Below the pieces are notes generated by a model that was given only the letters and a program-made list of their open reading frames with translations, was not told the origin of the DNA and did no database searches. A program made the position numbers and the translations under genes. DNA of 64,000 bases from Mycolicibacterium porcinum (lineage in GTDB: Bacteria; Actinomycetota; Actinomycetes; Mycobacteriales; Mycobacteriaceae): NCBI GenBank assembly GCA_002086835.1, contig MVIG01000001.1, positions 372,001 to 436,000 of the forward strand, in the 5' to 3' direction. This document shows positions 1-64,000 of this stretch, piece by piece. Positions within the stretch are counted from its first letter, which is position 1. Every line of letters starts with the position of its first letter.

Positions 1-126
1 TACGTGAACTACCTCGAGGCGAACCAGCCGGCATCACGGTATTTCGGTGCCAACCTGTCGCGGCTGGCCGCCACCCGGCAGAAGTACGACCCGGGGCGGA
101 TCATGTTCTCGGGTTTGAACTTCTGA
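1..126 (+). CDS. C-terminal end of a BBE-type FAD-linked oxidoreductase (partial)
   Basis: The first 126 bases read in frame 1 as 41 residues ending in TGA. The segment contains RYFGANLSRLAATRQKYDP followed by a short aromatic tail. This is the usual end of the berberine-bridge-enzyme (BBE) domain that closes secreted or cytoplasmic FAD-linked oxidases of the BBE/6-hydroxynicotine oxidase type, where a Y-G-x-N...RL...KYDP motif packs near the flavin. Only the end is in the window, so the FAD-binding half, the substrate and the start cannot be seen. The assignment to the family is fairly firm; the specific function is unknown. Confidence 0.75.
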   Translation, partial: YVNYLEANQPASRYFGANLSRLAATRQKYDPGRIMFSGLNF

Positions 127-267
127 ACCAGACCCACGCTTCGATATCGGCCCGCTGCGCCGAGAGAGAAGTAGCGCACTACTCGTGCGGCCGTGGCGCC
201 TTGCGGCGACTCTGGTCCTGACGACTACCCGATCCGCGGGTAGCCCTTGGGAGGGAGCGGTGATCAC

Positions 268-606
268 ATGCCAACGACCGTTTTCGAGACACTGATCGCC
301 AACGCGACACCGCTGCCACCCGGCGCGCGCGTGCAGAGTTCCGTCATCGATGTGTCCGGCGCTCGAGACGTCAACCTGATGTTCGGCATCATCAACAATG
401 ACCCGGGGGTCAGGTGGGCGATCCACTTCGGTCCGACCACCAACAACGCCTACGCGTTGTGTCGGCAAGGCACCTTCGGATCGCAAAACAACCAGGCGAT
501 CTCGATCCCCGTCTTCGGCACCGGGCTGTTCATCGTGGTGACCAATCAAGGTCAGAACAATCAGCACGTGGACGGGAAGGTGTACTTCATCCGCGAAGTT
601 CCCTGA
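268..606 (+). CDS. Small conserved-looking hypothetical protein
   Basis: A 112-residue protein starting at the ATG at 268, preceded by the purine-rich GGGAGGGAG at 249-257. An in-frame TTG at 247 lies inside this ribosome site and is less likely. There is no signal peptide or membrane segment. The sequence is rich in Asn, Gln, Gly and Val with alternating hydrophobics, suggesting a compact beta-sandwich, and it has one Cys (in ALCRQG). It stands alone between the oxidase end and the DUF4239 gene. I do not recognise the family. Codon use is ordinary for the window and the ribosome site supports a real gene. Confidence 0.6.
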   Translation: MPTTVFETLIANATPLPPGARVQSSVIDVSGARDVNLMFGIINNDPGVRWAIHFGPTTNNAYALCRQGTFGSQNNQAISIPVFGTGLFIVVTNQGQNNQHVDGKVYFIREVP

Positions 607-712
607 GCTCCTCGTTCAGCAAGTTTTTCGCGGTCAATACGCTGCGATAGCTGTTGACGGTGGCGTATAAATCCGTGCAGATGAACCGATCTGGCATGGA
701 GAGCGGTGCGCG

Positions 713-1492
713 ATGGGTGGCTTGAGCCTGCCGGGGTTGTCGTTGTTTCTCGCCGGGGTGCTCGCCGCCTCGGTGTTGCTGGCGGTCGGAAGCGTTTGGA
801 TCGCCAACAAGACTGTGTACCGGCCCGGCGCCAAGAGACAGACCGGAACCCTGTCACCGTTTCTGACCACGGTTGCCCTGGTTTACGGTGCGCTGCTGGG
901 TTTCACGGTCGTCGTGGCGTGGGAGCAGTTCTCCTCGGCCGAGGCGAACGTCACCAACGAATCGTCGACCTTGACGACGATGTACCGGCAGACGGTCAGC
1001 CTTCCGGCGCCCGAACAGGTGCGAATGCGAGAACTGCTGCGGACCTACACCGGCGCTGCGCAGGCCGAGTGGGACAAGCGTCAGCGCGACGGCGCGAGCG
1101 CCACGGCGCGGTCGGCGATCACCGACATGTATCGCGTCCTGGGGCAGCAGACACCGGACGCACACCCCGTCAACGCTGAGATCCGTGAGCAGCTCAATGT
1201 ACTGACATCGCAACGCAATACGAGAGTTCTGGATGCGAAGCCTCGCATTCCGGGACTGCTGTGGAGCGGACTGCTGTTCGGGGCCGTCTTGCTCATCGGA
1301 CTGATCGGCTTCACCCATCTCGGCAATGTCATGAGCCACATGCTCCTGTCCAGCGCCATCGCCATCCTGCTGGGTCTGCTGTTGTTCCTCATCTTCTGGC
1401 TCGACCACCCATTCGGGGAGCAACTCGGAGTGACACCGGCGCTGCTCGACTACTCGGTCCAGGTGTTTGACGGAGTCGATCAAGGGACGTAG
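713..1492 (+). CDS. DUF4239 (bestrophin-like) membrane protein
   Basis: A 259-residue integral membrane protein. Four hydrophobic segments lie at about residues 8-30, 48-70, 181-203 and 208-230. A roughly 110-residue soluble helical stretch between the second and third holds the FTVVVAWEQF and NESSTLTTMYR region typical of DUF4239, a family distantly likened to bestrophin channels. The ribosome site GGAGAG at 698-703 sits 9 nt before the ATG. Its function is unknown even in better-studied relatives; an ion-channel role is only an inference from fold predictions for the family. It is monocistronic, with 114 nt separating it from the dehydrogenase gene. Confidence 0.75.
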   Translation: MGGLSLPGLSLFLAGVLAASVLLAVGSVWIANKTVYRPGAKRQTGTLSPFLTTVALVYGALLGFTVVVAWEQFSSAEANVTNESSTLTTMYRQTVSLPAPEQVRMRELLRTYTGAAQAEWDKRQRDGASATARSAITDMYRVLGQQTPDAHPVNAEIREQLNVLTSQRNTRVLDAKPRIPGLLWSGLLFGAVLLIGLIGFTHLGNVMSHMLLSSAIAILLGLLLFLIFWLDHPFGEQLGVTPALLDYSVQVFDGVDQGT

Positions 1493-1606
1493 GAGTGTCC
1501 ACGGAGTGCTGACCCCAAAGCACGTTCAGCCCCCGGACTCCGCCCACCGGCATAGCCTCGAGGCGTTGGGTCTTCTCTGCCGCCTGGACGAGTGAAGGAA
1601 CTGAGC

Positions 1607-2641
1607 ATGCGAGCAACCGTGATGTATGGGGCCGGCGACGTACGCGTCGAGAACGTGCCTGACCCGATCTTGAAGGAGCCGACCGACGCCATCGTGCGGG
1701 TCACCCGCGCCTGCATCTGCGGAAGCGACCTGTGGCCGTACCAGTCGATGCCGCACAAGGACGGTGGTCGCAGGATGGGCCACGAGTTCATCGGCATCGT
1801 CGAGGACGTCGGCTCCGACGTCTCGGGCCTGCGGCGTGGCGACCTGGTGGTGGCCCCCTTCGTCTGGGCCGACAACACGTGTGACTTCTGCCGGGAGGGA
1901 TTGCAGACGTCGTGCCGCCACGGCGGCGGGTGGGGTGCGCCCGGAGTCGATGCCGGCCAGGGTGAGGCCGTGCGCGTGCCCCAGGCGCAGGGCACGTTGG
2001 TGAAGCTCCCGGTGGCCGAGGACGCGGCGCTGATGCCGTCCCTGCTGACCCTGTCTGACGTCTTCTGCACCGGCCACCACGGGGTGGTGACAGCCGGGGT
2101 GGGGCCGGGTTCTTCGGTGACGGTCATCGGTGACGGCGCGGTGGGGTTGTGCGCGGTGCTGGCCGCCAAACGGCTGGGCGCCGAGCAGATCATCCTCAAC
2201 GGCCGTCACACCGTCCGGACCGACCTGGGGCGTGAGTTCGGCGCCACCGACGTCGTCGCGGAACGCGGTGACGAAGCCGTCGCGAAGATCCGCGAACTGA
2301 CCGGCGGCGACGGTACCCACGCGGTGATCGAGTGTGTCGGGACCGAGCCCTCGGTCGCCACCGCGCTCGACGCGGTCCGGGCCGGTGGCCGTGTCAGCCG
2401 GCTCGGGGTATCTCAATACACCGAGGTGCCAATGGGTTTCGGCACCTTCTTCCGCAACGTCACGCTCACCGGCGGAGTGGCGCCGGCCCGCGCCTACATC
2501 GAGGAGCTCATGCCCGACGTCCTCGACGGCACCATCGAGCCCGGGCGGGTCTTCGACCGCACCATCGGCCTCGACGAAACACCCGACGGCTACCGCGCCA
2601 TGGCCGACCGCGAGGCCCTCAAGGTGCTGATCGAGCCATGA
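1607..2641 (+). CDS. Zinc-dependent alcohol dehydrogenase (MDR superfamily)
   Basis: A 344-residue medium-chain dehydrogenase. The start at 1607 is chosen because AAGGA at 1595-1599 precedes it; an in-frame GTG at 1592 overlaps that site. The catalytic zinc motif CICGSD and the GHE motif lie in the N-terminal GroES-like domain, and the Rossmann motif IGDGAVG is near the middle. The structural-zinc lobe has only three cysteines (C-x2-C-x7-C); the position where the first of four ligands normally lies is Asp. The gene overlaps the downstream enoyl-CoA hydratase by an ATGA, so the two are translationally coupled and probably act in one catabolic route. The substrate is unknown. Confidence 0.85.
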   Translation: MRATVMYGAGDVRVENVPDPILKEPTDAIVRVTRACICGSDLWPYQSMPHKDGGRRMGHEFIGIVEDVGSDVSGLRRGDLVVAPFVWADNTCDFCREGLQTSCRHGGGWGAPGVDAGQGEAVRVPQAQGTLVKLPVAEDAALMPSLLTLSDVFCTGHHGVVTAGVGPGSSVTVIGDGAVGLCAVLAAKRLGAEQIILNGRHTVRTDLGREFGATDVVAERGDEAVAKIRELTGGDGTHAVIECVGTEPSVATALDAVRAGGRVSRLGVSQYTEVPMGFGTFFRNVTLTGGVAPARAYIEELMPDVLDGTIEPGRVFDRTIGLDETPDGYRAMADREALKVLIEP

Positions 2642-3405
2642 CACTGCTGCTGCGGGATCGCGACGACCGCGGTGTCGTCACCCTGACATTGAACCGGCCC
2701 CAGGCCTTCAACGCGTTGCCGGAGGCGATGCTGACCGCACTCGGCGACACCATGGACGCGCTGTCGCGGGACGACACGGTGCGGGCGGTGGTGCTCGGCG
2801 CATCCGGGAAGGCGTTCTGCGCCGGGCACGACCTCAAGGAAATGCGGGCCGAGCCGTCGACGGAGTACTACGAGCGACTGTTCTCCCAATGCACCGCGAT
2901 GATGCTGTCGATTCAGCGGCTTCCGGTGCCGGTCATCGCGAGGGTCCAGGGGATTGCGACAGCCGCGGGCTGCCAGCTGGTCGCGATGTGCGACCTCGCG
3001 GTGGCAAGTGACGACGCACGCTTCGCGGTCAGCGGCGTGAACGTCGGGTTGTTCTGCGCGACACCGGGAGTGGCGCTCTCGCGCAACGTGCCGCGCAAGG
3101 CTGCCTTCGAGATGCTCGTGACCGGTGAATTCATCTCTGCCGAGCAGGCCAGGGTGCTGGGCCTGGTGAACCGGGTGGTGCCCGACGATGCGCTCGACGC
3201 GGAAGTGGAGACCGTGGTCGCGAGCATCGTGGCGAAGCCCCGGGTGGCCATTGCGATGGGAAAGGCGTTGTTCTACCGCCAGATTGACGTCGGCATCGAG
3301 TCTGCCTACGCCGACGCCGGGGCGACGATGGCCTGCAACATGATGGACCCCAGCGCGCTCGAAGGGGTGCAGGCGTTCATCGACAAGCGTCCGCCGGACT
3401 GGTAG
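2638..3405 (+). CDS. Enoyl-CoA hydratase/isomerase family protein
   Basis: A 255-residue crotonase-fold protein starting at the ATG at 2638, which overlaps the dehydrogenase stop (ATGA). The first oxyanion-hole segment reads KAFCAGHDL and the second reads IATAAGCQLV, both as in the crotonase family. No clear pair of catalytic Glu residues is evident where classic hydratases carry them; positions near the second motif are non-acidic. The protein resembles the ECHDC3-like branch, whose reaction is not settled. Coupling to the dehydrogenase suggests a shared acyl-CoA or aldehyde pathway. The family call is firm, the reaction is not. Confidence 0.85.
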   Translation: MTLLLRDRDDRGVVTLTLNRPQAFNALPEAMLTALGDTMDALSRDDTVRAVVLGASGKAFCAGHDLKEMRAEPSTEYYERLFSQCTAMMLSIQRLPVPVIARVQGIATAAGCQLVAMCDLAVASDDARFAVSGVNVGLFCATPGVALSRNVPRKAAFEMLVTGEFISAEQARVLGLVNRVVPDDALDAEVETVVASIVAKPRVAIAMGKALFYRQIDVGIESAYADAGATMACNMMDPSALEGVQAFIDKRPPDW

Positions 3406-3433
3406 TTCCGGCGGGCCCGGTGATCAGCCGGCG

Positions 3434-3802
3434 TCAGGCGGCTCGGCGGTGGCTTGTCTGCTCTGACGGCACGTGGGCCATCGATTCGTCGTCGCGAACT
3501 ACGGCCATTGCCCGGTAGTTACGCAGGTACTGATCCATTTCATCCCGGCGCAGCGGGGTGGAGAAGATGCTCACGTTGCCGGCGGGAGCATCGGGTTGCC
3601 GGGCTTGGGCCAGACTGCGTGCGCGGGTGCGGAACCCGGCTACGGCGCCGCCCAGGCATGCGATCAGCGCGATGCCGGCGACCAGCGCCAGATCGCTGCC
3701 CAATGCCAAGGCCGTGACGAAAAGCCCGAGCGACACGAACCCGAGCAGTAGCAGAACGTACGCAATGTTGGGGACCGGAATGCGGCCCACACTTTTGAAC
3801 AT
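3434..3802 (-). CDS. Small two-helix membrane protein
   Basis: A 122-residue protein with two hydrophobic segments at about residues 13-34 and 38-58, followed by a basic, Arg-rich cytoplasmic-looking tail. The ribosome site GAGGTGATC lies just upstream of the ATG at 3802. It is divergent from the TetR gene at 3937, and the shared 80-130 nt intergenic DNA contains two copies of GCTACG-N5-CGTAGC. It is therefore the obvious candidate target of that repressor. I do not recognise the family. A small efflux-associated or stress membrane protein would fit but is not shown. Confidence 0.65.
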   Translation of the reverse strand: MFKSVGRIPVPNIAYVLLLLGFVSLGLFVTALALGSDLALVAGIALIACLGGAVAGFRTRARSLAQARQPDAPAGNVSIFSTPLRRDEMDQYLRNYRAMAVVRDDESMAHVPSEQTSHRRAA

Positions 3803-3837
3803 GTGATCACCTCACGAGAACTCGAATCTGCGATATA

Positions 3838-3854
3838 GCTACGCTACGCGTAGC
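3838..3854. promoter_or_regulatory. Operator copy 1, GCTACG-N5-CGTAGC
   Basis: Perfect 6-bp arms GCTACG and CGTAGC flank 5 bp (CTACG). It also lies inside an 18-bp perfect palindrome at 3840-3857. It sits between the divergent membrane-protein and TetR genes. Same arms and spacing as copy 2, start to start 26 bp. Likely TetR binding site. Confidence 0.7.
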
Positions 3855-3863
3855 GTATCGATT

Positions 3864-3880
3864 GCTACGTATAGCGTAGC
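3864..3880. promoter_or_regulatory. Operator copy 2, GCTACG-N5-CGTAGC, with overlapping -10 hexamer
   Basis: Second copy with identical arms and spacer TATAG. It contains TAGCGT (3872-3877), a TANNNT hexamer 5 nt before the ATG at 3883. If that ATG is used, the TetR mRNA could be leaderless and its promoter would be covered by the repressor. The -10 is inference. Confidence 0.65.
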
Positions 3881-3936
3881 GCATGGCGGGCTCGAGATAT
3901 TCCCGTCGACTGACGGACGGACCGCGGAGGGGGCCC

Positions 3937-4485
3937 ATGGCGCAAGGGCGGGTCGAAGACGGCATCGCTGAGTCGACGCTGTACCTGTTGCGGTCGTCAG
4001 GTCCCCGGGCGGTCACCGTCGAAGCTGTTGCCGCGCACTCGGGAATCGCCAAGACGACGATCTACCGACGGCATCCCAATCGGCGCGACATGTTGGCTGC
4101 CGCGCTGTCGAGACTTGCCTCCCCGAGCCCCGTCGATCCCCGCGCGAGCGCCCCGGATCGGCTCCGGTGGGTCATCACACACGCGATCGGAACCGTCGAG
4201 GACGGCATCGGTCTCGGCGGGCTCGCGGCATTGCTCACTGAGGACGATCCCGAATTCGCTGCGCTGTTCCGGCGGATCCTGATCGACCAGCGCGCGGCCC
4301 TGGCCGCTGTGATCGACGACGGCAAGGCCGATGGTTCGATCCGCACGGACGTCGATGCCGAGACGCTCATAGACGGGGTGGTCGGGGCTTACATCGCCGA
4401 GCGCGCCCGAACCGGTGATATCGCATCCGGTTGGGAGGAGCGCCTGTTCAAGCTTTTCTGGCCCGCCGTGCGGGCGGGAAAATAG
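3937..4485 (+). CDS. TetR/AcrR family transcriptional regulator
   Basis: A 182-residue regulator counted from the ATG at 3937, which follows GGAGG at 3927-3931. An in-frame ATG at 3883 would add 18 residues and could serve a leaderless mRNA. The N-terminal HTH is clear: AVAAHSGIAKTTIYRRHPNR is the recognition-helix region, with K-T-T-I-Y-R characteristic of TetR. The C-terminal half is the helical ligand/dimer domain and ends in the TetR_C-like WEERLFKLFWPAV. It is divergent from the small membrane protein gene, and two identical-arm operators lie between them, so autoregulation and control of that gene are likely. The ligand is unknown. Confidence 0.85.
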   Translation: MAQGRVEDGIAESTLYLLRSSGPRAVTVEAVAAHSGIAKTTIYRRHPNRRDMLAAALSRLASPSPVDPRASAPDRLRWVITHAIGTVEDGIGLGGLAALLTEDDPEFAALFRRILIDQRAALAAVIDDGKADGSIRTDVDAETLIDGVVGAYIAERARTGDIASGWEERLFKLFWPAVRAGK

Positions 4486-4517
4486 CCTGTTCCACCAAAC
4501 AAACCGGGGGTTGAAGC

Positions 4518-4892
4518 ATGCCGTTGATCGATGTGACCTGTGCTGCCCGGGCCGGCGATGCCGTGCGGGCGCGGCTGGCGGAAATGCTGCCGGCAGCGGT
4601 CTCGATGGCCGTCGCGTGCGGCGACGAACCCTACGATGGCAACCTCCAACCGGGGGACGTCCTGATCCGCTTCCACGACGTCGGGCCGTTCGACCGGTTC
4701 GACCTCGACGTGCTGATCGAGGTCAAGTCGAAGTTCTTCGCAGACCGGGCCGAGGGTCGGCAGGCTGGTGCCGACGCGATACTCGGCGCGGCACAGGCCG
4801 CGCTCGGTGCGGACTACCGGATCGGTGTCTACCTGGCCCTGCCCGTCGCGGCCTGGGCGCAGAGCGCGGTCAGCGACGCTGCAATTCGATGA
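4518..4892 (+). CDS. Hypothetical protein with tautomerase-like N-terminus
   Basis: A 124-residue protein that starts 32 nt after the TetR gene, so it may be cotranscribed with it. It begins MPLIDVTC, as 4-oxalocrotonate tautomerase-superfamily proteins do after Met removal exposes the catalytic Pro. The length suits a double-length tautomerase subunit or a cis-CaaD-like member. The rest shows a beta-alpha-beta pattern (VLIRFHDV...VLIEVKSKF) but no diagnostic motif that I can confirm. Its 3' end overlaps the convergent F420 enzyme gene by 23 nt. Function is not established. Confidence 0.6.
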   Translation: MPLIDVTCAARAGDAVRARLAEMLPAAVSMAVACGDEPYDGNLQPGDVLIRFHDVGPFDRFDLDVLIEVKSKFFADRAEGRQAGADAILGAAQAALGADYRIGVYLALPVAAWAQSAVSDAAIR

Positions 4893-5277
4893 CCGGGATG
4901 ACCCGGTCGGTCTTGGTCTGGTATTCCCCGAATCCCGGTGCCTTCTCGACGATGCGCGGGTAGGCGGCGTCGCGCTCGGCCCGTGGCATCTCACGCGCGT
5001 GCACGTCGTAGGCGTCGGTACCGATCTCGATGTGGGCATCGGGATGCGCCCGCAGGTTGTGTAACCACGCGGGGTCGACGTCGGCGCCCGCGTAGGAACC
5101 GACGATCGCGAGTTTCCCGTCGAGGTCGAACGCCATCACCGGGTTGACGCGCTCTTTGCCGGACTTGGCGCCGGTGGTGTGCAGTAGGAGCAGGGTCGCA
5201 CCCTCGAACGGCCCGCCGACCTTGCCGCCGTTGGCGCGGAACTCGGCGATGATCTTGTCGTTCCAGTTGTCGGTCAT
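4870..5277 (-). CDS. DDN-family F420-dependent nitroreductase/quinone reductase-like protein
   Basis: A 135-residue protein of the deazaflavin-dependent nitroreductase (DDN, formerly DUF385) family. Family features seen are the TTGAKSGKERVNP segment, which binds the F420 phosphates, the split-barrel strands around it, and PAWLHNLRAHPDAHIEIG near the middle. Members use reduced F420 to reduce quinones, biliverdin or nitro compounds, and F420 use is a hallmark of mycobacteria. It is convergent with, and overlaps by 23 nt, the upstream hypothetical gene. The particular substrate cannot be inferred. Confidence 0.85.
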   Translation of the reverse strand: MTDNWNDKIIAEFRANGGKVGGPFEGATLLLLHTTGAKSGKERVNPVMAFDLDGKLAIVGSYAGADVDPAWLHNLRAHPDAHIEIGTDAYDVHAREMPRAERDAAYPRIVEKAPGFGEYQTKTDRVIPVIELQRR

Positions 5278-5322
5278 GAGTTCTTTCCTACGCCTCGGCG
5301 TCGCGCGGGTGTGGGCAGATCG

Positions 5323-5769
5323 CTAAATCCCGGTCGTGGTGATGTGGAGCGACGAGGTCAGGGTCTGATGTACAGGGCAGCGTTCGGCGATGTCCATGAG
5401 CCGCTGCCGCTGGGTGTCATCGAGCTCGCCGACCAACTCGATCTCGCGATCGATATGGTCGATCATCCCCTTGGTGGTCTCGCAGTCGGCGCAGTCTTTC
5501 GCGTGAATGCGTGAGTGCCGCAACGATACTCGCACCTGGTCGAGAGGCCAGCCCTTTCGGTTGGCGTACATCCGCACCGTCATCGACGTACACGCGCCCA
5601 GGCCGGCCAACACCAGGTCATAGGGATTGGGGCCGGCGTCGTCGCCCACTGGGAGAGGTTCGTCGGCGACGAGTTGGTGACGCCCGGCGGTGATCTGCTG
5701 GGTATAGGTCCCGGCGCCGGTTTCTGCGACCGTCACCACGCCGTCGCGCTCGGCTTGCTCAGATGTCAT
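5323..5769 (-). CDS. OsmC family peroxiredoxin-like protein
   Basis: A 148-residue OsmC/Ohr-fold protein. The start at 5769 is chosen because GAGGAGA lies 7 nt upstream; a longer in-frame reading to 5817 lacks such a site. The two redox cysteines are present: C60 in LGACTSMTV and C131 in [10 protein letters not shown]. These reduce organic or inorganic hydroperoxides. Two further cysteines occur at 93 and 96 (KDCADC), in a Zn-hook-like pair seen in one OsmC subgroup. It is cytoplasmic and possibly cotranscribed with the F420 enzyme 45 nt downstream. Confidence 0.88.
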
Positions 5770-6430
5770 GCCCGTCTCCTCAGCGAGTTGTCCGATCTTC
5801 GGATCGGATCGTCGCACGACTCATCCCGCCGAAGCCCGGCAGTTGTGGATCTACCTGCGGGGAGGTTTCGCAATTGATCAAGTGATCAGAACTGTGGTTG
5901 CGGCCGTGCGTCGGCCGACGGGTCTGCTGGCACGTAAATCGCAGGGGCTTCCCGGCGGCGAGGCTCCGGCGCGTGCCGGGCGGGTCGTGCGCGGTCGTGC
6001 CTACCTGAGCCCGACGTGGCGAGCGCATCGCGAGCGATCACCTGAGGTGCTCGGTTGGCGTCTTTGCCGTGAATGGGTGCGCGGGCCGTCGGTCGCGGCG
6101 GGGTATCGGCGATGATTAGCCGGTAAATCAACGTGGCAGACTCGGTGACGGGACGTGATATCCCAGACGTGACGCCGAGGTGTGCACGCCGAGTGGGTTA
6201 GCTACAAATGGTGGCCGGGGATGGGCCTCGTCCCCTTTGGAGGATCCGCCGGGGCGCCTCTGCGGCTGTGTCACGCAGCTTCCGGTGCGGCGGTGATGGG
6301 GCTGCGGATCTCGCATTCCGGCGGCCGCGCGCAGCAGTGTACCGAAATCTGTCGTTGACAGCCCGTTGTGGTCTGTGTCACTGTTCCTGATCGATCGACC
6401 AAATTATTGCGACGTCGTATGGAGTCGAAC
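5770..6430. other. 661-bp gap between the osmC-type gene and the envelope-protein gene
   Basis: No convincing gene is seen. A plus-strand reading at 5768-6115 has no ribosome site, no family motif and an Arg-rich composition typical of a shadow frame. Two adjacent TGATCA hexamers (5875-5880 and 5883-5888) form a short palindromic cluster. TTGACA at 6355-6360 is a perfect -35 hexamer, but the DNA 17 nt downstream (TCACTG) is a poor -10, so a promoter for the next gene is only tentative. Confidence 0.5.
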
Positions 6431-9238
6431 ATGAGCAGCGACCGTCAACCCGTCAACTGTGTGCCCGCCCCGCTCGCATCGAGTACGCCGGCCTCCCGTG
6501 CGCCATCCCGAAGGACCGGCCACACCGCCGTAAAGGTCGGTGGGTACGGCGGCATGGCCGTCGTGGCGTGGCTGGTCGCCGCGGTGGCAACCGGATACGG
6601 GGTCTCCGCGGCAGAGACCGACGGGGCGCCGGCAGACTCGCCGTCCACCAGTTCAGCGGCGTCGCCCTCGACCGGACAACCGTCCACTGACGGAACCTCA
6701 ACGGCCGCAGGGCCATCCACAGCCGGGAGCGATGGCAAGTCGACGTCGACAGGCGAGGCGGAGTCAACGGGTGGGAAAGGTGCTGGAGGCCCGAAGAATT
6801 CGGGAAAGACGTCTTCGAGCATTCAGGTCGCACCGGGTGTGACGATCAGCAGCAGCGGTGGGGCGCACAGCATCAAGATCGGTTCCCGCGACATCAAGCT
6901 TGCACCGCCGGCGAAGGTGCTGCATCGTCCGTCGGCAGTGGTTCCCGGGACCGGGGCTCAGCCGGAGGTGCCGGAGTCCGACGCTTCGAATGCGCCGGAT
7001 ACGGTAGGAGAGGCCGACGCCGAGTTGGCGGCACCCATTCCGGCCAAGGGCGATTCGAAGCCGACGCATCTCTCATCGGTCAATGACATTGACACATCGT
7101 TGAATACCGCGGCGTCCACACTGAGCAACGCAGTCTCGAAGGTGAGTGCCTCCCTGGGCGTCGAGGACGCCCGCGAGTCCGTCAAACGGCTGTCCGACAC
7201 GGCGGGCGAGTCGATCACCGCGGCTACCGCGACGGCCTTCGATGCCCACAGCCTCCGCAGCGCGCCGCAGACTCCGGTGGCCACGGCGGCGGTGGCGCCG
7301 GTCAAACCCGCCGCCGCGGTCGAGGAAGTCGGTTCTGGCGTTTTCGGATTCGTGAACGGCATCGTCACCGAGATTCTCAACCCGTTCCTCGCGCCGGCCC
7401 CGGATTCACCGGAACCGGTGACGCCGATGGTGTGGGCGCTGCTGGCCTGGGTGCGGCGTAACGCATTCAACCAGGCACCCACCGTCGCCGACGATCCGAC
7501 CACGACGGTGCAGACCGGGCAGACCGTCACGGGCAGTATCGGCGCCACCGATGCCGAGGGCGATGCGCTGACCTACACCATCACCAAGCAGCCCGAGCAT
7601 GGCTCCGTGACCATCGATCAGAAGACGGGGCAATACACCTACACCCCGGATGACATCGACTACGACTCGATCCAGACCGACTCGTTCACGGTGTCCGTCA
7701 CCGACGGAAAGACCAACCTGCTCAGCCTGTTCCGCCCGCACAGCGCCACCACGGATATCGCGGTCTCTGTGCTGAACCCCGATGTTCAACGGGTCATTCT
7801 GGAGATGCCCGACGGTGTGAAGAATCCCGTCAACCCGCGCTACTCCGAGGACGGAAAATCCATCTACTTCTCGGGCACGCCCACCGCGGGCGGCCGGACC
7901 GAGATCTACCAGATCAGCATCGACGGGTCGCACGTGGAATGCGTGACGTGTGGGGTGTCCACAGGCGAAACGGGCAACCTGGCCAAACCGGTGCCCTTCA
8001 CCGACGGCTCGGGACGGGTGCTGGTGCTGGTGAACGTCGAGGGGGAGTCGCCCCGCTACTCCGTCCTGGAAACCGGGGTCAATGGCAGGGAGTTGGTTCC
8101 GGTCACGACGCCAGACGGCGGCGGGTACATCATCGACCGTCAGCGTGAGATGAGGCCGTCGCCCGACGGAACGCACGTCCTCTACACCCGAATCGTGGTG
8201 GGGCAGAACAACGCCCTGCAGGCGCTCCCCGTCGTGGGGACATTGACCCGCACCGAGAACGGATACGAGGTCACCGACGCGCGCGTGGTCTATCCGACCG
8301 GCGAGGGCAAGCAGTGGACTCCCGACGGCAAGGGCGTGATCATCCTCGGCGGGCAATACGATGCGGGCAATGTCGACGACATCGTGGTCAACCTGGAAAC
8401 CGGCGAGGCGACCCGGCTGACCGCCAACCCCGACTACGACGAGGACACTGACCTCTCACCGAACCAGCAGTGGATTGCGATCGGCAGCACGCGCGGCCTC
8501 GATGCGCTCACGCCGATGACCAGGATCGAGCGGCAGAACTTCCTTCCTGTCTATGTCGGTGCACCCGTGTACGGCATGTATGCGCAACCGGTCAACGTCT
8601 CGAACCAGGAGTGGGCGGTCGAGGTTGGCGACGAGCTTGAGGGTGAGAACGGGATCCCGTTGTTCGACACCGGCGACGGGTGGGCCGCTCGCAGCATGCC
8701 CAGCTGGAATCCCGACGGCACCGCGGTCACCTTCTGGGAGTCCAGCGTCGATGATCCGATCCAATCTCGACTGGTCATCGCGAACCTGAGATACACCACC
8801 AGCGTCGGTCCGGTGGCGGCGGACCGTTCGACTCCGAACCCGGACTGGGCGCCCGAACTCGGCAGCTATGTCGCCAAGACGACGCCCCTGCCGGCCGTCG
8901 GAACGTACTCCGGCGCAAAGGGTGGCACCGCGGTGGTCACCGAGACCACCGACGCGACGGGCCACACCACCCGCAAGGTCGTCTACACCGACTACGTCAA
9001 CGAGGACGGCATGATCCTCAACGGCTACGAATCGGCCGACTATGCCGCCAGCCAGAACGAGGTCCACTATCTGGCGGATGTCACCGTTACCGGAACGCAC
9101 ACCGGCTCCTTGAAGGCCGACGCCACGATGAACGCCTTCCAGCAGTCACTGACCGGGTACATCACCTCCGATCTCGATGGCGATGTGCAGAGCCTGCCGG
9201 ATCCGGATGCCGCGGAGGAGGCTCAACAGAACGCCTGA
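6431..9238 (+). CDS. Large exported/envelope protein with Ig-like domain and beta-propeller
   Basis: A 935-residue protein starting at the ATG at 6431, after GGAG at 6421-6424; earlier in-frame ATG and GTG codons lack a better site. A hydrophobic segment at about residues 36-60 follows a basic head and can act as signal anchor. Next come a Ser/Thr/Pro/Gly-rich linker (60-145) and a variable helical region. An Ig/VCBS-like domain follows at about 347-430 (TDAEGDALTYTIT...YTYTPDD, as in cadherin-like repeats). A TolB/PD40-type propeller with repeated RYSEDGKSIYFSG-like blades spans about 440-800, then a C-terminal beta region. Secreted multidomain proteins of this style are frequent in mycobacteria. 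The binding partner is unknown. Confidence 0.8.
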   Translation: MSSDRQPVNCVPAPLASSTPASRAPSRRTGHTAVKVGGYGGMAVVAWLVAAVATGYGVSAAETDGAPADSPSTSSAASPSTGQPSTDGTSTAAGPSTAGSDGKSTSTGEAESTGGKGAGGPKNSGKTSSSIQVAPGVTISSSGGAHSIKIGSRDIKLAPPAKVLHRPSAVVPGTGAQPEVPESDASNAPDTVGEADAELAAPIPAKGDSKPTHLSSVNDIDTSLNTAASTLSNAVSKVSASLGVEDARESVKRLSDTAGESITAATATAFDAHSLRSAPQTPVATAAVAPVKPAAAVEEVGSGVFGFVNGIVTEILNPFLAPAPDSPEPVTPMVWALLAWVRRNAFNQAPTVADDPTTTVQTGQTVTGSIGATDAEGDALTYTITKQPEHGSVTIDQKTGQYTYTPDDIDYDSIQTDSFTVSVTDGKTNLLSLFRPHSATTDIAVSVLNPDVQRVILEMPDGVKNPVNPRYSEDGKSIYFSGTPTAGGRTEIYQISIDGSHVECVTCGVSTGETGNLAKPVPFTDGSGRVLVLVNVEGESPRYSVLETGVNGRELVPVTTPDGGGYIIDRQREMRPSPDGTHVLYTRIVVGQNNALQALPVVGTLTRTENGYEVTDARVVYPTGEGKQWTPDGKGVIILGGQYDAGNVDDIVVNLETGEATRLTANPDYDEDTDLSPNQQWIAIGSTRGLDALTPMTRIERQNFLPVYVGAPVYGMYAQPVNVSNQEWAVEVGDELEGENGIPLFDTGDGWAARSMPSWNPDGTAVTFWESSVDDPIQSRLVIANLRYTTSVGPVAADRSTPNPDWAPELGSYVAKTTPLPAVGTYSGAKGGTAVVTETTDATGHTTRKVVYTDYVNEDGMILNGYESADYAASQNEVHYLADVTVTGTHTGSLKADATMNAFQQSLTGYITSDLDGDVQSLPDPDAAEEAQQNA

Positions 9239-9247
9239 ACGAGAAGT

Positions 9248-9290
9248 CGCCAAAGCTCCCCAAATCGAGGTGATTTGGGGAGCTTTGGCG
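9248..9290. terminator. 19-bp perfect hairpin after the envelope-protein gene
   Basis: Arms 9248-9266 and 9272-9290 are perfectly complementary around the 5-nt loop GAGGT. It lies 10 nt after the stop of the plus-strand gene and faces the convergent whiB3. There is no U-run after it, as is usual for mycobacterial terminators. Confidence 0.8.
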
Positions 9291-9315
9291 CGGGGTGATC
9301 AACCGAAGCGGACAA

Positions 9316-9355
9316 CTGAAAAGGCCCCACCCCGGGTGGGATGGAGCCTTTTCAG
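9316..9355. terminator. Second, interrupted hairpin before the whiB3 end
   Basis: Outer arms CTGAAAAGGC (9316-9325) and GCCTTTTCAG (9346-9355) enclose inner arms CCCACCC and GGGTGGG. On the minus strand it follows the whiB3 stop, so it probably terminates whiB3 transcription. Confidence 0.7.
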
Positions 9356-9383
9356 ATCGGCGAGTGAAGTTTGGCGGTGTTGC

Positions 9384-9674
9384 TCAGGCGCTCCGGCGAA
9401 TGCCTCGCTTGAGCAACAGCTCGCGCTCGGACTCGCTCAGGCCGCCCCAGATGCCGTACGGCTCACCGACAGCCAGCGCGTGTGAACGGCATTGGGTGAT
9501 CACGGGGCAGCTGCGGCACATCTCCTTGGCGCGTAGCTCACGTTGAGCCCGAGCCCGTCCGCGCTCACCATCGGGGTGGAAGAACATCGACGAATCGACA
9601 CCACGGCAAAGTCCCTGCATTTGCCAATCCCAGATATCCGCATTGGGTCCGGGAAGCTGCTGCGGTTGCGGCAT
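9384..9674 (-). CDS. whiB3: Iron-sulfur redox regulator WhiB3
   Basis: A 96-residue WhiB protein. The start at 9674 is chosen because the product begins MPQPQQLPGPNADIW, the same start as M. tuberculosis WhiB3; the longer reading to 9773 adds unrelated residues. The four cluster cysteines are C23, C53, C56 and C62, followed by the GVWGG-like turn (YGIWGGLSESER) and a basic tail (KRGIRRSA) that contacts DNA. WhiB3 senses NO and oxygen through a 4Fe-4S cluster, binds the main sigma factor and controls lipid and redox balance. It is divergent from the Rv3415c-like gene, as in M. tuberculosis. A 449-bp upstream gap leaves room for complex control. Confidence 0.95.
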   Translation of the reverse strand: MPQPQQLPGPNADIWDWQMQGLCRGVDSSMFFHPDGERGRARAQRELRAKEMCRSCPVITQCRSHALAVGEPYGIWGGLSESERELLLKRGIRRSA

Positions 9675-10123
9675 ATGGAAAACCCCTCTCTGCTCGCCCA
9701 TTTCGCCAAAAGTGGGCGGGTATGAGTCGGTGGAACCGAACTGAGCTCGTGTCGCCGATGACCGCTCGTGCACACAAACTAGGGGGACTGAATAAAGCGA
9801 GTCAATAGGCTGCAGGTGTGCTAAAGGGCATAACCGCAGGTCGAGAATTTACATCACGTTCATCGTTGTGACTCCTTGGCCGAGACATGAGTGTTAAGCC
9901 TCTGGCAACCGAGTTCCCGTTTCCCCTGTTCGCGCAGGCAGGCGCGTTGTATGCAATTCCGGGCGGGCGATAGTTAGTTGACATGCCATTAACATTCGCG
10001 CCATCAATTGTTAACTGATGCTCATATTGCAATCTTTAATACCCGGTTCCGCCGGTAGCAGTTAGGTGGTGCGTGGTTCCCGCGGACCTGCGTCGAAAGC
10101 CATGTTGATAGCGTCGCGAACCG
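9675..10123. other. 449-bp divergent intergenic region upstream of whiB3
   Basis: It is more AT-rich than its surroundings and holds no gene that I can support. On the plus strand TTGACA occurs at 9978-9983, but no good -10 follows at normal spacing. The region must contain the promoters of whiB3 (minus) and the Rv3415c-like gene (plus). The length suggests a long whiB3 5' leader or several regulator sites. Confidence 0.55.
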
Positions 10124-10921
10124 ATGACTGCAATCGCAGCGGCCGCTTCGGCCCTGGCCGACGCCGCCTTCGGGGCCGACCCCGGGCGGTGGCCGTTGCC
10201 GTCGGCGACCACCCCGCACGAGCGCTGGCTGCGGGCGGTCGCCGCGGGCGGGCAAGGGCGCTACGCCTGCGCCCTCGCCGAACTCGACGCGATCCTGCGG
10301 TGCCAGGATTCCGGTCCGCTCGTGTCGCTGGCGCACAGCACGCGCGCCTCGTTTCTTCGCCAGCTGGGCGGGCACGCGCGTGCTCGCGGAGCCGACGGCC
10401 GGGCGTGGGCTCAGCGCGGTGACGACCATGAGGCCGCCGCCGACGCGGTCGTCGGGCTGGCCGCCGACGCGCTCGGGCTCGGCCGGTTCGGCGCGTCGGC
10501 CCGGCTGCTTGAGCGGGCAGGCACCCTCGACACGCCCGAGACCTCACGTCAGCGGATCCGGCTGGCGTGGGTGAGCGCCGAACTGGCGATGGTCCAGGGC
10601 GACGGTTCGACGGCACTTGCCCACGCCCGCCGCGGTGTCGCCGCGGCCGCCGGGCATCGCTCGACGCGCCACGTCGTCAAATCTGATGTCGTGCTGGCCG
10701 CGGCGCTGTGCAGCGCAGGCCAGCTCGACGAGGCGCGGGAGGTCGCCGACGCGGCGCTGCTGGCCACCGAGAAATCCGGGCTGATCCCGCTGCGCTGGGC
10801 GGTGGCGTGCGTGCTGGCCGATATCGGGAGTGCCTCGCACGATGCTGAACAAATCAGCACGATCCGGGACCTCGGCGCCGATACAGTGCGTCGCAGAGGC
10901 GGGGTGTGGGCCGGGCGCTAA
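10124..10921 (+). CDS. Rv3415c-like TPR-type hypothetical protein
   Basis: A 265-residue Ala/Arg-rich, all-helical protein. Its helix pairs (such as HERWLRAVAAGGQGRYACAL, and the GQLDEAREVADAALLATEKSG block) look like tetratricopeptide repeats. There is no signal peptide or membrane segment. It lies between whiB3 and sigD, the position of Rv3415c in M. tuberculosis, so this is a conserved neighbourhood and not a recent insertion. It reads toward sigD with a 90-nt gap. No biochemical role is known to me. A link to the SigD or WhiB3 circuits is suggested only by position. Confidence 0.75.
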   Translation: MTAIAAAASALADAAFGADPGRWPLPSATTPHERWLRAVAAGGQGRYACALAELDAILRCQDSGPLVSLAHSTRASFLRQLGGHARARGADGRAWAQRGDDHEAAADAVVGLAADALGLGRFGASARLLERAGTLDTPETSRQRIRLAWVSAELAMVQGDGSTALAHARRGVAAAAGHRSTRHVVKSDVVLAAALCSAGQLDEAREVADAALLATEKSGLIPLRWAVACVLADIGSASHDAEQISTIRDLGADTVRRRGGVWAGR

Positions 10922-11010
10922 TCACGGTTACCCCACCCCGATCGTTATTGTTTAGCTGAGCCAATCGCCGCGAGTGTCGGTGCAACGTAACGCTGGAGAG
11001 ATCGCCCACG

Positions 11011-11589
11011 ATGACAAGTTCGGGAGACCGTCTCGACATTGTCGTTGCTGAGGCAGTGGCAGGTGATCGGAACGCGCTCTCGGAAGTGCTGGAGATCATT
11101 CGGCCGATCGTCGTTCGATATGTGCGGGCGAGGGTAGGGGCGACCGAGCGTAGTGGTCTGTCAGCTGATGACGTTGCGCAGGAGGTTTGCTTGGCCGCCA
11201 TAACGGCGCTGCCGCGCTACAAAGATCAGGGACGCCCGTTCCTGGCCTTTGTCTATGGCATCGCTGCGCACAAGGTTGCTGACGCGCATCGCGCGGCGGC
11301 CAGGAATCGTGCCGAGCCCACGGATGTGGTGCCCGAGCGGTTCTCCCTTGACGCGGGGCCCGAGCAGTCCGCGCTCGACACCGAGTCTTCGGAACGGATG
11401 GCCAGGCTGCTGTCCGTACTGCCCGAGAAGCAGCGCGAGATCCTCATCCTGCGGGTGGTGGTCGGCATGAGCGCCGAGGAGACGGCCGAGGCCGTCGGCA
11501 GCACCGCAGGCGCGGTGCGCGTCGCGCAGCACCGTGCGCTGGCCCGGCTCAAGACCGAGATCATGGCGACGGGGCGTGACCATGCCTGA
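11011..11589 (+). CDS. sigD: ECF-type RNA polymerase sigma factor SigD
   Basis: A 192-residue group-4 sigma factor. Region 2 includes VRYVRARVG and the SADDVAQEVCLAAITALPRY segment that binds core polymerase and the -10 element. Region 4 (LPEKQREILILRVVVGMSAEETAEAVGSTAGAVRVAQHRALARL) carries the HTH for the -35. Synteny with whiB3, rsdA, guaB2 and guaB3 identifies it as SigD, which in mycobacteria acts in stationary phase and starvation. Its last 8 nt overlap the start of rsdA, giving translational coupling of sigma factor and anti-sigma factor. Confidence 0.95.
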   Translation: MTSSGDRLDIVVAEAVAGDRNALSEVLEIIRPIVVRYVRARVGATERSGLSADDVAQEVCLAAITALPRYKDQGRPFLAFVYGIAAHKVADAHRAAARNRAEPTDVVPERFSLDAGPEQSALDTESSERMARLLSVLPEKQREILILRVVVGMSAEETAEAVGSTAGAVRVAQHRALARLKTEIMATGRDHA

Positions 11590-12733
11590 CTTCGGCCGCT
11601 GGACCTCAAACGGTGGTGATCCGTCCCTCAACGAGATCAACCGGTCCGAGAAATTCATCGAGGCGTTGTCCCTCGAGCGTCAGGTCTATGCCACCGACCG
11701 GGAAGAGGCCGAACTGGCCGTCCTGCTGGCCGGGTGGCGCGACGAGGCGCGGCGCACCCCGATGACGGGGATCGCGACACCGCGAGAGGCTGTCAAGGCG
11801 CTCGACAAGGCCACTTCGCAGGGCCGGGTGCGGATGCCCATGGCCCTGGTGGGGTCGATGGCCGCTGCGCTGCTGTGCCTCGGCGGGTTCGGCGCGGCCG
11901 TGTACGGCTCCGGCCCCGGTGACGCGCTCTACGGCGTGCGCGGGCTGGTCTTCGGTTCGGCCCCGGTGACGCGCGACGTGGGTGTCGAGCTGGCGTCCAG
12001 CGAGCTCAAGCAGGTTCAGCAGCTGATCGACGAAGGACAGTGGGAACAGGCGCAGCAGAAGCTGCAGACGCTGACCACCACGGTCGCCACCGTCGGTGAC
12101 GAACAGCGCAAGCAGGAACTCGTCGACCAGTGGCAGCAGCTGTCGGTGAAGGTGGAGAACCGCGACCCGAACGCGACCGTGCCGCCGGATGCGCCACCGG
12201 TGGTGCTGCCCGAGGTGACGGTGACGACGACACCGTCCACGCCGGCCGAGAGTCCGTCGGGGGAGACCCCGACGTCGACTCTGACGACGGGGCCTTCGAC
12301 TTCGCCCACTTCGCCGACGGAGACCTCGCCCGGCTCGGAGACCTCCAGCCCGTCGCCGACATCCACGCCGGCGGAGCCCGGCACGTCGCAACCGAGTACG
12401 ACTGCGCCGTCGACGCCGTCCTCGTCCGGGTCACCGGCACCGACGTCCAGTGTGGAGCCGACCACGAGCATCCCGACACGTACGACCTCGGCACCGACCA
12501 CCTCGGCTGCGCCTGCGGCTGAGGCGCCGGTGACCACTACCGTCGCGCCGCCGGTCGAGCCCACGTCGGTGCCGTCGGCACCACCGGCGCACACGTCGAC
12601 GGCCGCACCGGCCGAGACCGGAAGTGGCGGAGGTCACGAGGGTCAGTCCGGCGGACGTGGTGGTGGTGAGACCCCGGCCGTGCCGGGGATTGAATTGCCC
12701 CTGTTGCCGGGGCTAGGCGGCGGTCAGCGGTAG
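11582..12733 (+). CDS. rsdA: Anti-sigma-D factor RsdA
   Basis: A 383-residue single-pass membrane protein starting at the ATG at 11582, inside the sigD end. The first 85 residues form the cytoplasmic anti-sigma domain (NEINRSEKFIEALSLERQ, then EEAELAVLLAGWRDEAR). A transmembrane segment spans about residues 86-108. The periplasmic part begins with a helical stretch (SSELKQVQQLIDEGQWEQAQQKL) and then runs into a long Thr/Pro/Ser tract and a Gly-rich end. RsdA holds SigD at the membrane and, as known in M. tuberculosis, is removed by regulated proteolysis. The low-complexity tail probably reaches into the wall. It overlaps the convergent DUF5319 gene by 10 nt. Confidence 0.92.
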   Translation: MPDFGRWTSNGGDPSLNEINRSEKFIEALSLERQVYATDREEAELAVLLAGWRDEARRTPMTGIATPREAVKALDKATSQGRVRMPMALVGSMAAALLCLGGFGAAVYGSGPGDALYGVRGLVFGSAPVTRDVGVELASSELKQVQQLIDEGQWEQAQQKLQTLTTTVATVGDEQRKQELVDQWQQLSVKVENRDPNATVPPDAPPVVLPEVTVTTTPSTPAESPSGETPTSTLTTGPSTSPTSPTETSPGSETSSPSPTSTPAEPGTSQPSTTAPSTPSSSGSPAPTSSVEPTTSIPTRTTSAPTTSAAPAAEAPVTTTVAPPVEPTSVPSAPPAHTSTAAPAETGSGGGHEGQSGGRGGGETPAVPGIELPLLPGLGGGQR

Positions 12734-13128
12734 CCGTCGGTATCCGAGGTGGCCTCGTTGAGAGACGCGTCGGCATAACCGCGGCAGTAATCCCACGTCA
12801 CGTAGGCGTCGGGCTCGGGGTCGTAGGCCGGCTCGTGCGGGCGCACCGTGCCGTCGACAAGCAGCTGCAGCAGGTTGGCGCGCAGCATGTCCCAGTCGTG
12901 GTAGTGGTCCTGCTGGCATTCGTCACAGCAGACGACGAGGCCACGAATTCCCTTGTGTGCCAACAACGCTTCGTACACCGCGAGATCAGCGAGATCTGCC
13001 TCGACTGCCGTCCGTTCCTGGGGGTCCAGAGGCTGGCCCGGCTCGATCGCGTCCAGCGCAGCCGACGGATCGCACGGATCGTCGGCAAACGGATCGGGCG
13101 GCAAACCAGGGGGGAGGTGGTCACGCAC
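12724..13128 (-). CDS. DUF5319 protein (Rv3412-like)
   Basis: A 134-residue protein read from a GTG at 13128, giving the family-like start VRDHLPPGLPPDPF; an in-frame ATG at 13158 would add 10 residues. It is acidic and cytoplasmic, with CDEC and nearby His residues (QQDHYHDWDML) that could bind a metal, and a WDYCRGYAD end segment. It matches Rv3412 in composition and position next to the sigD and guaB2 genes. No function is known. Upstream lacks a strong ribosome site, so the start could also be used in a leaderless mRNA. Confidence 0.8.
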   Translation of the reverse strand: MRDHLPPGLPPDPFADDPCDPSAALDAIEPGQPLDPQERTAVEADLADLAVYEALLAHKGIRGLVVCCDECQQDHYHDWDMLRANLLQLLVDGTVRPHEPAYDPEPDAYVTWDYCRGYADASLNEATSDTDGYR

Positions 13129-13175
13129 GAGTCCCACACTACGCAGCCGCACTCCCATCGCGCCAGCCGTCCTGA

Positions 13176-14816
<1,641 letters not shown>

Positions 14817-14845
14817 ATCGGTGGGGCAGGAGACTAAGAACAGTC

Positions 14846-15982
14846 ATGCGCGACATGGTTGAAATCGGCATGGGCAGAACCGCCCGCCGGACCTACGAAC
14901 TCGATGACGTCACGATCGTGCCGTCCCGGCGCACCCGCTCGTCCAAGGACGTGTCGACGGCCTGGCAGCTCGATGCCTACCGGTTCGAGGTTCCGGTCGT
15001 CGCGCATCCCAGCGATTCCCTGGTGTCGGTGGAGTTCGCGATCGAGATGGGCCGGCTCGGCGGGCTGGGCGTGCTCAACGGCGAGGGCCTGATCGGCAGG
15101 CACGCCGACGTCGAGGAGAAGATCGCCGAGGTCTTGGACGTCGCGGCGAACGCCGACGATGATTCGGCCGCCATCCGGATGCTGCAGCAGTTGCATGCCG
15201 CGCCGCTGGACCCCGACCTGCTCGGCGCGGCGGTCGCGCGCATCCGCGAGGCCGGCGTGACCACTGCGGTGCGGGTCAGCCCGCAGAACGCCCAGGCGCT
15301 GACCCCGACGCTGGTGGCCGCGGGCATCGACCTGCTGGTCGTGCAGGGCACCATCATCTCCGCCGAACGTGTGGCGTCCGACGGCGAGCCGCTGAATCTG
15401 AAGACGTTCATCTCCGAACTCGATGTTCCGGTGGTGGCCGGCGGTGTGCTCGACCACCGCACCGCCCTGCACCTGATGCGCACGGGCGCCGCCGGCGTGA
15501 TCGTCGGCTACGGCTCCACCGCCGGGGTCACCACGAGCGACGAGGTGCTCGGCATCAGTGTGCCGATGGCCACCGCGATCGCCGACGCGGCGGCCGCTCG
15601 CCGGGAGTACCTCGACGAGACCGGCGGACGCTACGTGCATGTGCTGGCCGACGGCGATATCCACACCTCGGGCGACCTGGCCAAGGCCATCGCCTGCGGC
15701 GCGGACGCCGTGGTGCTGGGCACGCCGCTGGCAGTGGCGGCCGAAGCCCAGGGCGGTGGCTGGTTCTGGCCCACCGCCGCCGCGCACCCGTCGTTGCCGC
15801 GCGGCGCCCTGCTGCAGGTGGCGGTCGGCGAGCGTCCCGGCCTGGAACAGGTGTTGACCGGTCCGTCCGACGATCCGTTCGGGTCGCTGAACCTGGTGGG
15901 TGGCCTGCGCCGGTCGATGGCCAAGGCCGGCTACTGCGATCTCAAGGAGTTCCAGAAGGTCGGCCTGACGGTCGGGAGCTGA
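14846..15982 (+). CDS. guaB3: GuaB3 family IMPDH-related protein
   Basis: A 378-residue TIM-barrel protein of the IMPDH/GMP reductase superfamily without CBS domains. Phosphate-binding Gly-rich segments are kept (VLADGDIHTSGDLAKAIACGADAVVLG). The loop that carries the catalytic Cys in GuaB2 reads GYGSTAGVTTSD instead, with no Cys. It therefore cannot run the usual Cys-thioimidate chemistry of IMPDH in this position. Actinobacterial genomes keep guaB3 next to guaB2. Work in other bacteria has linked GuaB3 to GMP reductase activity, but for mycobacteria its reaction is unsettled. It is likely cotranscribed with guaB2. Confidence 0.93.
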   Translation: MRDMVEIGMGRTARRTYELDDVTIVPSRRTRSSKDVSTAWQLDAYRFEVPVVAHPSDSLVSVEFAIEMGRLGGLGVLNGEGLIGRHADVEEKIAEVLDVAANADDDSAAIRMLQQLHAAPLDPDLLGAAVARIREAGVTTAVRVSPQNAQALTPTLVAAGIDLLVVQGTIISAERVASDGEPLNLKTFISELDVPVVAGGVLDHRTALHLMRTGAAGVIVGYGSTAGVTTSDEVLGISVPMATAIADAAAARREYLDETGGRYVHVLADGDIHTSGDLAKAIACGADAVVLGTPLAVAAEAQGGGWFWPTAAAHPSLPRGALLQVAVGERPGLEQVLTGPSDDPFGSLNLVGGLRRSMAKAGYCDLKEFQKVGLTVGS

Positions 15983-16141
15983 TTTTTCGCGCGCTTTTCG
16001 ACCCCTGGGTTGTGCCGGGGCGATTTTCGCGACCCTCCGGTAGAAACCGGCGCGCGTCTATGTTCGCTGAAGCCAAATTCTTCTTTACAAGTTAGGGCCT
16101 CCTGTCTAGAAGTTACCAATCGGTAGCGTCATACTGATCAC

Positions 16142-17878
16142 ATGAAGCCTGACTACGACGTCTTGGTGATCGGTTCTGGATTTGGCGGCAGCGTGAGTGC
16201 GCTACGGCTGACGGAGAAGGGCTATCGAGTCGGTGTACTCGAAGCAGGCCAGCGGTTCACGGACGCGGACTTCGCCAAGACCTCGTGGGATCTGCGCAAG
16301 TTTCTGTGGGCGCCGCAGTTGGGCATGTACGGCATCCAGCGCATCCACCTGCTGCGCAACGTGATGATCCTGGCCGGTGCTGGTGTGGGCGGTGGATCGC
16401 TGAACTACGCCAACACCCTCTACGTGCCGCCGGACCCGTTCTTCAACGACCCGCAGTGGAAGGACATCACCGACTGGCGGGCCGAGCTGATGCCGCATTA
16501 CGACCAGGCTCAGCGGATGCTCGGGGTGGTGAAGAACCCGACCTTCACCGATGCGGACCGCATCGTCAAAGAGGTCGCCGACGACATGGGCTGCGGCGAC
16601 ACCTTCGTCTCGACGCCGGTCGGGGTGTTCTTCGGCCTCGACGGCGAGATGACGCCGGGCAAGACCGTGCCGGACCCGTTCTTCGGCGGGGTCGGTCCGG
16701 CCCGCACCGGGTGCATCGAGTGCGGGGAGTGCATGACCGGTTGTCGGCACGGCGCCAAGAACACGCTCGTCAAGAACTATCTCGGGCTCGCGGAATCGGC
16801 TGGGGCCCAGGTACATCCGATGACCACGGTGACGAATTTCGAGCAGCGCGCCGACGGCCTGTGGGAGGTCACCACCGTCCGTACCGGCAGCAAGCTGCGT
16901 CGTCGCCGCAAGACGTTCACCGCGACCCACCTGATCCTGGCAGCGGGGACGTACAACACCCAGAAGCTGCTGTTCAAGATGCGCGACACCGGACAGCTCA
17001 ACAAGCTCTCGTCCAAACTCGGCGTGCTGACCCGCACCAACTCCGAGTCCATCGTGGGCGCCCAGACCCTCACCGTCTCGCCGGATCTGGATCTCACCCA
17101 TGGTGTGGCCATCACGTCCTCGGTGCATCCCACCGCCGACACTCACGTCGAGCCGGTGCGCTACGGCAAGGGTTCCAATGCGATGGGGCTGCTGCAGACG
17201 CTGATGACCGACGGCACGGGCCCGCAGGGCACGGATGTGCCGCGTTGGCGGCAGTTCCTGGATCAGGGCCGGGAGCGGCCGGCGCTGCTGATCCGGCTGC
17301 TGAATCCGGCGCGCTGGAGTGAACGGACGGTCATCGCCCTGGTGATGCAGCACCTGGACAACTCGATCACCACCTTCACCAAGCGCGGGCCCGGCGGCAA
17401 GCGGATCATGACGTCCAAACAGGGCCACGGCGAGCCGAATCCGACATGGATCCCGGTGGGCAACGAGTTCACCAGGCGGATGGCGGAGAAGGTCGACGGG
17501 GTCGCGGGCGGTACCTGGGGCGAGCTGTTCAACATCCCGCTCACCGCGCACTTCCTGGGTGGGGCGGCCATCGGCGACAGTGCCGAGCGCGGCGTCATCG
17601 ATCCGTACCAGCGCGTCTACAACTACCCGACCCTGTACGTCATGGACGGTGCCGCGATCTCGGCGAACCTCGGGGTGAATCCGTCGCTGTCGATCACGGC
17701 CCAGGCGGAACGTGCGGCGTCGTTGTGGCCCAACAAGGGGCAGGACGACCAGCGTCCGGCGCAGAATGAGCCGTACCGGAAGCTGGCGCCGATCGCGCCT
17801 GAGCATCCCGTGGTGCCTGCCGAGGCGCCCGCCGGGCTGCGGCGCCTGCCGATCGAGCCGGTCAACTCGGGCGGTTAA
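16142..17878 (+). CDS. choD: GMC oxidoreductase annotated as cholesterol oxidase ChoD
   Basis: A 578-residue flavoprotein. The FAD-binding GSGFGGS lies at residues 11-17, and [14 protein letters not shown] follows near 78-92. The C-terminal half has the GMC-type [16 protein letters not shown] motif. Four cysteines in C191-x2-C194-x2-C197-x3-C201 ([12 protein letters not shown]) look like an iron-sulfur ligand set, which classical secreted cholesterol oxidases lack. No signal peptide is present. It follows guaB2-guaB3 as in M. tuberculosis (Rv3409c). Whether it oxidises cholesterol in vivo is debated for the family. The 159-nt gap before it probably carries its own promoter. Confidence 0.93.
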
Positions 17879-17945
17879 CTCCCGCCCCGTTCCGGGTATC
17901 CCACCCTCGCCGGGCGGCGAGGTCCGGCAGGGAGGGGTGTGGCGT

Positions 17946-18605
17946 ATGCGGAAGGCGTTCCACGACGAGTTGACGGCGCTGTGCACTCAACTCGCCGAGA
18001 TGTGCGAGCTGGCGGTGAGCGCGATGCAGCGGGCCAACGCGGCCCTGCTGGAGTCCGATCTGTCGCTGGCCGAGCAGGTTATCGCCGACCACGAACACAT
18101 CGCCGCCTACAACCGTCGCATCGAGGAGTCGGCGTTTCGGCTGCTGGTCCTGCAGCAACCGGTGGCCGGCGAATTGCGCACCATCGTCGGGTCGATGCAC
18201 ATCGCTGCCGATATCGACCGGATGGGCGCGCTCGCGGTGCATGTCGCCGACATCTCCCGGTTGCGTCATCCCGAGTGCGCGCTGCCGGACGAGGTGCGCG
18301 CGAGCTTCGCCGATATGGGATCGCAGGCGGTGCGGTTGGCGCAGACGGCGCAGGAGGTTCTGGTGTCACGCGATCCGGACGCCGCCGCCCGCCTGCGCGA
18401 TGAGGACGACGCCGTCGACGCCGAGCATCGTCACCTGTTTACCCTGCTGCTGGACCGTCAGTGGGAGGACGGGGTGTGTTCGGCTGTCGACGTCGCCCTG
18501 TTGGGCCGCTACTACGAGCGGTACGCCGACCATGCGGTCGAGATCGGCAGCCGGGTGATCTTCGAGGCCACCGGCGGGCGGCCGCTGCACAAGAAACTGG
18601 CGTGA
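17946..18605 (+). CDS. PhoU-type phosphate signalling regulator
   Basis: A 219-residue protein with two PhoU three-helix repeats. The start at 17946 follows AGGGAGGGG at 17928-17936. Hallmark segments are the paired [34 protein letters not shown] and the later [22 protein letters not shown], whose acidic and His residues sit where PhoU proteins bind metal. PhoU links the Pst phosphate transporter to the SenX3-RegX3-type histidine kinase and represses the phosphate-starvation response. No pst genes are near, so this is a detached paralogue like the PhoY proteins of M. tuberculosis. It lies 67 nt after choD and may be in the same transcript. Confidence 0.85.
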
Positions 18606-18608
18606 CCG

Positions 18609-19223
18609 CTATCGCGCGGTGACGGGGGAGGATTCCAGCAGCGCGGTGAACAGCCGGGTGAGGGTATCGATATCGACGGTCCCCGGTTGCAGCACTTCCT
18701 CGGTGGCGATGCCGGAGATGATGGTGACCACCAGTTGGGCGAGCGCCGCCAGCTGGTGGCCGGGCAGGCTCGTCCCGGCTTGTTCGACGATGTGTAGGGC
18801 CTGATCAGCCGCCGCCCGCCGACGGGCCACCAGCCGTTCGCGCAGCTGAGGATCACGAATGGCGCGCAGCCAGTACTCGATCAGCACGATCTGGTACTCG
18901 GTCTGGTCGTGTATCGAATCGAGCGTCGACCGGCTCAACGCGGCGGCGATGGTGGCGGTGTCGCCTTGGCCACTGTCGAGCGCGGTGGCGATGAGGGCTC
19001 CGCGACTCTCGAACTGCCGGTCCAACAGTGCCAGGAACAACTCGTCCTTGGATTCGAAGTTGGAATACACCGCCCCTTTGGTGAATCCCGCGGCGTGACC
19101 GATGGCGTCGATGGTGGCGCCGGCGAATCCCTCGGCCGCGAAAACCTTGAGTGCTGCGTCGAGGATCCGGTCACGCACCTCGTCACGGGTGGGCCGGGTG
19201 CGGGTGGGTTTGACAGCCGACAT
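18609..19223 (-). CDS. TetR/AcrR family regulator of the exporter-like operon
   Basis: A 204-residue TetR protein starting at the ATG at 19223; longer upstream readings are not supported. The HTH is textbook (ILDAALKVFAAEGFAGATIDAIGHAAGFTKGAVYSNFESKDELF). The C-terminal domain is helical with no recognisable ligand pocket. It is divergent from the degenerate ATPase/YhgE operon, and two ATAC-type palindromes lie in the 58-nt gap, so it probably represses both itself and the operon. Its 3' end converges with the phoU-like gene, 3 nt apart. Confidence 0.88.
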   Translation of the reverse strand: MSAVKPTRTRPTRDEVRDRILDAALKVFAAEGFAGATIDAIGHAAGFTKGAVYSNFESKDELFLALLDRQFESRGALIATALDSGQGDTATIAAALSRSTLDSIHDQTEYQIVLIEYWLRAIRDPQLRERLVARRRAAADQALHIVEQAGTSLPGHQLAALAQLVVTIISGIATEEVLQPGTVDIDTLTRLFTALLESSPVTAR

Positions 19224-19233
19224 GACCAACACA

Positions 19234-19269
19234 ATACTCGCTAGTATCGTATGGATACCAGTGAGTATC
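19234..19269. promoter_or_regulatory. Two TetR-type palindromes (ATACT-N4-AGTAT and GATAC-N6-GTATC)
   Basis: Inverted repeats at 19234-19247 and 19254-19269 share the half-site GTAT/ATAC; an extra CGTAT lies between them at 19248-19252. They fill the gap between divergent TetR and exporter genes, so they are likely the operator. Confidence 0.7.
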
Positions 19270-19281
19270 GAAAGGTCGGAG

Positions 19282-20016
19282 ATGGAAGACAGGGACGACG
19301 CCGGGGACACCCAGGTGCCGGAGGGGGATGACGCGGCTGAGGCGCCCGAGGAGGACGACGCGCCAGTCGTGCCGCAGATCACCACGGCCGGGCTGGGGGT
19401 GGACGGCGAGCATGGGCCGCTGTTCTCGGACATCGACCTCGAGCTCACACCGGGATTCCACGCCATCCAGATGCCCGGCGGATGGGGGCAGACCGCGCTG
19501 CTGCTGACACTGGCCGGACGGCTCAAACCCACCCACGGCACGGTGACGGTCTGCGGTGAGACGGACCCGAAAGCGATCCGGCGCCACTGTGCGATCGCAG
19601 CCTTCGCCGACATCGATGAGCTGGAGGACTCGGTCACCGTCCAGACGGTGCTCGCCGAGCAGCGTCGCTGGCTGGCCCCGTGGTACCGGCGGGTGCCGAT
19701 CGAGGCCGGCGAATCCGCCATGCGCGAGGTCTTCGGCGAGTTGACGCCGCCCGCACCTGAGACCTACATCAGCGAACTGTCCGATCTCGACCTGTTCCTG
19801 CTGAAGGTCACCCTCGCGCTGTTCTCGAATCGCCCGATCCTGGTGGTCGGCGATCTCGAACAGGTCAGGGACAACTCGCGCCGGGCGATCGCGATCGACC
19901 GACTCGCTGCCGTCGCCACCGCGCGCAGCGTCGTTGTCGGCGTGACCAATCCGCTCGGTGACGAGGCGCCCGACCACGGTCTGCACGACCACCGCATTCT
20001 GACCGGAAAGGAATGA
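19282..20016 (+). CDS. Degenerate ABC-type ATP-binding protein
   Basis: A 244-residue protein with the strand order of an ABC ATPase but altered motifs. The Walker A position reads PGGWGQTALL, lacking the G-K-[ST]. The signature reads SELSDLDLFLLK instead of LSGGQ. The Walker B strand RPILVVGDLEQV keeps one Asp but lacks the D-E pair. An acidic, disordered head covers residues 1-33. It probably does not hydrolyse ATP in the normal way. The start at 19282 follows GAAAGG and AGGTCGGAG. It overlaps the YhgE/Pip membrane gene by ATGA and is divergent from its TetR regulator. A structural or regulatory partner for the membrane protein is the best guess. Confidence 0.8.
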   Translation: MEDRDDAGDTQVPEGDDAAEAPEEDDAPVVPQITTAGLGVDGEHGPLFSDIDLELTPGFHAIQMPGGWGQTALLLTLAGRLKPTHGTVTVCGETDPKAIRRHCAIAAFADIDELEDSVTVQTVLAEQRRWLAPWYRRVPIEAGESAMREVFGELTPPAPETYISELSDLDLFLLKVTLALFSNRPILVVGDLEQVRDNSRRAIAIDRLAAVATARSVVVGVTNPLGDEAPDHGLHDHRILTGKE

Positions 20017-22043
20017 GAACCGTGAAAAGTTCTCGCGCAAACGGTTTTTCACGGCTTGATCGTCTTCGCGCAAGCGGCTCATCCCCGGCAGCCGGGCTCG
20101 CCTTCGGCTCGGAAATCAAACGCTTCGGCCGCAGCCGGATGACCCGCGCCGCCATCGTGGTGCTGATGCTGCTGCCGCTCGTGTACGGCGCGCTGTACCT
20201 GTGGGCGTACTGGGACCCGTTCGGGCAGGTCGACAAAATGCCGGTGGCACTGGTCAATTCGGACCGGGGCGCGGTGGTTTCGGGGCAACACATCAATGTC
20301 GGCTCCGAGATCGCCAAGAGCCTCACCGACGACGCCAGCCTGAACTGGCATGTGGTGGATGACGACGAGGCACGTCAAGGTGTCGAGCACGGCCAGTACT
20401 ACTTCATGCTCGAACTGCCTGCCGATTTCAGCGAGGCGATCGCGTCGCCGCTGACCGGTAACCCCAAGCAGGCCAACCTGAATGCGGTCTACAACGACGC
20501 CAACAACTACATCTCGTCAAACATCGGTCGCACCGCGATCGACCAGGTGCTGAATGCGGTGTCGACGCGGATCTCGGGCCAGGCCGTGAATCAGGTGCTC
20601 TCGGTCGTGGTCAGCTCCGGTGCCGGGATCAAGCAGGCCGCTGACGGTGCAGCCCAACTCGCCGACGGCGCAGTGAAAGTCGACGACGGTGCCGGTGAGC
20701 TGGCGACGGGGCTGCACAGCGCCCGGTCCGGTTCGGCCCAGTTGGCCACCGGAGCCAAGCAGCTCTCGGACGGGATCACCAAGGCCACCGATCCGCTGGT
20801 CGCAGTGACGTCCGCACTCTCGAAGGTCGGTGGCGACACCCAGAAACTCGAGGACGGCACCACTGCGCTGCGGCAGGCCAATGATCAGATCGGTGCCATC
20901 ACCGGGGCGCAGGATTCCGCTGCGGCGGCGTTGACCTCGGTGATCGATCAACTGTCGGCCAGCCCGGATCCGATTGCCAACAACGCGGCAGGAACGCTGC
21001 GGGGCGTCCAGGGCGATCTGCGGGCTCACCAGTTCACCCCGCAGATCCGGCAGCAGCTCACCGATGCGGAGAACGCGGCCATCTCGATGACGTCGTCGCT
21101 GCGCAACCCGGGCAGCCCGCTGAACACCGCGCTCGATCAGGTGGGCAGCAAGAACTCAGACCTCAATGCCAAGCTGAACCAGCTGCGCAGCGGTGCCCAA
21201 CAGCTGGCTTCGGGCAACGCCGAATTGGCCAGTGGGATAGCCAAACTCGACACCGGCGCCGGACAGCTGAAATCGGGTACCGCACAACTGCGGTCCGGGT
21301 CGGCCGAGCTGGCGACCAAGCTCGCCGACGGTGCCGGCCAGGTGCCGGATTGGACACCCGCGCAGAAGGCGGCGATCGCCGACACCATCGGTGGCCCTGT
21401 TCACCTGCAGAACTCGGCTGAGAACGCCGCACCCAACTTCGGTACGGGGATGGCGCCGTTCTTCATCACGCTCGCGCTGTTCTTCGGTGCGCTCGTGCTG
21501 TGGATGGTGTTGCGTCCGTTGCAGAACCGACCGATCGCCGCGGAGGTGCTGGCGATCCGCGTGGTGCTCGCCAGCTATCTGCCCGCCGCGGTGATCGGCC
21601 TGTTCCAGGCGCTCATCCTGTACTGCGTGGTGCGCTTCGCCCTCGGTATGGAGGTGGCCCATCCGGTCGCGATGCTGGGCTTCATGATGCTGGTGTCCTG
21701 CACCTTCGTCGCCGCGACGCAGGCGATCAACGCCTTCGTCGGCCCTGCGGTGGGACGGGTGCTCCTGATGGCCCTGCTCATGCTCCAACTGGTCAGCGCC
21801 GGCGGCATGTACCCGGTGGAGACCACGTCACGGCCGTTCCAGGTGTTCCACAACTATGACCCGATGACCTACGGCGTCAACGGATTACGCCAGCTCATCC
21901 TCGGCGGGATCGACCATCGGCTCTGGCAGGCGATCGTCACGCTGCTGGTGATCTGGATCGGTGCGCTGACCATCTCGTCGCTGTCGGCCCGGCGCAACCG
22001 GTTGTGGAACATGACCAGGTTGATGCCCGCCATCAAGATGTGA
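20013..22043 (+). CDS. YhgE/Pip family membrane protein
   Basis: A 676-residue protein. One transmembrane segment lies at about residues 45-66, followed by an extracellular helical domain of some 400 residues and then five or six membrane segments at the C-terminus (ABC-2-like). The extracellular part has repeated G/A-x-x-Q-L-A-x-G units (AAQLADGAVKVDDGAGELAT, then AQQLASGNAELASG), as in the phage-infection-protein family. Such proteins are thought to export peptides, lipids or antibiotics, and some have unknown roles in type VII-like loading. The start overlaps the ATPase-like gene (ATGA); a GTG at 20022 is an alternative with better ribosome spacing. Confidence 0.88.
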   Translation: MRTVKSSRANGFSRLDRLRASGSSPAAGLAFGSEIKRFGRSRMTRAAIVVLMLLPLVYGALYLWAYWDPFGQVDKMPVALVNSDRGAVVSGQHINVGSEIAKSLTDDASLNWHVVDDDEARQGVEHGQYYFMLELPADFSEAIASPLTGNPKQANLNAVYNDANNYISSNIGRTAIDQVLNAVSTRISGQAVNQVLSVVVSSGAGIKQAADGAAQLADGAVKVDDGAGELATGLHSARSGSAQLATGAKQLSDGITKATDPLVAVTSALSKVGGDTQKLEDGTTALRQANDQIGAITGAQDSAAAALTSVIDQLSASPDPIANNAAGTLRGVQGDLRAHQFTPQIRQQLTDAENAAISMTSSLRNPGSPLNTALDQVGSKNSDLNAKLNQLRSGAQQLASGNAELASGIAKLDTGAGQLKSGTAQLRSGSAELATKLADGAGQVPDWTPAQKAAIADTIGGPVHLQNSAENAAPNFGTGMAPFFITLALFFGALVLWMVLRPLQNRPIAAEVLAIRVVLASYLPAAVIGLFQALILYCVVRFALGMEVAHPVAMLGFMMLVSCTFVAATQAINAFVGPAVGRVLLMALLMLQLVSAGGMYPVETTSRPFQVFHNYDPMTYGVNGLRQLILGGIDHRLWQAIVTLLVIWIGALTISSLSARRNRLWNMTRLMPAIKM

Positions 22044-22044
22044 G

Positions 22045-22944
22045 TCAGACCGCCTGGAGCAGTGCGGCATCCGCGAGCGGCCGGCTGGGCTGTCCGTGGA
22101 TGTCGACGGGCACGTCGCCGGCCAGCGTCACACGGTGCATCACCCGGCGCTGGTCGTCGTAGTCGTCGACAGCACGGTGCTGGGTGGCGCGGTTGTCCCA
22201 GATCGCGACGTCTCCGAGGGTCCAGTTCCAGCGAACAGTGTTCTCCGGAGCGGTGATTCGCCGCTGCAGCAACTCCAGCAGGGTGGCGGACTCGTGGCTG
22301 TCGAGGCCGAGGAAACCGCGGGTGAAGTCGCCGGCCACCAGGGTGCGCTCGCCGGTCTCCGGGTGCACCCGCACCACGGGGTGCTCGGTGCGGAAGTCGG
22401 GCTTCTCGAAGGCGGCGCGCATCTGCTGCTGTTCCTCGCTGAGGGCGATGGCCTGTGCCGCGGCGTAGTCGAAGCGGTTGCTGTGGACGGCCCACAGGTT
22501 CTCGGTGAGCGCCTTGAGCGGTGCGGGCAGCCGGTCGTAGGCGGCCGCGGTCGAGGCCCACAGGGTCGATCCGCCGTACTCGGGCAGTGTCACCGCCCGC
22601 AGGATCGAGATGGCGGGGTAGTCCGGCACGAACGTGACGTCGGTGTGCCAGCGCGTGGCCTTGGCGTACTCGGAGTCGAGCGGGGTGATGATCGGCGCGT
22701 CCTGCTGCTTGAGCGCGTGGTGACCGACGGGCTTGCCCAATAGCCGTGCGAAGGCGTGATGCTCCTCATCGGTGAGGTGGTGCTGTCCGCCGAAGAAGAT
22801 CACCTTGTGCTGCAGCAGGGCGCGCCGGATCTCGGCGACGGTGCTCGCGTCGAGGTCCCCGCCCAGCTGGACTCCCTCGATCCGGGCGCCGATGCGGCTG
22901 CCGAGCTTCTTGACGGTGAGGGGAGCGGTGGTGGAAGCAGTCAT
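22045..22944 (-). CDS. Alkylsulfate/taurine-type Fe(II) 2-oxoglutarate dioxygenase (Rv3406-like)
   Basis: A 299-residue TauD/TfdA family enzyme. The start at 22944 follows AAAGGA with 7-8 nt spacing. The iron ligands are H100 and D102 in RWHTDVTF and a distal His in RVMHRVTL; the 2-oxoglutarate Arg lies about ten residues further, near the end of the core. High similarity in my recollection to M. tuberculosis Rv3406 ([19 protein letters not shown]-type block) supports a type II alkyl sulfatase that frees sulfate from alkyl sulfate esters. It is divergent from a TetR gene, the same arrangement as Rv3406/Rv3405c, where the TetR protein represses it. Confidence 0.93.
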
Positions 22945-22974
22945 CGGCTTGTCCTTTTCGCTGGTGGGAACAAC

Positions 22975-22992
22975 TGTAGTCAAGTGACTACA
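22975..22992. promoter_or_regulatory. Perfect palindrome TGTAGTCA-AG-TGACTACA
   Basis: Two perfect 8-bp arms around 2 bp, in the 73-bp gap between the divergent dioxygenase and TetR genes. Best candidate operator for the Rv3405c-like repressor; it would block the dioxygenase promoter. Confidence 0.75.
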
Positions 22993-22996
22993 CTTG

Positions 22997-23020
22997 CATG
23001 TGGGCTAGTGTAGCCACATG
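22997..23020. promoter_or_regulatory. Imperfect palindrome overlapping the TetR -10 and start codon
   Basis: CATGTGGGCTA and TAGCCACATG form near-perfect arms with one extra G. The element contains TAGTGT (23006-23011), a TANNNT -10 ending 6 nt before the TetR ATG at 23018. This suggests a leaderless, autorepressed TetR mRNA. Confidence 0.6.
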
Positions 23021-23599
23021 ACTACACCCACGCCACCGGCGAAAGATCCGGCGAACCCGGTGGGCCGGGACGAGGTGGTGGCGGCCGCGCTGTCCGCGGC
23101 GGCCGAGCTGTTCGCCGAGCGCGGGGTGTCAGCCACGTCGATCCGGGACATCGCGTCGCGGTCCAAGGTCAATCACGGGCTGATCTACCGGCATTTCGGC
23201 ACCAAGGAGCAGCTGGTCGGCGCGGTCCTCGATCACCTCGGCGGGCGGCTCACCACTCTGTTGGATGACGGCGGCCCGGCTGACGAGATCGAGCAGAACA
23301 TGGACCTGCACATGCGCGTGATGGCCCGGGCCTTGCTCGACGGTTACCCGATCGGCCGTCTGCAGACCAGGTTTCCGGGTGTCACGAGGCTGCTCGGGCA
23401 GGTCCTGCCTGGGTTCGAAGACGAGCGCAGTGGACGAATCGCGGTCGCCAATGCCGTTGCGCTGCAACTGGGCTGGCGCTTCTTCGAGCCCTTCCTGAAG
23501 TCAGCGACGGGACTGGACTCACTCGGCGAAGAGGACGTGCGCGCTGCGCTGGGTACCGAGATTGCTCGGATCCTGGACCCCGGTGCCGCGGATCACTGA
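23018..23599 (+). CDS. TetR/AcrR family repressor (Rv3405c-like)
   Basis: A 193-residue TetR protein with the [24 protein letters not shown] after an N-terminal Pro/Lys-rich head. The gene has no ribosome site; TAGTGT 6 nt before the ATG suggests leaderless translation. It is divergent from the alkylsulfate dioxygenase, and two palindromes lie between them. In M. tuberculosis Rv3405c represses the neighbouring Rv3406, so this gene most likely does the same. The C-terminal domain ends [16 protein letters not shown]. Its last 7 nt overlap the convergent acetyltransferase gene. Confidence 0.9.
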
Positions 23600-24159
23600 G
23601 AACGGCACGAGTCGATCGTCTTGATCGCCCGGGCGGGGACTCCGGCGACCAGGGTGCAGGCCGGCACATCGCGAGTGACCACCGCACCGGCAGCGACCAC
23701 GGCTCCCGCACCGATGGTGACCCCTTGCGTAATCGTTGCTCCCGCACCGATCCAGACATCGTCTTCGATGACGATCGGGGCGAGGGAGAGGTACTCGCGG
23801 CGTTCGTCGAGGGGCAGTGGGTGGCCTCCGGTGACGAGATTGACCTTCGGGGCGATCATGACACCGTTGCCGATACGGATGCCGCCCTTGTCCATGAACG
23901 TGCAGCCCTGGTTGACGAAGACGTTCTCGCCGAACGACGTGTTGAGCCCGCACTCGGTGAAGAACGGCGGATAGATCGTCACCGACGCCGGGAGTGCACC
24001 GCCGAACACAACCGAAAGTAGTTCCGCGCGACCTTCGCCGTCGCTGAACGGCAGCACGTTCAGTCGCGACGTCGCGTCGGTCACCCGTTCGACTCGCTCC
24101 ATATGCATTGTGAATTCGGGTGATTGAACGTAGATGAGCTGCTTCTGGCGAGTGGACAT
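23593..24159 (-). CDS. Maltose/galactoside O-acetyltransferase-type enzyme (left-handed beta-helix)
   Basis: A 188-residue acetyl-CoA-dependent acetyltransferase of the NodL/LacA/Maa family; an in-frame ATG at 24195 could add 12 residues. The N-terminal helix pair is followed by hexapeptide repeats ([22 protein letters not shown], then [31 protein letters not shown]), which build the left-handed beta-helix. The catalytic His lies in TGGHPL. The end [12 protein letters not shown] is the family's C-terminal signature. The acceptor is unknown and probably a sugar. It is divergent from the LysR gene 90 nt away, so that regulator may control it. Confidence 0.88.
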
Positions 24160-24216
24160 GCACCGATCCCACCACTCTGAAGTCGGCGTGATCAAACAAC
24201 TTCACGACCACTCTGA

Positions 24217-24231
24217 ACAACCAATAGTTGT
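24217..24231. promoter_or_regulatory. LysR-type box ACAAC-N5-GTTGT
   Basis: A 15-bp inverted repeat lying 18 nt before the LysR start and between the divergent acetyltransferase and LysR genes. It resembles the T-N11-A dyads bound by LysR proteins. Confidence 0.5.
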
Positions 24232-24248
24232 GAATCTAGGGTGGGAGT

Positions 24249-25178
24249 GTGGACGTGGCGGCGATGCGGACGTTTGTGGCCGTCGCCGAGACGGGCCAGT
24301 TCCAGGCAGCGGCGGACGAACTCGGGATCAGCCAGCAGGCCGCCTCCAAGCGGATCGCGGCGCTGGAGAAACACCTCGGGGTCACGCTCCTGGTGCGGAC
24401 CACCCGCGGCGCGCGGCTGAGCCTGGACGGGCAGGTCTTCCTGCCGCACGCCAAGAAGGTCCTCACCACCGTCGAGCAGGCCGAGCTGGCTGTGCGCCCC
24501 GGCAGCAGGCCCTTGCGCATCGACGTCCTCAACCGGCGCATCGCTCCCGCCCAGACCGTCTACCGGTTCTACCGGTCTCACCCCGAGATGAACCTCGACG
24601 CGGTCACGCTGAGCAACGAGAACGCCGTCGGGGCGGCCCAGGCAGTACTCGAAGGGACGATCGACGCGTCCTTCCGGGCTTTGGCCAAGGGGGACGTTCC
24701 GATCGGGATCAGCGCCGAGCGACTCTTGGATACGCCTCTGGAGCTCATGGTCGGGCCCGGCCACGCATTGGCGAATGTACGACGGGTCAGGCCTGCGGAG
24801 CTGGCCGGCCACCGGATCTGGATCCCGGGGATCAGGCCCGGCACCGAGTGGGCGTCGTTCTACCAGGCGCTGTCTGATGACTTCGGTCTGAGCATCGACG
24901 CGCTCGGCCCCAACTTCGGTGACGAGGCCCTGATGGACGCGCTCGCTGACTCGCGCTCGCTGGCCACGCTCGTCGGACGCGGGGACCGGTACCTGTGGCC
25001 TCATGCCCACGACCTACGGCGCATCCCGTTGCACAACCCGACGCCGGTCTACCCGCACGTGCTGCTGTACCGCACGGGAGACCCGCACCCCGTTCTGGCC
25101 GCGCTGCGCGACCACCTGCGCGTTTCCGGGCCGCCAGCCGCGGACGACGTGTGGACCCCGGCGTGGATGGACCGCTGA
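24249..25178 (+). CDS. LysR family transcriptional regulator
   Basis: A 309-residue LysR-type regulator starting at a GTG at 24249. The winged HTH covers residues 1-60, with FQAAADELGISQQAASKRIAALEKHLG as the DNA-recognition part. The rest is the periplasmic-binding-protein-like co-inducer domain (RIDVLNRRIAPAQTVYRFYRSHPEM and onward). A dyad at 24217-24231 is a candidate autoregulatory site. The nearest divergent gene is the O-acetyltransferase, and the convergent neighbour is catalase. Control of the acetyltransferase is the conservative inference; no evidence links it to peroxide sensing, and it lacks the OxyR Cys pair. Confidence 0.9.
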   Translation: MDVAAMRTFVAVAETGQFQAAADELGISQQAASKRIAALEKHLGVTLLVRTTRGARLSLDGQVFLPHAKKVLTTVEQAELAVRPGSRPLRIDVLNRRIAPAQTVYRFYRSHPEMNLDAVTLSNENAVGAAQAVLEGTIDASFRALAKGDVPIGISAERLLDTPLELMVGPGHALANVRRVRPAELAGHRIWIPGIRPGTEWASFYQALSDDFGLSIDALGPNFGDEALMDALADSRSLATLVGRGDRYLWPHAHDLRRIPLHNPTPVYPHVLLYRTGDPHPVLAALRDHLRVSGPPAADDVWTPAWMDR

Positions 25179-25208
25179 TCAGGCGCGCATCCAACGGTCG
25201 CGCCTGGG

Positions 25209-26663
25209 TCAGCCGCCCCTGTTGAACTCGGCCTCGACCTTCTCGCCCAACTGCTTGTCGACGTTCTTCCAGTACTCGAAGGCGCGTTCCAGGACCTGCT
25301 CTGAGACGCCCTTCGACAGATGGCCGGCGATGTTGGAGACCAGCCGGGCCCGCGCCGCGTCATCGAGCACGTCGCGCACCATGGTTCCGGCCTGGCCCCA
25401 ATCGTCGTCCTCGGCGTGCGGCGTGTAAGCGGCGCGCACCATGTCGCCGTCGGCGCGCCAGACCGATTCGCCGGTGCGCGCCGGATCGGCCTTCGGGCCA
25501 CCGTAGGAGTTCGGTGCGTACACCGGATCGGTCACATTCTTGATCCGCATCGCGCCGTCCTTCGAGTAACTGTTGACCTCGACCTTCGGCGCGTTCACCG
25601 GGATCTGCTTGTAGTTGGTCCCGAGCCGGTGACGGTGGGCGTCGGCGTAGGAGAAGTCGCGGGCCAGCAGCATCTTGTCCGGACTCAGACCGGTGCCGGC
25701 CACCCGGTTGTTCGGCTCGAACGCGGCCTGCTCTATTTCGGTGTGATAGTCGGTGACGTTGCGGTCCAGCGTCAGCGTGCCGACATCATGCAGCGGGTAG
25801 TCGCCGTGCGGCCACACCTTGGTCAGGTCGAACGGGTTGAACCGGTAGTCCTTGGCTTCCTCGAACGGCATGAGCTGCACCTTCAACGTCCAGCTCGGGA
25901 AGTCGCCGCGGTCGATCGAGTCGTATAGATCACGCTGATGGGCATCGCCGTCGACACCGGCCATTCGGTCGGCTTCCTCCTGGGTGAGGAAGTCGATGCC
26001 CTGGTTGGTGATGAAGTGGTACTTCACCCAGGTGATTTCTCCGGCAGCGTTGATCCAGCTGTAGGTGTGACTGGAGTAGCCGTTCATGTGCCGCCAGTCT
26101 TTCGGGATGCCGCGGTCACCCATCAGCCAGGTGACTTGGTGCGCGGATTCCGGCGACAGCGTCCAGAAGTCCCACTGCATGTCGTGATCGCGGGTGTTGT
26201 TGTCGGATCGCCGCTTCTGCGAGCGGATGAAGTGCTGGAACTTCAACGGGTCCCGCATGAAGAACACCGGGGTGTTGTTGCCGACCATGTCGAAATTGCC
26301 CTCGGTGGTATAGAACTTGGTCGCGAACCCGCGAGGGTCGCGCCAGGTGTCTGGGCTGCCCCGTTCACCGGCCACGGTCGAGAACCGGGTCAAAGTCTCG
26401 GTCTTGACGCCCGGCTGGAACACCGCGGCCTTGGTGTAGGCGCTGACATCGTGGGTCACCTCGAAATGACCGAATGCGCCACCGCCCTTGGCGTGCGGCT
26501 GGCGCTCCGGAATACGCTCCCGGTTGAACATCGCCATCTGCTCGATCAGGTAGTGGTCCTGCAGCAGGATCGGCCCGTCGGGACCGACCGTCAACGAATG
26601 TTCGTCGCTGTACACCGGGATTCCGGCGTCGGTGGTTGTCGGCTTGGGCTGGGTACCGGTCAC
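25209..26663 (-). CDS. katA: Monofunctional haem catalase (KatA type)
   Basis: A 484-residue small-subunit catalase read from a GTG at 26663, with AAAGGAG 8 nt upstream. A much longer frame to 27032 is not supported. The distal His is H57 in [10 protein letters not shown], the distal Asn is N130 in GNNTPVFF, and the proximal Tyr lies in [14 protein letters not shown]. The length fits clade 3 enzymes, which bind NADPH and lack the C-terminal flavodoxin domain. It decomposes H2O2 in the cytoplasm. It follows the GH65 phosphorylase gene on the same strand by 116 nt. Catalase with this phosphorylase-HAD pair is not the M. tuberculosis arrangement. Confidence 0.92.
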
Positions 26664-26779
26664 CCCACGCTCCTTTCGCTGTTCAGCGGTGAGCGCCGCG
26701 CGCAGCGACGCCACCGCCGTGACGTACGGGAGCCGGGTACCCCGTGATGCGCGGATTCCAAACCCCGCCGGGGCGATCC

Positions 26780-29149
26780 TCAGTGGTCGGAGCGGCTGGC
26801 GCGACGGCGTACGGGCTCGCGGCCGGCCGGCTGCGGCGGGGCGGGCAGCATCGGATGCCGGGGCCTGACCGCGACGGTGGTCGGCCCACCGGTGTTGAGC
26901 ACCACGTCGTCTCCGGCGTGACGAATCGTCAGCGACCCGTCGGGCCCGTCGCGCAACGTGTAGGTGACGGTGTCGTGATGGGCGTCCACTGTCAGACGGA
27001 AATCCTTCCACCGCAACCGGAATCGGAGACACGAGATGCCGTCGGGCAGGTGTGGATCGAGCGAGAGGATGCCCTCATCGTCGCGCAGCCCGCCGAATCC
27101 GGCCACCAGCGCGGTCCATGCCCCGGCCAGTGAGGCCATGTGCAGGCCGTCGCGGGTGTTCTGGTGCAGATCACGCAGATCGATCAGGGCGGCCTCGTAG
27201 GCATAGTCGTGGGCCAGCTCGAGGTGGCCGACCTCTGCGCACATCACCGCCTGGGTGCATGCCGACAACGACGAGTCCCGGGTGGTGCGCCGCTCGTAGT
27301 AGTCGACGTTGCGGGCCTTCTGTTCGGGGGTGAAGGCGTGGCTCTGCCACTGCATGGCCAGCACCAGGTCGGCCTGTTTGAGCACCTGGGCCGGGTAGAG
27401 CCGGACGTAGGGCTCGTGCAGCAGCAGAGGATAGGAGGTGTTGGCCGAGAAGTCCCATTCGGCCAGCGTGGTGAAGCCCTGGCACTGTGGGTGCACACCC
27501 AGTTCGTCGTCGTAGGGGATGTGGGCGGCATCGGCGGCGTCGCGCCAGGCCGCGGTCTCTTCGGTGGTCACGCCCATCGAGTAGGACGCGTCGGGATGGC
27601 GGGTGCAGGCGTCGACGGCCACCCGCAGGTTGTGTGCGGCCATGAGGTTGGTGAAGACGTTGTCGCGCACCACCGCGGTGTACTCGTCGGGTCCGGTCAC
27701 GCCGTCCAGATGCCAGACCCCGTGACGGTCATGGTGCCCCAACGACATCCACAACCGGGCGGTGTCCACCAGGACTGCCAGGCCGCATTCCTGCTCCAGC
27801 GAACCATCGCCCGTGACAACGCGATAGCGCTCGAACGCGGCGGCAATATCGGCATTGATGTGCCAGGCGGCCGTGCCGGCCGGCCAGTACGCCGAGCATT
27901 CCTCGCCCCTGATCGTGCGCCACGGGAAACTGGCGCCCTGCAGGTCGAGCTGTTGCGCGCGATCTCGGGCGAGGTCCAAGGTGGACGCCCGCCACCGCAG
28001 CGCGTCGGCCGCCGCCTGGGGCTTGGTGTAGGTCAGCACCGGCAGCACGAAACCCTCAGTGTCCCAGAAGGCGTGGCCGTCATAGCCCGTGCCGGTCAGC
28101 CCTTTGCCCGCGATGGCACGCCGCTCGGTGCGGGCACTGGCCTGCAGCACGTGGAACAAGCCGAATCGCACCGCCTGCTGGCAATCCGGGTCACCTTCGA
28201 CTTCGACGTCGGCCGAGTCCCAGAACTCATCGAGGTAGGCGCGCTGGGAGTCCAGCAGGCCCTGCCACCCGCTGTAGCGGGCTCCGGTGATGGCCCCGGC
28301 GGCCTGATCTCGCAGGGCGGGACGCGAACGCAGGCTCGACCATCCGTAGCCGAGGTATTTGACGATGCGCAGCTTCTGCCCGGCCCGCAGTCCGCAGATG
28401 ATGGTGGTCCGGGCCAGGTCGTCGCGGGAGTCGGTAGTGACTTCCACGCGTCCGGGCACCTCGACGTCATGATCCATCGCGGCCGCCATCATCAGTCCGC
28501 TGCCGAGGGTGCGGTGCACCAGAAGTGCCCCGCTGTCGGTGTTTTCGTGGTGGACGGCGTGCAGCGGATGCTTGAGCACTGCCGAGACCCGGGGATCGCC
28601 GGATGTCTCGGGCTGGTCCTCGTTGGTGACGAGTTCGGATTGCACTGTCACGCGGGCGAATTCGTCGAGCGCCTCGACGATGTACTCGATGGCGGCCACG
28701 CCTCGGTGTGCGAACGACACCAGTCGGGTGGAGACCACCCGGACCTGCTTCCCCGCAGGGGAGCGCCAGTGGGCGAAGCGGGTCAGGGTTCCGGCACGCA
28801 GATCCAGGGTGCGCTCATGCTCGATCAGATCGCCGTAGCGCACGTCGAAGGGCTCGTCATCGACCAGCAGCCGCATGATCTTGCCGTTGGTGACGTCGAC
28901 GACGGTCTGGCCGGCCTCCGGGTAGCCATACCCGGCTTCGGCGTAGGGCAGCGGGCGCACCTCGAAGAACCCGGCCAGGTACGTGCCTGGCAGGCCGTAC
29001 GGCTCGCCCTCGTCGAGGTTGCCGCGTAGCCCGATGTGGCCGTTGGACAGGGCGAACAGCGATTCGGACTGCGCCAGCAGGTTGAGGTCCAGGCGAGTTT
29101 CGCGCACCTTCCAGGGTTCCACCGGGTACGCGTCGTGAGTGATCATCAT
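26780..29149 (-). CDS. GH65 family disaccharide phosphorylase (Rv3401-like)
   Basis: A 789-residue glycoside hydrolase family 65 protein. The N-terminal beta-sandwich is followed by the (alpha/alpha)6 catalytic barrel and a small C-terminal beta domain. The general acid is E489 in [15 protein letters not shown], and the phosphate loop lies later near the QADLVLAM region. GH65 enzymes split maltose, trehalose or kojibiose with phosphate, giving beta-glucose 1-phosphate and glucose. The HAD phosphomutase gene is only 4 nt upstream on the same strand, so beta-glucose 1-phosphate is probably passed on to glucose 6-phosphate. In mycobacteria trehalose is the likely substrate, but this is inference. 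Confidence 0.92.
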
Positions 29150-29153
29150 GGCG

Positions 29154-29936
29154 CTACATCAACTCCGCCAGGTCGGTGACGACGACGTCGGCGCCGTCGC
29201 GGCGCAGCTGCTCGGCTTGCCCGACGCGGTCCACACCGACCACGAATCCGAACCTGCCTGCCCGGCCCGCCGCCACCCCTGCCAGCGCATCCTCGAACAC
29301 GGCGGCGTGCGCGGGGGAGACGCCGAGGAGTTCGGCGGCTCGCAGGAAGCTGTCCGGCGCCGGTTTACCCGGCAGGTTTTCGTCACGCATCGTCACCCCG
29401 TCCACCCGCTGCTCGATGAATTCGTCCAGTCCGGTGATCCTCAGTACCTCCTCGGTATTGGCGCTCGACGACACCACGGCCCGGCGCAGACCGGCCTGTG
29501 TGACGGCCTCCAGATAGCGCCGCGATCCCTCGAAGACCGTGACACCGTCCTGCTGGAGAGTCTGGTGGAACCTCGCGTTCTTCCGGTTGCCCAGGCCTTC
29601 AATCGTGTCGGCGTCGGCCGCGTCATCCGGCGTGCCCTCGGGCAGCTCGATCCCACGGCTGGCCAGGAACGACCGCACACCGTCCTGCCGGCGCTTGCCG
29701 TCGACGTAGTTCAGGTAGTCGCCGTCGATGTCGAAAGCGACGAAAGGTTCGCCGGTGCGTTCGGCCCGTGCCTTCAGGTATCCGTCGAACATGGCCTTCC
29801 AGGCCTTCTTGTGCACGCTGGCGGTATCGGTCAGCACGCCATCGAGGTCGAACAGGCACGCGGTGATCTGCTCGGGCAGGCCCAGCACAGCGTCCTCGCT
29901 TTCGCCGACGTCTCTTCCATCATGCGTAATCGCCAC
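29154..29936 (-). CDS. HAD-family beta-phosphoglucomutase (Rv3400-like)
   Basis: A 260-residue HAD phosphatase-fold protein. The nucleophile and acid are D30 and D32 in [12 protein letters not shown]; the second motif is VVSSSANT, the Lys motif is GKPAPDSF, and the acidic motif is VFEDALAG. The cap domain lies between residues 40 and 140. It matches beta-phosphoglucomutase, which turns beta-glucose 1-phosphate into glucose 6-phosphate. It is the first gene of a two-gene unit with the GH65 phosphorylase (4-nt gap), a classic pair for phosphorolytic disaccharide use. It is divergent from the TetR gene at 30013. Confidence 0.92.
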
Positions 29937-30000
29937 GCGGTGGGTGGGTTTAACACGCCTGCGATGATCAGTCTCCGCAGAAACAGATTGATCTAGAAGC

Positions 30001-30006
30001 TACCCT
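30001..30006 (+). promoter_or_regulatory. -10 hexamer TACCCT of a probable leaderless TetR mRNA
   Basis: TANNNT hexamer with 6 nt to the GTG at 30013. No good ribosome site precedes that codon, so transcription may start at the start codon. Confidence 0.5.
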
Positions 30007-30012
30007 GAGCGG

Positions 30013-30663
30013 GTGTCCACTTCTACGACAGCAGCAGGTAAGCCCGCTGACACCAAGGCTCGGTTGCTGGAATCCGCCGCAGATCTGTTCAGTAGGCAGG
30101 GTTTTGGCGGAACTGGCATCAAGGCGGTTCTGGCGGCGGCCCGCGCTCCCTACGGCTCGCTGTACCACTTCTTTCCCGGCGGCAAGCAAGAGTTGGGCGC
30201 CTCCGCCCTCGCCTATGGCGGTGGACGTTATCGGGAATGGCTGGAATCGGTGTATCCGCCTGAGGCCGATGTCGTCGAGGCGACGGAGGCGTTCTTCCGC
30301 CAGACCGCCGATCTGCTGGAAGAGACAGATTACGGGTGCGCCTGCCCGATCGCCACGATTGCGCTCGAAGTGGCCAACAACGACGAGTTGATGCGGACCG
30401 CGGCCGATGACGCATTCGAATCCTGGCTGGCCGTGCTGGAACAGCGTTTTGCGGCCGCCGGCATGGCGACCGACCGTGCTCGTGATGTCGCGGTCGAGAT
30501 CTTCTGCCTGATCGAAGGTGCGGTCCTGCTCTCGCGCACGACGCGGTCTTCGGCGCCGATGCACACCGCCGGGCGTGCTGCGATAGACGCCGTTGTCGCC
30601 GGGCTCGCCGCCGTACCCAAGAGCCGTGCAGGTCGGGCTAAGGTCGCCCGCGTATCCCGCTGA
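30013..30663 (+). CDS. TetR family regulator, LmrA/YxaF type
   Basis: A 216-residue TetR protein from a GTG at 30013. The HTH reads RQGFGGTGIKAVLAAARAPYGSLYHFFPGGKQEL; the HFFPGGK turn and the CACPIATIALEV segment in the C-domain are typical of the LmrA/YxaF subgroup, which often controls efflux or small-molecule stress genes. It is divergent from the HAD-phosphorylase operon, so it may repress that operon, though no palindrome was found in the 76-nt gap. It ends 56 nt before guaA. Confidence 0.87.
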   Translation: MSTSTTAAGKPADTKARLLESAADLFSRQGFGGTGIKAVLAAARAPYGSLYHFFPGGKQELGASALAYGGGRYREWLESVYPPEADVVEATEAFFRQTADLLEETDYGCACPIATIALEVANNDELMRTAADDAFESWLAVLEQRFAAAGMATDRARDVAVEIFCLIEGAVLLSRTTRSSAPMHTAGRAAIDAVVAGLAAVPKSRAGRAKVARVSR

Positions 30664-30707
30664 AAATGGTCGGGAACGGCACGTCGAGCACGCTCTGACC
30701 AGCCCAC

Positions 30708-30713
30708 TAGACT
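30708..30713 (+). promoter_or_regulatory. -10 hexamer TAGACT for leaderless guaA mRNA
   Basis: TAGACT fits TANNNT and ends 6 nt before the guaA GTG at 30720. The absence of a ribosome site supports a leaderless transcript. Confidence 0.55.
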
Positions 30714-30719
30714 GTTGCG

Positions 30720-32279
<1,560 letters not shown>

Positions 32280-32286
32280 GCGCCGG

Positions 32287-33189
32287 TTACTCGGCGGCCT
32301 TCTCGACGTACTCGGTCAGCATCTGACTGACGACCGATTCGATCGTCGACTCGATCGAGGCGGCCAGTGTCGCGCTCACCGCGGAGACCGCCTGGGTGCG
32401 GAACTGGATCAGCATCGTGATCAGTTCGGCCACCTCGGTATCGGCGGGCAGCGACTCGCCGGGCTTGATCTTCTCGGACACCTGTTCCACACCGGCCTGC
32501 ACCAGGATCGAGCTGATCTGATCCAGCAGCGGCACCACCTGCTCGTGCACGTTGATCAACGTGTCGATCGGCACGCCGTATCGCCGGACCTCGTTGAATG
32601 CCTCGATCAGCTTGGGCCGCACGATGATTGCCTCATCTGAGGTCTTTTCGAGCTTGATCACGCCGTTGCCGACGAGCCGGTCGAACGCGGCTTCGTCGTC
32701 GACCAGACGTTTGGCGTCGGCCAGTGGCATGCGCTCGGGCTTCTCGGTGGCCCAGTTGCCCGCGATGGCATCTTCCAGGCCGAGAACGTCGCCGATGTCC
32801 TTGCCCTGCTCCCAGGCGCTGAGCATCTCGTGGACATGCGCGATGTTGTAGCCGCGGTTCAGCATCGAGGTGATCAGCCGCAGACGGGTGAGGTGGGTGT
32901 CGTTGAACAAGGCGATCCGGCCCACTCGCAGCGGCGGGTGCAGCAGCCCCCGGTCGCGGTACACCCGGATGTTGCGGGTGGTGGTGTCGGCCAGCCGCGC
33001 GAGTTCGTCGATCCGATACTCGCCGGACGCCGCGGCGCCGTGCGGCTGTACGGCGGCGTCGAAGAGTTGCGACACCGCTGTCTCGATGACGTCGCGCGAT
33101 CCGCGCCGGATCTGCCGTGGGGCCCGACGCAGACCGGTGAGGATCGCCGAGATGGCGCCCGCCGGTGGCCGGGGCTGCTTGGCCGCCAT
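32287..33189 (-). CDS. MerR family regulator, last gene of its operon
   Basis: A 300-residue MerR-like protein. A 55-residue basic N-terminal extension precedes the winged HTH (YRIDELARLADTTTRNIRVYRDRGLLHPPLRVGRIALFND), which has the R-Y/F-x-R-x-x-L-L motif of MerR. The C-terminal 150 residues are helical and amphipathic (LLDQISSILVQAG, then EVAELITMLIQFRTQAVSAVSATL), suggesting an effector or dimer domain. It overlaps the monooxygenase stop by ATGA, so it is translated last in the five-gene operon. It likely senses a substrate or product of the pathway, since the MerR class works as a ligand-dependent activator. Confidence 0.85.
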   Translation of the reverse strand: MAAKQPRPPAGAISAILTGLRRAPRQIRRGSRDVIETAVSQLFDAAVQPHGAAASGEYRIDELARLADTTTRNIRVYRDRGLLHPPLRVGRIALFNDTHLTRLRLITSMLNRGYNIAHVHEMLSAWEQGKDIGDVLGLEDAIAGNWATEKPERMPLADAKRLVDDEAAFDRLVGNGVIKLEKTSDEAIIVRPKLIEAFNEVRRYGVPIDTLINVHEQVVPLLDQISSILVQAGVEQVSEKIKPGESLPADTEVAELITMLIQFRTQAVSAVSATLAASIESTIESVVSQMLTEYVEKAAE

Positions 33190-34673
33190 CAGGCCGAGGA
33201 GCTGATCGCGACGGCTGCGTCGCGCGCCACGTGGTAGTCACCGAGCCGGAAATCCCGCATCTGTCGAAGATACTGGGTCGCGGTCCCGGGATACATCGAC
33301 GCGTTGAATCCGTCGGCGGTCAGGTACCAGCTGGTGCATCCCGACATCCAGGTGGTTTTCGTCAGCCGCTGCTGCAGCCGGGCGTTGTGCCGCTCCTGCA
33401 CGTCGGCCCGTACGTCGAGGTAGCGCAGATTCTTGCGCAGGATCGTGCTGATGCCGGTGACCGCGTAGTCGATCTGGCCCTCGACGTAGACCAGAAGCGA
33501 GTTGTGCCCAGGCCCGGAGTTGGGCCCGGTCATCAGGAACAGGTTGGGGTAACCGTGGACGTTGATGCTCTTGTATGCCTGCGCGCCGCCGGTCCACTCG
33601 TCGGCCAGAGACCGGCCGCCCAGGCCGGTGACGGGATAGGGCGGGCCGGTGAGGTGAACGTCGAAGCCGGTGGCGAACACGATCGCGTCGAGGTGGTGTT
33701 CGATGCCGTCGCTGGTGCGGATGCCCACCGGGCTCATGGTGGCGATGGGCCAGTCGATCAGCTTGCAGTTGTCACGCTGCAGTGCCGGGTAGTAGTCGCT
33801 GGAGACCAGCATGCGCTTGCAGCCTGGGGTGAAATCCGGGGTCAGCTGCCGGCGCAGCCACGGGTCGGAAACCTGCCGGCGCAGGTGCGCCTTGCCGAGC
33901 CTGGCGACCAGTCCCGTCAGCGGGGTGTCCCACACCATCGCGGTCGCGCTGGCCTCATGTCCCCAGAACAGGATCTGGCGAGCCAGCTGTTGTACGGCAG
34001 GCACTTTCGCGAACAACGTGCGCGCCGCCGGTGGGGTGGCGATGTCCAGTCGGGGGATCACCCAGCCCGGGGTACGTTGGAACACCTTGACGAAGCCCGC
34101 GGTCTTCACCAGCTCCGGGATGATCTGTACCGCACTGGCTCCAGTGCCGATGACGGCGACCCGCTTGCCGGTGAAGTCATAGTCGTGATCCCAGTTCGCA
34201 CTGTGGATCTTATGGCCCTGGTAGGTGTCCAGCCCGCGGATGTCGGGCCACTTGTGGTCGGGCAGGGGACCCGACGCCAACACCACGGTGCGCGCCCGAA
34301 ATCGCTTACGGCCGGTGGTCTTGACCGTCCAGACGCCCTCGGCCTCGTCGAAGGCCAGGCCGTTCACCTCGATCCCGAACTGGATGCGCCGGCGCAGGTC
34401 GAAGGCGTCGACCATGTCCTCGATGTGCCGGCGGATCTCGTCGGCCGGTGAGTAGGCCCGGGACCAGTCCGGGTTCTTGACGAAGGAGAACGAGTACAAC
34501 AGGGACGGAATATCGCATGCCGCACCGGGATAGGTGTTGTCGCGCCAGGTTCCGCCGACGCGGTCCGAACGATCCAGGATGATGAAGTCGTCGACGCCGG
34601 CTTCGATGAGTTTGATGGCGGTGCCGACGCCGGTGAATCCGGCGCCGACGATCAGGGTGTCGTAGGTGCGCAT
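33189..34673 (-). CDS. Baeyer-Villiger-type flavin monooxygenase
   Basis: A 494-residue class B flavoprotein monooxygenase. The FAD motif GAGFTGVG is at residues 10-17. The fingerprint YQGHKIHSANWDHD matches F/Y-x-G-x-x-x-H-x-x-x-W, and the NADPH motif GTGASAVQ follows about 15 residues later. These enzymes insert oxygen next to a carbonyl to give esters or lactones, or oxidise S and N. The operon also holds an SDR, a hydrolase and a di-iron protein, so alcohol-ketone-ester-acid processing is plausible. The layout recalls the M. tuberculosis mymA region but the gene set differs. There is a 1-nt gap to the di-iron gene. Confidence 0.9.
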   Translation of the reverse strand: MRTYDTLIVGAGFTGVGTAIKLIEAGVDDFIILDRSDRVGGTWRDNTYPGAACDIPSLLYSFSFVKNPDWSRAYSPADEIRRHIEDMVDAFDLRRRIQFGIEVNGLAFDEAEGVWTVKTTGRKRFRARTVVLASGPLPDHKWPDIRGLDTYQGHKIHSANWDHDYDFTGKRVAVIGTGASAVQIIPELVKTAGFVKVFQRTPGWVIPRLDIATPPAARTLFAKVPAVQQLARQILFWGHEASATAMVWDTPLTGLVARLGKAHLRRQVSDPWLRRQLTPDFTPGCKRMLVSSDYYPALQRDNCKLIDWPIATMSPVGIRTSDGIEHHLDAIVFATGFDVHLTGPPYPVTGLGGRSLADEWTGGAQAYKSINVHGYPNLFLMTGPNSGPGHNSLLVYVEGQIDYAVTGISTILRKNLRYLDVRADVQERHNARLQQRLTKTTWMSGCTSWYLTADGFNASMYPGTATQYLRQMRDFRLGDYHVARDAAVAISSSA

Positions 34674-34674
34674 G

Positions 34675-35595
34675 TCAGGCCGCCGGCTCGTGGGTCAGCT
34701 CTTTGAACCAGCTGGGGATCGGGCGCAACAACGTCTTCGGATAACGGTCCGAGGCCCACACCATCGGGTTGGCGATCCAGTGGTACGGATGACGCGGGTT
34801 GGTCACCATCCGGCCGTGCAGCTTGAGCAGCTGATAGGTCGGGACCCGCCAGGTGTACTCACCGCGCCCACCGATCTCCTTGAAGCGCATCATCGCCTTG
34901 TACAGCTTCTCCGGTTGCAGGCCCATGTCGACGATGTTGTTGCGCATCCGGTTGAGCAGCGGCACGTACATCAACGTGCCGATGATGACGCCGGGCGACG
35001 CCACGTTGCCGACGAACTCGACCGCCAGTCTGCGCACGGTGGAGTTGCCGATCATGTTCAGCACCTCGAAATCGACCGCGATATGGCGGGATTCGTCGTT
35101 GTTGATCTTCTCGAACACTTGATGGCAGACGGGGTCGTCGACCTCTTCGAGCAGGAACTTCAGCAGCGCGCCGTCGAGAGCGACCTCGAGCATCGGGATG
35201 ACGGTGCCGAGCACTGACAGTGACATGTGGTCGGAGAAGGTGTCCAGCCACTCGATGGCCAAGCGGATGTTGACGTTCGGCTCGGGCATCTCGCCGTCGT
35301 CGAGCATGCCCCAGCGCTTCATCAGTGCCAGCTCGGCATTGGCGTGCCGCTGCTCTTCGGCGTGGAAGTAGCGGTAGATCTCGGCGATGGTCGGGGTCGG
35401 AGCCTTCTTGGCCAGCGCGGCGAACCCACGTGCGCCAACGTTCTCGATCCAGCACAGGTCGGCCATGAAAGCCTTGAGCTTGGGCCGCATCTCGTCGGTG
35501 ATGGTCTCGGCGCCCGGCGCGTCCCAGTCGATGTCGGCCAGCGCCCACTGCCGGTCCTTGATCTTCGCCAGCATTCGCTCCATGTCCATGGCCAT
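34675..35595 (-). CDS. Ferritin-like di-iron protein
   Basis: A 306-residue helical protein with two ExxH motifs, EEQRH at about residue 94 and DESRH at about residue 171, plus further Glu residues at the usual helical spacing. This is the di-iron carboxylate ligand pattern. The start at 35595 follows GAGGAGG; the longer frame to 35682 overlaps the upstream gene. Family members are annotated as metal-dependent hydrolases or ferritin-like oxygenases. With a Baeyer-Villiger enzyme and SDR nearby, an oxygenase or desaturase role is possible but unproven. The gene begins 2 nt after the SDR stop. Confidence 0.8.
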   Translation of the reverse strand: MAMDMERMLAKIKDRQWALADIDWDAPGAETITDEMRPKLKAFMADLCWIENVGARGFAALAKKAPTPTIAEIYRYFHAEEQRHANAELALMKRWGMLDDGEMPEPNVNIRLAIEWLDTFSDHMSLSVLGTVIPMLEVALDGALLKFLLEEVDDPVCHQVFEKINNDESRHIAVDFEVLNMIGNSTVRRLAVEFVGNVASPGVIIGTLMYVPLLNRMRNNIVDMGLQPEKLYKAMMRFKEIGGRGEYTWRVPTYQLLKLHGRMVTNPRHPYHWIANPMVWASDRYPKTLLRPIPSWFKELTHEPAA

Positions 35596-35597
35596 GG

Positions 35598-36449
35598 CTA
35601 AACCTCCTCGTGACTGGTGATGCGGGTGGTCAGACCCACCGCGCGGGTGTAGATCGTGGGGGTGAGTCGTTTTATGCACCAACCGATCCGGGCATCAGGT
35701 TGCGGCATGCAGTACAGGCCGCCGCGGTCATTGGTGTCCAGGCACATCCGGGCGACGCGCTCGGGAGAGAAGCCGGTCCAGCGCATCAACCGGTCGGCGA
35801 GCTGAGTGGACTGCTCGGTGATCCGGCCTGAGGTGACGATGTTGGTTTTGACGAACGTCGGGCACAACACCGTCACGTTGATGCCGGTACCGGCCAACTC
35901 GGCGGCCAGGGTCTCCGACAGCGACAGCGTCCCGGCCTTGCTGACGTTGTAGGCGGCCATGCCCGGCGCTGCTCCGAATGCTGCCGCAGAGGCGACGTTG
36001 ATGATGCCGCGCGGCTGATCACCTTGTGCCGCACGCAGAATCGGCGTGAACACGTGGCAGCCGTGGATCGGTCCCCACAGGTTGATGCCCAGCACCCAGT
36101 TCCAGTCGTCGATGCTGACCTCACCGATCGGCTGCCCACCCGCACCGACCCCGGCATTGTTGACGACCAGTGAGGGCGGTCCGTCGAACCAGGCCTGCGC
36201 GGCGTCGGCGAGGCGCGTGACGTCCTCGATCTGCGAGACGTCGCAGCGCAGCGCGGTGGCCTGTCCGCCGTCGGCGCGGATGGCCTCGGCGGTGGCACGG
36301 GCGGCGTCCTCGTCGATGTCGCTGCAGACCACCCGGCCGCCGCGAGCGGCCAGCTCGCGGGCGAAGGCTGCGCCGATGCCGCTGCCCGCACCGGTGACGA
36401 CGGCGTCCGCGTGGCGGCTGCGCTTGCGGCCCGATCCGAAGATGTTCAT
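35598..36449 (-). CDS. Short-chain dehydrogenase/reductase
   Basis: A 283-residue classical SDR. The cofactor motif TGAGSGIG lies at about residues 19-26, NNAG near 97, and the catalytic Tyr-Lys in YNVSK. The Asp in CSDIDE after strand 2 suggests NAD(H) preference. The C-terminal 70 residues extend past the core with a hydrophobic, possibly membrane-touching end. It overlaps the hydrolase gene by ATGA (36446-36449). It probably oxidises or reduces the alcohol/ketone partner of the monooxygenase. Confidence 0.9.
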   Translation of the reverse strand: MNIFGSGRKRSRHADAVVTGAGSGIGAAFARELAARGGRVVCSDIDEDAARATAEAIRADGGQATALRCDVSQIEDVTRLADAAQAWFDGPPSLVVNNAGVGAGGQPIGEVSIDDWNWVLGINLWGPIHGCHVFTPILRAAQGDQPRGIINVASAAAFGAAPGMAAYNVSKAGTLSLSETLAAELAGTGINVTVLCPTFVKTNIVTSGRITEQSTQLADRLMRWTGFSPERVARMCLDTNDRGGLYCMPQPDARIGWCIKRLTPTIYTRAVGLTTRITSHEEV

Positions 36450-37429
36450 CCGGCGGCCTCGATGATGTTGCAGCGCAGGGATTCTGAAATGAATGCGGCG
36501 GCCTGCTGCATGGCCGGGACGGCTTCCGGGCTGAGTCGGGGCAGCGCTTGGAACACGTGCACCTGATCAGGCCACACCTGCAGTTCGGTGTCGCCGCCCG
36601 CGTCGCGGATGTCCGCGTCGAGTGAGCGCGCATCGGCGAGCAGCATCTCGGCGCCGCCGGCCTGGATCAGGGTACGCGGTAGCCGGCGCCCGCCCGCGAT
36701 GCCCAGCTTCAGTCGGGGATGGTTGACATCTACTTTCCCGCAATACAACTCGACGAGGCGGGCGGCATCGGCGACCCGAATCGCCGGGTCAGGGCGCAGG
36801 GCCTCGCGGGTGCGGGCGAGCGCGAACGTCAGGTCGATCAGTGGGGAGAACAGCACCAGTCCGGCGGGATGGGCGACATCGGGTTGCAGCAGCAGGTCCA
36901 CGGCGAGGTGTCCACCGGCGGAGTCGCCGGCCATCACGATGCGGTCCGGGTGGAGCCCGCGTTCGGTGCACAGCCAATCCCAGCCGGCGCGGACATCGTT
37001 GGCGGCGGCGGGGAACCGGTGTTCGGGAGCCAGCCGGTAGTCGACGCAGAACACAGGGAGCCCGGTCAGCCGCGACAGCCACGCGGTGAGCCGCCGGTGC
37101 GTTCGTGGTGAGCACAGCGCGAAACCGCTGCCGTGCAGGTAGTAGATGGCGCGTTCACCTTCGGTCACTCCGGGACCGCGCACCCATTCGCCGACCACAC
37201 GTCTGCCGTCGGCCATTCGTACGTCGACGTGTTCGACCCGCGTGCCCGACAGGGACGGTCCGAAGGTGGACATGATCCGCGCGATCAGTCTGCGTGAGGT
37301 CCACAGCCCCCAGCCGGTATCCGGCGGCAGGGCGGCGGTGACATTTCGCAGGGTAAGGCTGCTGACTTTGGATGCGCTGCGGGATCGCAACGATCCATTA
37401 CGCGGCACGGCCGGGCTACGTCCGGGCAT
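36446..37429 (-). CDS. Alpha/beta hydrolase of the hormone-sensitive lipase family
   Basis: A 327-residue esterase/lipase and the first gene of the five-gene operon. The start at 37429 follows GAGGAGG at a 4-5 nt gap. The oxyanion motif reads LHGSGF, a variant of HGGGF/W. The nucleophile is in GDSAGG, with the acid/His end segment QVHVFQALP. It would open an ester or lactone made by the Baeyer-Villiger enzyme downstream. The 0.1-kb upstream DNA before the zinc-ribbon gene end holds the probable operon promoter. Substrate is unknown. Confidence 0.9.
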   Translation of the reverse strand: MPGRSPAVPRNGSLRSRSASKVSSLTLRNVTAALPPDTGWGLWTSRRLIARIMSTFGPSLSGTRVEHVDVRMADGRRVVGEWVRGPGVTEGERAIYYLHGSGFALCSPRTHRRLTAWLSRLTGLPVFCVDYRLAPEHRFPAAANDVRAGWDWLCTERGLHPDRIVMAGDSAGGHLAVDLLLQPDVAHPAGLVLFSPLIDLTFALARTREALRPDPAIRVADAARLVELYCGKVDVNHPRLKLGIAGGRRLPRTLIQAGGAEMLLADARSLDADIRDAGGDTELQVWPDQVHVFQALPRLSPEAVPAMQQAAAFISESLRCNIIEAAG

Positions 37430-37531
37430 GGGGCCTCCTCGTTGAAGCGTGGAAGGAGTACACCAGCAATTGATGACATTTGTCAATGTCACCAATCGAA
37501 AATGGAAGGGTCCGGTCGAGTCCGCCCCGGA

Positions 37532-39310
37532 TCAGCGAATCGGGTCTCCGCGCCAACGAAAACTGTTGACGTACTTGCCCATATCCAAGGCAAGGTCCAA
37601 GTTGGCGCCGGACGGAATTCCGGGACCGAAATCCGGGCCGTACGCGTGATACGGGCCGGATGCGACCGCGATCAGGGCCAGGTCGTCCTTCACCGCGGTC
37701 AGGATGACCACCCGCATCCTCATGTAGTCGCCGGTGGCGTTTTGTGGCCAGCTGTCGAGGACCATGCCGTACCCAGGTTGATAGCCGACCATGGCATTCG
37801 GGATCTCGTAGTCCAGATCGGTGTCGGGATAGGTGTCCTCGACCAGGGCGGTGGCGATTTCCTTCGGTGTTCGGCCGGCCGCGGGCTTGCCGACGAGCTG
37901 CATGGTGCCGCCGTCGCCGGCCTGGAAATCCGCCGTCACCCCGTCGTCGGCGGTGGTGACCGAGTAGGCCGCGCCGGTGGCCGGATAGGCGACAGAGAAC
38001 GCGCCGTCCGGGGCGGTGAACCGAGGGTTGGTCGTCACCGGCTCCGTGGTCGGAGGACTGCCGCAGTCCGGCGGGCAGATGTAGCGGGCGGGTGCGCTGC
38101 TGACCAATGCAGACACTCCGACGAGGACGGCTGCCACCAACGTGACCCCGCCGGCCCACACTGTCAACATTCGGCGATCGTCGTCTCGGTGTGGCGGTTG
38201 TGACAACGCCCGTAACGCCACTCCGCAGTCCGGGCAGAACGCCATATCGGGAACGGTGTGGCCGCACTGCGGGCACGGCTGCGATTGGCCGGTGCTCGCG
38301 GTGTCGTGTGACTCGTACAGCAAGGCGAGTTGCAGGCCGACTCTCAATGCCAGCAGCGCCAGCGCCATCACGACGAGATGCACTGCCAGGATCCATATCT
38401 GTGGCACAGGCGCGACATCGACCACGCCGAGGATCACAAAGAACACGGGGACCGTCGCGGTTGTCAGTCCCAACGCCGAGCGCATGTGTTTCGGGCGGCG
38501 GGACGCGTTGTCCGACGGCGGGGTTAACCACAAGGCGACGCCGACGAGGGCGCCGGCGGCTGCGGCGGTCAACGGCACCGCCACGCCCTGGATTCCGGCC
38601 TGGACCAACAGCCCGCTCAACGGGCGGTCATGGTCCACCAGCCCGTCATCGAACTGTGGAGCCATCCGGCTGAGCGTGGCTGCCGCGGCGAAAGTGAGTG
38701 CGCCGAGGGCACCGATGGCGAAGCCGTCCAAGGATTTTCGTGTTCGCGTGCCCAACAGGCGGACTACCGCTGCGGGGGTGAGCATCAGCAGCATGGCGCC
38801 GAGCGGGATTCCCAGGCCATCCCGCATGATCCGGAACTGCGGGAGGCCGACGCCCATCGGCATGTCGTACTCCCGGGCCACCGCGGTTCCGGTGGTCAGT
38901 GCCCAGGCGAGGCCCGCGCCGATCCCCAACGCGGCGGTCAGCAGTAGCGTGCGGGCTGGAACACCCTGAAACGCAACGGATTTACGTAGATAGACGATGA
39001 ACAACAGGGGAACGCCCAACGCGGCGAGCGCGTTCATGGCAGCGGGGAGTCGCAAGAGGGCACAAGCGACCACGGCGAGCACCAGCACACCGACCGCCAG
39101 CCGGAACGGAGCGCGTGACTGCTGCGGCAGCCGTGGCAACAGCGAGCTGACCACCGACGGTCGGAGCAGATGCTTGCGCCCGGCGCAGTAGGCCCGGATT
39201 CGCAACCACCCGGTCACACCGCCCGACGGGGATAGGTAGGTACCACACTCTCCGCAGAAGGTGCCCGCCGGAACATCGGTGCGGCACACCCGGCATTCGA
39301 CGGACGGCAC
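37532..39310 (-). CDS. Double zinc-ribbon multi-pass membrane protein fused to a secreted domain
   Basis: A 592-residue protein read from a GTG at 39310. Zinc ribbon 1 has C6, C9, C19 and C22. About eight membrane segments follow between residues 65 and 340. Zinc ribbon 2 has C346, C349, C359 and C362. One further membrane segment spans about 380-402, then a domain of some 180 residues facing outside. The outer domain begins with the motif CPPDCG and ends SFRWRGDP. The two-gene paralogue just upstream (40486-41694 plus 39770-40489) is the same protein split in two. The ribbons should lie in the cytoplasm and the last domain outside. I recognise no characterised family. No EExxK or HxxxD pair of PrsW proteases is visible. 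Confidence 0.75.
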   Translation of the reverse strand: MPSVECRVCRTDVPAGTFCGECGTYLSPSGGVTGWLRIRAYCAGRKHLLRPSVVSSLLPRLPQQSRAPFRLAVGVLVLAVVACALLRLPAAMNALAALGVPLLFIVYLRKSVAFQGVPARTLLLTAALGIGAGLAWALTTGTAVAREYDMPMGVGLPQFRIMRDGLGIPLGAMLLMLTPAAVVRLLGTRTRKSLDGFAIGALGALTFAAAATLSRMAPQFDDGLVDHDRPLSGLLVQAGIQGVAVPLTAAAAGALVGVALWLTPPSDNASRRPKHMRSALGLTTATVPVFFVILGVVDVAPVPQIWILAVHLVVMALALLALRVGLQLALLYESHDTASTGQSQPCPQCGHTVPDMAFCPDCGVALRALSQPPHRDDDRRMLTVWAGGVTLVAAVLVGVSALVSSAPARYICPPDCGSPPTTEPVTTNPRFTAPDGAFSVAYPATGAAYSVTTADDGVTADFQAGDGGTMQLVGKPAAGRTPKEIATALVEDTYPDTDLDYEIPNAMVGYQPGYGMVLDSWPQNATGDYMRMRVVILTAVKDDLALIAVASGPYHAYGPDFGPGIPSGANLDLALDMGKYVNSFRWRGDPIR

Positions 39311-39346
39311 GGCGTCGCCGGGGTCAGCGGGCGGTTCCTGGTGGCG

Positions 39347-39625
39347 CTATTGCCGGTGCGGGCTGCCGATCCCATGGCGCCCGGTGGGTGGCGCCGCCGG
39401 TTCTACGTGAGTGGGGGTGAATCTGTTGGCGCCACCGGGCGTGACCTGCTTCTCGGTTGGCGCGGCAGGCGGCGTTGTGGTCGTTGTCGTCGTGGTGGTC
39501 GGCGTAGGAGTCGTGGTCTCGGGTGCCTTCTCGCCAGTGCCGCAAGCGCTGAGCCCGACCATTCCGATGATCGCGGCAGAGGCTGCGGCAGCTGCGAGGC
39601 GCCGTGTTGTTGGGCGTGACCTCAT
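39347..39625 (-). CDS. Thr-rich lipoprotein, copy B
   Basis: A 92-residue protein with a signal peptide and a clear lipobox, GLSAC, at about residues 24-28. The mature part begins with an acidic patch, then a tract of about 15 Thr and Pro residues including a run of ten Thr, and a short hydrophilic end. It starts 6 nt after the shared leader element at 39631-39646. The fused zinc-ribbon gene begins 36 nt after its stop, so the two form one unit. It is a paralogue of the lipoprotein at 43354. Confidence 0.7.
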   Translation of the reverse strand: MRSRPTTRRLAAAAASAAIIGMVGLSACGTGEKAPETTTPTPTTTTTTTTTPPAAPTEKQVTPGGANRFTPTHVEPAAPPTGRHGIGSPHRQ

Positions 39626-39630
39626 GATTC

Positions 39631-39646
39631 GTCCTAACTGTCCCCC
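39631..39646 (-). promoter_or_regulatory. Shared leader element, copy B
   Basis: GTCCTAACTGTCCCCC on the plus strand, so the minus-strand mRNA reads GGGGGACAGTTAGGAC just before the lipoprotein B start. It matches copy A (43648-43663) at 15 of 16 positions and includes the AGGA ribosome site. Confidence 0.65.
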
Positions 39647-39769
39647 GGCGGGCGGTTCAGAAACGGCACCTGAATCGAATTGCTAGCAAACACTAACCCA
39701 GCGCAGTTCGACATGGGCGTCAATTGGGAGGAATTTCGGACAGAAGGCTCGATCGTCCTGAACGCCAGG

Positions 39770-40489
39770 TCAGCGGTTGGGATCTCCCCGCCACCGGAAG
39801 CTGTTCACGTACTTGCCCATGTCCAGAGCCAACTGCAGGTTGGCGCCTGAGGGTTTACTGGCGCCCGACCCAGGCCCGAATTCCCGATAAGGTCCGACCG
39901 CTGACGCGACGAGCGCGAGGTCGTCCTTCACCGCGACCAACACCAGAACCCGCATCCGCGTGTAGTTGCTCGTGGCGCCCTGGGGCCAGCAATCGGCTAC
40001 CAGGCCGAATCCCGGGTGGTAACCGACCATCGCGTTGGGGATGTCGTAGGCCGTCTTGGTATCCGGAAACGTCTTGTTGACCAGGGAATTGGCGATGTCC
40101 TCGGGGCTGCGTCCGCCGGCCGGCTCGCTGAACAACCGCAGCATGCCGCCATCGCCGGCCTGGAATTCCGCGGTGACACCGTTCGGGTTGGTGGCGACCT
40201 TGTACGCCGAGGAAGCCACCGGATAGGAAACCGAGAAACTCCCGTCAGGAGCGGTGAACACCGGATTGATCGCCACGGCCTGTCCGGTCGGCGGCCGCCC
40301 GCAGTCCGGTGGGCACATGTAGCGGGCCGGGGATTCGCTCGTCGCGTGGGAGATCCAGGCCAGCACGCCGGCCACCAGGGCGATTCCGGTGCCAAGGACG
40401 GTCAGCAGTTTGAGGGCCGAGGTCCCGCGGATGGCCCGGGTCCTGCCTGTCGAAATGGGTACCGCATATCCGGGGAAGAACGTGCTCAT
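39770..40489 (-). CDS. Single-pass protein with CPPDCG secreted domain (split partner)
   Basis: A 239-residue protein whose start overlaps the zinc-ribbon gene stop by ATGA (40486-40489). One membrane segment lies at about residues 27-50. The exposed domain starts RYMCPPDCG and ends SFRWRGDPNR, aligning over its full length with the last third of the fused protein at 37532. The two Cys of CPPDCG probably form a small loop. An aromatic and Gly-rich core (IPNAMVGYHPGFG, then VKDDLALVASAVGPY) is the best conserved. The function is unknown. It is probably a receptor or inhibitor-like domain working with the membrane partner. Confidence 0.75.
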   Translation of the reverse strand: MSTFFPGYAVPISTGRTRAIRGTSALKLLTVLGTGIALVAGVLAWISHATSESPARYMCPPDCGRPPTGQAVAINPVFTAPDGSFSVSYPVASSAYKVATNPNGVTAEFQAGDGGMLRLFSEPAGGRSPEDIANSLVNKTFPDTKTAYDIPNAMVGYHPGFGLVADCWPQGATSNYTRMRVLVLVAVKDDLALVASAVGPYREFGPGSGASKPSGANLQLALDMGKYVNSFRWRGDPNR

Positions 40490-41694
40490 CCGGCATCCGA
40501 TCCCGGGTCACGGACCGGCCGGTGCTCGCGACGTTCTTCCCTCGACGTGCGTGACGACGCGTGGGTGGCCGCGCCGCAGTGAGGACAGAACGACATGTCG
40601 GGAACGATGTGACCGCAGCGCGGGCAGAAGATGGGTTGGTCGGACGCGATCTCATCCTGCGCTTCGTGCAGCAGCGCCAGATGCAGACCGATGCGTAGCG
40701 CCAGGATCGCGAGCAACGCGACAGCGATGTGCACGGTCAATTGGAACCACTGGGGGATCCGGGCCACGTCGACGAGACCCAGTGCCGTGTAGATGATCAG
40801 CACGGCGAACGCGCAGGAGAACATCACGAGCCGGACGTAACCGACGTGTTTGTCGGCCTTGGTGGCGGGGCGGGTGAACCACAACGCCGCCCCGATCAGG
40901 CCTCCGATGGACGCTGCGGTCAAAGGTACTGCGATACCGCGGATCCCGGCCTCGACGAGTAGCCCGGACAGCGGGCGGTTGTGCGCCACCATCCCGGTGG
41001 TCAACTGCGGCGCCAGCCGGGTCAGGGTGGCCGCCGCGGTGAATGCCGTCGCACCGAGGGCGCCGATCATGAAGCCGTCCAATGATTCCCGGCTCGCCGG
41101 TCGGGTCAGCCGGACCACGACGGCGGGCACCAGCATGAGGACCGCGCCGCCGAGCGGAATCCCCAGGCCGTTGCGCACGATCCGGGAGCCGGTCACTCCC
41201 ATGCCGAGTGGTACGCCGTAGGACTTGGCCATGATGTGGCCGGTGAGCAGTACCCATCCCACACCCAGTGCGATCCCGAGGAGAACGGTCAGCGCCAGGT
41301 TGACACGGTGCAGATCGTGGAAGGCGTCGGACTCGTAGAGATAGATCACGAACAGTAACGGGAGACCGAGTGCCGCGACGGCGATCAGGGCCGCGGGCAG
41401 CCTCAGCAGCGCACAGGCCACCAATCCGGCCACCAAGACCAGCATCGCGACGCGGAACGGGGTACGGGATTGGTGCGACAGGTGGGGGAACAGCGAGCTG
41501 GCGATCGACGGGCGCAGCAGGTGTTCGTCGGGGGCGACGCAGGATGCGCTGAGGCGCAGCCATTCCGGCCCGTCGCCCCGCTCCTTGTCGATCGGTACCC
41601 CGCACAGGCCGCAATACTTGCCGTCGGGCACGTCGACCTTGCAGACGCGGCACTCGGTGGTCGGAACGTCGGTGTCGTCAGGCGTGTCGGTCAT
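40486..41694 (-). CDS. Double zinc-ribbon multi-pass membrane protein (split partner)
   Basis: A 402-residue protein. Zinc ribbon 1 has C15, C18, C28 and C31. About eight membrane segments follow between residues 79 and 345. Zinc ribbon 2 has C357, C360, C370 and C373, and the protein ends with an Arg-rich tail. The ATG at 41694 overlaps the protease stop by ATGA, and its own stop overlaps the start of the secreted-domain gene. It is a full-length paralogue of the first two thirds of the fused protein at 37532 (for example both read SSLFPHLSHQSR/SSLLPRLPQQSR before the first helix). Function unknown. Confidence 0.75.
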   Translation of the reverse strand: MTDTPDDTDVPTTECRVCKVDVPDGKYCGLCGVPIDKERGDGPEWLRLSASCVAPDEHLLRPSIASSLFPHLSHQSRTPFRVAMLVLVAGLVACALLRLPAALIAVAALGLPLLFVIYLYESDAFHDLHRVNLALTVLLGIALGVGWVLLTGHIMAKSYGVPLGMGVTGSRIVRNGLGIPLGGAVLMLVPAVVVRLTRPASRESLDGFMIGALGATAFTAAATLTRLAPQLTTGMVAHNRPLSGLLVEAGIRGIAVPLTAASIGGLIGAALWFTRPATKADKHVGYVRLVMFSCAFAVLIIYTALGLVDVARIPQWFQLTVHIAVALLAILALRIGLHLALLHEAQDEIASDQPIFCPRCGHIVPDMSFCPHCGAATHASSRTSREERREHRPVRDPGSDAG

Positions 41695-43322
41695 CGGTGC
41701 GCCTTCTGCAGGAAGAGAAGATTTTTGACGAGGTTCTCCACGTCGGGTGTCCCCAGCCCGGTCACCATGTCGTAGCCGGGTGCCGCGGAGGCCACCGCGT
41801 TGCCGCCGAGAGTGACGTCACGGAAGGCGGGCAGCGGTGCTCCCTTGGCGACGCGGTACAGCAGTGGATTGAGGTCGCCGAGCGCGCGGCCGCCGTTGGC
41901 GACCAGGTACTGATTCATCACCGCGGCCATCGCGGCCCACAGCGGTGCGGACTGTGAAGTGCCGCCGCCGACCAGAACCTGGCCGTTCAGAACAATTTTC
42001 ACTCCGGTGAACGGATCGGCGACAGCGGAGATGTCCGGGGTCAGCCGCTTCTGGTCGCCGCCGGCCTCACTGCTGCCGGGGGCGGACAGGCCGCGCTGCC
42101 AGTCCGGGCGGTCGAACAACGACGACACCCCGCCGCCGGTGCCCTGCGACAGCGGGACGTCGAACCAGGCCTGCTCGGCCAGCCAGCCGCCGTCGGCATC
42201 GGTGGACAGCGTCGTGCCGCCGACATCGGTCATCTCCGGCACCGAGGCCACCGAGTCCAGACCGATGTCATCCTTGCCGGGCGCCGACGACCAGTCTTGT
42301 CCGCCTTTGCATTCCAGGCCGGCCAGGTCACCGCTGGCGTTGAACGCCGTGGTGCCGTGGGTGTGCGCGGCGGCCAGTGCCGAGCGGACGGGAGCGAGAT
42401 CGGCCGCGGTGATCAACTTGTCGCAGCCCCAGCCGATGGAGAAACTCCACACCGCACCGGGAAACTGCTGGTCCGCGGACTCGAGCATCTTCCCGATCTT
42501 CTCGTAGGCGCCGTCCCCCTGAACGGTCGGCCGGGCATTGACCACGACCTTCCGCGCATCCGGGGCGATGGCGTGGGCGACCTGCAGATCCATGGTGGTC
42601 TCACCGCGTGGTGCACTCGGTTGGCCGCCGACCACTGTGGGGGTGAACCTGGGCAGGCCGAAGGTGGTGGAGAACGTGTCCAGATCGGTCTGGTCGAAGC
42701 CGTCGAACGCGAAGAACACGATGGTGGTGCCCTTGCCGGTGAACCCCTGCGCGGACAGGCCCGCGAGGTTGTAGGTGTTGAGCACCCCTTGTGGTGTCAG
42801 GCCCTGGTCAGGAACATCGGTCGGCAGGTTCCGCAGGTCCGGCAGCGACATCCGGTACGGCGTGTAGCCGAGGATGCGACCGACCTCGGTGACCTCCCCG
42901 GCCAGCGGGTCTGGGATCGACGGCTGCTGCGGTGAGGCGTAGAACTCCTGACCGCGCCGGCCTCGGTAGTCGTGGATGTCGACCCCGAAAGCGGTTGCCA
43001 TGTCGGCGGATCGGCCTTCGGTGATCGCCCAGGCATCGCCGGGCCGCCACCGGACCGACAGGGCATGCTGCTCGGCCCACCCGAACAGCGCGGTCGGTCG
43101 GGCGGCATGGTGCAGCGTCATGGTGAGCTGCGCCGAACCGTTGTCAGCCGGGCCGAGATCGGTTGAGGCGGAAAGCAGTTGGGCATACGGGCCACTTATC
43201 TGAGCGGGCCCGTACGCCCAACCGCCCGTGGTGGAAGTGGTCCGCAGATCGGAGACCAGCAGGGCGCTGAACAGGACCAGCGCCAGTACTACCCGCCCGG
43301 GGGCGATGTTCATCCCGGCCAT
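41691..43322 (-). CDS. Sedolisin-type (S53) serine-carboxyl protease
   Basis: A 543-residue exported protease. A signal anchor lies at residues 8-24. The pro-domain follows at about 30-175, and the catalytic domain starts near 178. The S53 residues are present: E241 and D245 (GETTMD), the oxyanion Asp D332 (NASGD), and the nucleophile S456 (GGGTSQSAP). The C-terminal calcium site is seen in RDVTLGGN and GYDMVTGLG. Such enzymes are acid-active after removal of the pro-domain. It lies between lipoprotein A (31 nt upstream) and the zinc-ribbon gene, to which it is coupled by ATGA. Likely to cut a partner outside the membrane. Confidence 0.9.
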   Translation of the reverse strand: MAGMNIAPGRVVLALVLFSALLVSDLRTTSTTGGWAYGPAQISGPYAQLLSASTDLGPADNGSAQLTMTLHHAARPTALFGWAEQHALSVRWRPGDAWAITEGRSADMATAFGVDIHDYRGRRGQEFYASPQQPSIPDPLAGEVTEVGRILGYTPYRMSLPDLRNLPTDVPDQGLTPQGVLNTYNLAGLSAQGFTGKGTTIVFFAFDGFDQTDLDTFSTTFGLPRFTPTVVGGQPSAPRGETTMDLQVAHAIAPDARKVVVNARPTVQGDGAYEKIGKMLESADQQFPGAVWSFSIGWGCDKLITAADLAPVRSALAAAHTHGTTAFNASGDLAGLECKGGQDWSSAPGKDDIGLDSVASVPEMTDVGGTTLSTDADGGWLAEQAWFDVPLSQGTGGGVSSLFDRPDWQRGLSAPGSSEAGGDQKRLTPDISAVADPFTGVKIVLNGQVLVGGGTSQSAPLWAAMAAVMNQYLVANGGRALGDLNPLLYRVAKGAPLPAFRDVTLGGNAVASAAPGYDMVTGLGTPDVENLVKNLLFLQKAHR

Positions 43323-43353
43323 CGGCGAACGACCGACCCTCTGCGCTCCGCGT

Positions 43354-43641
43354 CTAGTTGTCGCCGGGGATGGCGGTCGGTGCCGGCGGTGCCTTCACTC
43401 CGGGGGTGAACAGGTTGCCGCCGGTGGGGTTGATCGACTTCTCGGTCGGCTCGACCGATGGCGGCGGGGCGGGGGTGGCCGGTGCGGTGGTGGTCGTCGT
43501 GGTCGTGGTGGTGGTCGGCGGGGTGGTCTCGGGGCCCTTCTTCTCCTCGGTACCGCACGCCGCGGTGAACGAGATCATCCCGATGACTGCCGCACCGCCG
43601 GCGATGACGGTGAGCCGACGAGTCAACTGCCCAGACTTCAT
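43354..43641 (-). CDS. Thr-rich lipoprotein, copy A
   Basis: A 95-residue protein with a basic head, a hydrophobic stretch (VIAGGAAVIGMISF) and a weak lipobox TAAC. An acidic patch precedes a run of ten Thr, then a Pro-rich segment and the block PTGGNLFTPGVKAPPAP, which echoes PGGANRFTPTHVEPAAP in copy B. It is the first gene of the lipoprotein-protease-zinc ribbon-secreted domain unit. The leader is nearly the same as in copy B, and it is divergent from imuA' across 292 nt. Confidence 0.7.
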   Translation of the reverse strand: MKSGQLTRRLTVIAGGAAVIGMISFTAACGTEEKKGPETTPPTTTTTTTTTTAPATPAPPPSVEPTEKSINPTGGNLFTPGVKAPPAPTAIPGDN

Positions 43642-43647
43642 GATGGT

Positions 43648-43663
43648 GTCCTCACTGTCCCCC
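43648..43663 (-). promoter_or_regulatory. Shared leader element, copy A
   Basis: GTCCTCACTGTCCCCC on the plus strand, 7 nt before the lipoprotein A start; the mRNA reads GGGGGACAGTGAGGAC. It differs from copy B at one position, evidence of a duplicated or selected leader. Confidence 0.65.
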
Positions 43664-43802
43664 GTGCTTTAACAGAACCTGGCCTTCGGTGAATCGCTGC
43701 GGATTCCCGCTACTTGCAACGCAAATGGCGGCCAGCCCCATCCCGAAGCGGGTTCTGGTGGGCGAACTCTAACCCAGAGTCCGCACCGCCGCAGAACTGC
43801 TC

Positions 43803-43831
43803 TGGCCGGCCCTGCCTTGCCGGGCCGGCCA
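43803..43831. other. 10-bp perfect inverted repeat in the imuA'/lipoprotein gap
   Basis: Arms TGGCCGGCCC (43803-43812) and GGGCCGGCCA (43822-43831) flank TGCCTTGCC. It lies between divergent genes, so it is not a normal terminator site unless transcripts overlap there. Possible regulator site or mRNA leader hairpin. Confidence 0.5.
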
Positions 43832-43881
43832 CCGCTGGCCGCGGCTTGACGCTGTCGGAGGGCGGGTGTTTACTCGAGCGA

Positions 43882-43897
43882 TCGAACATATATTCGA
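43882..43897 (+). promoter_or_regulatory. LexA (SOS) box upstream of imuA'
   Basis: TCGAAC-ATAT-ATTCGA matches the mycobacterial SOS box TCGAAC-N4-GTTCGA except for one base. It is 36 nt before the imuA' GTG, and TATATT inside it (43889-43894) could be the -10. Confidence 0.88.
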
Positions 43898-43933
43898 ACA
43901 TGCTGGGAAACTGATGGTGCGGGAGGTGTTGTT

Positions 43934-44641
43934 GTGACTGCTGCGGCGGAGCTCGATTTACGCCTTCTTACCCGCTCTGAACAGGTGGAACACCTCCGGC
44001 GCAAGATTGCTTCGGTGTCGGGGAAGGTGGGTCAGGCGCATCGTGGCGTTCCTCGGTCCCCGGCGGTAATCCCCGCCCGGGAGTCTTTGCTGGAGCTGCC
44101 GGAAACCCTGGTTGAGGTGTTGCCCGAGGGCCTGCCGACGACGCTGCCACGTGGGTCCGTCGCGGTGGCCGCAGGGGCCCGGTCGCTGTCGCTGGGGATG
44201 GTGGCGGCGGTGACGGCTGCGGGCGGTCATGCGGCGATCATCGGTCAACCCGACGTCGGCTTGCTGGCCGCGGTGGAGATGGGTGCCGATCTGAGCCGGC
44301 TAGCGGTCATCCCGGATCCGGGGGCAGATCCCGTAGAGGTGGCCGCGGTGCTGATGGACGGAATGGATCTGGTGGTGCTCGGGTTGGGCGGGCGTTCGGT
44401 GCCGCCGAGCCGGGCCCGGGTGATGGTGGCGCGAGCCAGGCAGAAAGGCTGCACCCTGCTGGTGACCGACGGTGATTGGCAGGGAGCATCGGCCCGGCTG
44501 GAGGCCCGGGTATCCGGTTATGAGGTGGCCGGTGCCGGTGAGGATGTTCCGGTGCCCGGGCGTGGCCGGATCAGCCGGGTCCGGCTGGCGATGCGGGCCC
44601 GTGGGCGGGGCATCGGATCGGCTTGTGCGGTAGGCGGGTAG
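43934..44641 (+). CDS. imuA': DNA damage-induced mutasome accessory protein ImuA'
   Basis: A 235-residue RecA-like protein from a GTG at 43934, with GGGAGG about 8 nt upstream. The family segments [28 protein letters not shown] and [26 protein letters not shown] are present, in the place of the Walker motifs of RecA. The gene is under a LexA box and is followed by imuB after 2 nt. ImuA', ImuB and DnaE2 form the mycobacterial mutasome for error-prone translesion synthesis after UV or mitomycin damage. Confidence 0.93.
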
Positions 44642-44643
44642 CC

Positions 44644-46233
44644 ATGCCCGCCGATTCCAGGGTGCTGGCCCTCTGGTGTATGGACTGGCCGGCGGTGGCT
44701 GCGGCGACGGCGGCAGGCTTGATGCCGACGGTGCCGGTCGCGGTCACTCTGGCCAACCGGGTGATCGCGTGCTCGGCATCGGCGCGGGCGGCCGGGGTCC
44801 GGCGCGGGCTGCGTCGACGTGAGGCGCAGGCCCGGTGCCCGCAGCTGCATGTCGTCACCGCCGACCCGGCCAGGGACGCCCGCCATTTCGAGAACGTGAC
44901 GCTTGCCGTCGACGATCTGGTGCCGCGGGCCGAGGTGCTGCGTCCGGGACTGCTGGTGCTCTCGGTACGCGGCGCGGCGCGGTACTTCGGGTCCGAACAG
45001 GTTGCGGCCGAACGATTGATCGATGCCGTCGCCGCGGCGGGGGCCGAATGTCAGGTCGGTATCGCCGATCAGCTTTCCACCGCAGTCTTCGCCGCCAGGG
45101 CGGGGTGCATCGTCGAACCCGGGAACGACGCGCGGTTTCTGTCCGGGCTGTCGATCCGGCAGTTGGCCACCGAACCGGCCCTGGCCGCCCCCGGCCGCGA
45201 GGACCTGGCAGACCTGTTGTGGCGGATGGGCATCCGAACCCTGGGGCAGTTCGCCGAGTTGTCCCGCACCGATATCGCCTCCCGGTTCGGGGCAGATGCG
45301 GTGACGGCGCACCGGTTCGCCTGTGGCGAGCCGGACCGGGGTCCCTCCGGGCGGGATCCGGCCGCCGAACTCGATGCGGTGATGAACTGTGACCCGCCGA
45401 TCGAAAGGGTGGATGCGGCGGCCTTCGCGGGACGGTCGCTGGCCAGTGACCTGCACCGTCATCTGGAGGCGGCCGGGGTGGGCTGTACCCGGCTGGCCAT
45501 CCACGCCGTCACTGCCAATGGCGAAGAGCTGGAACGGGTCTGGCGGTGTGCGGAACCGCTGACCGAGGACGCCACCGCCGACCGGGTGCGGTGGCAGCTG
45601 GACGGCTGGCTGAACCGCCGCACCGCTGATCGGCCCAGTGCGCCCCTCGTCATGTTGCGCCTGCGCCCGGTGGAGGTGGTGTCGGCGGCGGCGCTGCAGT
45701 TGCCGCTGTGGGGCGGGATGGGAGAGGAGGACCGGTTGCGGGCCCGGCGGGCGCTGCTGCGGGTGCAGGGCCTGCTCGGGCCGGAGGCGGTACAGGTGCC
45801 GGTGCTCAGCGGCGGGCGTGGGCCTGCCGAGCGCATCACCTTCACGCAATTGGGGGATGAGCCGGTACCGCGAGCCGATCCGCGGCAGCCCTGGCCCGGC
45901 CAGCTGCCCGAGCCCTCACCGACCGTACTGCTCGATGACCCGGTGGAACTTCTTGACGTACAGGGAAACCCGGTCCGGGTCACCAGCCGCGGGTTGTTCT
46001 CGGCCGATCCGGCGCAGCTGTCCGGCGCCGGCCGCCGTGACGGCAGGCTGCGCTGGTGGGCGGGGCCGTGGCCGGTCGACGAGCGGTGGTGGGACCCGGA
46101 GAACCGAGGGGCCGGGCGCACCGCGCGGGTTCAGGTGCTGCTGCGGCACGACGAGCGGGACGACGGGGGAGACCAGGCGCTGTTGTTGTGTTACCGGCAG
46201 CGTCGGTGGTATCTGGAGGGTGCCTACGAATGA
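44644..46233 (+). CDS. imuB: Inactive Y-family polymerase-like protein ImuB
   Basis: A 529-residue protein starting at the ATG at 44644, 2 nt after the imuA' stop. The Y-family polymerase fold is clear, but the catalytic Asp/Glu sites are replaced, as is usual in ImuB. The beta-clamp-binding motif QLPLWG lies at residues 352-357; it brings the mutasome to the replication clamp. A Pro/Arg-rich C-terminal region (SRGLFSADPAQLSG, WWAGPWPVDERWW) mediates contacts with ImuA' and DnaE2. Its operon is SOS-controlled through the box at 43882. Confidence 0.95.
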   Translation: MPADSRVLALWCMDWPAVAAATAAGLMPTVPVAVTLANRVIACSASARAAGVRRGLRRREAQARCPQLHVVTADPARDARHFENVTLAVDDLVPRAEVLRPGLLVLSVRGAARYFGSEQVAAERLIDAVAAAGAECQVGIADQLSTAVFAARAGCIVEPGNDARFLSGLSIRQLATEPALAAPGREDLADLLWRMGIRTLGQFAELSRTDIASRFGADAVTAHRFACGEPDRGPSGRDPAAELDAVMNCDPPIERVDAAAFAGRSLASDLHRHLEAAGVGCTRLAIHAVTANGEELERVWRCAEPLTEDATADRVRWQLDGWLNRRTADRPSAPLVMLRLRPVEVVSAAALQLPLWGGMGEEDRLRARRALLRVQGLLGPEAVQVPVLSGGRGPAERITFTQLGDEPVPRADPRQPWPGQLPEPSPTVLLDDPVELLDVQGNPVRVTSRGLFSADPAQLSGAGRRDGRLRWWAGPWPVDERWWDPENRGAGRTARVQVLLRHDERDDGGDQALLLCYRQRRWYLEGAYE

Positions 46234-46244
46234 GCGCGCCGAAC

Positions 46245-46295
46245 GTGAACAAGATGACGAGATTCCGCGGGCCGAATCTTGGCCAACTTGTTCAC
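46245..46295. terminator. Nested inverted repeat between imuB and iunH
   Basis: Outer arms GTGAACAAG (46245-46253) and CTTGTTCAC (46287-46295) enclose inner arms AGATTC (46260-46265) and GAATCT (46274-46279). It lies between convergent genes and is a likely bidirectional terminator. Confidence 0.7.
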
Positions 46296-46326
46296 ATTGG
46301 GCGTGGTCACCCTGGTTCAGGCGAGA

Positions 46327-47376
46327 TCAACCCAGGCGTTGCGCGAATTCCCCGACCCGGCTGATGAACCGGTCGAAGAACACCGCCGGGTCCACCTCGG
46401 TGCCGATGAGGGCGTTGGGCGGGCGGCCCCAGTGTCCACGCCAGTCGGCCACCGTCATCCCGCGGGTCAGGGTGCCGCTCAGCTCGACATCGACCGTGGT
46501 TTCGCGGTAGCTCACCAATTCCGGGTCCAGCGCGACGGCGGCAGCCAGGGGATCATGCAGGTGCGCCAGATATCCGTCGCCGGTGTCGAAGTGGAACTCG
46601 AAGTAGAACCGCATGGCGTCTTCGAGCACCCGGATCAACGGGTTGTCCGCCGTCGACCGCGTGCCCCGCTCGTCGAGCACGCTCATCGGGGCCGACGGGG
46701 AGCCGGCCGCGGCGGCCAACCGGTTCAGCAGCGCCGGCGTCATCGCGATGTTCTCGGTGAGGTTGAGGCCCAGCACGATTGGTACATGCGTCGCATCGTC
46801 GAGACCCCAGGCGGCATTCCAGCCGCTGAACACCTCGGCGGCCGACTCGGGGTCAACACTGATGTTCCACTCCGACACCGGCGTGGTGTTGCCGCGATAG
46901 TCGAAGGCGCCGCCCATGATCACCAGCCGGCGCAGCAGCTTGGGCAGGGTCGGTTCGGCACGCATGGCCAGCGCGAGGTTGGTCAGCGGGCCGGTGGCCA
47001 GCCCGATCAGCTCACCCGGGTACGCCCGGGCCGCACGCACCCAGGCCTCGGCGGCGTCGTGCGCGGTGAGCATCCGGTCGCCCGCGGGCAGCTGCGCATA
47101 TCCCAGACCCTGCGGTCCGTGGGTGTCCTCGGCCGTCCGCAGCGGCGTGCTCAACGGCTGTTCGGCGCCCTTGGAAACCGGGATCCCCGCCACCCCGCAC
47201 AGCTCCAGCAGGCCGAGGTTGTTGGCGCAGACCTGTTGCACCGGAACATTTCCCGCGGTCGACGCGATACCGACCAATTCGGCTCCAGGGCTGGCGAACA
47301 GATACGCCAGGGCCATGGCGTCGTCGACGCCGGTATCGACATCGGCGAACACGGGCGCGGTGGGGGACGTCACCAC
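46327..47376 (-). CDS. iunH: Inosine-uridine preferring nucleoside hydrolase
   Basis: A 349-residue nucleoside hydrolase. The calcium-binding motif DVDTGVDDA is at residues 12-20, and a second set of ligands lies in HLHDPLAAAVAL near 265. The enzyme splits nucleosides into base and ribose for salvage. Position next to imuB matches Rv3393 in M. tuberculosis. The fit of the N-glycosidase pocket (NISVDPESAAEVF) is standard. It converges with imuB and is followed upstream on the same strand by the reductase gene 21 nt away. Confidence 0.92.
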   Translation of the reverse strand: MVTSPTAPVFADVDTGVDDAMALAYLFASPGAELVGIASTAGNVPVQQVCANNLGLLELCGVAGIPVSKGAEQPLSTPLRTAEDTHGPQGLGYAQLPAGDRMLTAHDAAEAWVRAARAYPGELIGLATGPLTNLALAMRAEPTLPKLLRRLVIMGGAFDYRGNTTPVSEWNISVDPESAAEVFSGWNAAWGLDDATHVPIVLGLNLTENIAMTPALLNRLAAAAGSPSAPMSVLDERGTRSTADNPLIRVLEDAMRFYFEFHFDTGDGYLAHLHDPLAAAVALDPELVSYRETTVDVELSGTLTRGMTVADWRGHWGRPPNALIGTEVDPAVFFDRFISRVGEFAQRLG

Positions 47377-47397
47377 GCCACGATAGGACCGTTCGGG

Positions 47398-49446
47398 CTA
47401 CCAGTGCACCCCGGGCACCAACCGCACCGCGCGCTTGACCGGCCGGGTCACCGCGCGTGGGACCCGCAGGTTGCGGGCACTGCGGACCGGCCGCTTCGGC
47501 CGGCGTGACGCCTGCCCGCTCGCCGCTGCCTCGGTGCCGTCGCCGCTGAGCCCACGCGCGGCCGCCGAATCCGGGTAGCCCAGATACAACTGGTGCAGGA
47601 CACGACGGGACAGCTTCGGGGTCAGGTAGTTGCCGAAATCGGCGACGGTGCCCAGCGGGGTGTCGATCCGGGCCGGCTTGTCCACCAGGCCGCGTACCAC
47701 CATGGCTGCGGCATGCTCGGCCGAGATCGGCGGTACCGGGTTGAGCTTGCGTGACGGCGCGATCATCGGCGTCTTCACCAGGGGCATGTGGATATTGGTG
47801 AAGGTGATGTGATCCGAGAGGGTTTCGGTGCCGACCACCTCGGAGAACGCGTCCAGCGCGGCCTTGGACGGTAGGTAGGCGCTGTACTTCGGGCTGTTGG
47901 CCTGTACGCCTGCGCTGGACACGTTGACCACATGGCCGAACCGGCGTTCGCGCCAGTGCGGCAGCAGCGCCAGCACCATCCGCACCGAGCCGAAGTAGTT
48001 GACCGCCATCACCCGCTCGTAATCGTGCAGCCGGTCTGTCGAGTTCACCACGGACCGGCGGATGGACCGGCCGGCGTTGTTCACCAGATAGTCGACGTGA
48101 CCGAATCGGCCCAGGATGTCCTTGACCGTGTGCTCGACCGATGCGGAATCGGTGACGTCGCAGGTGAATGCGTAGGCCTGCCCGCCGGAGGAGCGGATCT
48201 CGGCGACCAGGTCGTCGAGCGCCTCACCGCTGCGGGCCAGGGCGAAGACGCACCCACCGCGTTCGGCCACGGCGATCGCCGAGGCGCGGCCGATGCCGCT
48301 GGAGGCGCCGGTGATGATGACGTGTTTGCCCACCAGAGGGCCGGCCGGGTCGTCGCGCCGGGCGCGGTCGGGATCGAGGTGCTCGGCCCAGTACCGCCAC
48401 AGTTTCGGTGCGTACGAGGAGAATTCGGGCACCGTGATCCCGGTGCCGCGCAGTGCGGCGGCGGTGCTGTCCGCGGTGAACGTCGGCCGCAACTCCACCA
48501 CGTCGAGCACATCGCCGGGGATGCCCAGCTGGGTGGCGACGATATTGCGCACCGCCTTGACCCGTCCCCGGGCTCGCAGCACCGGCGCTGCGGCGGCCCG
48601 CGGCAGCGAGCCGCGCAGCTGCGGCAGCCCGGCCTCGCCGGCCACCCCGCGGTAGATCTCGCGCAGCCCGATGGTTTTCGGCGCGGTGAGATGGAATGTC
48701 TCGCCGTCCTTGTCCTCGACGTGCATCAGATGAACCAGCGCTTCAACAACGAAGTCCACCGGCACCACATTGGTCCGGCCCGAGTCGGGCAGCATCATCG
48801 GCGTGAACCTGGGCAGCGCGGCGAGGCGGGCCAGCACGCCGAAGAAGTAGTACGGGCCGTCGATCTTGTCCATCTCGCCGGTCTGCGAATCACCGACCAC
48901 GACGGCGGGACGGTACACCCGGTAGCGCAGGCCCGGCGCCGAGCGCACCAGCATTTCGGCCTCGAACTTGGTCTGGTGATACGGCGTGGGCAGGTCCTGG
49001 GCGACATCGAAATCGGCCTCGGTGAACACGCCCCGATGGTTGCCGGCCACCGCGATCGAGGACACGTGGTGCAACGTGGCGTCCAGGCGCCGGGCCAGTT
49101 CGATCACCGCGCGGGTGCCCTCGACATTGGCGGCCCGTTGCTCGGATTCACCGACGGTCATGTCGTAGATGGCCGCGCAGTGCACCACGTGTGAGACGTC
49201 ACCCAGCTCGGCGACATCGGTGTCGGTCAGGCCGAGATCGGCCGCCGTCAGGTCGCCGACCAGGGGATGTACGCGGTCATCCCAGGCAACGACTGAGTTG
49301 CTGGCGAGCCGCTCGAACCGATTCAGCGACTCGCGGCGTACCAGCACCCACACCTCGGCGGCGGGTTCGCGGGACAGAATCCGGGTGATCACTCGGCGGC
49401 CAATAAACCCGGTACCGCCGGTAACGACATAGCGCATGCGAGCCAT
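47398..49446 (-). CDS. acrA1: Two-domain acyl-CoA reductase / SDR (Rv3391-like)
   Basis: A 682-residue protein read from the ATG at 49446, after AGGG; an ATG at 49437 is the alternative. The N-terminal domain is an extended SDR of the fatty acyl-CoA reductase type: TGGTGFIG at residues 9-16 and the catalytic TPYHQTK. A linker leads to a C-terminal classical SDR domain with TGASSGIG and the catalytic YLPSK. The last 80 residues are Arg/Pro-rich and basic. M. tuberculosis Rv3391 has the same build. It probably reduces long-chain acyl-CoA to aldehyde or alcohol for wax and lipid synthesis. It is divergent from the MaoC hydratase gene. Confidence 0.9.
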   Translation of the reverse strand: MARMRYVVTGGTGFIGRRVITRILSREPAAEVWVLVRRESLNRFERLASNSVVAWDDRVHPLVGDLTAADLGLTDTDVAELGDVSHVVHCAAIYDMTVGESEQRAANVEGTRAVIELARRLDATLHHVSSIAVAGNHRGVFTEADFDVAQDLPTPYHQTKFEAEMLVRSAPGLRYRVYRPAVVVGDSQTGEMDKIDGPYYFFGVLARLAALPRFTPMMLPDSGRTNVVPVDFVVEALVHLMHVEDKDGETFHLTAPKTIGLREIYRGVAGEAGLPQLRGSLPRAAAAPVLRARGRVKAVRNIVATQLGIPGDVLDVVELRPTFTADSTAAALRGTGITVPEFSSYAPKLWRYWAEHLDPDRARRDDPAGPLVGKHVIITGASSGIGRASAIAVAERGGCVFALARSGEALDDLVAEIRSSGGQAYAFTCDVTDSASVEHTVKDILGRFGHVDYLVNNAGRSIRRSVVNSTDRLHDYERVMAVNYFGSVRMVLALLPHWRERRFGHVVNVSSAGVQANSPKYSAYLPSKAALDAFSEVVGTETLSDHITFTNIHMPLVKTPMIAPSRKLNPVPPISAEHAAAMVVRGLVDKPARIDTPLGTVADFGNYLTPKLSRRVLHQLYLGYPDSAAARGLSGDGTEAAASGQASRRPKRPVRSARNLRVPRAVTRPVKRAVRLVPGVHW

Positions 49447-49506
49447 CGTGGCCCTAGATCGGGCAAACGTCAACAAGGGCGGTCGACTCAACTATCGTCG
49501 GCACGC

Positions 49507-50376
49507 ATGCCACTCAATCCGGACGCCATTGGCGAGACGACCGATCCGATTCCGTTCGAATGGACCGACCGCGACACCCTGCTGTACGCCATCGGCGTCG
49601 GCGCAGGCACCGATGACCTTGCCTTCACCACCGAGAACAGCCACGAGATCGAGCAGCAGGTGCTGCCGACGTATGCGGTCATCGCATGCTCGGCGTTCCC
49701 GGCCGCCCTCAAGATCGGCACCTTCAACTTCAGCATGCTGCTGCACGGCTCCCAGGAGATCCGGCTGCACCGCCCGCTGCCGCCGGCCGGAAAGCTGACG
49801 GTGGTGTCCGAGGTCGCCGACATCCAGGACAAGGGTGAGGGCAAGAACGCGGTGGTGATGCTCAAGGGCATCGGCACCGACCCGGACAGCGGCGAGGTCG
49901 TCGCGGAAACCCTTACCACCGTGGTGATTCGGGGCGAAGGCGGATTCGGCGGCCAGCCCGGCCAGCGCCCGGAGTCGCCGCAGATTCCCGACCGTGAACC
50001 CGACGCCCAGGTGGTGCTGCCCACCCGGGAGGACCAGGCACTGATCTACCGGCTCTCCGGGGACCGCAACCCGCTGCACAGCGACCCGTGGTTCGCCCAG
50101 AACCTTGCCGGCTTCCCCAAGCCGATCCTGCACGGGCTGTGCACATACGGTGTGGCCGGTCGGGCGTTGGTGGCCGAACTCGGCGGCGGTGACGCCACGA
50201 AAATCCACGCGGTGGCGGCACGGTTCAGTTCGCCGGTTTTCCCGGGAGAGACGCTGACGACGTCGATCTGGCGCACCGAACCGGGCCGGGCCGTGTTCCG
50301 GACCGAGGCCGCCGGGCCCGACGGTGCCGATACCCGGGTCGTGCTCGAGGACGGCGCCGCCGAGTATTCGGCCTGA
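49507..50376 (+). CDS. htdY: MaoC-type (3R)-hydroxyacyl-CoA dehydratase (Rv3389c-like)
   Basis: A 289-residue double hotdog protein. The hydratase 2 motif YRLSGDRNPLHSDPWFA followed by FPKPILHGLCTYG contains the catalytic Asp and His. The N-terminal hotdog (ENSHEIEQQVLPTYAVI) lacks the motif and serves for binding. In M. tuberculosis HtdY (Rv3389c) acts on (3R)-hydroxyacyl-CoA of long chain. The gene is divergent from the acyl-CoA reductase across about 60 nt, so the two probably share control and lipid use. Confidence 0.92.
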   Translation: MPLNPDAIGETTDPIPFEWTDRDTLLYAIGVGAGTDDLAFTTENSHEIEQQVLPTYAVIACSAFPAALKIGTFNFSMLLHGSQEIRLHRPLPPAGKLTVVSEVADIQDKGEGKNAVVMLKGIGTDPDSGEVVAETLTTVVIRGEGGFGGQPGQRPESPQIPDREPDAQVVLPTREDQALIYRLSGDRNPLHSDPWFAQNLAGFPKPILHGLCTYGVAGRALVAELGGGDATKIHAVAARFSSPVFPGETLTTSIWRTEPGRAVFRTEAAGPDGADTRVVLEDGAAEYSA

Positions 50377-50474
50377 TCCAGGCAATTTCGTAGAAGCCCT
50401 GCACACCGCGTAGTGGATTGACAGGATCGACGCACAACGGTCGCACAGGCGCGGTGCGGGATGGGTGGTGGCAG

Positions 50475-51377
50475 ATGGCGCAGGCGAATCTGGTTGTCGG
50501 ATATCTGGCCACTCCCGGTGGCGCCGATGCGTTGGCCTTGGCTGTTCGGTTCGCTCGAACCCTGGGTGCCGAAGTCAACATCTGCATCGTGCTACCGCCC
50601 GACACCGCGCCGCCGGGCACCGTGCCCAAAGGCGGTGGCTACGAGGAAGTTCTGGCCGAACAGGCACAAGGGTGGCTGAATGACGCCCTGGCCTCGGTGC
50701 CCGACGGCGTTGTGGCGCACACGCATCTGAGCTTCGACGAGTCGTTCACTGACGGATTGATCCGGGAGGCGCTGCGACTCAAGGCGGTCGCCCTCGTGGT
50801 CGGCGGCGCAGGCGGGGGACTGGTCGGCAGCTACTCACTGGGGTCGGTGGTCAACGAGCTGCTGCACTCCTCACCGGTACCGGTCGCGGTGGCGCCGCGC
50901 GGAACTCGCGACTCGAAGATCGAGCGAGTGCATGAGATCACCTGCGCCATCGGTCAACGCCAGGGTTCGGATCTGTTGCTCGCCACCGCGGTACGGGCCA
51001 GTCGAGCCGCGGATATCCCGCTGCGGTTGGTGTCGCTCGTCGCGCTCGACCCGACCTTCGGGTCGCTGCGCGGCGACGAGGAGGCGGTCCGGGCGCACGC
51101 GCTCGCCCACGCCGAACGGACGCTGGAGGCTGCCAGAAACGAACTGCCGGCTGACTTTCCGGTGACCTCGACCATCGTGACCGGTCCCAGCGTCGAGGCT
51201 GCCGTCGAACAGTTGGGTTGGGATGACGGCGACATCATCATGGTCGGATCCAGTCGGCTCAGTGCACCACGGCGGATCTTCCTCGGTTCCACCGCGGCCA
51301 AGATGCTGCGGGTGCTGGACGTCCCGATGGTGGTCGTGCCCCGGGACGAACTGAAAGACGGCGAGGACCGCTCATGA
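50475..51377 (+). CDS. Tandem universal stress protein
   Basis: A 300-residue protein with two USP domains. The ATP-binding motifs are GGAGGGLVGSYSLGSV in the first and GSSRLSAPRRIFLGSTA in the second, each after the strand ending (VALVVGG, IIMVGSS). The start at 50475 follows GGGTGGTGG. Tandem USPs in mycobacteria bind ATP or cAMP and often pair with transporters. The gene overlaps the APC permease by ATGA, so it may regulate that transporter directly. Confidence 0.9.
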   Translation: MAQANLVVGYLATPGGADALALAVRFARTLGAEVNICIVLPPDTAPPGTVPKGGGYEEVLAEQAQGWLNDALASVPDGVVAHTHLSFDESFTDGLIREALRLKAVALVVGGAGGGLVGSYSLGSVVNELLHSSPVPVAVAPRGTRDSKIERVHEITCAIGQRQGSDLLLATAVRASRAADIPLRLVSLVALDPTFGSLRGDEEAVRAHALAHAERTLEAARNELPADFPVTSTIVTGPSVEAAVEQLGWDDGDIIMVGSSRLSAPRRIFLGSTAAKMLRVLDVPMVVVPRDELKDGEDRS

Positions 51378-52930
51378 CTGAGTCCGCATCGGAACACGAG
51401 GCCCATCAGAAACTCGACGAAGCCGAACACTCCGCGGGGCTGGTGTCGAAGGGGCTGGCGGCCGGGAAGGTCGGCACCTTCTCGGGTGCGATTCTCGGGA
51501 TCTCGTGTGTGGCGCCCGGATACACACTGACCGCGAGCATCGGCCTCATCGTCGCCGCGGTCGGCCTCAAGATGCCCGCCATCTTCATCGCCGGGTTCAT
51601 CCCGATGTTCCTGACCGCCTACGCCTACCGCGAGCTCAACTCACGTGCGCCCGACTGCGGTGCGTCGTTCACGTGGTCCACCAAGGCATTCGGCCCGTAT
51701 GTCGGCTGGATGTGCGGATGGGGCATGGTCGTCGCGTCCATCATCGTGCTGTCCAACCTCGCCGCGATCGCCGTTGAATTCTTCTACTTGTTCATCGCCC
51801 GGATCACCCACCACCCGCCGATCGCCGAGCTCGCCGACAACAAGGCCATCAACATCGTCACCACGCTGGTTTTTCTGGTCATCGCGACGGCCATCGCCAG
51901 TCGAGGTATCACCACCAGCGAACGGGTTCAGTACGTGCTGGTCGGCTTCCAGATGGTGGTGCTGCTCGCGTTCGCGGTGATGGCGTTCGTCCATGTGGGT
52001 CGCGGCGATGCGCCGGCCGGGTTGTCGTTCGACCTGGACTGGTTCAACCCGTTCAGCGGACTTGCGTTGAGCGCCTTTGTGGTTGGCGTGACGGGGTCGA
52101 TCTTCGCCTTCTGGGGCTGGGACACATGCCTGACCCTGGGGGAGGAATCCAAGGATCCGACAAAGGTGCCCGGGCGCGCCGGGCTGCTGTGCGTGCTGTC
52201 CATCCTCGCGACGTACCTTCTGATCGCGGTCGCGGTCATGATGTACGCCGGCGTCGGTGAAACCGACCTCGGACTGGGCAACCCGGACAATGCCGAGAAC
52301 GTGTTCGCCGCGTTGGCGGATCCCGTGCTGGGCACGTGGGCCGGTCCGTTGCTGTTCCTGGCGATCCTGGCCTCGTCGGTGGCCAGCCTGCAGACCACGT
52401 TCCTGCCGGCCGCACGGGCGATGCTCGCGATGGGCGCCTACAAGGCGTTCCCGGCGCGCTTCGCCGAGGTCAGTCCGCGCTACCTGGTGCCCAGGTTCGC
52501 GACCGTCACCGCGGGCGTGGTCACCGGTGTTTTCTACACCGTGGTGAGCCTGCTGTCCGAGAGCGCGTTGCTGGATACCATTGCCGCCCTTGGCATCATG
52601 ATCTGCTGGTACTACGGCATCACGGCGTTCGCGTGCGTCTGGTACTTCCGCCGGGAGTTGTTCACCAGCGCCCACAACGCGGTGTTCAAATTCCTTTTCC
52701 CCCTCCTCGGCGGCATCGTGCTGGCGGCGGTGTTCGTGATCTCGATCGGCGAGAGCATGAACCCGGAAAACGCCAGCGGCGCCGCGATCGGCGGGATCGG
52801 CCTGGTGTTCTTCATCGGCTTCGGCGTGCTGCTGCTCGGTGCCGTACTCATGTTCGTCTGGCGGTCGGTCAACCCGGCCTTCTTCCAGGGCGAGACACTG
52901 CGCTACGACACCCCGTCGCTCGTGGAGTAG
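51374..52930 (+). CDS. APC superfamily amino acid permease
   Basis: A 518-residue transporter with 12 predicted membrane segments. The N-terminus has the GXG-type start of TM1 (GAILGISCVAPGYTLTASIG), the site of substrate binding in the LeuT fold. The mid-part carries SIFAFWGWDTCLTLGEESKDPTKVPGRA, a conserved APC motif. Its start overlaps the USP gene stop, so the USP is its likely partner. The substrate is unknown, probably an amino acid or polyamine. It converges with the exported Lys/Pro/Ala-rich protein, 11 nt apart. Confidence 0.9.
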   Translation: MTESASEHEAHQKLDEAEHSAGLVSKGLAAGKVGTFSGAILGISCVAPGYTLTASIGLIVAAVGLKMPAIFIAGFIPMFLTAYAYRELNSRAPDCGASFTWSTKAFGPYVGWMCGWGMVVASIIVLSNLAAIAVEFFYLFIARITHHPPIAELADNKAINIVTTLVFLVIATAIASRGITTSERVQYVLVGFQMVVLLAFAVMAFVHVGRGDAPAGLSFDLDWFNPFSGLALSAFVVGVTGSIFAFWGWDTCLTLGEESKDPTKVPGRAGLLCVLSILATYLLIAVAVMMYAGVGETDLGLGNPDNAENVFAALADPVLGTWAGPLLFLAILASSVASLQTTFLPAARAMLAMGAYKAFPARFAEVSPRYLVPRFATVTAGVVTGVFYTVVSLLSESALLDTIAALGIMICWYYGITAFACVWYFRRELFTSAHNAVFKFLFPLLGGIVLAAVFVISIGESMNPENASGAAIGGIGLVFFIGFGVLLLGAVLMFVWRSVNPAFFQGETLRYDTPSLVE

Positions 52931-52941
52931 GGGCGACGCGG

Positions 52942-53931
52942 TCAGCTTCCGGCCGCGCCGCCGATACCCGAATGGCCTGTCTGGTGCGCCAACTGGAACG
53001 GATCCAGCAGATCCCACACCGTGGCGACCGCAGTGTCCTTGAGCTCGGCGCCCGGTTGTTCGAGGTTGATCACGTCCGCGACGAGGTCATAGCCGTAGTA
53101 CACGAACGACCCCGGCGGGGTGGTCTTGATCAGCTCGTTGATGATGGTCTGCCGGGCGTCCAGGGCCTCCGGTCCGCTTCCGACCGCGGGCGCCAGGTTC
53201 GTCACGATCTTGCCGATCGGGATGACGGCGTTGACCCACGGGATCATCTGGCTGCCCCGGTAGATCTGCTCGGTGGCTTCCCGGACAAAGGGATCGAGCT
53301 GATCCGGTGATGCGTCGAGCAGTGCCTGCCGCAGATTCATGATCGCTTTGGGGAAGTCTGTCGGCTCAGGATCATTCGCCCGGAACGGGTTGGGATCCCA
53401 CGCCGGGGCATCGGCCGCGGTGTCGGCCTGGGTCTGCACCGCTCCGAGCTTGGGGGTGGCCAAGGTCTTGCTCTCGGGCTGTGTGACGGTCTGGGTCTTT
53501 GGCTTGGGAGCGGCCGCCTGCTTGGGGGCGAACAGGTCCTTGAGTTTGGCGACCTCGCCTGCCTCGAACTCCTCGGCGCTGGGCTTCGGCTTGGGTTTGG
53601 CCACCACCGGCTTGGCAGGCTTGGCCGCCTGAACCGTCTTGTTGACGTGGGCAGCCGCTTTCTCGATCTTGTCGGCCTGCTTGTCGACGGCTTCCTTGAC
53701 GCTGTCCTTGACCTTGGACAGGGGCTTGGCGCGCTTGGTGTCGCCGGCTTTGGTCTCACCGCGCTTGGGCCCGGTGTTGACGTGCTGCGATGAGCTGCTG
53801 GTCGAGTCCTTGGACGCGCCGTCCGTCGAATCGGCGTGGGCAGTGCCCTGACCGGCCACGGCGATCGCCGCCCCGACTCCTGCCGCTACCGCGACACCAC
53901 CGACATAGCCGATGTACTTCGTTGACGCCAT
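52942..53931 (-). CDS. Exported Lys/Pro/Ala-rich protein
   Basis: A 329-residue secreted protein. The signal peptide ends at AHA (cleavage after residue 33). The head YIGYVGGVAVAAGVGAAIAV recurs in several mycobacterial exported proteins. Residues 34-120 are Ser/Thr/Lys-rich and disordered, with a coiled-coil-like KDSVKEAVDKQADKIEKAAAHVNK. A Pro/Lys/Ala tract follows to residue 170. The C-terminal 150 residues form a folded helical domain (FPKAIMNLRQALLDASPDQLDPFVREATEQIYRG). No known motif. It is likely wall-associated. Confidence 0.7.
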   Translation of the reverse strand: MASTKYIGYVGGVAVAAGVGAAIAVAGQGTAHADSTDGASKDSTSSSSQHVNTGPKRGETKAGDTKRAKPLSKVKDSVKEAVDKQADKIEKAAAHVNKTVQAAKPAKPVVAKPKPKPSAEEFEAGEVAKLKDLFAPKQAAAPKPKTQTVTQPESKTLATPKLGAVQTQADTAADAPAWDPNPFRANDPEPTDFPKAIMNLRQALLDASPDQLDPFVREATEQIYRGSQMIPWVNAVIPIGKIVTNLAPAVGSGPEALDARQTIINELIKTTPPGSFVYYGYDLVADVINLEQPGAELKDTAVATVWDLLDPFQLAHQTGHSGIGGAAGS

Positions 53932-54006
53932 TGCCGTCCTCTCACAGCCAATCCCCAGCCCACCGCATCGTAGGGGGCGGCGGCGTGATTGGCATCACGA
54001 GGTGGT

Positions 54007-54783
54007 CTACACCCACGTGCCGCCGTCGACCCGCAGCGTCGCGCCGGTGACGAAGGATGCCCGGTCGCTGCACAGCCACGCCGCGGCCTCGGCGATCTCG
54101 GCGGGCTGGGCCGCCCGCCGCAGCGGCGTGTCGGCGATGAGGCTGTCGAGGACGCCCGGACTGGCGTCGTCCCACTCCTGGATCATGTCGGTCAGGGTCG
54201 GCCCGGGCGCCACTCCGTTGATCCGGATGCCCTCGGGCCCGTAGGTGACCGCAGCCGATTCGGTGAGGCTGTTGACGCCGCGTTTCATGGCGCCGTAGGC
54301 CGGCAGCTCGGGATTGCTGTGGAAGCTGCCGATGCTGGAATTGTTCACGATGGCACCGGTTTTCGCGGTGGCCCGGATCGCGGCGACCTCGGCCCGCAAG
54401 GCCAGCCACACGCCTTTGAGGTTGACGCGGTAGACGTGGTCGAAGTCGTCCTCGGCCAGCTCGTCGAGCGGCCCGGGCGGTTGGATGGTGGCGCCGTTGT
54501 TGAAGGCGATGTCGAGGCGGCCCCAGAGTTCGACGGCACGCTGTACCGCGGAACGCACGCTGTCGCCGTCGGCCAGATCGCACACCACGTACTCGGCGGT
54601 ACCGCCGGCGCTCCGGATGTCGTCGGTGACCGTCTTGAGTTGGGTTTCGGTCCTGGCCGCCAGTAGGACGCTCGCACCCTCGGCGGCGAACAGCCGCGCG
54701 GCGGCGGCGCCGATGCCGCGTCCCGCGCCGGAGATGAATGCGATCTTGCCGTCCAGCAGGCCGGTCTTCGTCGGAGAAGTCAT
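54007..54783 (-). CDS. Short-chain dehydrogenase/reductase
   Basis: A 258-residue classical SDR. The cofactor motif SGAGRGIG lies at residues 18-25, the NNG motif near 93, and the catalytic Tyr and Lys in YGAMK; Ser in NNSSIGS precedes them. AARTE after strand 2 suggests NADP(H). The C-terminus VDGGTWV is typical. It is divergent from the MmyB-type regulator, and a 7-bp-arm palindrome sits between them, so it is almost certainly the regulated gene. Substrate unknown. Confidence 0.92.
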   Translation of the reverse strand: MTSPTKTGLLDGKIAFISGAGRGIGAAAARLFAAEGASVLLAARTETQLKTVTDDIRSAGGTAEYVVCDLADGDSVRSAVQRAVELWGRLDIAFNNGATIQPPGPLDELAEDDFDHVYRVNLKGVWLALRAEVAAIRATAKTGAIVNNSSIGSFHSNPELPAYGAMKRGVNSLTESAAVTYGPEGIRINGVAPGPTLTDMIQEWDDASPGVLDSLIADTPLRRAAQPAEIAEAAAWLCSDRASFVTGATLRVDGGTWV

Positions 54784-54816
54784 GACAACGAGCCTGCGTC
54801 GGGCCGGACTTCGAAT

Positions 54817-54837
54817 CCAGGTACCAGCTATACCTGG
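54817..54837. promoter_or_regulatory. Operator CCAGGTA-N7-TACCTGG
   Basis: Perfect 7-bp arms (54817-54823 and 54831-54837) around CCAGCTA in the 85-nt gap between the SDR and the MmyB-type regulator. Likely binding site of that regulator, controlling both. Confidence 0.75.
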
Positions 54838-54868
54838 CTACCGCCCCGACGGCCGGGAGAATAGGGCT

Positions 54869-55723
54869 GTGGACAAGCGAGAGCTCGGTGCGTTCCTGCG
54901 GAGCAGGCGCGAGCGGATCAGTCCCGCCGAGGTGGGTCTGCCGGCCGGTCCGCGCCGCCGTACCCCGGGGCTGCGCCGCGACGAGGTCGCGCATCTGGCG
55001 TTCATCTCCACCGAGTACTACACGCGGCTGGAGCAGGCCCGCGCTCCGCACCCATCGGGCGAGGTGCTCGCGGGTCTGGTTCGCGCGCTTCGGCTCTCCG
55101 ATGCCGAGCGGGCGCATCTGTACCTTCTGGCCGGTGTCGAACCGCAGCGACCGACAGGGCCGCCGCGGGTGGTGCGACAGAGCATTCTCGATTTGTTGCA
55201 GCGGTTGCCGCAGGCTGCCGCGATCGTGGTGTCGGCGACGTATGAGGTGATCGCCTGGAACGACCTCGCCTGCGCCTTGATGGAGGACTTCTCGGCGTTG
55301 TCGCGCCGGGACCGCAATCTGGTGCGGCGGGCGTTTCTCGGCCCGCGGGGGCCGGGCGGGCAGCGGCTGTACGGCGTGTCCGACGCCGATGTGTTCGCGC
55401 GGACCTGCGCCCAGAACCTGCGCGCCACCGCGGCGCGCTATCCGGACGACCCCGAGACGATCGCGCTGATCGCCGAATTGCGCTCCGGCAGCGTCGAGTT
55501 CGCGGAGTTGTGGGATTCGCACGACGTCAACGCCAGGCCCATGTTGTGCAAGACGTTCACCCATCCGGCAGTCGGTCCGATCGCGGTCAACTGCGATGTT
55601 CTCGATATCGCCGATCGGGATCAGCATCTCTACATCTACACTCCGGAGCCGGGCTCGCCGGCCGAGGAGGCGATGCGACTGCTGGCGGTGCTCGGCACCC
55701 AGCGCATGGACGTCCCCGGCTGA
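54869..55723 (+). CDS. XRE/MmyB-type transcriptional regulator
   Basis: A 284-residue regulator from a GTG at 54869, with AGGG 3-6 nt upstream. The N-terminal HTH is the XRE type (LGAFLRSRRERISPAEVGL, RRTPGLRRDEVAHLAFISTEYYTRLEQARAPHPS). The C-terminal domain is the PAS-like MmyB ligand fold (AAIVVSATYEVIAWNDLACALM, later HPAVGPIAVNCDVLDI), which in related proteins binds fatty-acid-like ligands. The divergent SDR and the operator between support SDR control. Its 3' end overlaps the convergent acyltransferase gene by 88 nt. Confidence 0.9.
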   Translation: MDKRELGAFLRSRRERISPAEVGLPAGPRRRTPGLRRDEVAHLAFISTEYYTRLEQARAPHPSGEVLAGLVRALRLSDAERAHLYLLAGVEPQRPTGPPRVVRQSILDLLQRLPQAAAIVVSATYEVIAWNDLACALMEDFSALSRRDRNLVRRAFLGPRGPGGQRLYGVSDADVFARTCAQNLRATAARYPDDPETIALIAELRSGSVEFAELWDSHDVNARPMLCKTFTHPAVGPIAVNCDVLDIADRDQHLYIYTPEPGSPAEEAMRLLAVLGTQRMDVPG

Positions 55724-56781
55724 CGCCGCTCCTCGGTCTGTACCCGCCGCTTGAGTTTCATGGCGTGCTTCTCGACGAGGAACCAACTCGCCGCTGCCAG
55801 CGGAATGGTGACCACGGTCGCGACGACGAAGAACACGCCCGGTGGCAACCAGGTGAGGCCCATCATCGCCAGTAGCTGTTGGACCGGCCAGCCGTAGATG
55901 TAGATGCCGTACGAGATGTCGTTACGCATTTGCGGCCGAAACCGTTTGAGCAACGCGCCGGACACGATGACCGCGTACGCCAACGGCAGTGCCGCGAAAA
56001 CGCGGTAGTTCGGCAGCAGCCCGCCCACCACGACCAGGGCCACGGACAGCGCCACCAGTGACCAGTTGGCCGGAAGTCTGTCGTGGAACTGATAGAGCAG
56101 GGCGCCGGCGCTGAACGTCAACGCGAAGCGGGTCACCATCTGTGGGATCGTTTCGACCGCGAGCACGGGGTAACCCACCGCGGCGGCGCCGATCAGCGAG
56201 AGCACGAAGGCTGTCGGGATCGTCCAGCGTTTGGTCATCAGTCCGGCCACACCCAGCGCGGCGACGGCGACGTAGCAGATCAGCTCGAAGATCAACGTCC
56301 ACAGCGGCCCGTCCCAGACACCCGGCCAGGGCACTCCGCTGGGGGTGCCGTCGATATCGCCGCGGAAGACGTTCAGCAGTCCGTTGTTGAGTGCCCAGGA
56401 GAGCTGTGACGAGAACGCCAGCGGTTCGCCGTGTTGCAGGAGCACGCCGAGGGGCGCGATGCCGAACGCGACGACGAGTACACAGACCCACAGACCCGGG
56501 AAGATCCGCAGCAGCCGCGCCGCCAGATATTCACGCAGCTTGGGCCGCCGCATCCAACTCGACGTGATCAGGTATCCCGAGATCACGAAGAAGCCGTCGA
56601 CCCAGACTTCGGTGAGCAACTGGGTGAAGGGGCCGTTCATCCGGCGGCCCGTAAGCGGCCAGGAGTGCTGCATGATCACCATCGAGGCGAAGATGAGGCG
56701 CCAGACGTTGAGTGCGTTGGAGTGTGGATCGAAGACTGTGCCGAGTGTCTTGGCCCGGTGCCCCTCCGACTGCGACGCCAT
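55636..56781 (-). CDS. Acyltransferase 3 family membrane protein
   Basis: A 381-residue protein with about ten membrane segments. The family His lies in VIMQHSWPL, and the RxxRxxP-like motif in YLAARLLRIFPG. Such enzymes move acetyl or acyl groups from the cytoplasm to surface glycans or lipids. The last 33 residues lie in DNA that also encodes the MmyB-type regulator on the other strand, so the natural C-terminus may be a recent extension. It is divergent from dnaE2 across 89 nt that hold the SOS box of dnaE2. Confidence 0.88.
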   Translation of the reverse strand: MASQSEGHRAKTLGTVFDPHSNALNVWRLIFASMVIMQHSWPLTGRRMNGPFTQLLTEVWVDGFFVISGYLITSSWMRRPKLREYLAARLLRIFPGLWVCVLVVAFGIAPLGVLLQHGEPLAFSSQLSWALNNGLLNVFRGDIDGTPSGVPWPGVWDGPLWTLIFELICYVAVAALGVAGLMTKRWTIPTAFVLSLIGAAAVGYPVLAVETIPQMVTRFALTFSAGALLYQFHDRLPANWSLVALSVALVVVGGLLPNYRVFAALPLAYAVIVSGALLKRFRPQMRNDISYGIYIYGWPVQQLLAMMGLTWLPPGVFFVVATVVTIPLAAASWFLVEKHAMKLKRRVQTEERRQPGTSMRWVPSTASSRIASSAGEPGSGV

Positions 56782-56842
56782 CAGCGAATGCTACTGCCAT
56801 TGGCTAATGGCATAGTCCGGAACAGCGGGAACCACTGGGGCA

Positions 56843-56858
56843 TCGAACAAATGTTCGA
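56843..56858 (+). promoter_or_regulatory. Perfect LexA (SOS) box of dnaE2
   Basis: TCGAAC-AAAT-GTTCGA matches the mycobacterial SOS box exactly. It ends one base before the -10 TATACT, so LexA would block the promoter directly. Confidence 0.95.
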
Positions 56859-56864
56859 TATACT
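56859..56864 (+). promoter_or_regulatory. -10 TATACT of a leaderless dnaE2 mRNA
   Basis: TATACT is near the ideal TATAAT and ends 6 nt before the dnaE2 GTG at 56871. No ribosome site is present, so the mRNA probably starts at the initiation codon. Confidence 0.7.
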
Positions 56865-56870
56865 GGCGGG

Positions 56871-59800
56871 GTGGGTTGGCACAACGGGCCGCCGAGCTGG
56901 TCGGAGATGGAGCGGGTGCTCACCGGTAAGCCCCGCCGTTCCGGCCTGCCCTTGGAGCCTGCGGGTGACGGCGGCGACAGCCCGGCCTGGTCGCGTAAGC
57001 GCGGGAGCTACCAGCCGCCGGAAGTTTCCCGTAGCACCGGCTCGGTGCGTTACGCCGAGCTGCACGCGCATTCGGCGTACAGCTTTCTCGACGGGGCGAG
57101 CACGCCGGAGGAGCTGGTCGAGGAGGCGGCCCGGCTGAACCTGAGGGCGATCGCGCTGACTGATCACGACGGGCTGTACGGCGTGGTCCGGTTCGCCGAG
57201 GCGGCCAGGGAACTGGATGTCGCCACGGTCTTCGGCGCCGAGCTGTCGCTGGGGAACGTTCCTCGCACCGAGGATCCCGATCCGCCCGGTCCGCATCTGC
57301 TGGTGCTGGCCCGCGGACCGGAGGGTTACCGGCGGTTGTCCCGTGAGATCGCCAAGGCGCACCTGGCCGGAGGGGAGAAGGGTAAGCCCCGCTATGACTT
57401 CGACGGGCTCACCGAGGCCGCAGGCGGGCACTGGCACATTCTCACTGGCTGCCGTAAAGGTCATGTCCGCCAAGCACTCTCGGAAGGTGGACCCGAAGCT
57501 GCTGCCGCTGCCCTGGCCGATCTGGTGGACCGGTTCGGGGCCGACCGGGTCAGCATCGAACTCGCACACCACGGCCATCCGTGTGATGACGAACGCAATG
57601 CCGTCCTGGTCGGGCTGGCCCCGTGGTTCGGGCTACCGGTGGTGGCCACCACCGGTGCGCACTTCGCGGCACCGGAACGGGGCAGGCTGGCCATGGCGAT
57701 GGCCGCGATCCGCGCCCGCAATTCGATGGACACCGCAGCGGGGTGGCTGGCCCCGCTCGGCGGTTCCCACCTGCGCTCGGGAGAGGAGATGGCTCGGCTG
57801 TTCGGCACCGAGATCGTGACGGCCGCAGCGGATCTGGGTGAGCAGTGTGCCTTCGGGCTGGCGCTCATCGCCCCGCAGCTGCCACCGTTCGACGTCCCGG
57901 CCGGGCATACCGAAGACAGCTGGCTGCGCGAGTTGGTGATGGCCGGGGCGGCTGAGCGGTACGGGCCCGTCGGCGGCGCAACCAAGGCCTACGCGCAGAT
58001 CGAACACGAACTGCGCATCATCGAGCAGCTGAAGTTTCCCGGCTACTTCCTGGTGGTGCACGACATCACCCGGTTCTGCCGGGACAACGACATCCTGTGC
58101 CAGGGCAGGGGATCGGCGGCCAATTCGGCGGTCTGCTACGCGCTGAAAGTCACCAACGTCGACCCGATCGCCAACGAGCTGCTGTTTGAACGGTTCCTGT
58201 CCCCGGCCCGCGACGGGCCGCCCGACATCGACATCGACATCGAATCGGACCTGCGCGAGAACGTCATTCAGTATGTCTACGAACGCTACGGTCGTGACTA
58301 CGCCGCGCAGGTCGCCAACGTCATCACCTATCGGGGCCGCAGCGCGGTCCGCGACATGGCCAGGGCGCTCGGCTTCTCCCAGGGGCAGCAGGACGCCTGG
58401 AGCAAGCAGCTCAGCCGGTGGAACGGACGTCCGGACTCGCCGGAGGCCGAGGACATCCCGCAGCCGGTGATCGAGTTGGCCACCCAGATCGCCAACCTGC
58501 CACGGCACCTCGGCATCCACTCCGGGGGCATGGTGATCTGTGACCGCCCGATCGCCGACGTATGCCCGGTGGAGTGGGCCCGCATGGCCAACCGCAGCGT
58601 GCTGCAGTGGGACAAAGATGACTGCGCGGCAATCGGTTTGGTGAAGTTCGACCTGCTGGGTCTCGGGATGCTCTCGGCGCTGCACTACGCCATCGACCTG
58701 CTGGCCGAGCACAAGGGCATCGACGTCGACCTGGCCAAGCTGGATCTGTCCGAACCGGCGGTCTACGAGATGCTGCAGAAGGCCGACTCGGTCGGGGTGT
58801 TCCAGGTGGAGTCCCGTGCGCAGATGGCCACCCTGCCCCGGCTCAAGCCGCGGAAGTTCTACGACCTCGTGGTGGAGGTGGCGCTGATCCGCCCCGGCCC
58901 GATCCAGGGTGGCTCGGTGCATCCGTATATCCGTCGCCGCAACGGTCTGGAGAAAGTCACCTACGACCATCCGTCGATGGAATCCGCGCTGAAAAAGACG
59001 CTGGGTATTCCGCTGTTCCAAGAGCAGCTCATGCAATTGGCGGTCGACTGTGCGGGTTTCACCGCGGCCGAGGCCGACCAGTTGCGCCGGGCGATGGGCT
59101 CCAAACGCTCGACCGAGAAGATGCGGCGCCTGCGCAGCCGGTTCTTCGACGGCATGGCCGAACTTCACGGCATCACCGGCGAGGTGGCCGAGCGGATCTA
59201 CGAGAAGCTGGAGGCGTTCGCCAATTTCGGTTTCCCGGAAAGCCATTCGCTGAGCTTCGCGTCGCTCGTCTTCTATTCGTCGTGGTTCAAACTGCACCAT
59301 CCTGCGGCATTCTGCGCGGCGCTGCTACGAGCCCAGCCGATGGGGTTCTACTCCCCACAGTCACTGGTGGCCGACGCCCGCCGGCACGGGGTGGTGGTGC
59401 ACGGTCCCGATGTGAACGCCAGCCTGGCCTACGCGACGCTGGAAAACGCCGGCCTGGATGTGCGGCTGGGTCTGGGCAGTGTCCGCCACATCGGCGACGA
59501 GTTGGCGGGGCGTCTGGTCGACGAACGAAATACCAACGGGCCCTTCGCCACCCTGATCGACCTGACCAACCGGGTGCAGCTGTCGGTATCCCAGACCGAG
59601 GCGCTGGCCACTGCGGGTGCACTGGGGTGTTTCGGCGTCAGCCGGCGCGAGGCGCTGTGGGCGGCGGGTGCGGCAGCCACCCAGCGCCCCGACCGGCTGC
59701 CGGGGGTGGGCTCTTCCTCCCACGTCCCGACGTTGCCGGGGATGAGCGCGTTGGAACTGTCGGCCGCCGACGTGTGGGCCACCGGTGTCTCGCCGGACAG

Positions 59801-60155
59801 CTATCCCACTCAGTACCTGCGTGCCGACCTCGACGCACTGGGCGTTGTTCCCGCAGACAAGTTGCTGGACGTCGTCGACGGGACCCGGATCCTGGTTGCC
59901 GGGGCGGTAACTCACCGGCAGCGCCCGGCGACGGCGCAGGGGGTGACCTTCATGAACCTGGAAGACGAGACCGGGATGGTCAACGTGTTGTGTGTGCCCG
60001 GGGTATGGGCGCGCTACCGCAAGCTGGCGCAGACCGCGCCGGCGCTGGTGGTCCGCGGCATCGTGCAGAACGCCAGCGGTGCGGTCACCGTGATCGCCGA
60101 TCGGATGAGCCCGGTCGAACTGAGGGTGGGCTCCCGGTCGCGGGACTTCCGCTGA
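56871..60155 (+). CDS. dnaE2: Error-prone DNA polymerase III alpha subunit DnaE2
   Basis: A 1094-residue C-family polymerase read from a GTG at 56871. The N-terminal PHP domain has the HxH pair H65 and H67 (ELHAHSAY). The palm motif PDIDIDIESD carries two of the catalytic Asp residues; a third lies further on. The OB-fold domain is near the C-terminus (VTFMNLEDETGMVNVLC). DnaE2 does SOS mutagenesis with ImuA' and ImuB, whose operon lies at 43.9-46.2 kb. A perfect LexA box and a -10 abut the start codon, and the mRNA looks leaderless. The length is close to that of the M. tuberculosis enzyme. Confidence 0.96.
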   Translation: MGWHNGPPSWSEMERVLTGKPRRSGLPLEPAGDGGDSPAWSRKRGSYQPPEVSRSTGSVRYAELHAHSAYSFLDGASTPEELVEEAARLNLRAIALTDHDGLYGVVRFAEAARELDVATVFGAELSLGNVPRTEDPDPPGPHLLVLARGPEGYRRLSREIAKAHLAGGEKGKPRYDFDGLTEAAGGHWHILTGCRKGHVRQALSEGGPEAAAAALADLVDRFGADRVSIELAHHGHPCDDERNAVLVGLAPWFGLPVVATTGAHFAAPERGRLAMAMAAIRARNSMDTAAGWLAPLGGSHLRSGEEMARLFGTEIVTAAADLGEQCAFGLALIAPQLPPFDVPAGHTEDSWLRELVMAGAAERYGPVGGATKAYAQIEHELRIIEQLKFPGYFLVVHDITRFCRDNDILCQGRGSAANSAVCYALKVTNVDPIANELLFERFLSPARDGPPDIDIDIESDLRENVIQYVYERYGRDYAAQVANVITYRGRSAVRDMARALGFSQGQQDAWSKQLSRWNGRPDSPEAEDIPQPVIELATQIANLPRHLGIHSGGMVICDRPIADVCPVEWARMANRSVLQWDKDDCAAIGLVKFDLLGLGMLSALHYAIDLLAEHKGIDVDLAKLDLSEPAVYEMLQKADSVGVFQVESRAQMATLPRLKPRKFYDLVVEVALIRPGPIQGGSVHPYIRRRNGLEKVTYDHPSMESALKKTLGIPLFQEQLMQLAVDCAGFTAAEADQLRRAMGSKRSTEKMRRLRSRFFDGMAELHGITGEVAERIYEKLEAFANFGFPESHSLSFASLVFYSSWFKLHHPAAFCAALLRAQPMGFYSPQSLVADARRHGVVVHGPDVNASLAYATLENAGLDVRLGLGSVRHIGDELAGRLVDERNTNGPFATLIDLTNRVQLSVSQTEALATAGALGCFGVSRREALWAAGAAATQRPDRLPGVGSSSHVPTLPGMSALELSAADVWATGVSPDSYPTQYLRADLDALGVVPADKLLDVVDGTRILVAGAVTHRQRPATAQGVTFMNLEDETGMVNVLCVPGVWARYRKLAQTAPALVVRGIVQNASGAVTVIADRMSPVELRVGSRSRDFR

Positions 60156-60165
60156 GCACTGTGAG

Positions 60166-60229
60166 TTAGGTAACCCTTACTTTGACCGATGGAGCGGTGA
60201 TAGGGTCAAAGTGCTCAGAGGACCTGAGC
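60166..60229 (+). promoter_or_regulatory. Structured leader with iron-box-like site and two inverted repeats
   Basis: TTAGGTAACCCTTACTTTG (60166-60184) matches an actinobacterial DtxR/IdeR iron box (TTAGGTAAGGCTTACCTAA) at 14 of 19 positions. ACTTTGACC (60179-60187) and GGTCAAAGT (60204-60212) are perfect arms with 16 nt between. GCTCAG and CTGAGC (60213-60229) form a further 6-bp stem. The set lies between dnaE2 and a secreted-protein gene. It could be a dnaE2 terminator, a regulator site or a riboswitch-like leader. Confidence 0.45.
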
Positions 60230-60285
60230 AATTTCGAGCTTAGCCGGAGGTCAAGCAGGGCCCGAAGCGGGGAAGGGATCACGAT

Positions 60286-60639
60286 ATGAACAGCATGTCC
60301 ACCAGGCGGTTTCGCTGTACTCGCAAACCGGCTCACCCGGTGTCACTCGGCGGCTCGTTGGGCGCCGGAGCCGCTCTATTGGGCGTGTTGTTCGGTCCGG
60401 CCCCAGCGGTCGGGGCGGCCCCATCCGGGCCGTCGTCGGTCGATCAAGTTGTACGCCAGCTCAAGGCCCAGGGCTACGCCGTCGTGGTCAACAGATTCGG
60501 CACCGGACGCTCAGAGGACTGCGCGGTGACTGCGGTTCGTCCCGGCCAGACGTACTCGCGCACCGATCACGGAGTTCCGGGTGGCGACCTCTCCACCACG
60601 GTCACTGGCAAGACCGTGTATGTCGACGTCAAGTGCTGA
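60286..60639 (+). CDS. Small secreted protein with a Cys pair
   Basis: A 117-residue protein with a signal peptide of about 45 residues (Arg-rich head, Gly/Ala/Leu core, end around AVGAA). The start at 60286 follows GGGGAAGGGA; an ATG at 60295 is possible. The mature part has the Cys residues C79 and C117, likely a disulfide. It shows one alpha-beta unit (VDQVVRQLKAQGYAVVVNRFG) followed by beta strands. The compact shape resembles other small mycobacterial exported proteins of unknown role. A 130-nt leader with inverted repeats precedes it. Confidence 0.75.
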   Translation: MNSMSTRRFRCTRKPAHPVSLGGSLGAGAALLGVLFGPAPAVGAAPSGPSSVDQVVRQLKAQGYAVVVNRFGTGRSEDCAVTAVRPGQTYSRTDHGVPGGDLSTTVTGKTVYVDVKC

Positions 60640-60707
60640 GCCGCTCGACCCGCAACACCTAAGCTCATCAGAGGACCTTGCCGGTACCTGATGACGAGGA
60701 GACTGAG

Positions 60708-61394
60708 GTGGCGGTTCGAGCGGTCGAACGTGATTCGCTTGTCGTGCAGTGCAGCGCCGAACTGAGTCGGCTGATCAAGCAGGGCGAGTGGCCGGTCGGG
60801 GCCCGGATCCCGAATGAGCAGGAACTGGCCAGGCTCCTCGGTGTCGGCCGGTCCACCAGCAGGGAAGCCGTGCGGTCCTTGATCGCCTCTGGGCAACTCA
60901 GTTCGCGGCAGGGCTCGGGCACCTTCGTGGTCTCCGCGACCCCCGTATCAGAACTCGATCGTCAGATCAGGCAATCCGATATCGGCGACGTCACCGAGGT
61001 CCGGCTGCTGCTGGAGGTCGAGGCGAGCCGGCTGGCCGCCCATCGCCGCACCCGCGCGGATCTCGATGAGATCAAGCGGGCCCTGACCGCGCGGCAGTTG
61101 GCGTCGAACACAACTGACCTGATCGAAGCCGACCTGCGCTTTCATGCGGCCATCGTTGCGGCAACGCACAACTCGGTGCTCGTGATGCTGTACGACTCCT
61201 TCGGCGGGAAGCTCCGGGACACAGCCGAAGAGATCTTCTCCAGTCATGATCAATGGTCCGAGGCCACCGTCCGTCGCGACGAGAAGGCACACGCGGACCT
61301 CTATGCGGCGATCGACCGAGGTGACCCGCGGGCGGCGGCTCTCGTGGCGCGTCGCGTCATGATGTGCACAGTCCCCGGGGTCTCGACGCGTTAG
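60708..61394 (+). CDS. GntR family regulator, FadR (FCD) type
   Basis: A 228-residue regulator from a GTG at 60708, after GAGGAG at 60696-60701; an in-frame start at 60678 lacks a site. The winged HTH reads RIPNEQELARLLGVGRSTSREAVRSLIASGQLSSRQGSGTFV. The C-terminal FCD domain has DLRFHAAIVAATHN and ETKAH-like DEKAHADLYAAI, whose His and Asp bind a metal next to the ligand. FadR-type proteins sense organic acids such as lactate or gluconate. No catabolic operon adjoins, so its target is unknown. Confidence 0.9.
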   Translation: MAVRAVERDSLVVQCSAELSRLIKQGEWPVGARIPNEQELARLLGVGRSTSREAVRSLIASGQLSSRQGSGTFVVSATPVSELDRQIRQSDIGDVTEVRLLLEVEASRLAAHRRTRADLDEIKRALTARQLASNTTDLIEADLRFHAAIVAATHNSVLVMLYDSFGGKLRDTAEEIFSSHDQWSEATVRRDEKAHADLYAAIDRGDPRAAALVARRVMMCTVPGVSTR

Positions 61395-61463
61395 CGGGTC
61401 CAGTTCTCCTGCGGTGACACGCGATCAGAGATCGGTGATTGTGTCGCTGCAGTCGGGTCAGAG

Positions 61464-62426
61464 TCAGGCCGTTTCGCCCTGACTCTCGGTGCTCGGCGTG
61501 CTTTCCGTGAGTCCGGTCCGCAACAGCGACCACGCCAGCCGGCGCGCGGCTGTGGCCCGCTCGTGCAGCAGGCGCTGGACCGCCGGAATGGGGTTGGATT
61601 CGGGAGTCCGGCCCTCAACGACGTCCGCATGCAGATCCTCGGCCACCTGGATGGCCATCAGCACCGCGTCGTTGACGCGGTTCAGTGCATCCTGCAGGCG
61701 GTCGTCCTGGCTGAGCAGGTGGGCATTGTCCAGCTCGACCGAAACGTCGCTGACCACCTGGCTCATCTGCCCGAAGAGCGCATTCATCGCGGCTTCCCGC
61801 TCATCGCGGTCCGGGTTGCGCAGCTGTGTCGCGCCCTCGGTCCACAGCGTCGCGAGCATCCGGGTGTGAGCGCCGACCGCTCGTGACACCTCGATCATCG
61901 CCTGCTTCTGCAGTTGTTCGAGCAGATTGCTGCGCTCGATGCGGGCCAGTTCCCGCTGCGCCACAAGTTCGGCGGTGTGGAGCTTCTGCTGGGACTCCAT
62001 CTGTGCCCGATGCCATTTCTGCGTCAGGGCGAGTTCCAGCGCCGCGCGCTCGTCGGCCGCTGCCAGCTCCCGGCGCAGACGCTCGTCGGCTCGGGCGATG
62101 TCGTGTTTGGCCTGACGCTGGATGGTGAGGGTCAGCCACATCGTCAGCATCACGACGACGAACACGACGGCACCGAAGAACCATTCGGCCTTGCTGCCGA
62201 TCTGGCCCGGGCTGAACAACAGGTACGCGATGATCGCCACGGCGCCCGCACCGCCGCACACCAGCCAGCCGACACTGGCCTTGTTCTTGACCGAGGGGTT
62301 CGGGGCGGGGTCGTGATCCACCGCAGCCATCCGCATCGGCTCGGTTGCCTCACCGCTTTGGCCGTAGTCCAACGGGGCACCCCCTGACGACTCAGCGACC
62401 GTCGTCGATTCAGTTAGTCCGGCCAT
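61464..62426 (-). CDS. Membrane-anchored coiled-coil protein
   Basis: A 320-residue protein with two membrane segments at about residues 52-72 and 79-101, then a long coiled coil from 102 to about 180 (RQAKHDIARADERLRRELAAADERAALELAL, with heptad Leu, Ala and Glu/Arg pairs). Further helices follow to the C-terminus. The short loop between the membrane segments means both ends are on the same, probably cytoplasmic, side. I know no family. It is divergent from the HTH-like gene at 62633 across 206 nt, so the two may be related in role. Confidence 0.7.
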   Translation of the reverse strand: MAGLTESTTVAESSGGAPLDYGQSGEATEPMRMAAVDHDPAPNPSVKNKASVGWLVCGGAGAVAIIAYLLFSPGQIGSKAEWFFGAVVFVVVMLTMWLTLTIQRQAKHDIARADERLRRELAAADERAALELALTQKWHRAQMESQQKLHTAELVAQRELARIERSNLLEQLQKQAMIEVSRAVGAHTRMLATLWTEGATQLRNPDRDEREAAMNALFGQMSQVVSDVSVELDNAHLLSQDDRLQDALNRVNDAVLMAIQVAEDLHADVVEGRTPESNPIPAVQRLLHERATAARRLAWSLLRTGLTESTPSTESQGETA

Positions 62427-62632
62427 GTCGACCTCCCGTCGGCCAAGCCTGCCACCGTGCGGCGTTCAGCGTAGGGCCACCCTCGGCGGCGGACGCTACC
62501 GGCCGGGTGACACCCGCATTCGCATACCCTGTTTTTCGTCATTCTTCAAGTGCCCCTAGCGATGACGTGCCGCTCACAAACCGCTAGTGTCATCGGCGTC
62601 TAACGATCTTTTCGCTTGAGAATTGAGGGCCC

Positions 62633-63205
62633 ATGGGACAAAACGCGACGCTGGAAGGTGATTCGGCGGTCATCGTCAGTCTGTCGGAAGCGGCGATGCA
62701 CATGTATTCCGCTGCGATCGACGCTCTGCCGTTCCCCGAGGACAAGAAGTTCCACAAGCGCGCCGACGTCGTCCTGTCCGGCCTGCGCAAGCTGCGCGCC
62801 TCGCTGACCGAGGCAGCCAGCAGCAATCGGCCTTCGCCTGCGGTCATCGTGGCGCTGAGTGGAGTTCGGCAGCGCTACGACTCGCTGATGGCCCATGCTG
62901 CCGCCGCGCCGGGATCCTCTCTGGGACAGCAGATCTACGTCACCCGCGTCCACGCCAAGCTGTCGGCCCAGGAAGTCGCCAACGGCGCAGGCCTGCGCGA
63001 CGGTCTGCTCGACGAACTCGAGGCCGGCGCAACGCCGACCGACGCCGAGGCTGCCAAGATCCGGGACACCATCGCGGCGCTGGGTGGGTTGCCCGGCGAC
63101 GATCACGGTATCCACGCCGTCCCGGCCTCGGGTGACTACGGGTCGTCGGACGAACCGCAGGCCAACGGCTGGGAGCCGGTGCTGGTCTCCGAAAACGCGG
63201 GCTGA
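62633..63205 (+). CDS. Hypothetical protein with HTH-like middle region
   Basis: A 190-residue soluble protein with GAGGG about 5 nt before the ATG. Residues 98-148 (YVTRVHAKLSAQEVANGAGLRDGLLDELEAGATPTDAEAAKIRDTIAALGG) resemble a Cro/XRE HTH, with AQEVANGAGL as helix 2-3, but the recognition helix is atypical. The N-terminal 90 residues are helical, and the last 35 are acidic and disordered. It may bind DNA or be a remnant of a regulator. It is followed by a hairpin at 63216-63237. Confidence 0.6.
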   Translation: MGQNATLEGDSAVIVSLSEAAMHMYSAAIDALPFPEDKKFHKRADVVLSGLRKLRASLTEAASSNRPSPAVIVALSGVRQRYDSLMAHAAAAPGSSLGQQIYVTRVHAKLSAQEVANGAGLRDGLLDELEAGATPTDAEAAKIRDTIAALGGLPGDDHGIHAVPASGDYGSSDEPQANGWEPVLVSENAG

Positions 63206-63215
63206 ACGACCGGTG

Positions 63216-63237
63216 CGTCGTCGTCGATGAGACGACG
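63216..63237. terminator. Short hairpin after the HTH-like gene
   Basis: CGTCGTC (63216-63222) and GACGACG (63231-63237) flank 8 nt, 10 nt after the stop at 63205. Weak terminator candidate. Confidence 0.5.
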
Positions 63238-63288
63238 GCGCGCAACCTTCATCGGTTAGCTGAGTTGTACTGCGGCGCACGATGATTG

Positions 63289-63318
63289 GAAGCTCCCCAG
63301 CAAACGCTGGGGAGCTTC
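63289..63318. terminator. 13-bp perfect hairpin GAAGCTCCCCAGC-AAAC-GCTGGGGAGCTTC
   Basis: Arms 63289-63301 and 63306-63318 with a 4-nt loop, followed by a T-rich TCTGGTTT. A strong intrinsic terminator that closes transcription from the HTH-like gene. Its core AGCTCCCC/GGGGAGCT recurs in the hairpin at 9248-9290. Confidence 0.85.
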
Positions 63319-63342
63319 TCTGGTTTCCCGGGGCGCCGGTTG

Positions 63343-63348
63343 TAGTCT
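63343..63348 (+). promoter_or_regulatory. -10 TAGTCT of a leaderless nitroreductase mRNA
   Basis: TAGTCT fits TANNNT and ends 6 nt before the ATG at 63355; no ribosome site is seen. Confidence 0.5.
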
Positions 63349-63354
63349 CGCGGC

Positions 63355-64000
63355 ATGACCGCCGAACCAGCCCTGAACCTGACTGTCGATGAGCTCCTCG
63401 CCACCACCCGCTCGGTGCGCAAACGTCTCGACTTCGAGAAGCCGGTCTCGCGTGACGTGATCATGGAGTGTCTCGACCTGGCCCTACAGGCCCCCACGGG
63501 GTCGAATGCGCAAGGCTGGCAATGGGTTTTCGTGGAGGACCCGGCAAAGAAGAAGGCGCTGGCCGACATCTACCGGTCGAACGCGAACCCCTATCTCGAT
63601 CAACCCAAGCCGGAGCGCGGTGACATCCGCGATCAGCAGCTCGACGCGGTGATGAGCTCCGCCAAGTATCTCGCCGAGAATTTCGAGAAGGCTCCGGTGC
63701 TGATGGTGCCGTGCCTTGAGGGGCGTCCCGACGGCGCGCCCGCCGGGATGAGCGCGTCGTTCTGGGGATCGCTGCTGCCCGCGGTGTGGAGCTTCATGCT
63801 GGCGCTGCGCTCCCGCGGTCTGGGCTCGGCCTGGACCACGCTCCACCTGCTCGGCGACGGGGAGAAGCAGGCCGCCGAGCTGCTGGGCATCCCGTTCGAT
63901 CGCTACGCCCAGGCCGGGCTGTTCCCGATCGCATACACCAAGGGCACCGACTTCAAGAAGGCCAAGCGCCTTCCCGCCGAGCAGTTCTCGCACTGGGACA
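63355..64000 (+). CDS. Nitroreductase family protein (Rv3368c-like), cut at the window end
   Basis: A nitroreductase-fold flavoprotein with 215 residues in view, ending in QFSHWD at the window edge; by analogy with Rv3368c (about 214 residues, ending HWNGW) only a few residues are missing. FMN-binding residues are in TTRSVRKRLDF (the S-R-R-S-like motif) and APTGSNAQGWQW; the C-terminal GLGSAWTTLHLL completes the site. It reduces nitroaromatics or quinones with NAD(P)H. The promoter looks leaderless, and a strong terminator separates it from the gene upstream. Confidence 0.92.
   Translation, partial: MTAEPALNLTVDELLATTRSVRKRLDFEKPVSRDVIMECLDLALQAPTGSNAQGWQWVFVEDPAKKKALADIYRSNANPYLDQPKPERGDIRDQQLDAVMSSAKYLAENFEKAPVLMVPCLEGRPDGAPAGMSASFWGSLLPAVWSFMLALRSRGLGSAWTTLHLLGDGEKQAAELLGIPFDRYAQAGLFPIAYTKGTDFKKAKRLPAEQFSHWD

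Follow-up and report, generated by a model that had tools for sequence, protein, structure and literature searches.

A conserved and apparently undescribed mycobacterial gene module joining an S53 protease to a tethered ectodomain and a PrsW-like membrane core

A 64,000-nucleotide stretch of Mycolicibacterium porcinum DNA (hereafter the window) carries a gene module built around an S53 (sedolisin) protease, which represents a real, apparently undescribed system conserved in mycobacteria. The constant pair of this module is the S53 protease and an ectodomain protein, and its usual third part is a membrane core, read below as a putative pseudo-protease, which is often fused to the ectodomain. 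The evidence for this comes from the gene set of the window, from sequence and structural comparisons of each part, and from surveys of the genus, order and class, in which loci and genomes are given by L and G numbers.

Six open reading frames, all on the minus strand within 37532-43641, were verified by listing and translation and form two related units, as a first, sequence-only reading of this DNA had described. Unit A comprises lipoprotein A, the S53 protease, an eight-helix zinc-ribbon membrane protein and a single-pass ectodomain protein. The ATGA overlaps described for its last three genes are present, one at the S53/zinc-ribbon junction and another at the zinc-ribbon/ectodomain junction. 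Unit B has no protease and consists of a second lipoprotein and a fused protein; between the two units, the zinc-ribbon proteins are 54% identical and the ectodomains 62%. The features are listed below.

43648..43664, minus strand: 17-base leader CGGGGGACAGTGAGGAC located 5' of lipoprotein A, its end overlapping the likely ribosome-binding site
43354..43641, minus strand: lipoprotein A, 95 aa, an open reading frame with a lipobox-bearing signal, a Thr/Pro-rich linker and a conserved tail (PTEK...FTP...PPAPTAIPGDN)
41691..43322, minus strand: S53 (sedolisin) protease, 543 aa, with an N-terminal signal or anchor, a prodomain and intact catalytic residues
42600-42602, 42588-42590, 42327-42329 and 41955-41957, minus strand: codons of the S53 catalytic set, E241, D245, D332 and S456 respectively
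40486..41694, minus strand: zinc-ribbon membrane protein A, 402 aa, with an N-terminal ribbon, an eight-helix PrsW-like core without catalytic residues and a C-terminal ribbon
41602..41652, minus strand: N-terminal zinc ribbon of protein A (C15-C31), CxxC pairs
40573..40626, minus strand: C-terminal zinc ribbon of protein A, with Pfam DZR and Zn_ribbon matches slightly below the cut-off
39770..40489, minus strand: ectodomain protein A, 239 aa, with one membrane helix, a CPPDCG motif and a domain of predicted PsbP/Mog1 fold
39631..39647, minus strand: 17-base leader CGGGGGACAGTTAGGAC located 5' of lipoprotein B, from the comparison of the A and B leaders
39347..39625, minus strand: lipoprotein B, 92 aa, an open reading frame paralogous to lipoprotein A
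37532..39310, minus strand: unit B fused protein, 592 aa, GTG start, with zinc ribbons, a PrsW-like core, a helix and a PsbP-like ectodomain

The nearest named relatives, as judged by the membrane protein, are M. setense, M. septicum, M. senegalense, M. peregrinum and further Mycobacterium species, with membrane protein identity of 87-93% in nine of the 16 loci of the nearest-relative search.

The protease has, on its sequence, a sedolisin-type catalytic domain of the ordinary kind with its residues intact. Profile matches have been obtained to kumamolisin (E 3e-43), sedolisin (1.3e-25) and tripeptidyl-peptidase 1 (5.6e-22), the alignment with kumamolisin 1t1e spans the prodomain to near the C terminus, and the prodomain matches Pro-kuma_activ in Pfam at E 1.7e-4, slightly under the cut-off. 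Residues E241, D245, D332 and S456, aligned with kumamolisin, are invariant in all 14 aligned module S53 sequences, as are D502 and D518, which we take to be the calcium-binding aspartates, and the E..MD and GGTS motifs with the catalytic E, D and S occur in all 36 module S53 rows. In a tree of these 36 rows (L013 and L090 being the same place), the module S53s form one group with a support of 100/99, apart from 16 S53s of other families of the class. The S53 family extends far beyond the module, with S53-like matches in 51 of 296 class genomes, and outside the genus these are mostly distant S53s. No module partners were present in the sole non-module S53 neighbourhood inspected, that of L132. 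The module S53 of L089 seems to carry a lipobox of its own (LAGC), and an upstream lipoprotein was not found there.

Since S53 enzymes are acid endopeptidases active at low pH (PMC6411800), and since the loci are multi-copy in several genomes, as nutritional enzymes are, the protease could be a degradative or nutrient-scavenging acid enzyme, served by accessory envelope proteins for its maturation and display, with no regulation. We regard this as improbable, given that the 16 S53s from other families fall outside the module group, that the L132 neighbourhood is without such partners, and that the membrane-ectodomain pair exists without any S53 in unit B.

The membrane protein had been described as a double zinc-ribbon protein, and the two CxxC pairs of each ribbon are indeed present; the ribbons, however, flank the membrane core at its opposite ends, with best Pfam scores slightly under the cut-offs, and are missing in five of the 28 alignment members (L016, L017, L024, L025 and L026). 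The AlphaFold model of zinc-ribbon protein A shows eight long helices (mean pLDDT 89.2, pTM 0.89), for which the fold search gave no significant solved fold. A weak match of the fused-protein model to 7tm3_6 (E 0.28, prob 0.97), absent among the matches listed for the protein A model, concerns a chain of the multipass translocon that is possibly TMEM147, and may be an APH-1-like match. Only one of the 28 members matches PF13367 (PrsW), at E 8.3e-4, under the curated cut-off, and over profile positions 4-188 of 196. When the core was compared with a PrsW set of 23 domains obtained via PF13367, which included that of the genome itself and from which the genuine PrsW rows L151, L153 and L158 were left out, a score of 37.0 and a probability of 56.9 were reached, whereas the 30 controls, of which one was a reversed and 29 were block-shuffled alignments, scored at most 20.6. 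A distant group of six members is related to the core at a probability of 98.9, and its comparison with PrsW gave a score of 58.5 and a probability of 95.0.

In the PrsW domains, the motif-1 EE and the motif-2 Glu occur in 23 of 23 and the motif-3 His in 22 of 23, and all of these residues are replaced in the 28 core members. The joint alignment shows that the core retains the DG-motif Asp (21/28) and the motif-3 Pro (28/28), while the motif-4 column has a His in four of the 28 members; four of the six distant-group members retain the motif-2 Glu. The host genome holds an ordinary PrsW elsewhere, with its motifs intact. Taken together, these comparisons suggest that the core is remotely related to the PrsW clan and has lost the three catalytic sites, and it looks like a pseudo-protease in an alignment that is uncertain at such distance. 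PrsW domains with a zinc-ribbon fusion have been noted before as likely "signaling peptidases" (Zhang et al., 2012, PMC3482391).

Distant relatives of the membrane core have been observed in L077, L078, L080 and L092. In L078 (5503-7617 and 7673-9736), the relative has an additional extracytoplasmic segment and its neighbour is a C11 clostripain-family protein (Pfam E 4.1e-20); a scaffold of this type may here be combined with another protease. A ribbon-less relative stands beside a large nSTAND1-WD40 protein in L092 (7402-13373), and in L077 (7503-9925) the gene next to the relative encodes a Pro/Gly-rich protein with one hydrophobic segment, the flanking genes being presumably coaE-like and uvrB-like. 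Upstream of S53 in the other-family modules, as at L084 (5743-8151) and L080 (8901-11417), a protein some 800 aa long containing several hydrophobic segments is encoded; it constitutes one family (cl11) in four loci, L080, L081, L082 and L084, with the L080 copy matching DUF418 weakly. The idea, taken from sequence reading, that the ectodomain of the module recurs in the distant relatives of L077, L078, L080, L084 and L092 received no support from profile comparison and was set aside.

The outer domain had been called secreted, but it is not free, as one predicted helix (residues 378-403 of the fused-protein AlphaFold model, mean pLDDT 82.0) tethers it. Its fold, which was modelled on the fused protein of unit B, the ectodomain of protein A being homologous, is predicted to be of the PsbP/Mog1 type, with Foldseek matches to PsbP, Mog1 and the M. 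tuberculosis proteins Apa and MTC28 (prob 0.99-1.00, best E 9.0e-4, TM by target 0.63). The ectodomain matched no Pfam or NCBIfam family, and no sequence-level relative of it was found. Membership in Lpp-LpqN (PF10738) was considered and not supported, with no Pfam match at E 1 and three LpqN-family domains of the same genome falling within the shuffle range in profile comparison. The fold matches also include Tsi3, an immunity protein whose structure was determined together with that of its effector Tse3, and SciW, whose entry describes a complex with an effector transmembrane domain; PsbP/Mog1-fold proteins such as these serve elsewhere as enzyme inhibitor or chaperone.

PrsW fusions to C-terminal domains have been proposed as toxin export and processing systems (PMC3482391), and a core of this kind might thus extrude or process a C-terminal effector in the manner of polymorphic-toxin export. 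This has been rejected as very improbable, for all 28 core members lack the three catalytic sites and the C-terminal domain, rather than being polymorphic, is conserved (mean column identity 68% over 13 sequences) and carries the predicted PsbP/Mog1 fold without a family match.

In a survey of the genus, for which E was set at no more than 1e-20 for each protein and the genome lists were compared by eye, the zinc-ribbon protein was found in 99 of 198 genomes and the S53 protease in the identical 99, a count drawn from related genomes and so not equivalent to 198 independent tests. Up to six S53 matches occur per genome. The co-occurrence that the sequence-only reading had named as its test is upheld across related genomes, and the protease gene is not, within the genus, mostly found without the zinc-ribbon gene. 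Among 23 module S53 loci from 11 genomes of the genus, the ectodomain gene adjoins S53 in all 23 and the membrane gene in 20, and the tightest partner of the protease is accordingly the ectodomain protein, not the zinc-ribbon protein. In the 20 loci having the membrane gene, this and the ectodomain gene are separate in 12 and fused in eight. The remaining loci, L123, L124 and L125, keep the S53 and ectodomain genes without the membrane gene, which was likely lost, as these loci fall within the module group in the tree; this indicates that the scaffold is not always needed. A second copy in L039, of 501 aa, proved to be due to an assembly gap (a run of N read as X) and was excluded.

Beyond the genus, the zinc-ribbon protein is matched at E 0.001 in 18 of the 249 genomes of an order sample. 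Fifteen of these belong to the same genus and have the S53, membrane and ectodomain genes together, G003, from a different family, carries all three genes, and G102 and G161 show weak matches, the stretches examined containing no further module gene. When the G003 protein served as query, matches were obtained in 22 of 394 genomes of a class sample; G340, G396 and G405, which belong to one genus of a further family, have the S53 and zinc-ribbon genes, followed by the ectodomain gene in G340 and G396, while in G405 the contig ends there. The module occupies several chromosomal places with differing neighbours, and in the plasmid collection no record matched the membrane protein at E 1e-5. That unrelated genes simply came to lie together by accident is a view with nothing beyond the tandem duplication inside the window in its favour, and it is almost certainly wrong: the two genes are found in one and the same set of 99 among 198 genomes, in several chromosomal surroundings and in other families of the class, with gene fusions and 4-base overlaps. 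Chance adjacency was rejected on this conservation of co-occurrence, adjacency, order and repeated fusions.

The same figures bear on the main rival to the function proposed below, in which the membrane-tethered ectodomain inhibits or chaperones the S53 protease and so renders it harmless during export, the core being an anchor only and sending no signal inwards. Such an action would agree with the constant ectodomain-S53 pairing (23/23), which persists without the membrane gene in three loci, with the presence of Tsi3 and SciW among the fold matches, and with the optional nature of the ribbons. It is nonetheless judged somewhat unlikely, as it leaves unexplained why 20 of 23 loci retain an eight-helix core, with repeated fusions, and why unit B has a scaffold and ectodomain without a protease.

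Of 36 loci, 26 (25 whole and one cut by a contig end) have, directly upstream of S53, a lipoprotein with a Thr/Pro-rich linker and the conserved tail, 12 of the 36 (L030-L041) being close relatives of the window; a match in L088 was a false positive and was not counted. A motif search found none upstream of S53 in the other 10 of 36 loci, and of these L088, L089, L091, L123 and L125 were also read in three frames. Two lipoprotein copies stand in tandem in the M. peregrinum loci L031, L032 and L034, and in the host genome good matches are limited to lipoproteins A and B, the next match having an E of 6.5e-4. Further such lipoproteins have been observed in L086 (around 15677) and L128 (16762-17001), at about 4.5 and 6 kb from the module, the former with no S53 of its own in the stretch and the latter at the stretch end.

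Despite the divergence of the two proteins, the 17-base leader is identical before lipoproteins A and B save for one free position, and in its exact form it is present at just two places in the 6.96-Mb host genome. With up to two mismatches, three places were found as against four in a reversed control, and thus only exact matches carry weight; looser forms precede the lipoproteins of L037, L042, L126 and L131. A scan of 37000-44200 for sigma-70 promoters found none. A LexA-like box (TCGAACATATATTCGA, 43882-43897) lies 36 bases before a divergent gene (43934-44641) that precedes a Y-family polymerase gene (IMS domain, 44623-46233), and we take these two genes to be probably imuA'/imuB. An SOS origin of the unit A promoter was rejected, since the box stands about 240 bases from lipoprotein A and, being nearer the divergent gene, more likely serves the latter. 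A second LexA-like box with perfect inverted arms, TCGAACAAATGTTCGA, is found at 56843-56858.

From the parts and linkage observed in these genomes, we infer docking, substrate and signalling, and propose that unit A is a dedicated surface proteolysis device, in which a pseudo-protease scaffold with a tethered ectodomain docks or controls the S53 protease. This is advanced tentatively, with a likelihood we place somewhat short of even. In the proposed device, the pseudo-protease core and the ectodomain would form one membrane scaffold or receptor, whose outward-facing ectodomain would dock the protease and set its activity or target. The lipoprotein, presenting a conserved peptide on a flexible linker, may be a tethered substrate or regulator of the protease, and the cytoplasm-facing ribbons, though optional, could report the state inwards. 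Unit B, a paralogue that lacks the protease but has a matching leader, might share its ligand with unit A or compete with unit A for it. The simplest reading is that the tethered partner docks or controls the protease and that the core is a scaffold, while the sensing of proteolysis and its relay to the ribbons constitute a bolder form. In this bolder form, the module would be a new bacterial surface receptor, in which a scaffold of the intramembrane-protease type, catalytically dead and bearing a tethered PsbP-like ectodomain, senses what its own S53 protease does to the partner lipoprotein and signals across the membrane to the cytoplasmic ribbons, a proposal that we consider doubtful. Neither an anti-sigma substrate nor a sigma factor was present among the family matches of the six module genes.

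Among the papers listed in searches of one open-access library, most subscription papers lying outside it, none describes the module by title or abstract, and no paper among the matches listed combines S53 with Mycolicibacterium. Together with the occurrence in the same 99 genomes and the conserved adjacency, order and fusions, this agrees with the earlier suggestion of a real, undescribed envelope system. The further suggestion that its genes match nothing characterised holds only in part, as the S53 protease has an ordinary sedolisin-type catalytic domain, the core appears to be distantly related to the PrsW clan while missing its catalytic residues, and a PsbP/Mog1 fold is predicted for the outer domain. 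Half of the sampled genomes of the genus (99/198) thus carry a module on which the titles and abstracts listed are silent. For fast-growing mycobacteria it offers a defined surface protease with a candidate partner, the ectodomain, and a candidate substrate, the lipoprotein. Should the pseudo-protease reading be true, bacteria, too, would have turned the intramembrane-protease fold into a non-catalytic scaffold, and the module would provide a compact genetic model of it.

Several known systems share features with the module. With sedolisin and kumamolisin (MEROPS S53; PDB 1t1e, 1sio and 1ga1), the protease has in common the catalytic E, D and S, the oxyanion D and the prodomain, but the module S53s constitute a separate group tied to the module genes, and a lipoprotein gene precedes S53 in the window. 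The ectodomain shares its predicted fold with CyanoP, Mog1, the M. tuberculosis proteins MTC28 and Apa, and Tsi3, while differing from them in having no detectable sequence relationship, in being membrane-tethered beside CPPDCG and in its frequent fusion to the membrane core. When compared to the PrsW family (PF13367; B. subtilis PrsW), the core has the eight predicted helices, can be aligned over almost the whole domain in one member and mostly keeps the DG and P landmarks; it is distinguished by the absence of both motif-1 Glu, the motif-2 Glu and the motif-3 His, and by its coupling to a secreted S53 protease, a lipoprotein and an ectodomain. Two sources support a CPBP/PrsW/APH-1 grouping (PMC6588880) and a similarity between TMEM147 and APH-1 (PMC7505659). 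With APH-1 and TMEM147 the module would share, by analogy only, the idea of a membrane scaffold of, or like, this group acting together with a partner bearing a large outer domain, and the proposed pseudo-intramembrane-protease receptor would be comparable in principle with APH-1-type scaffolds.
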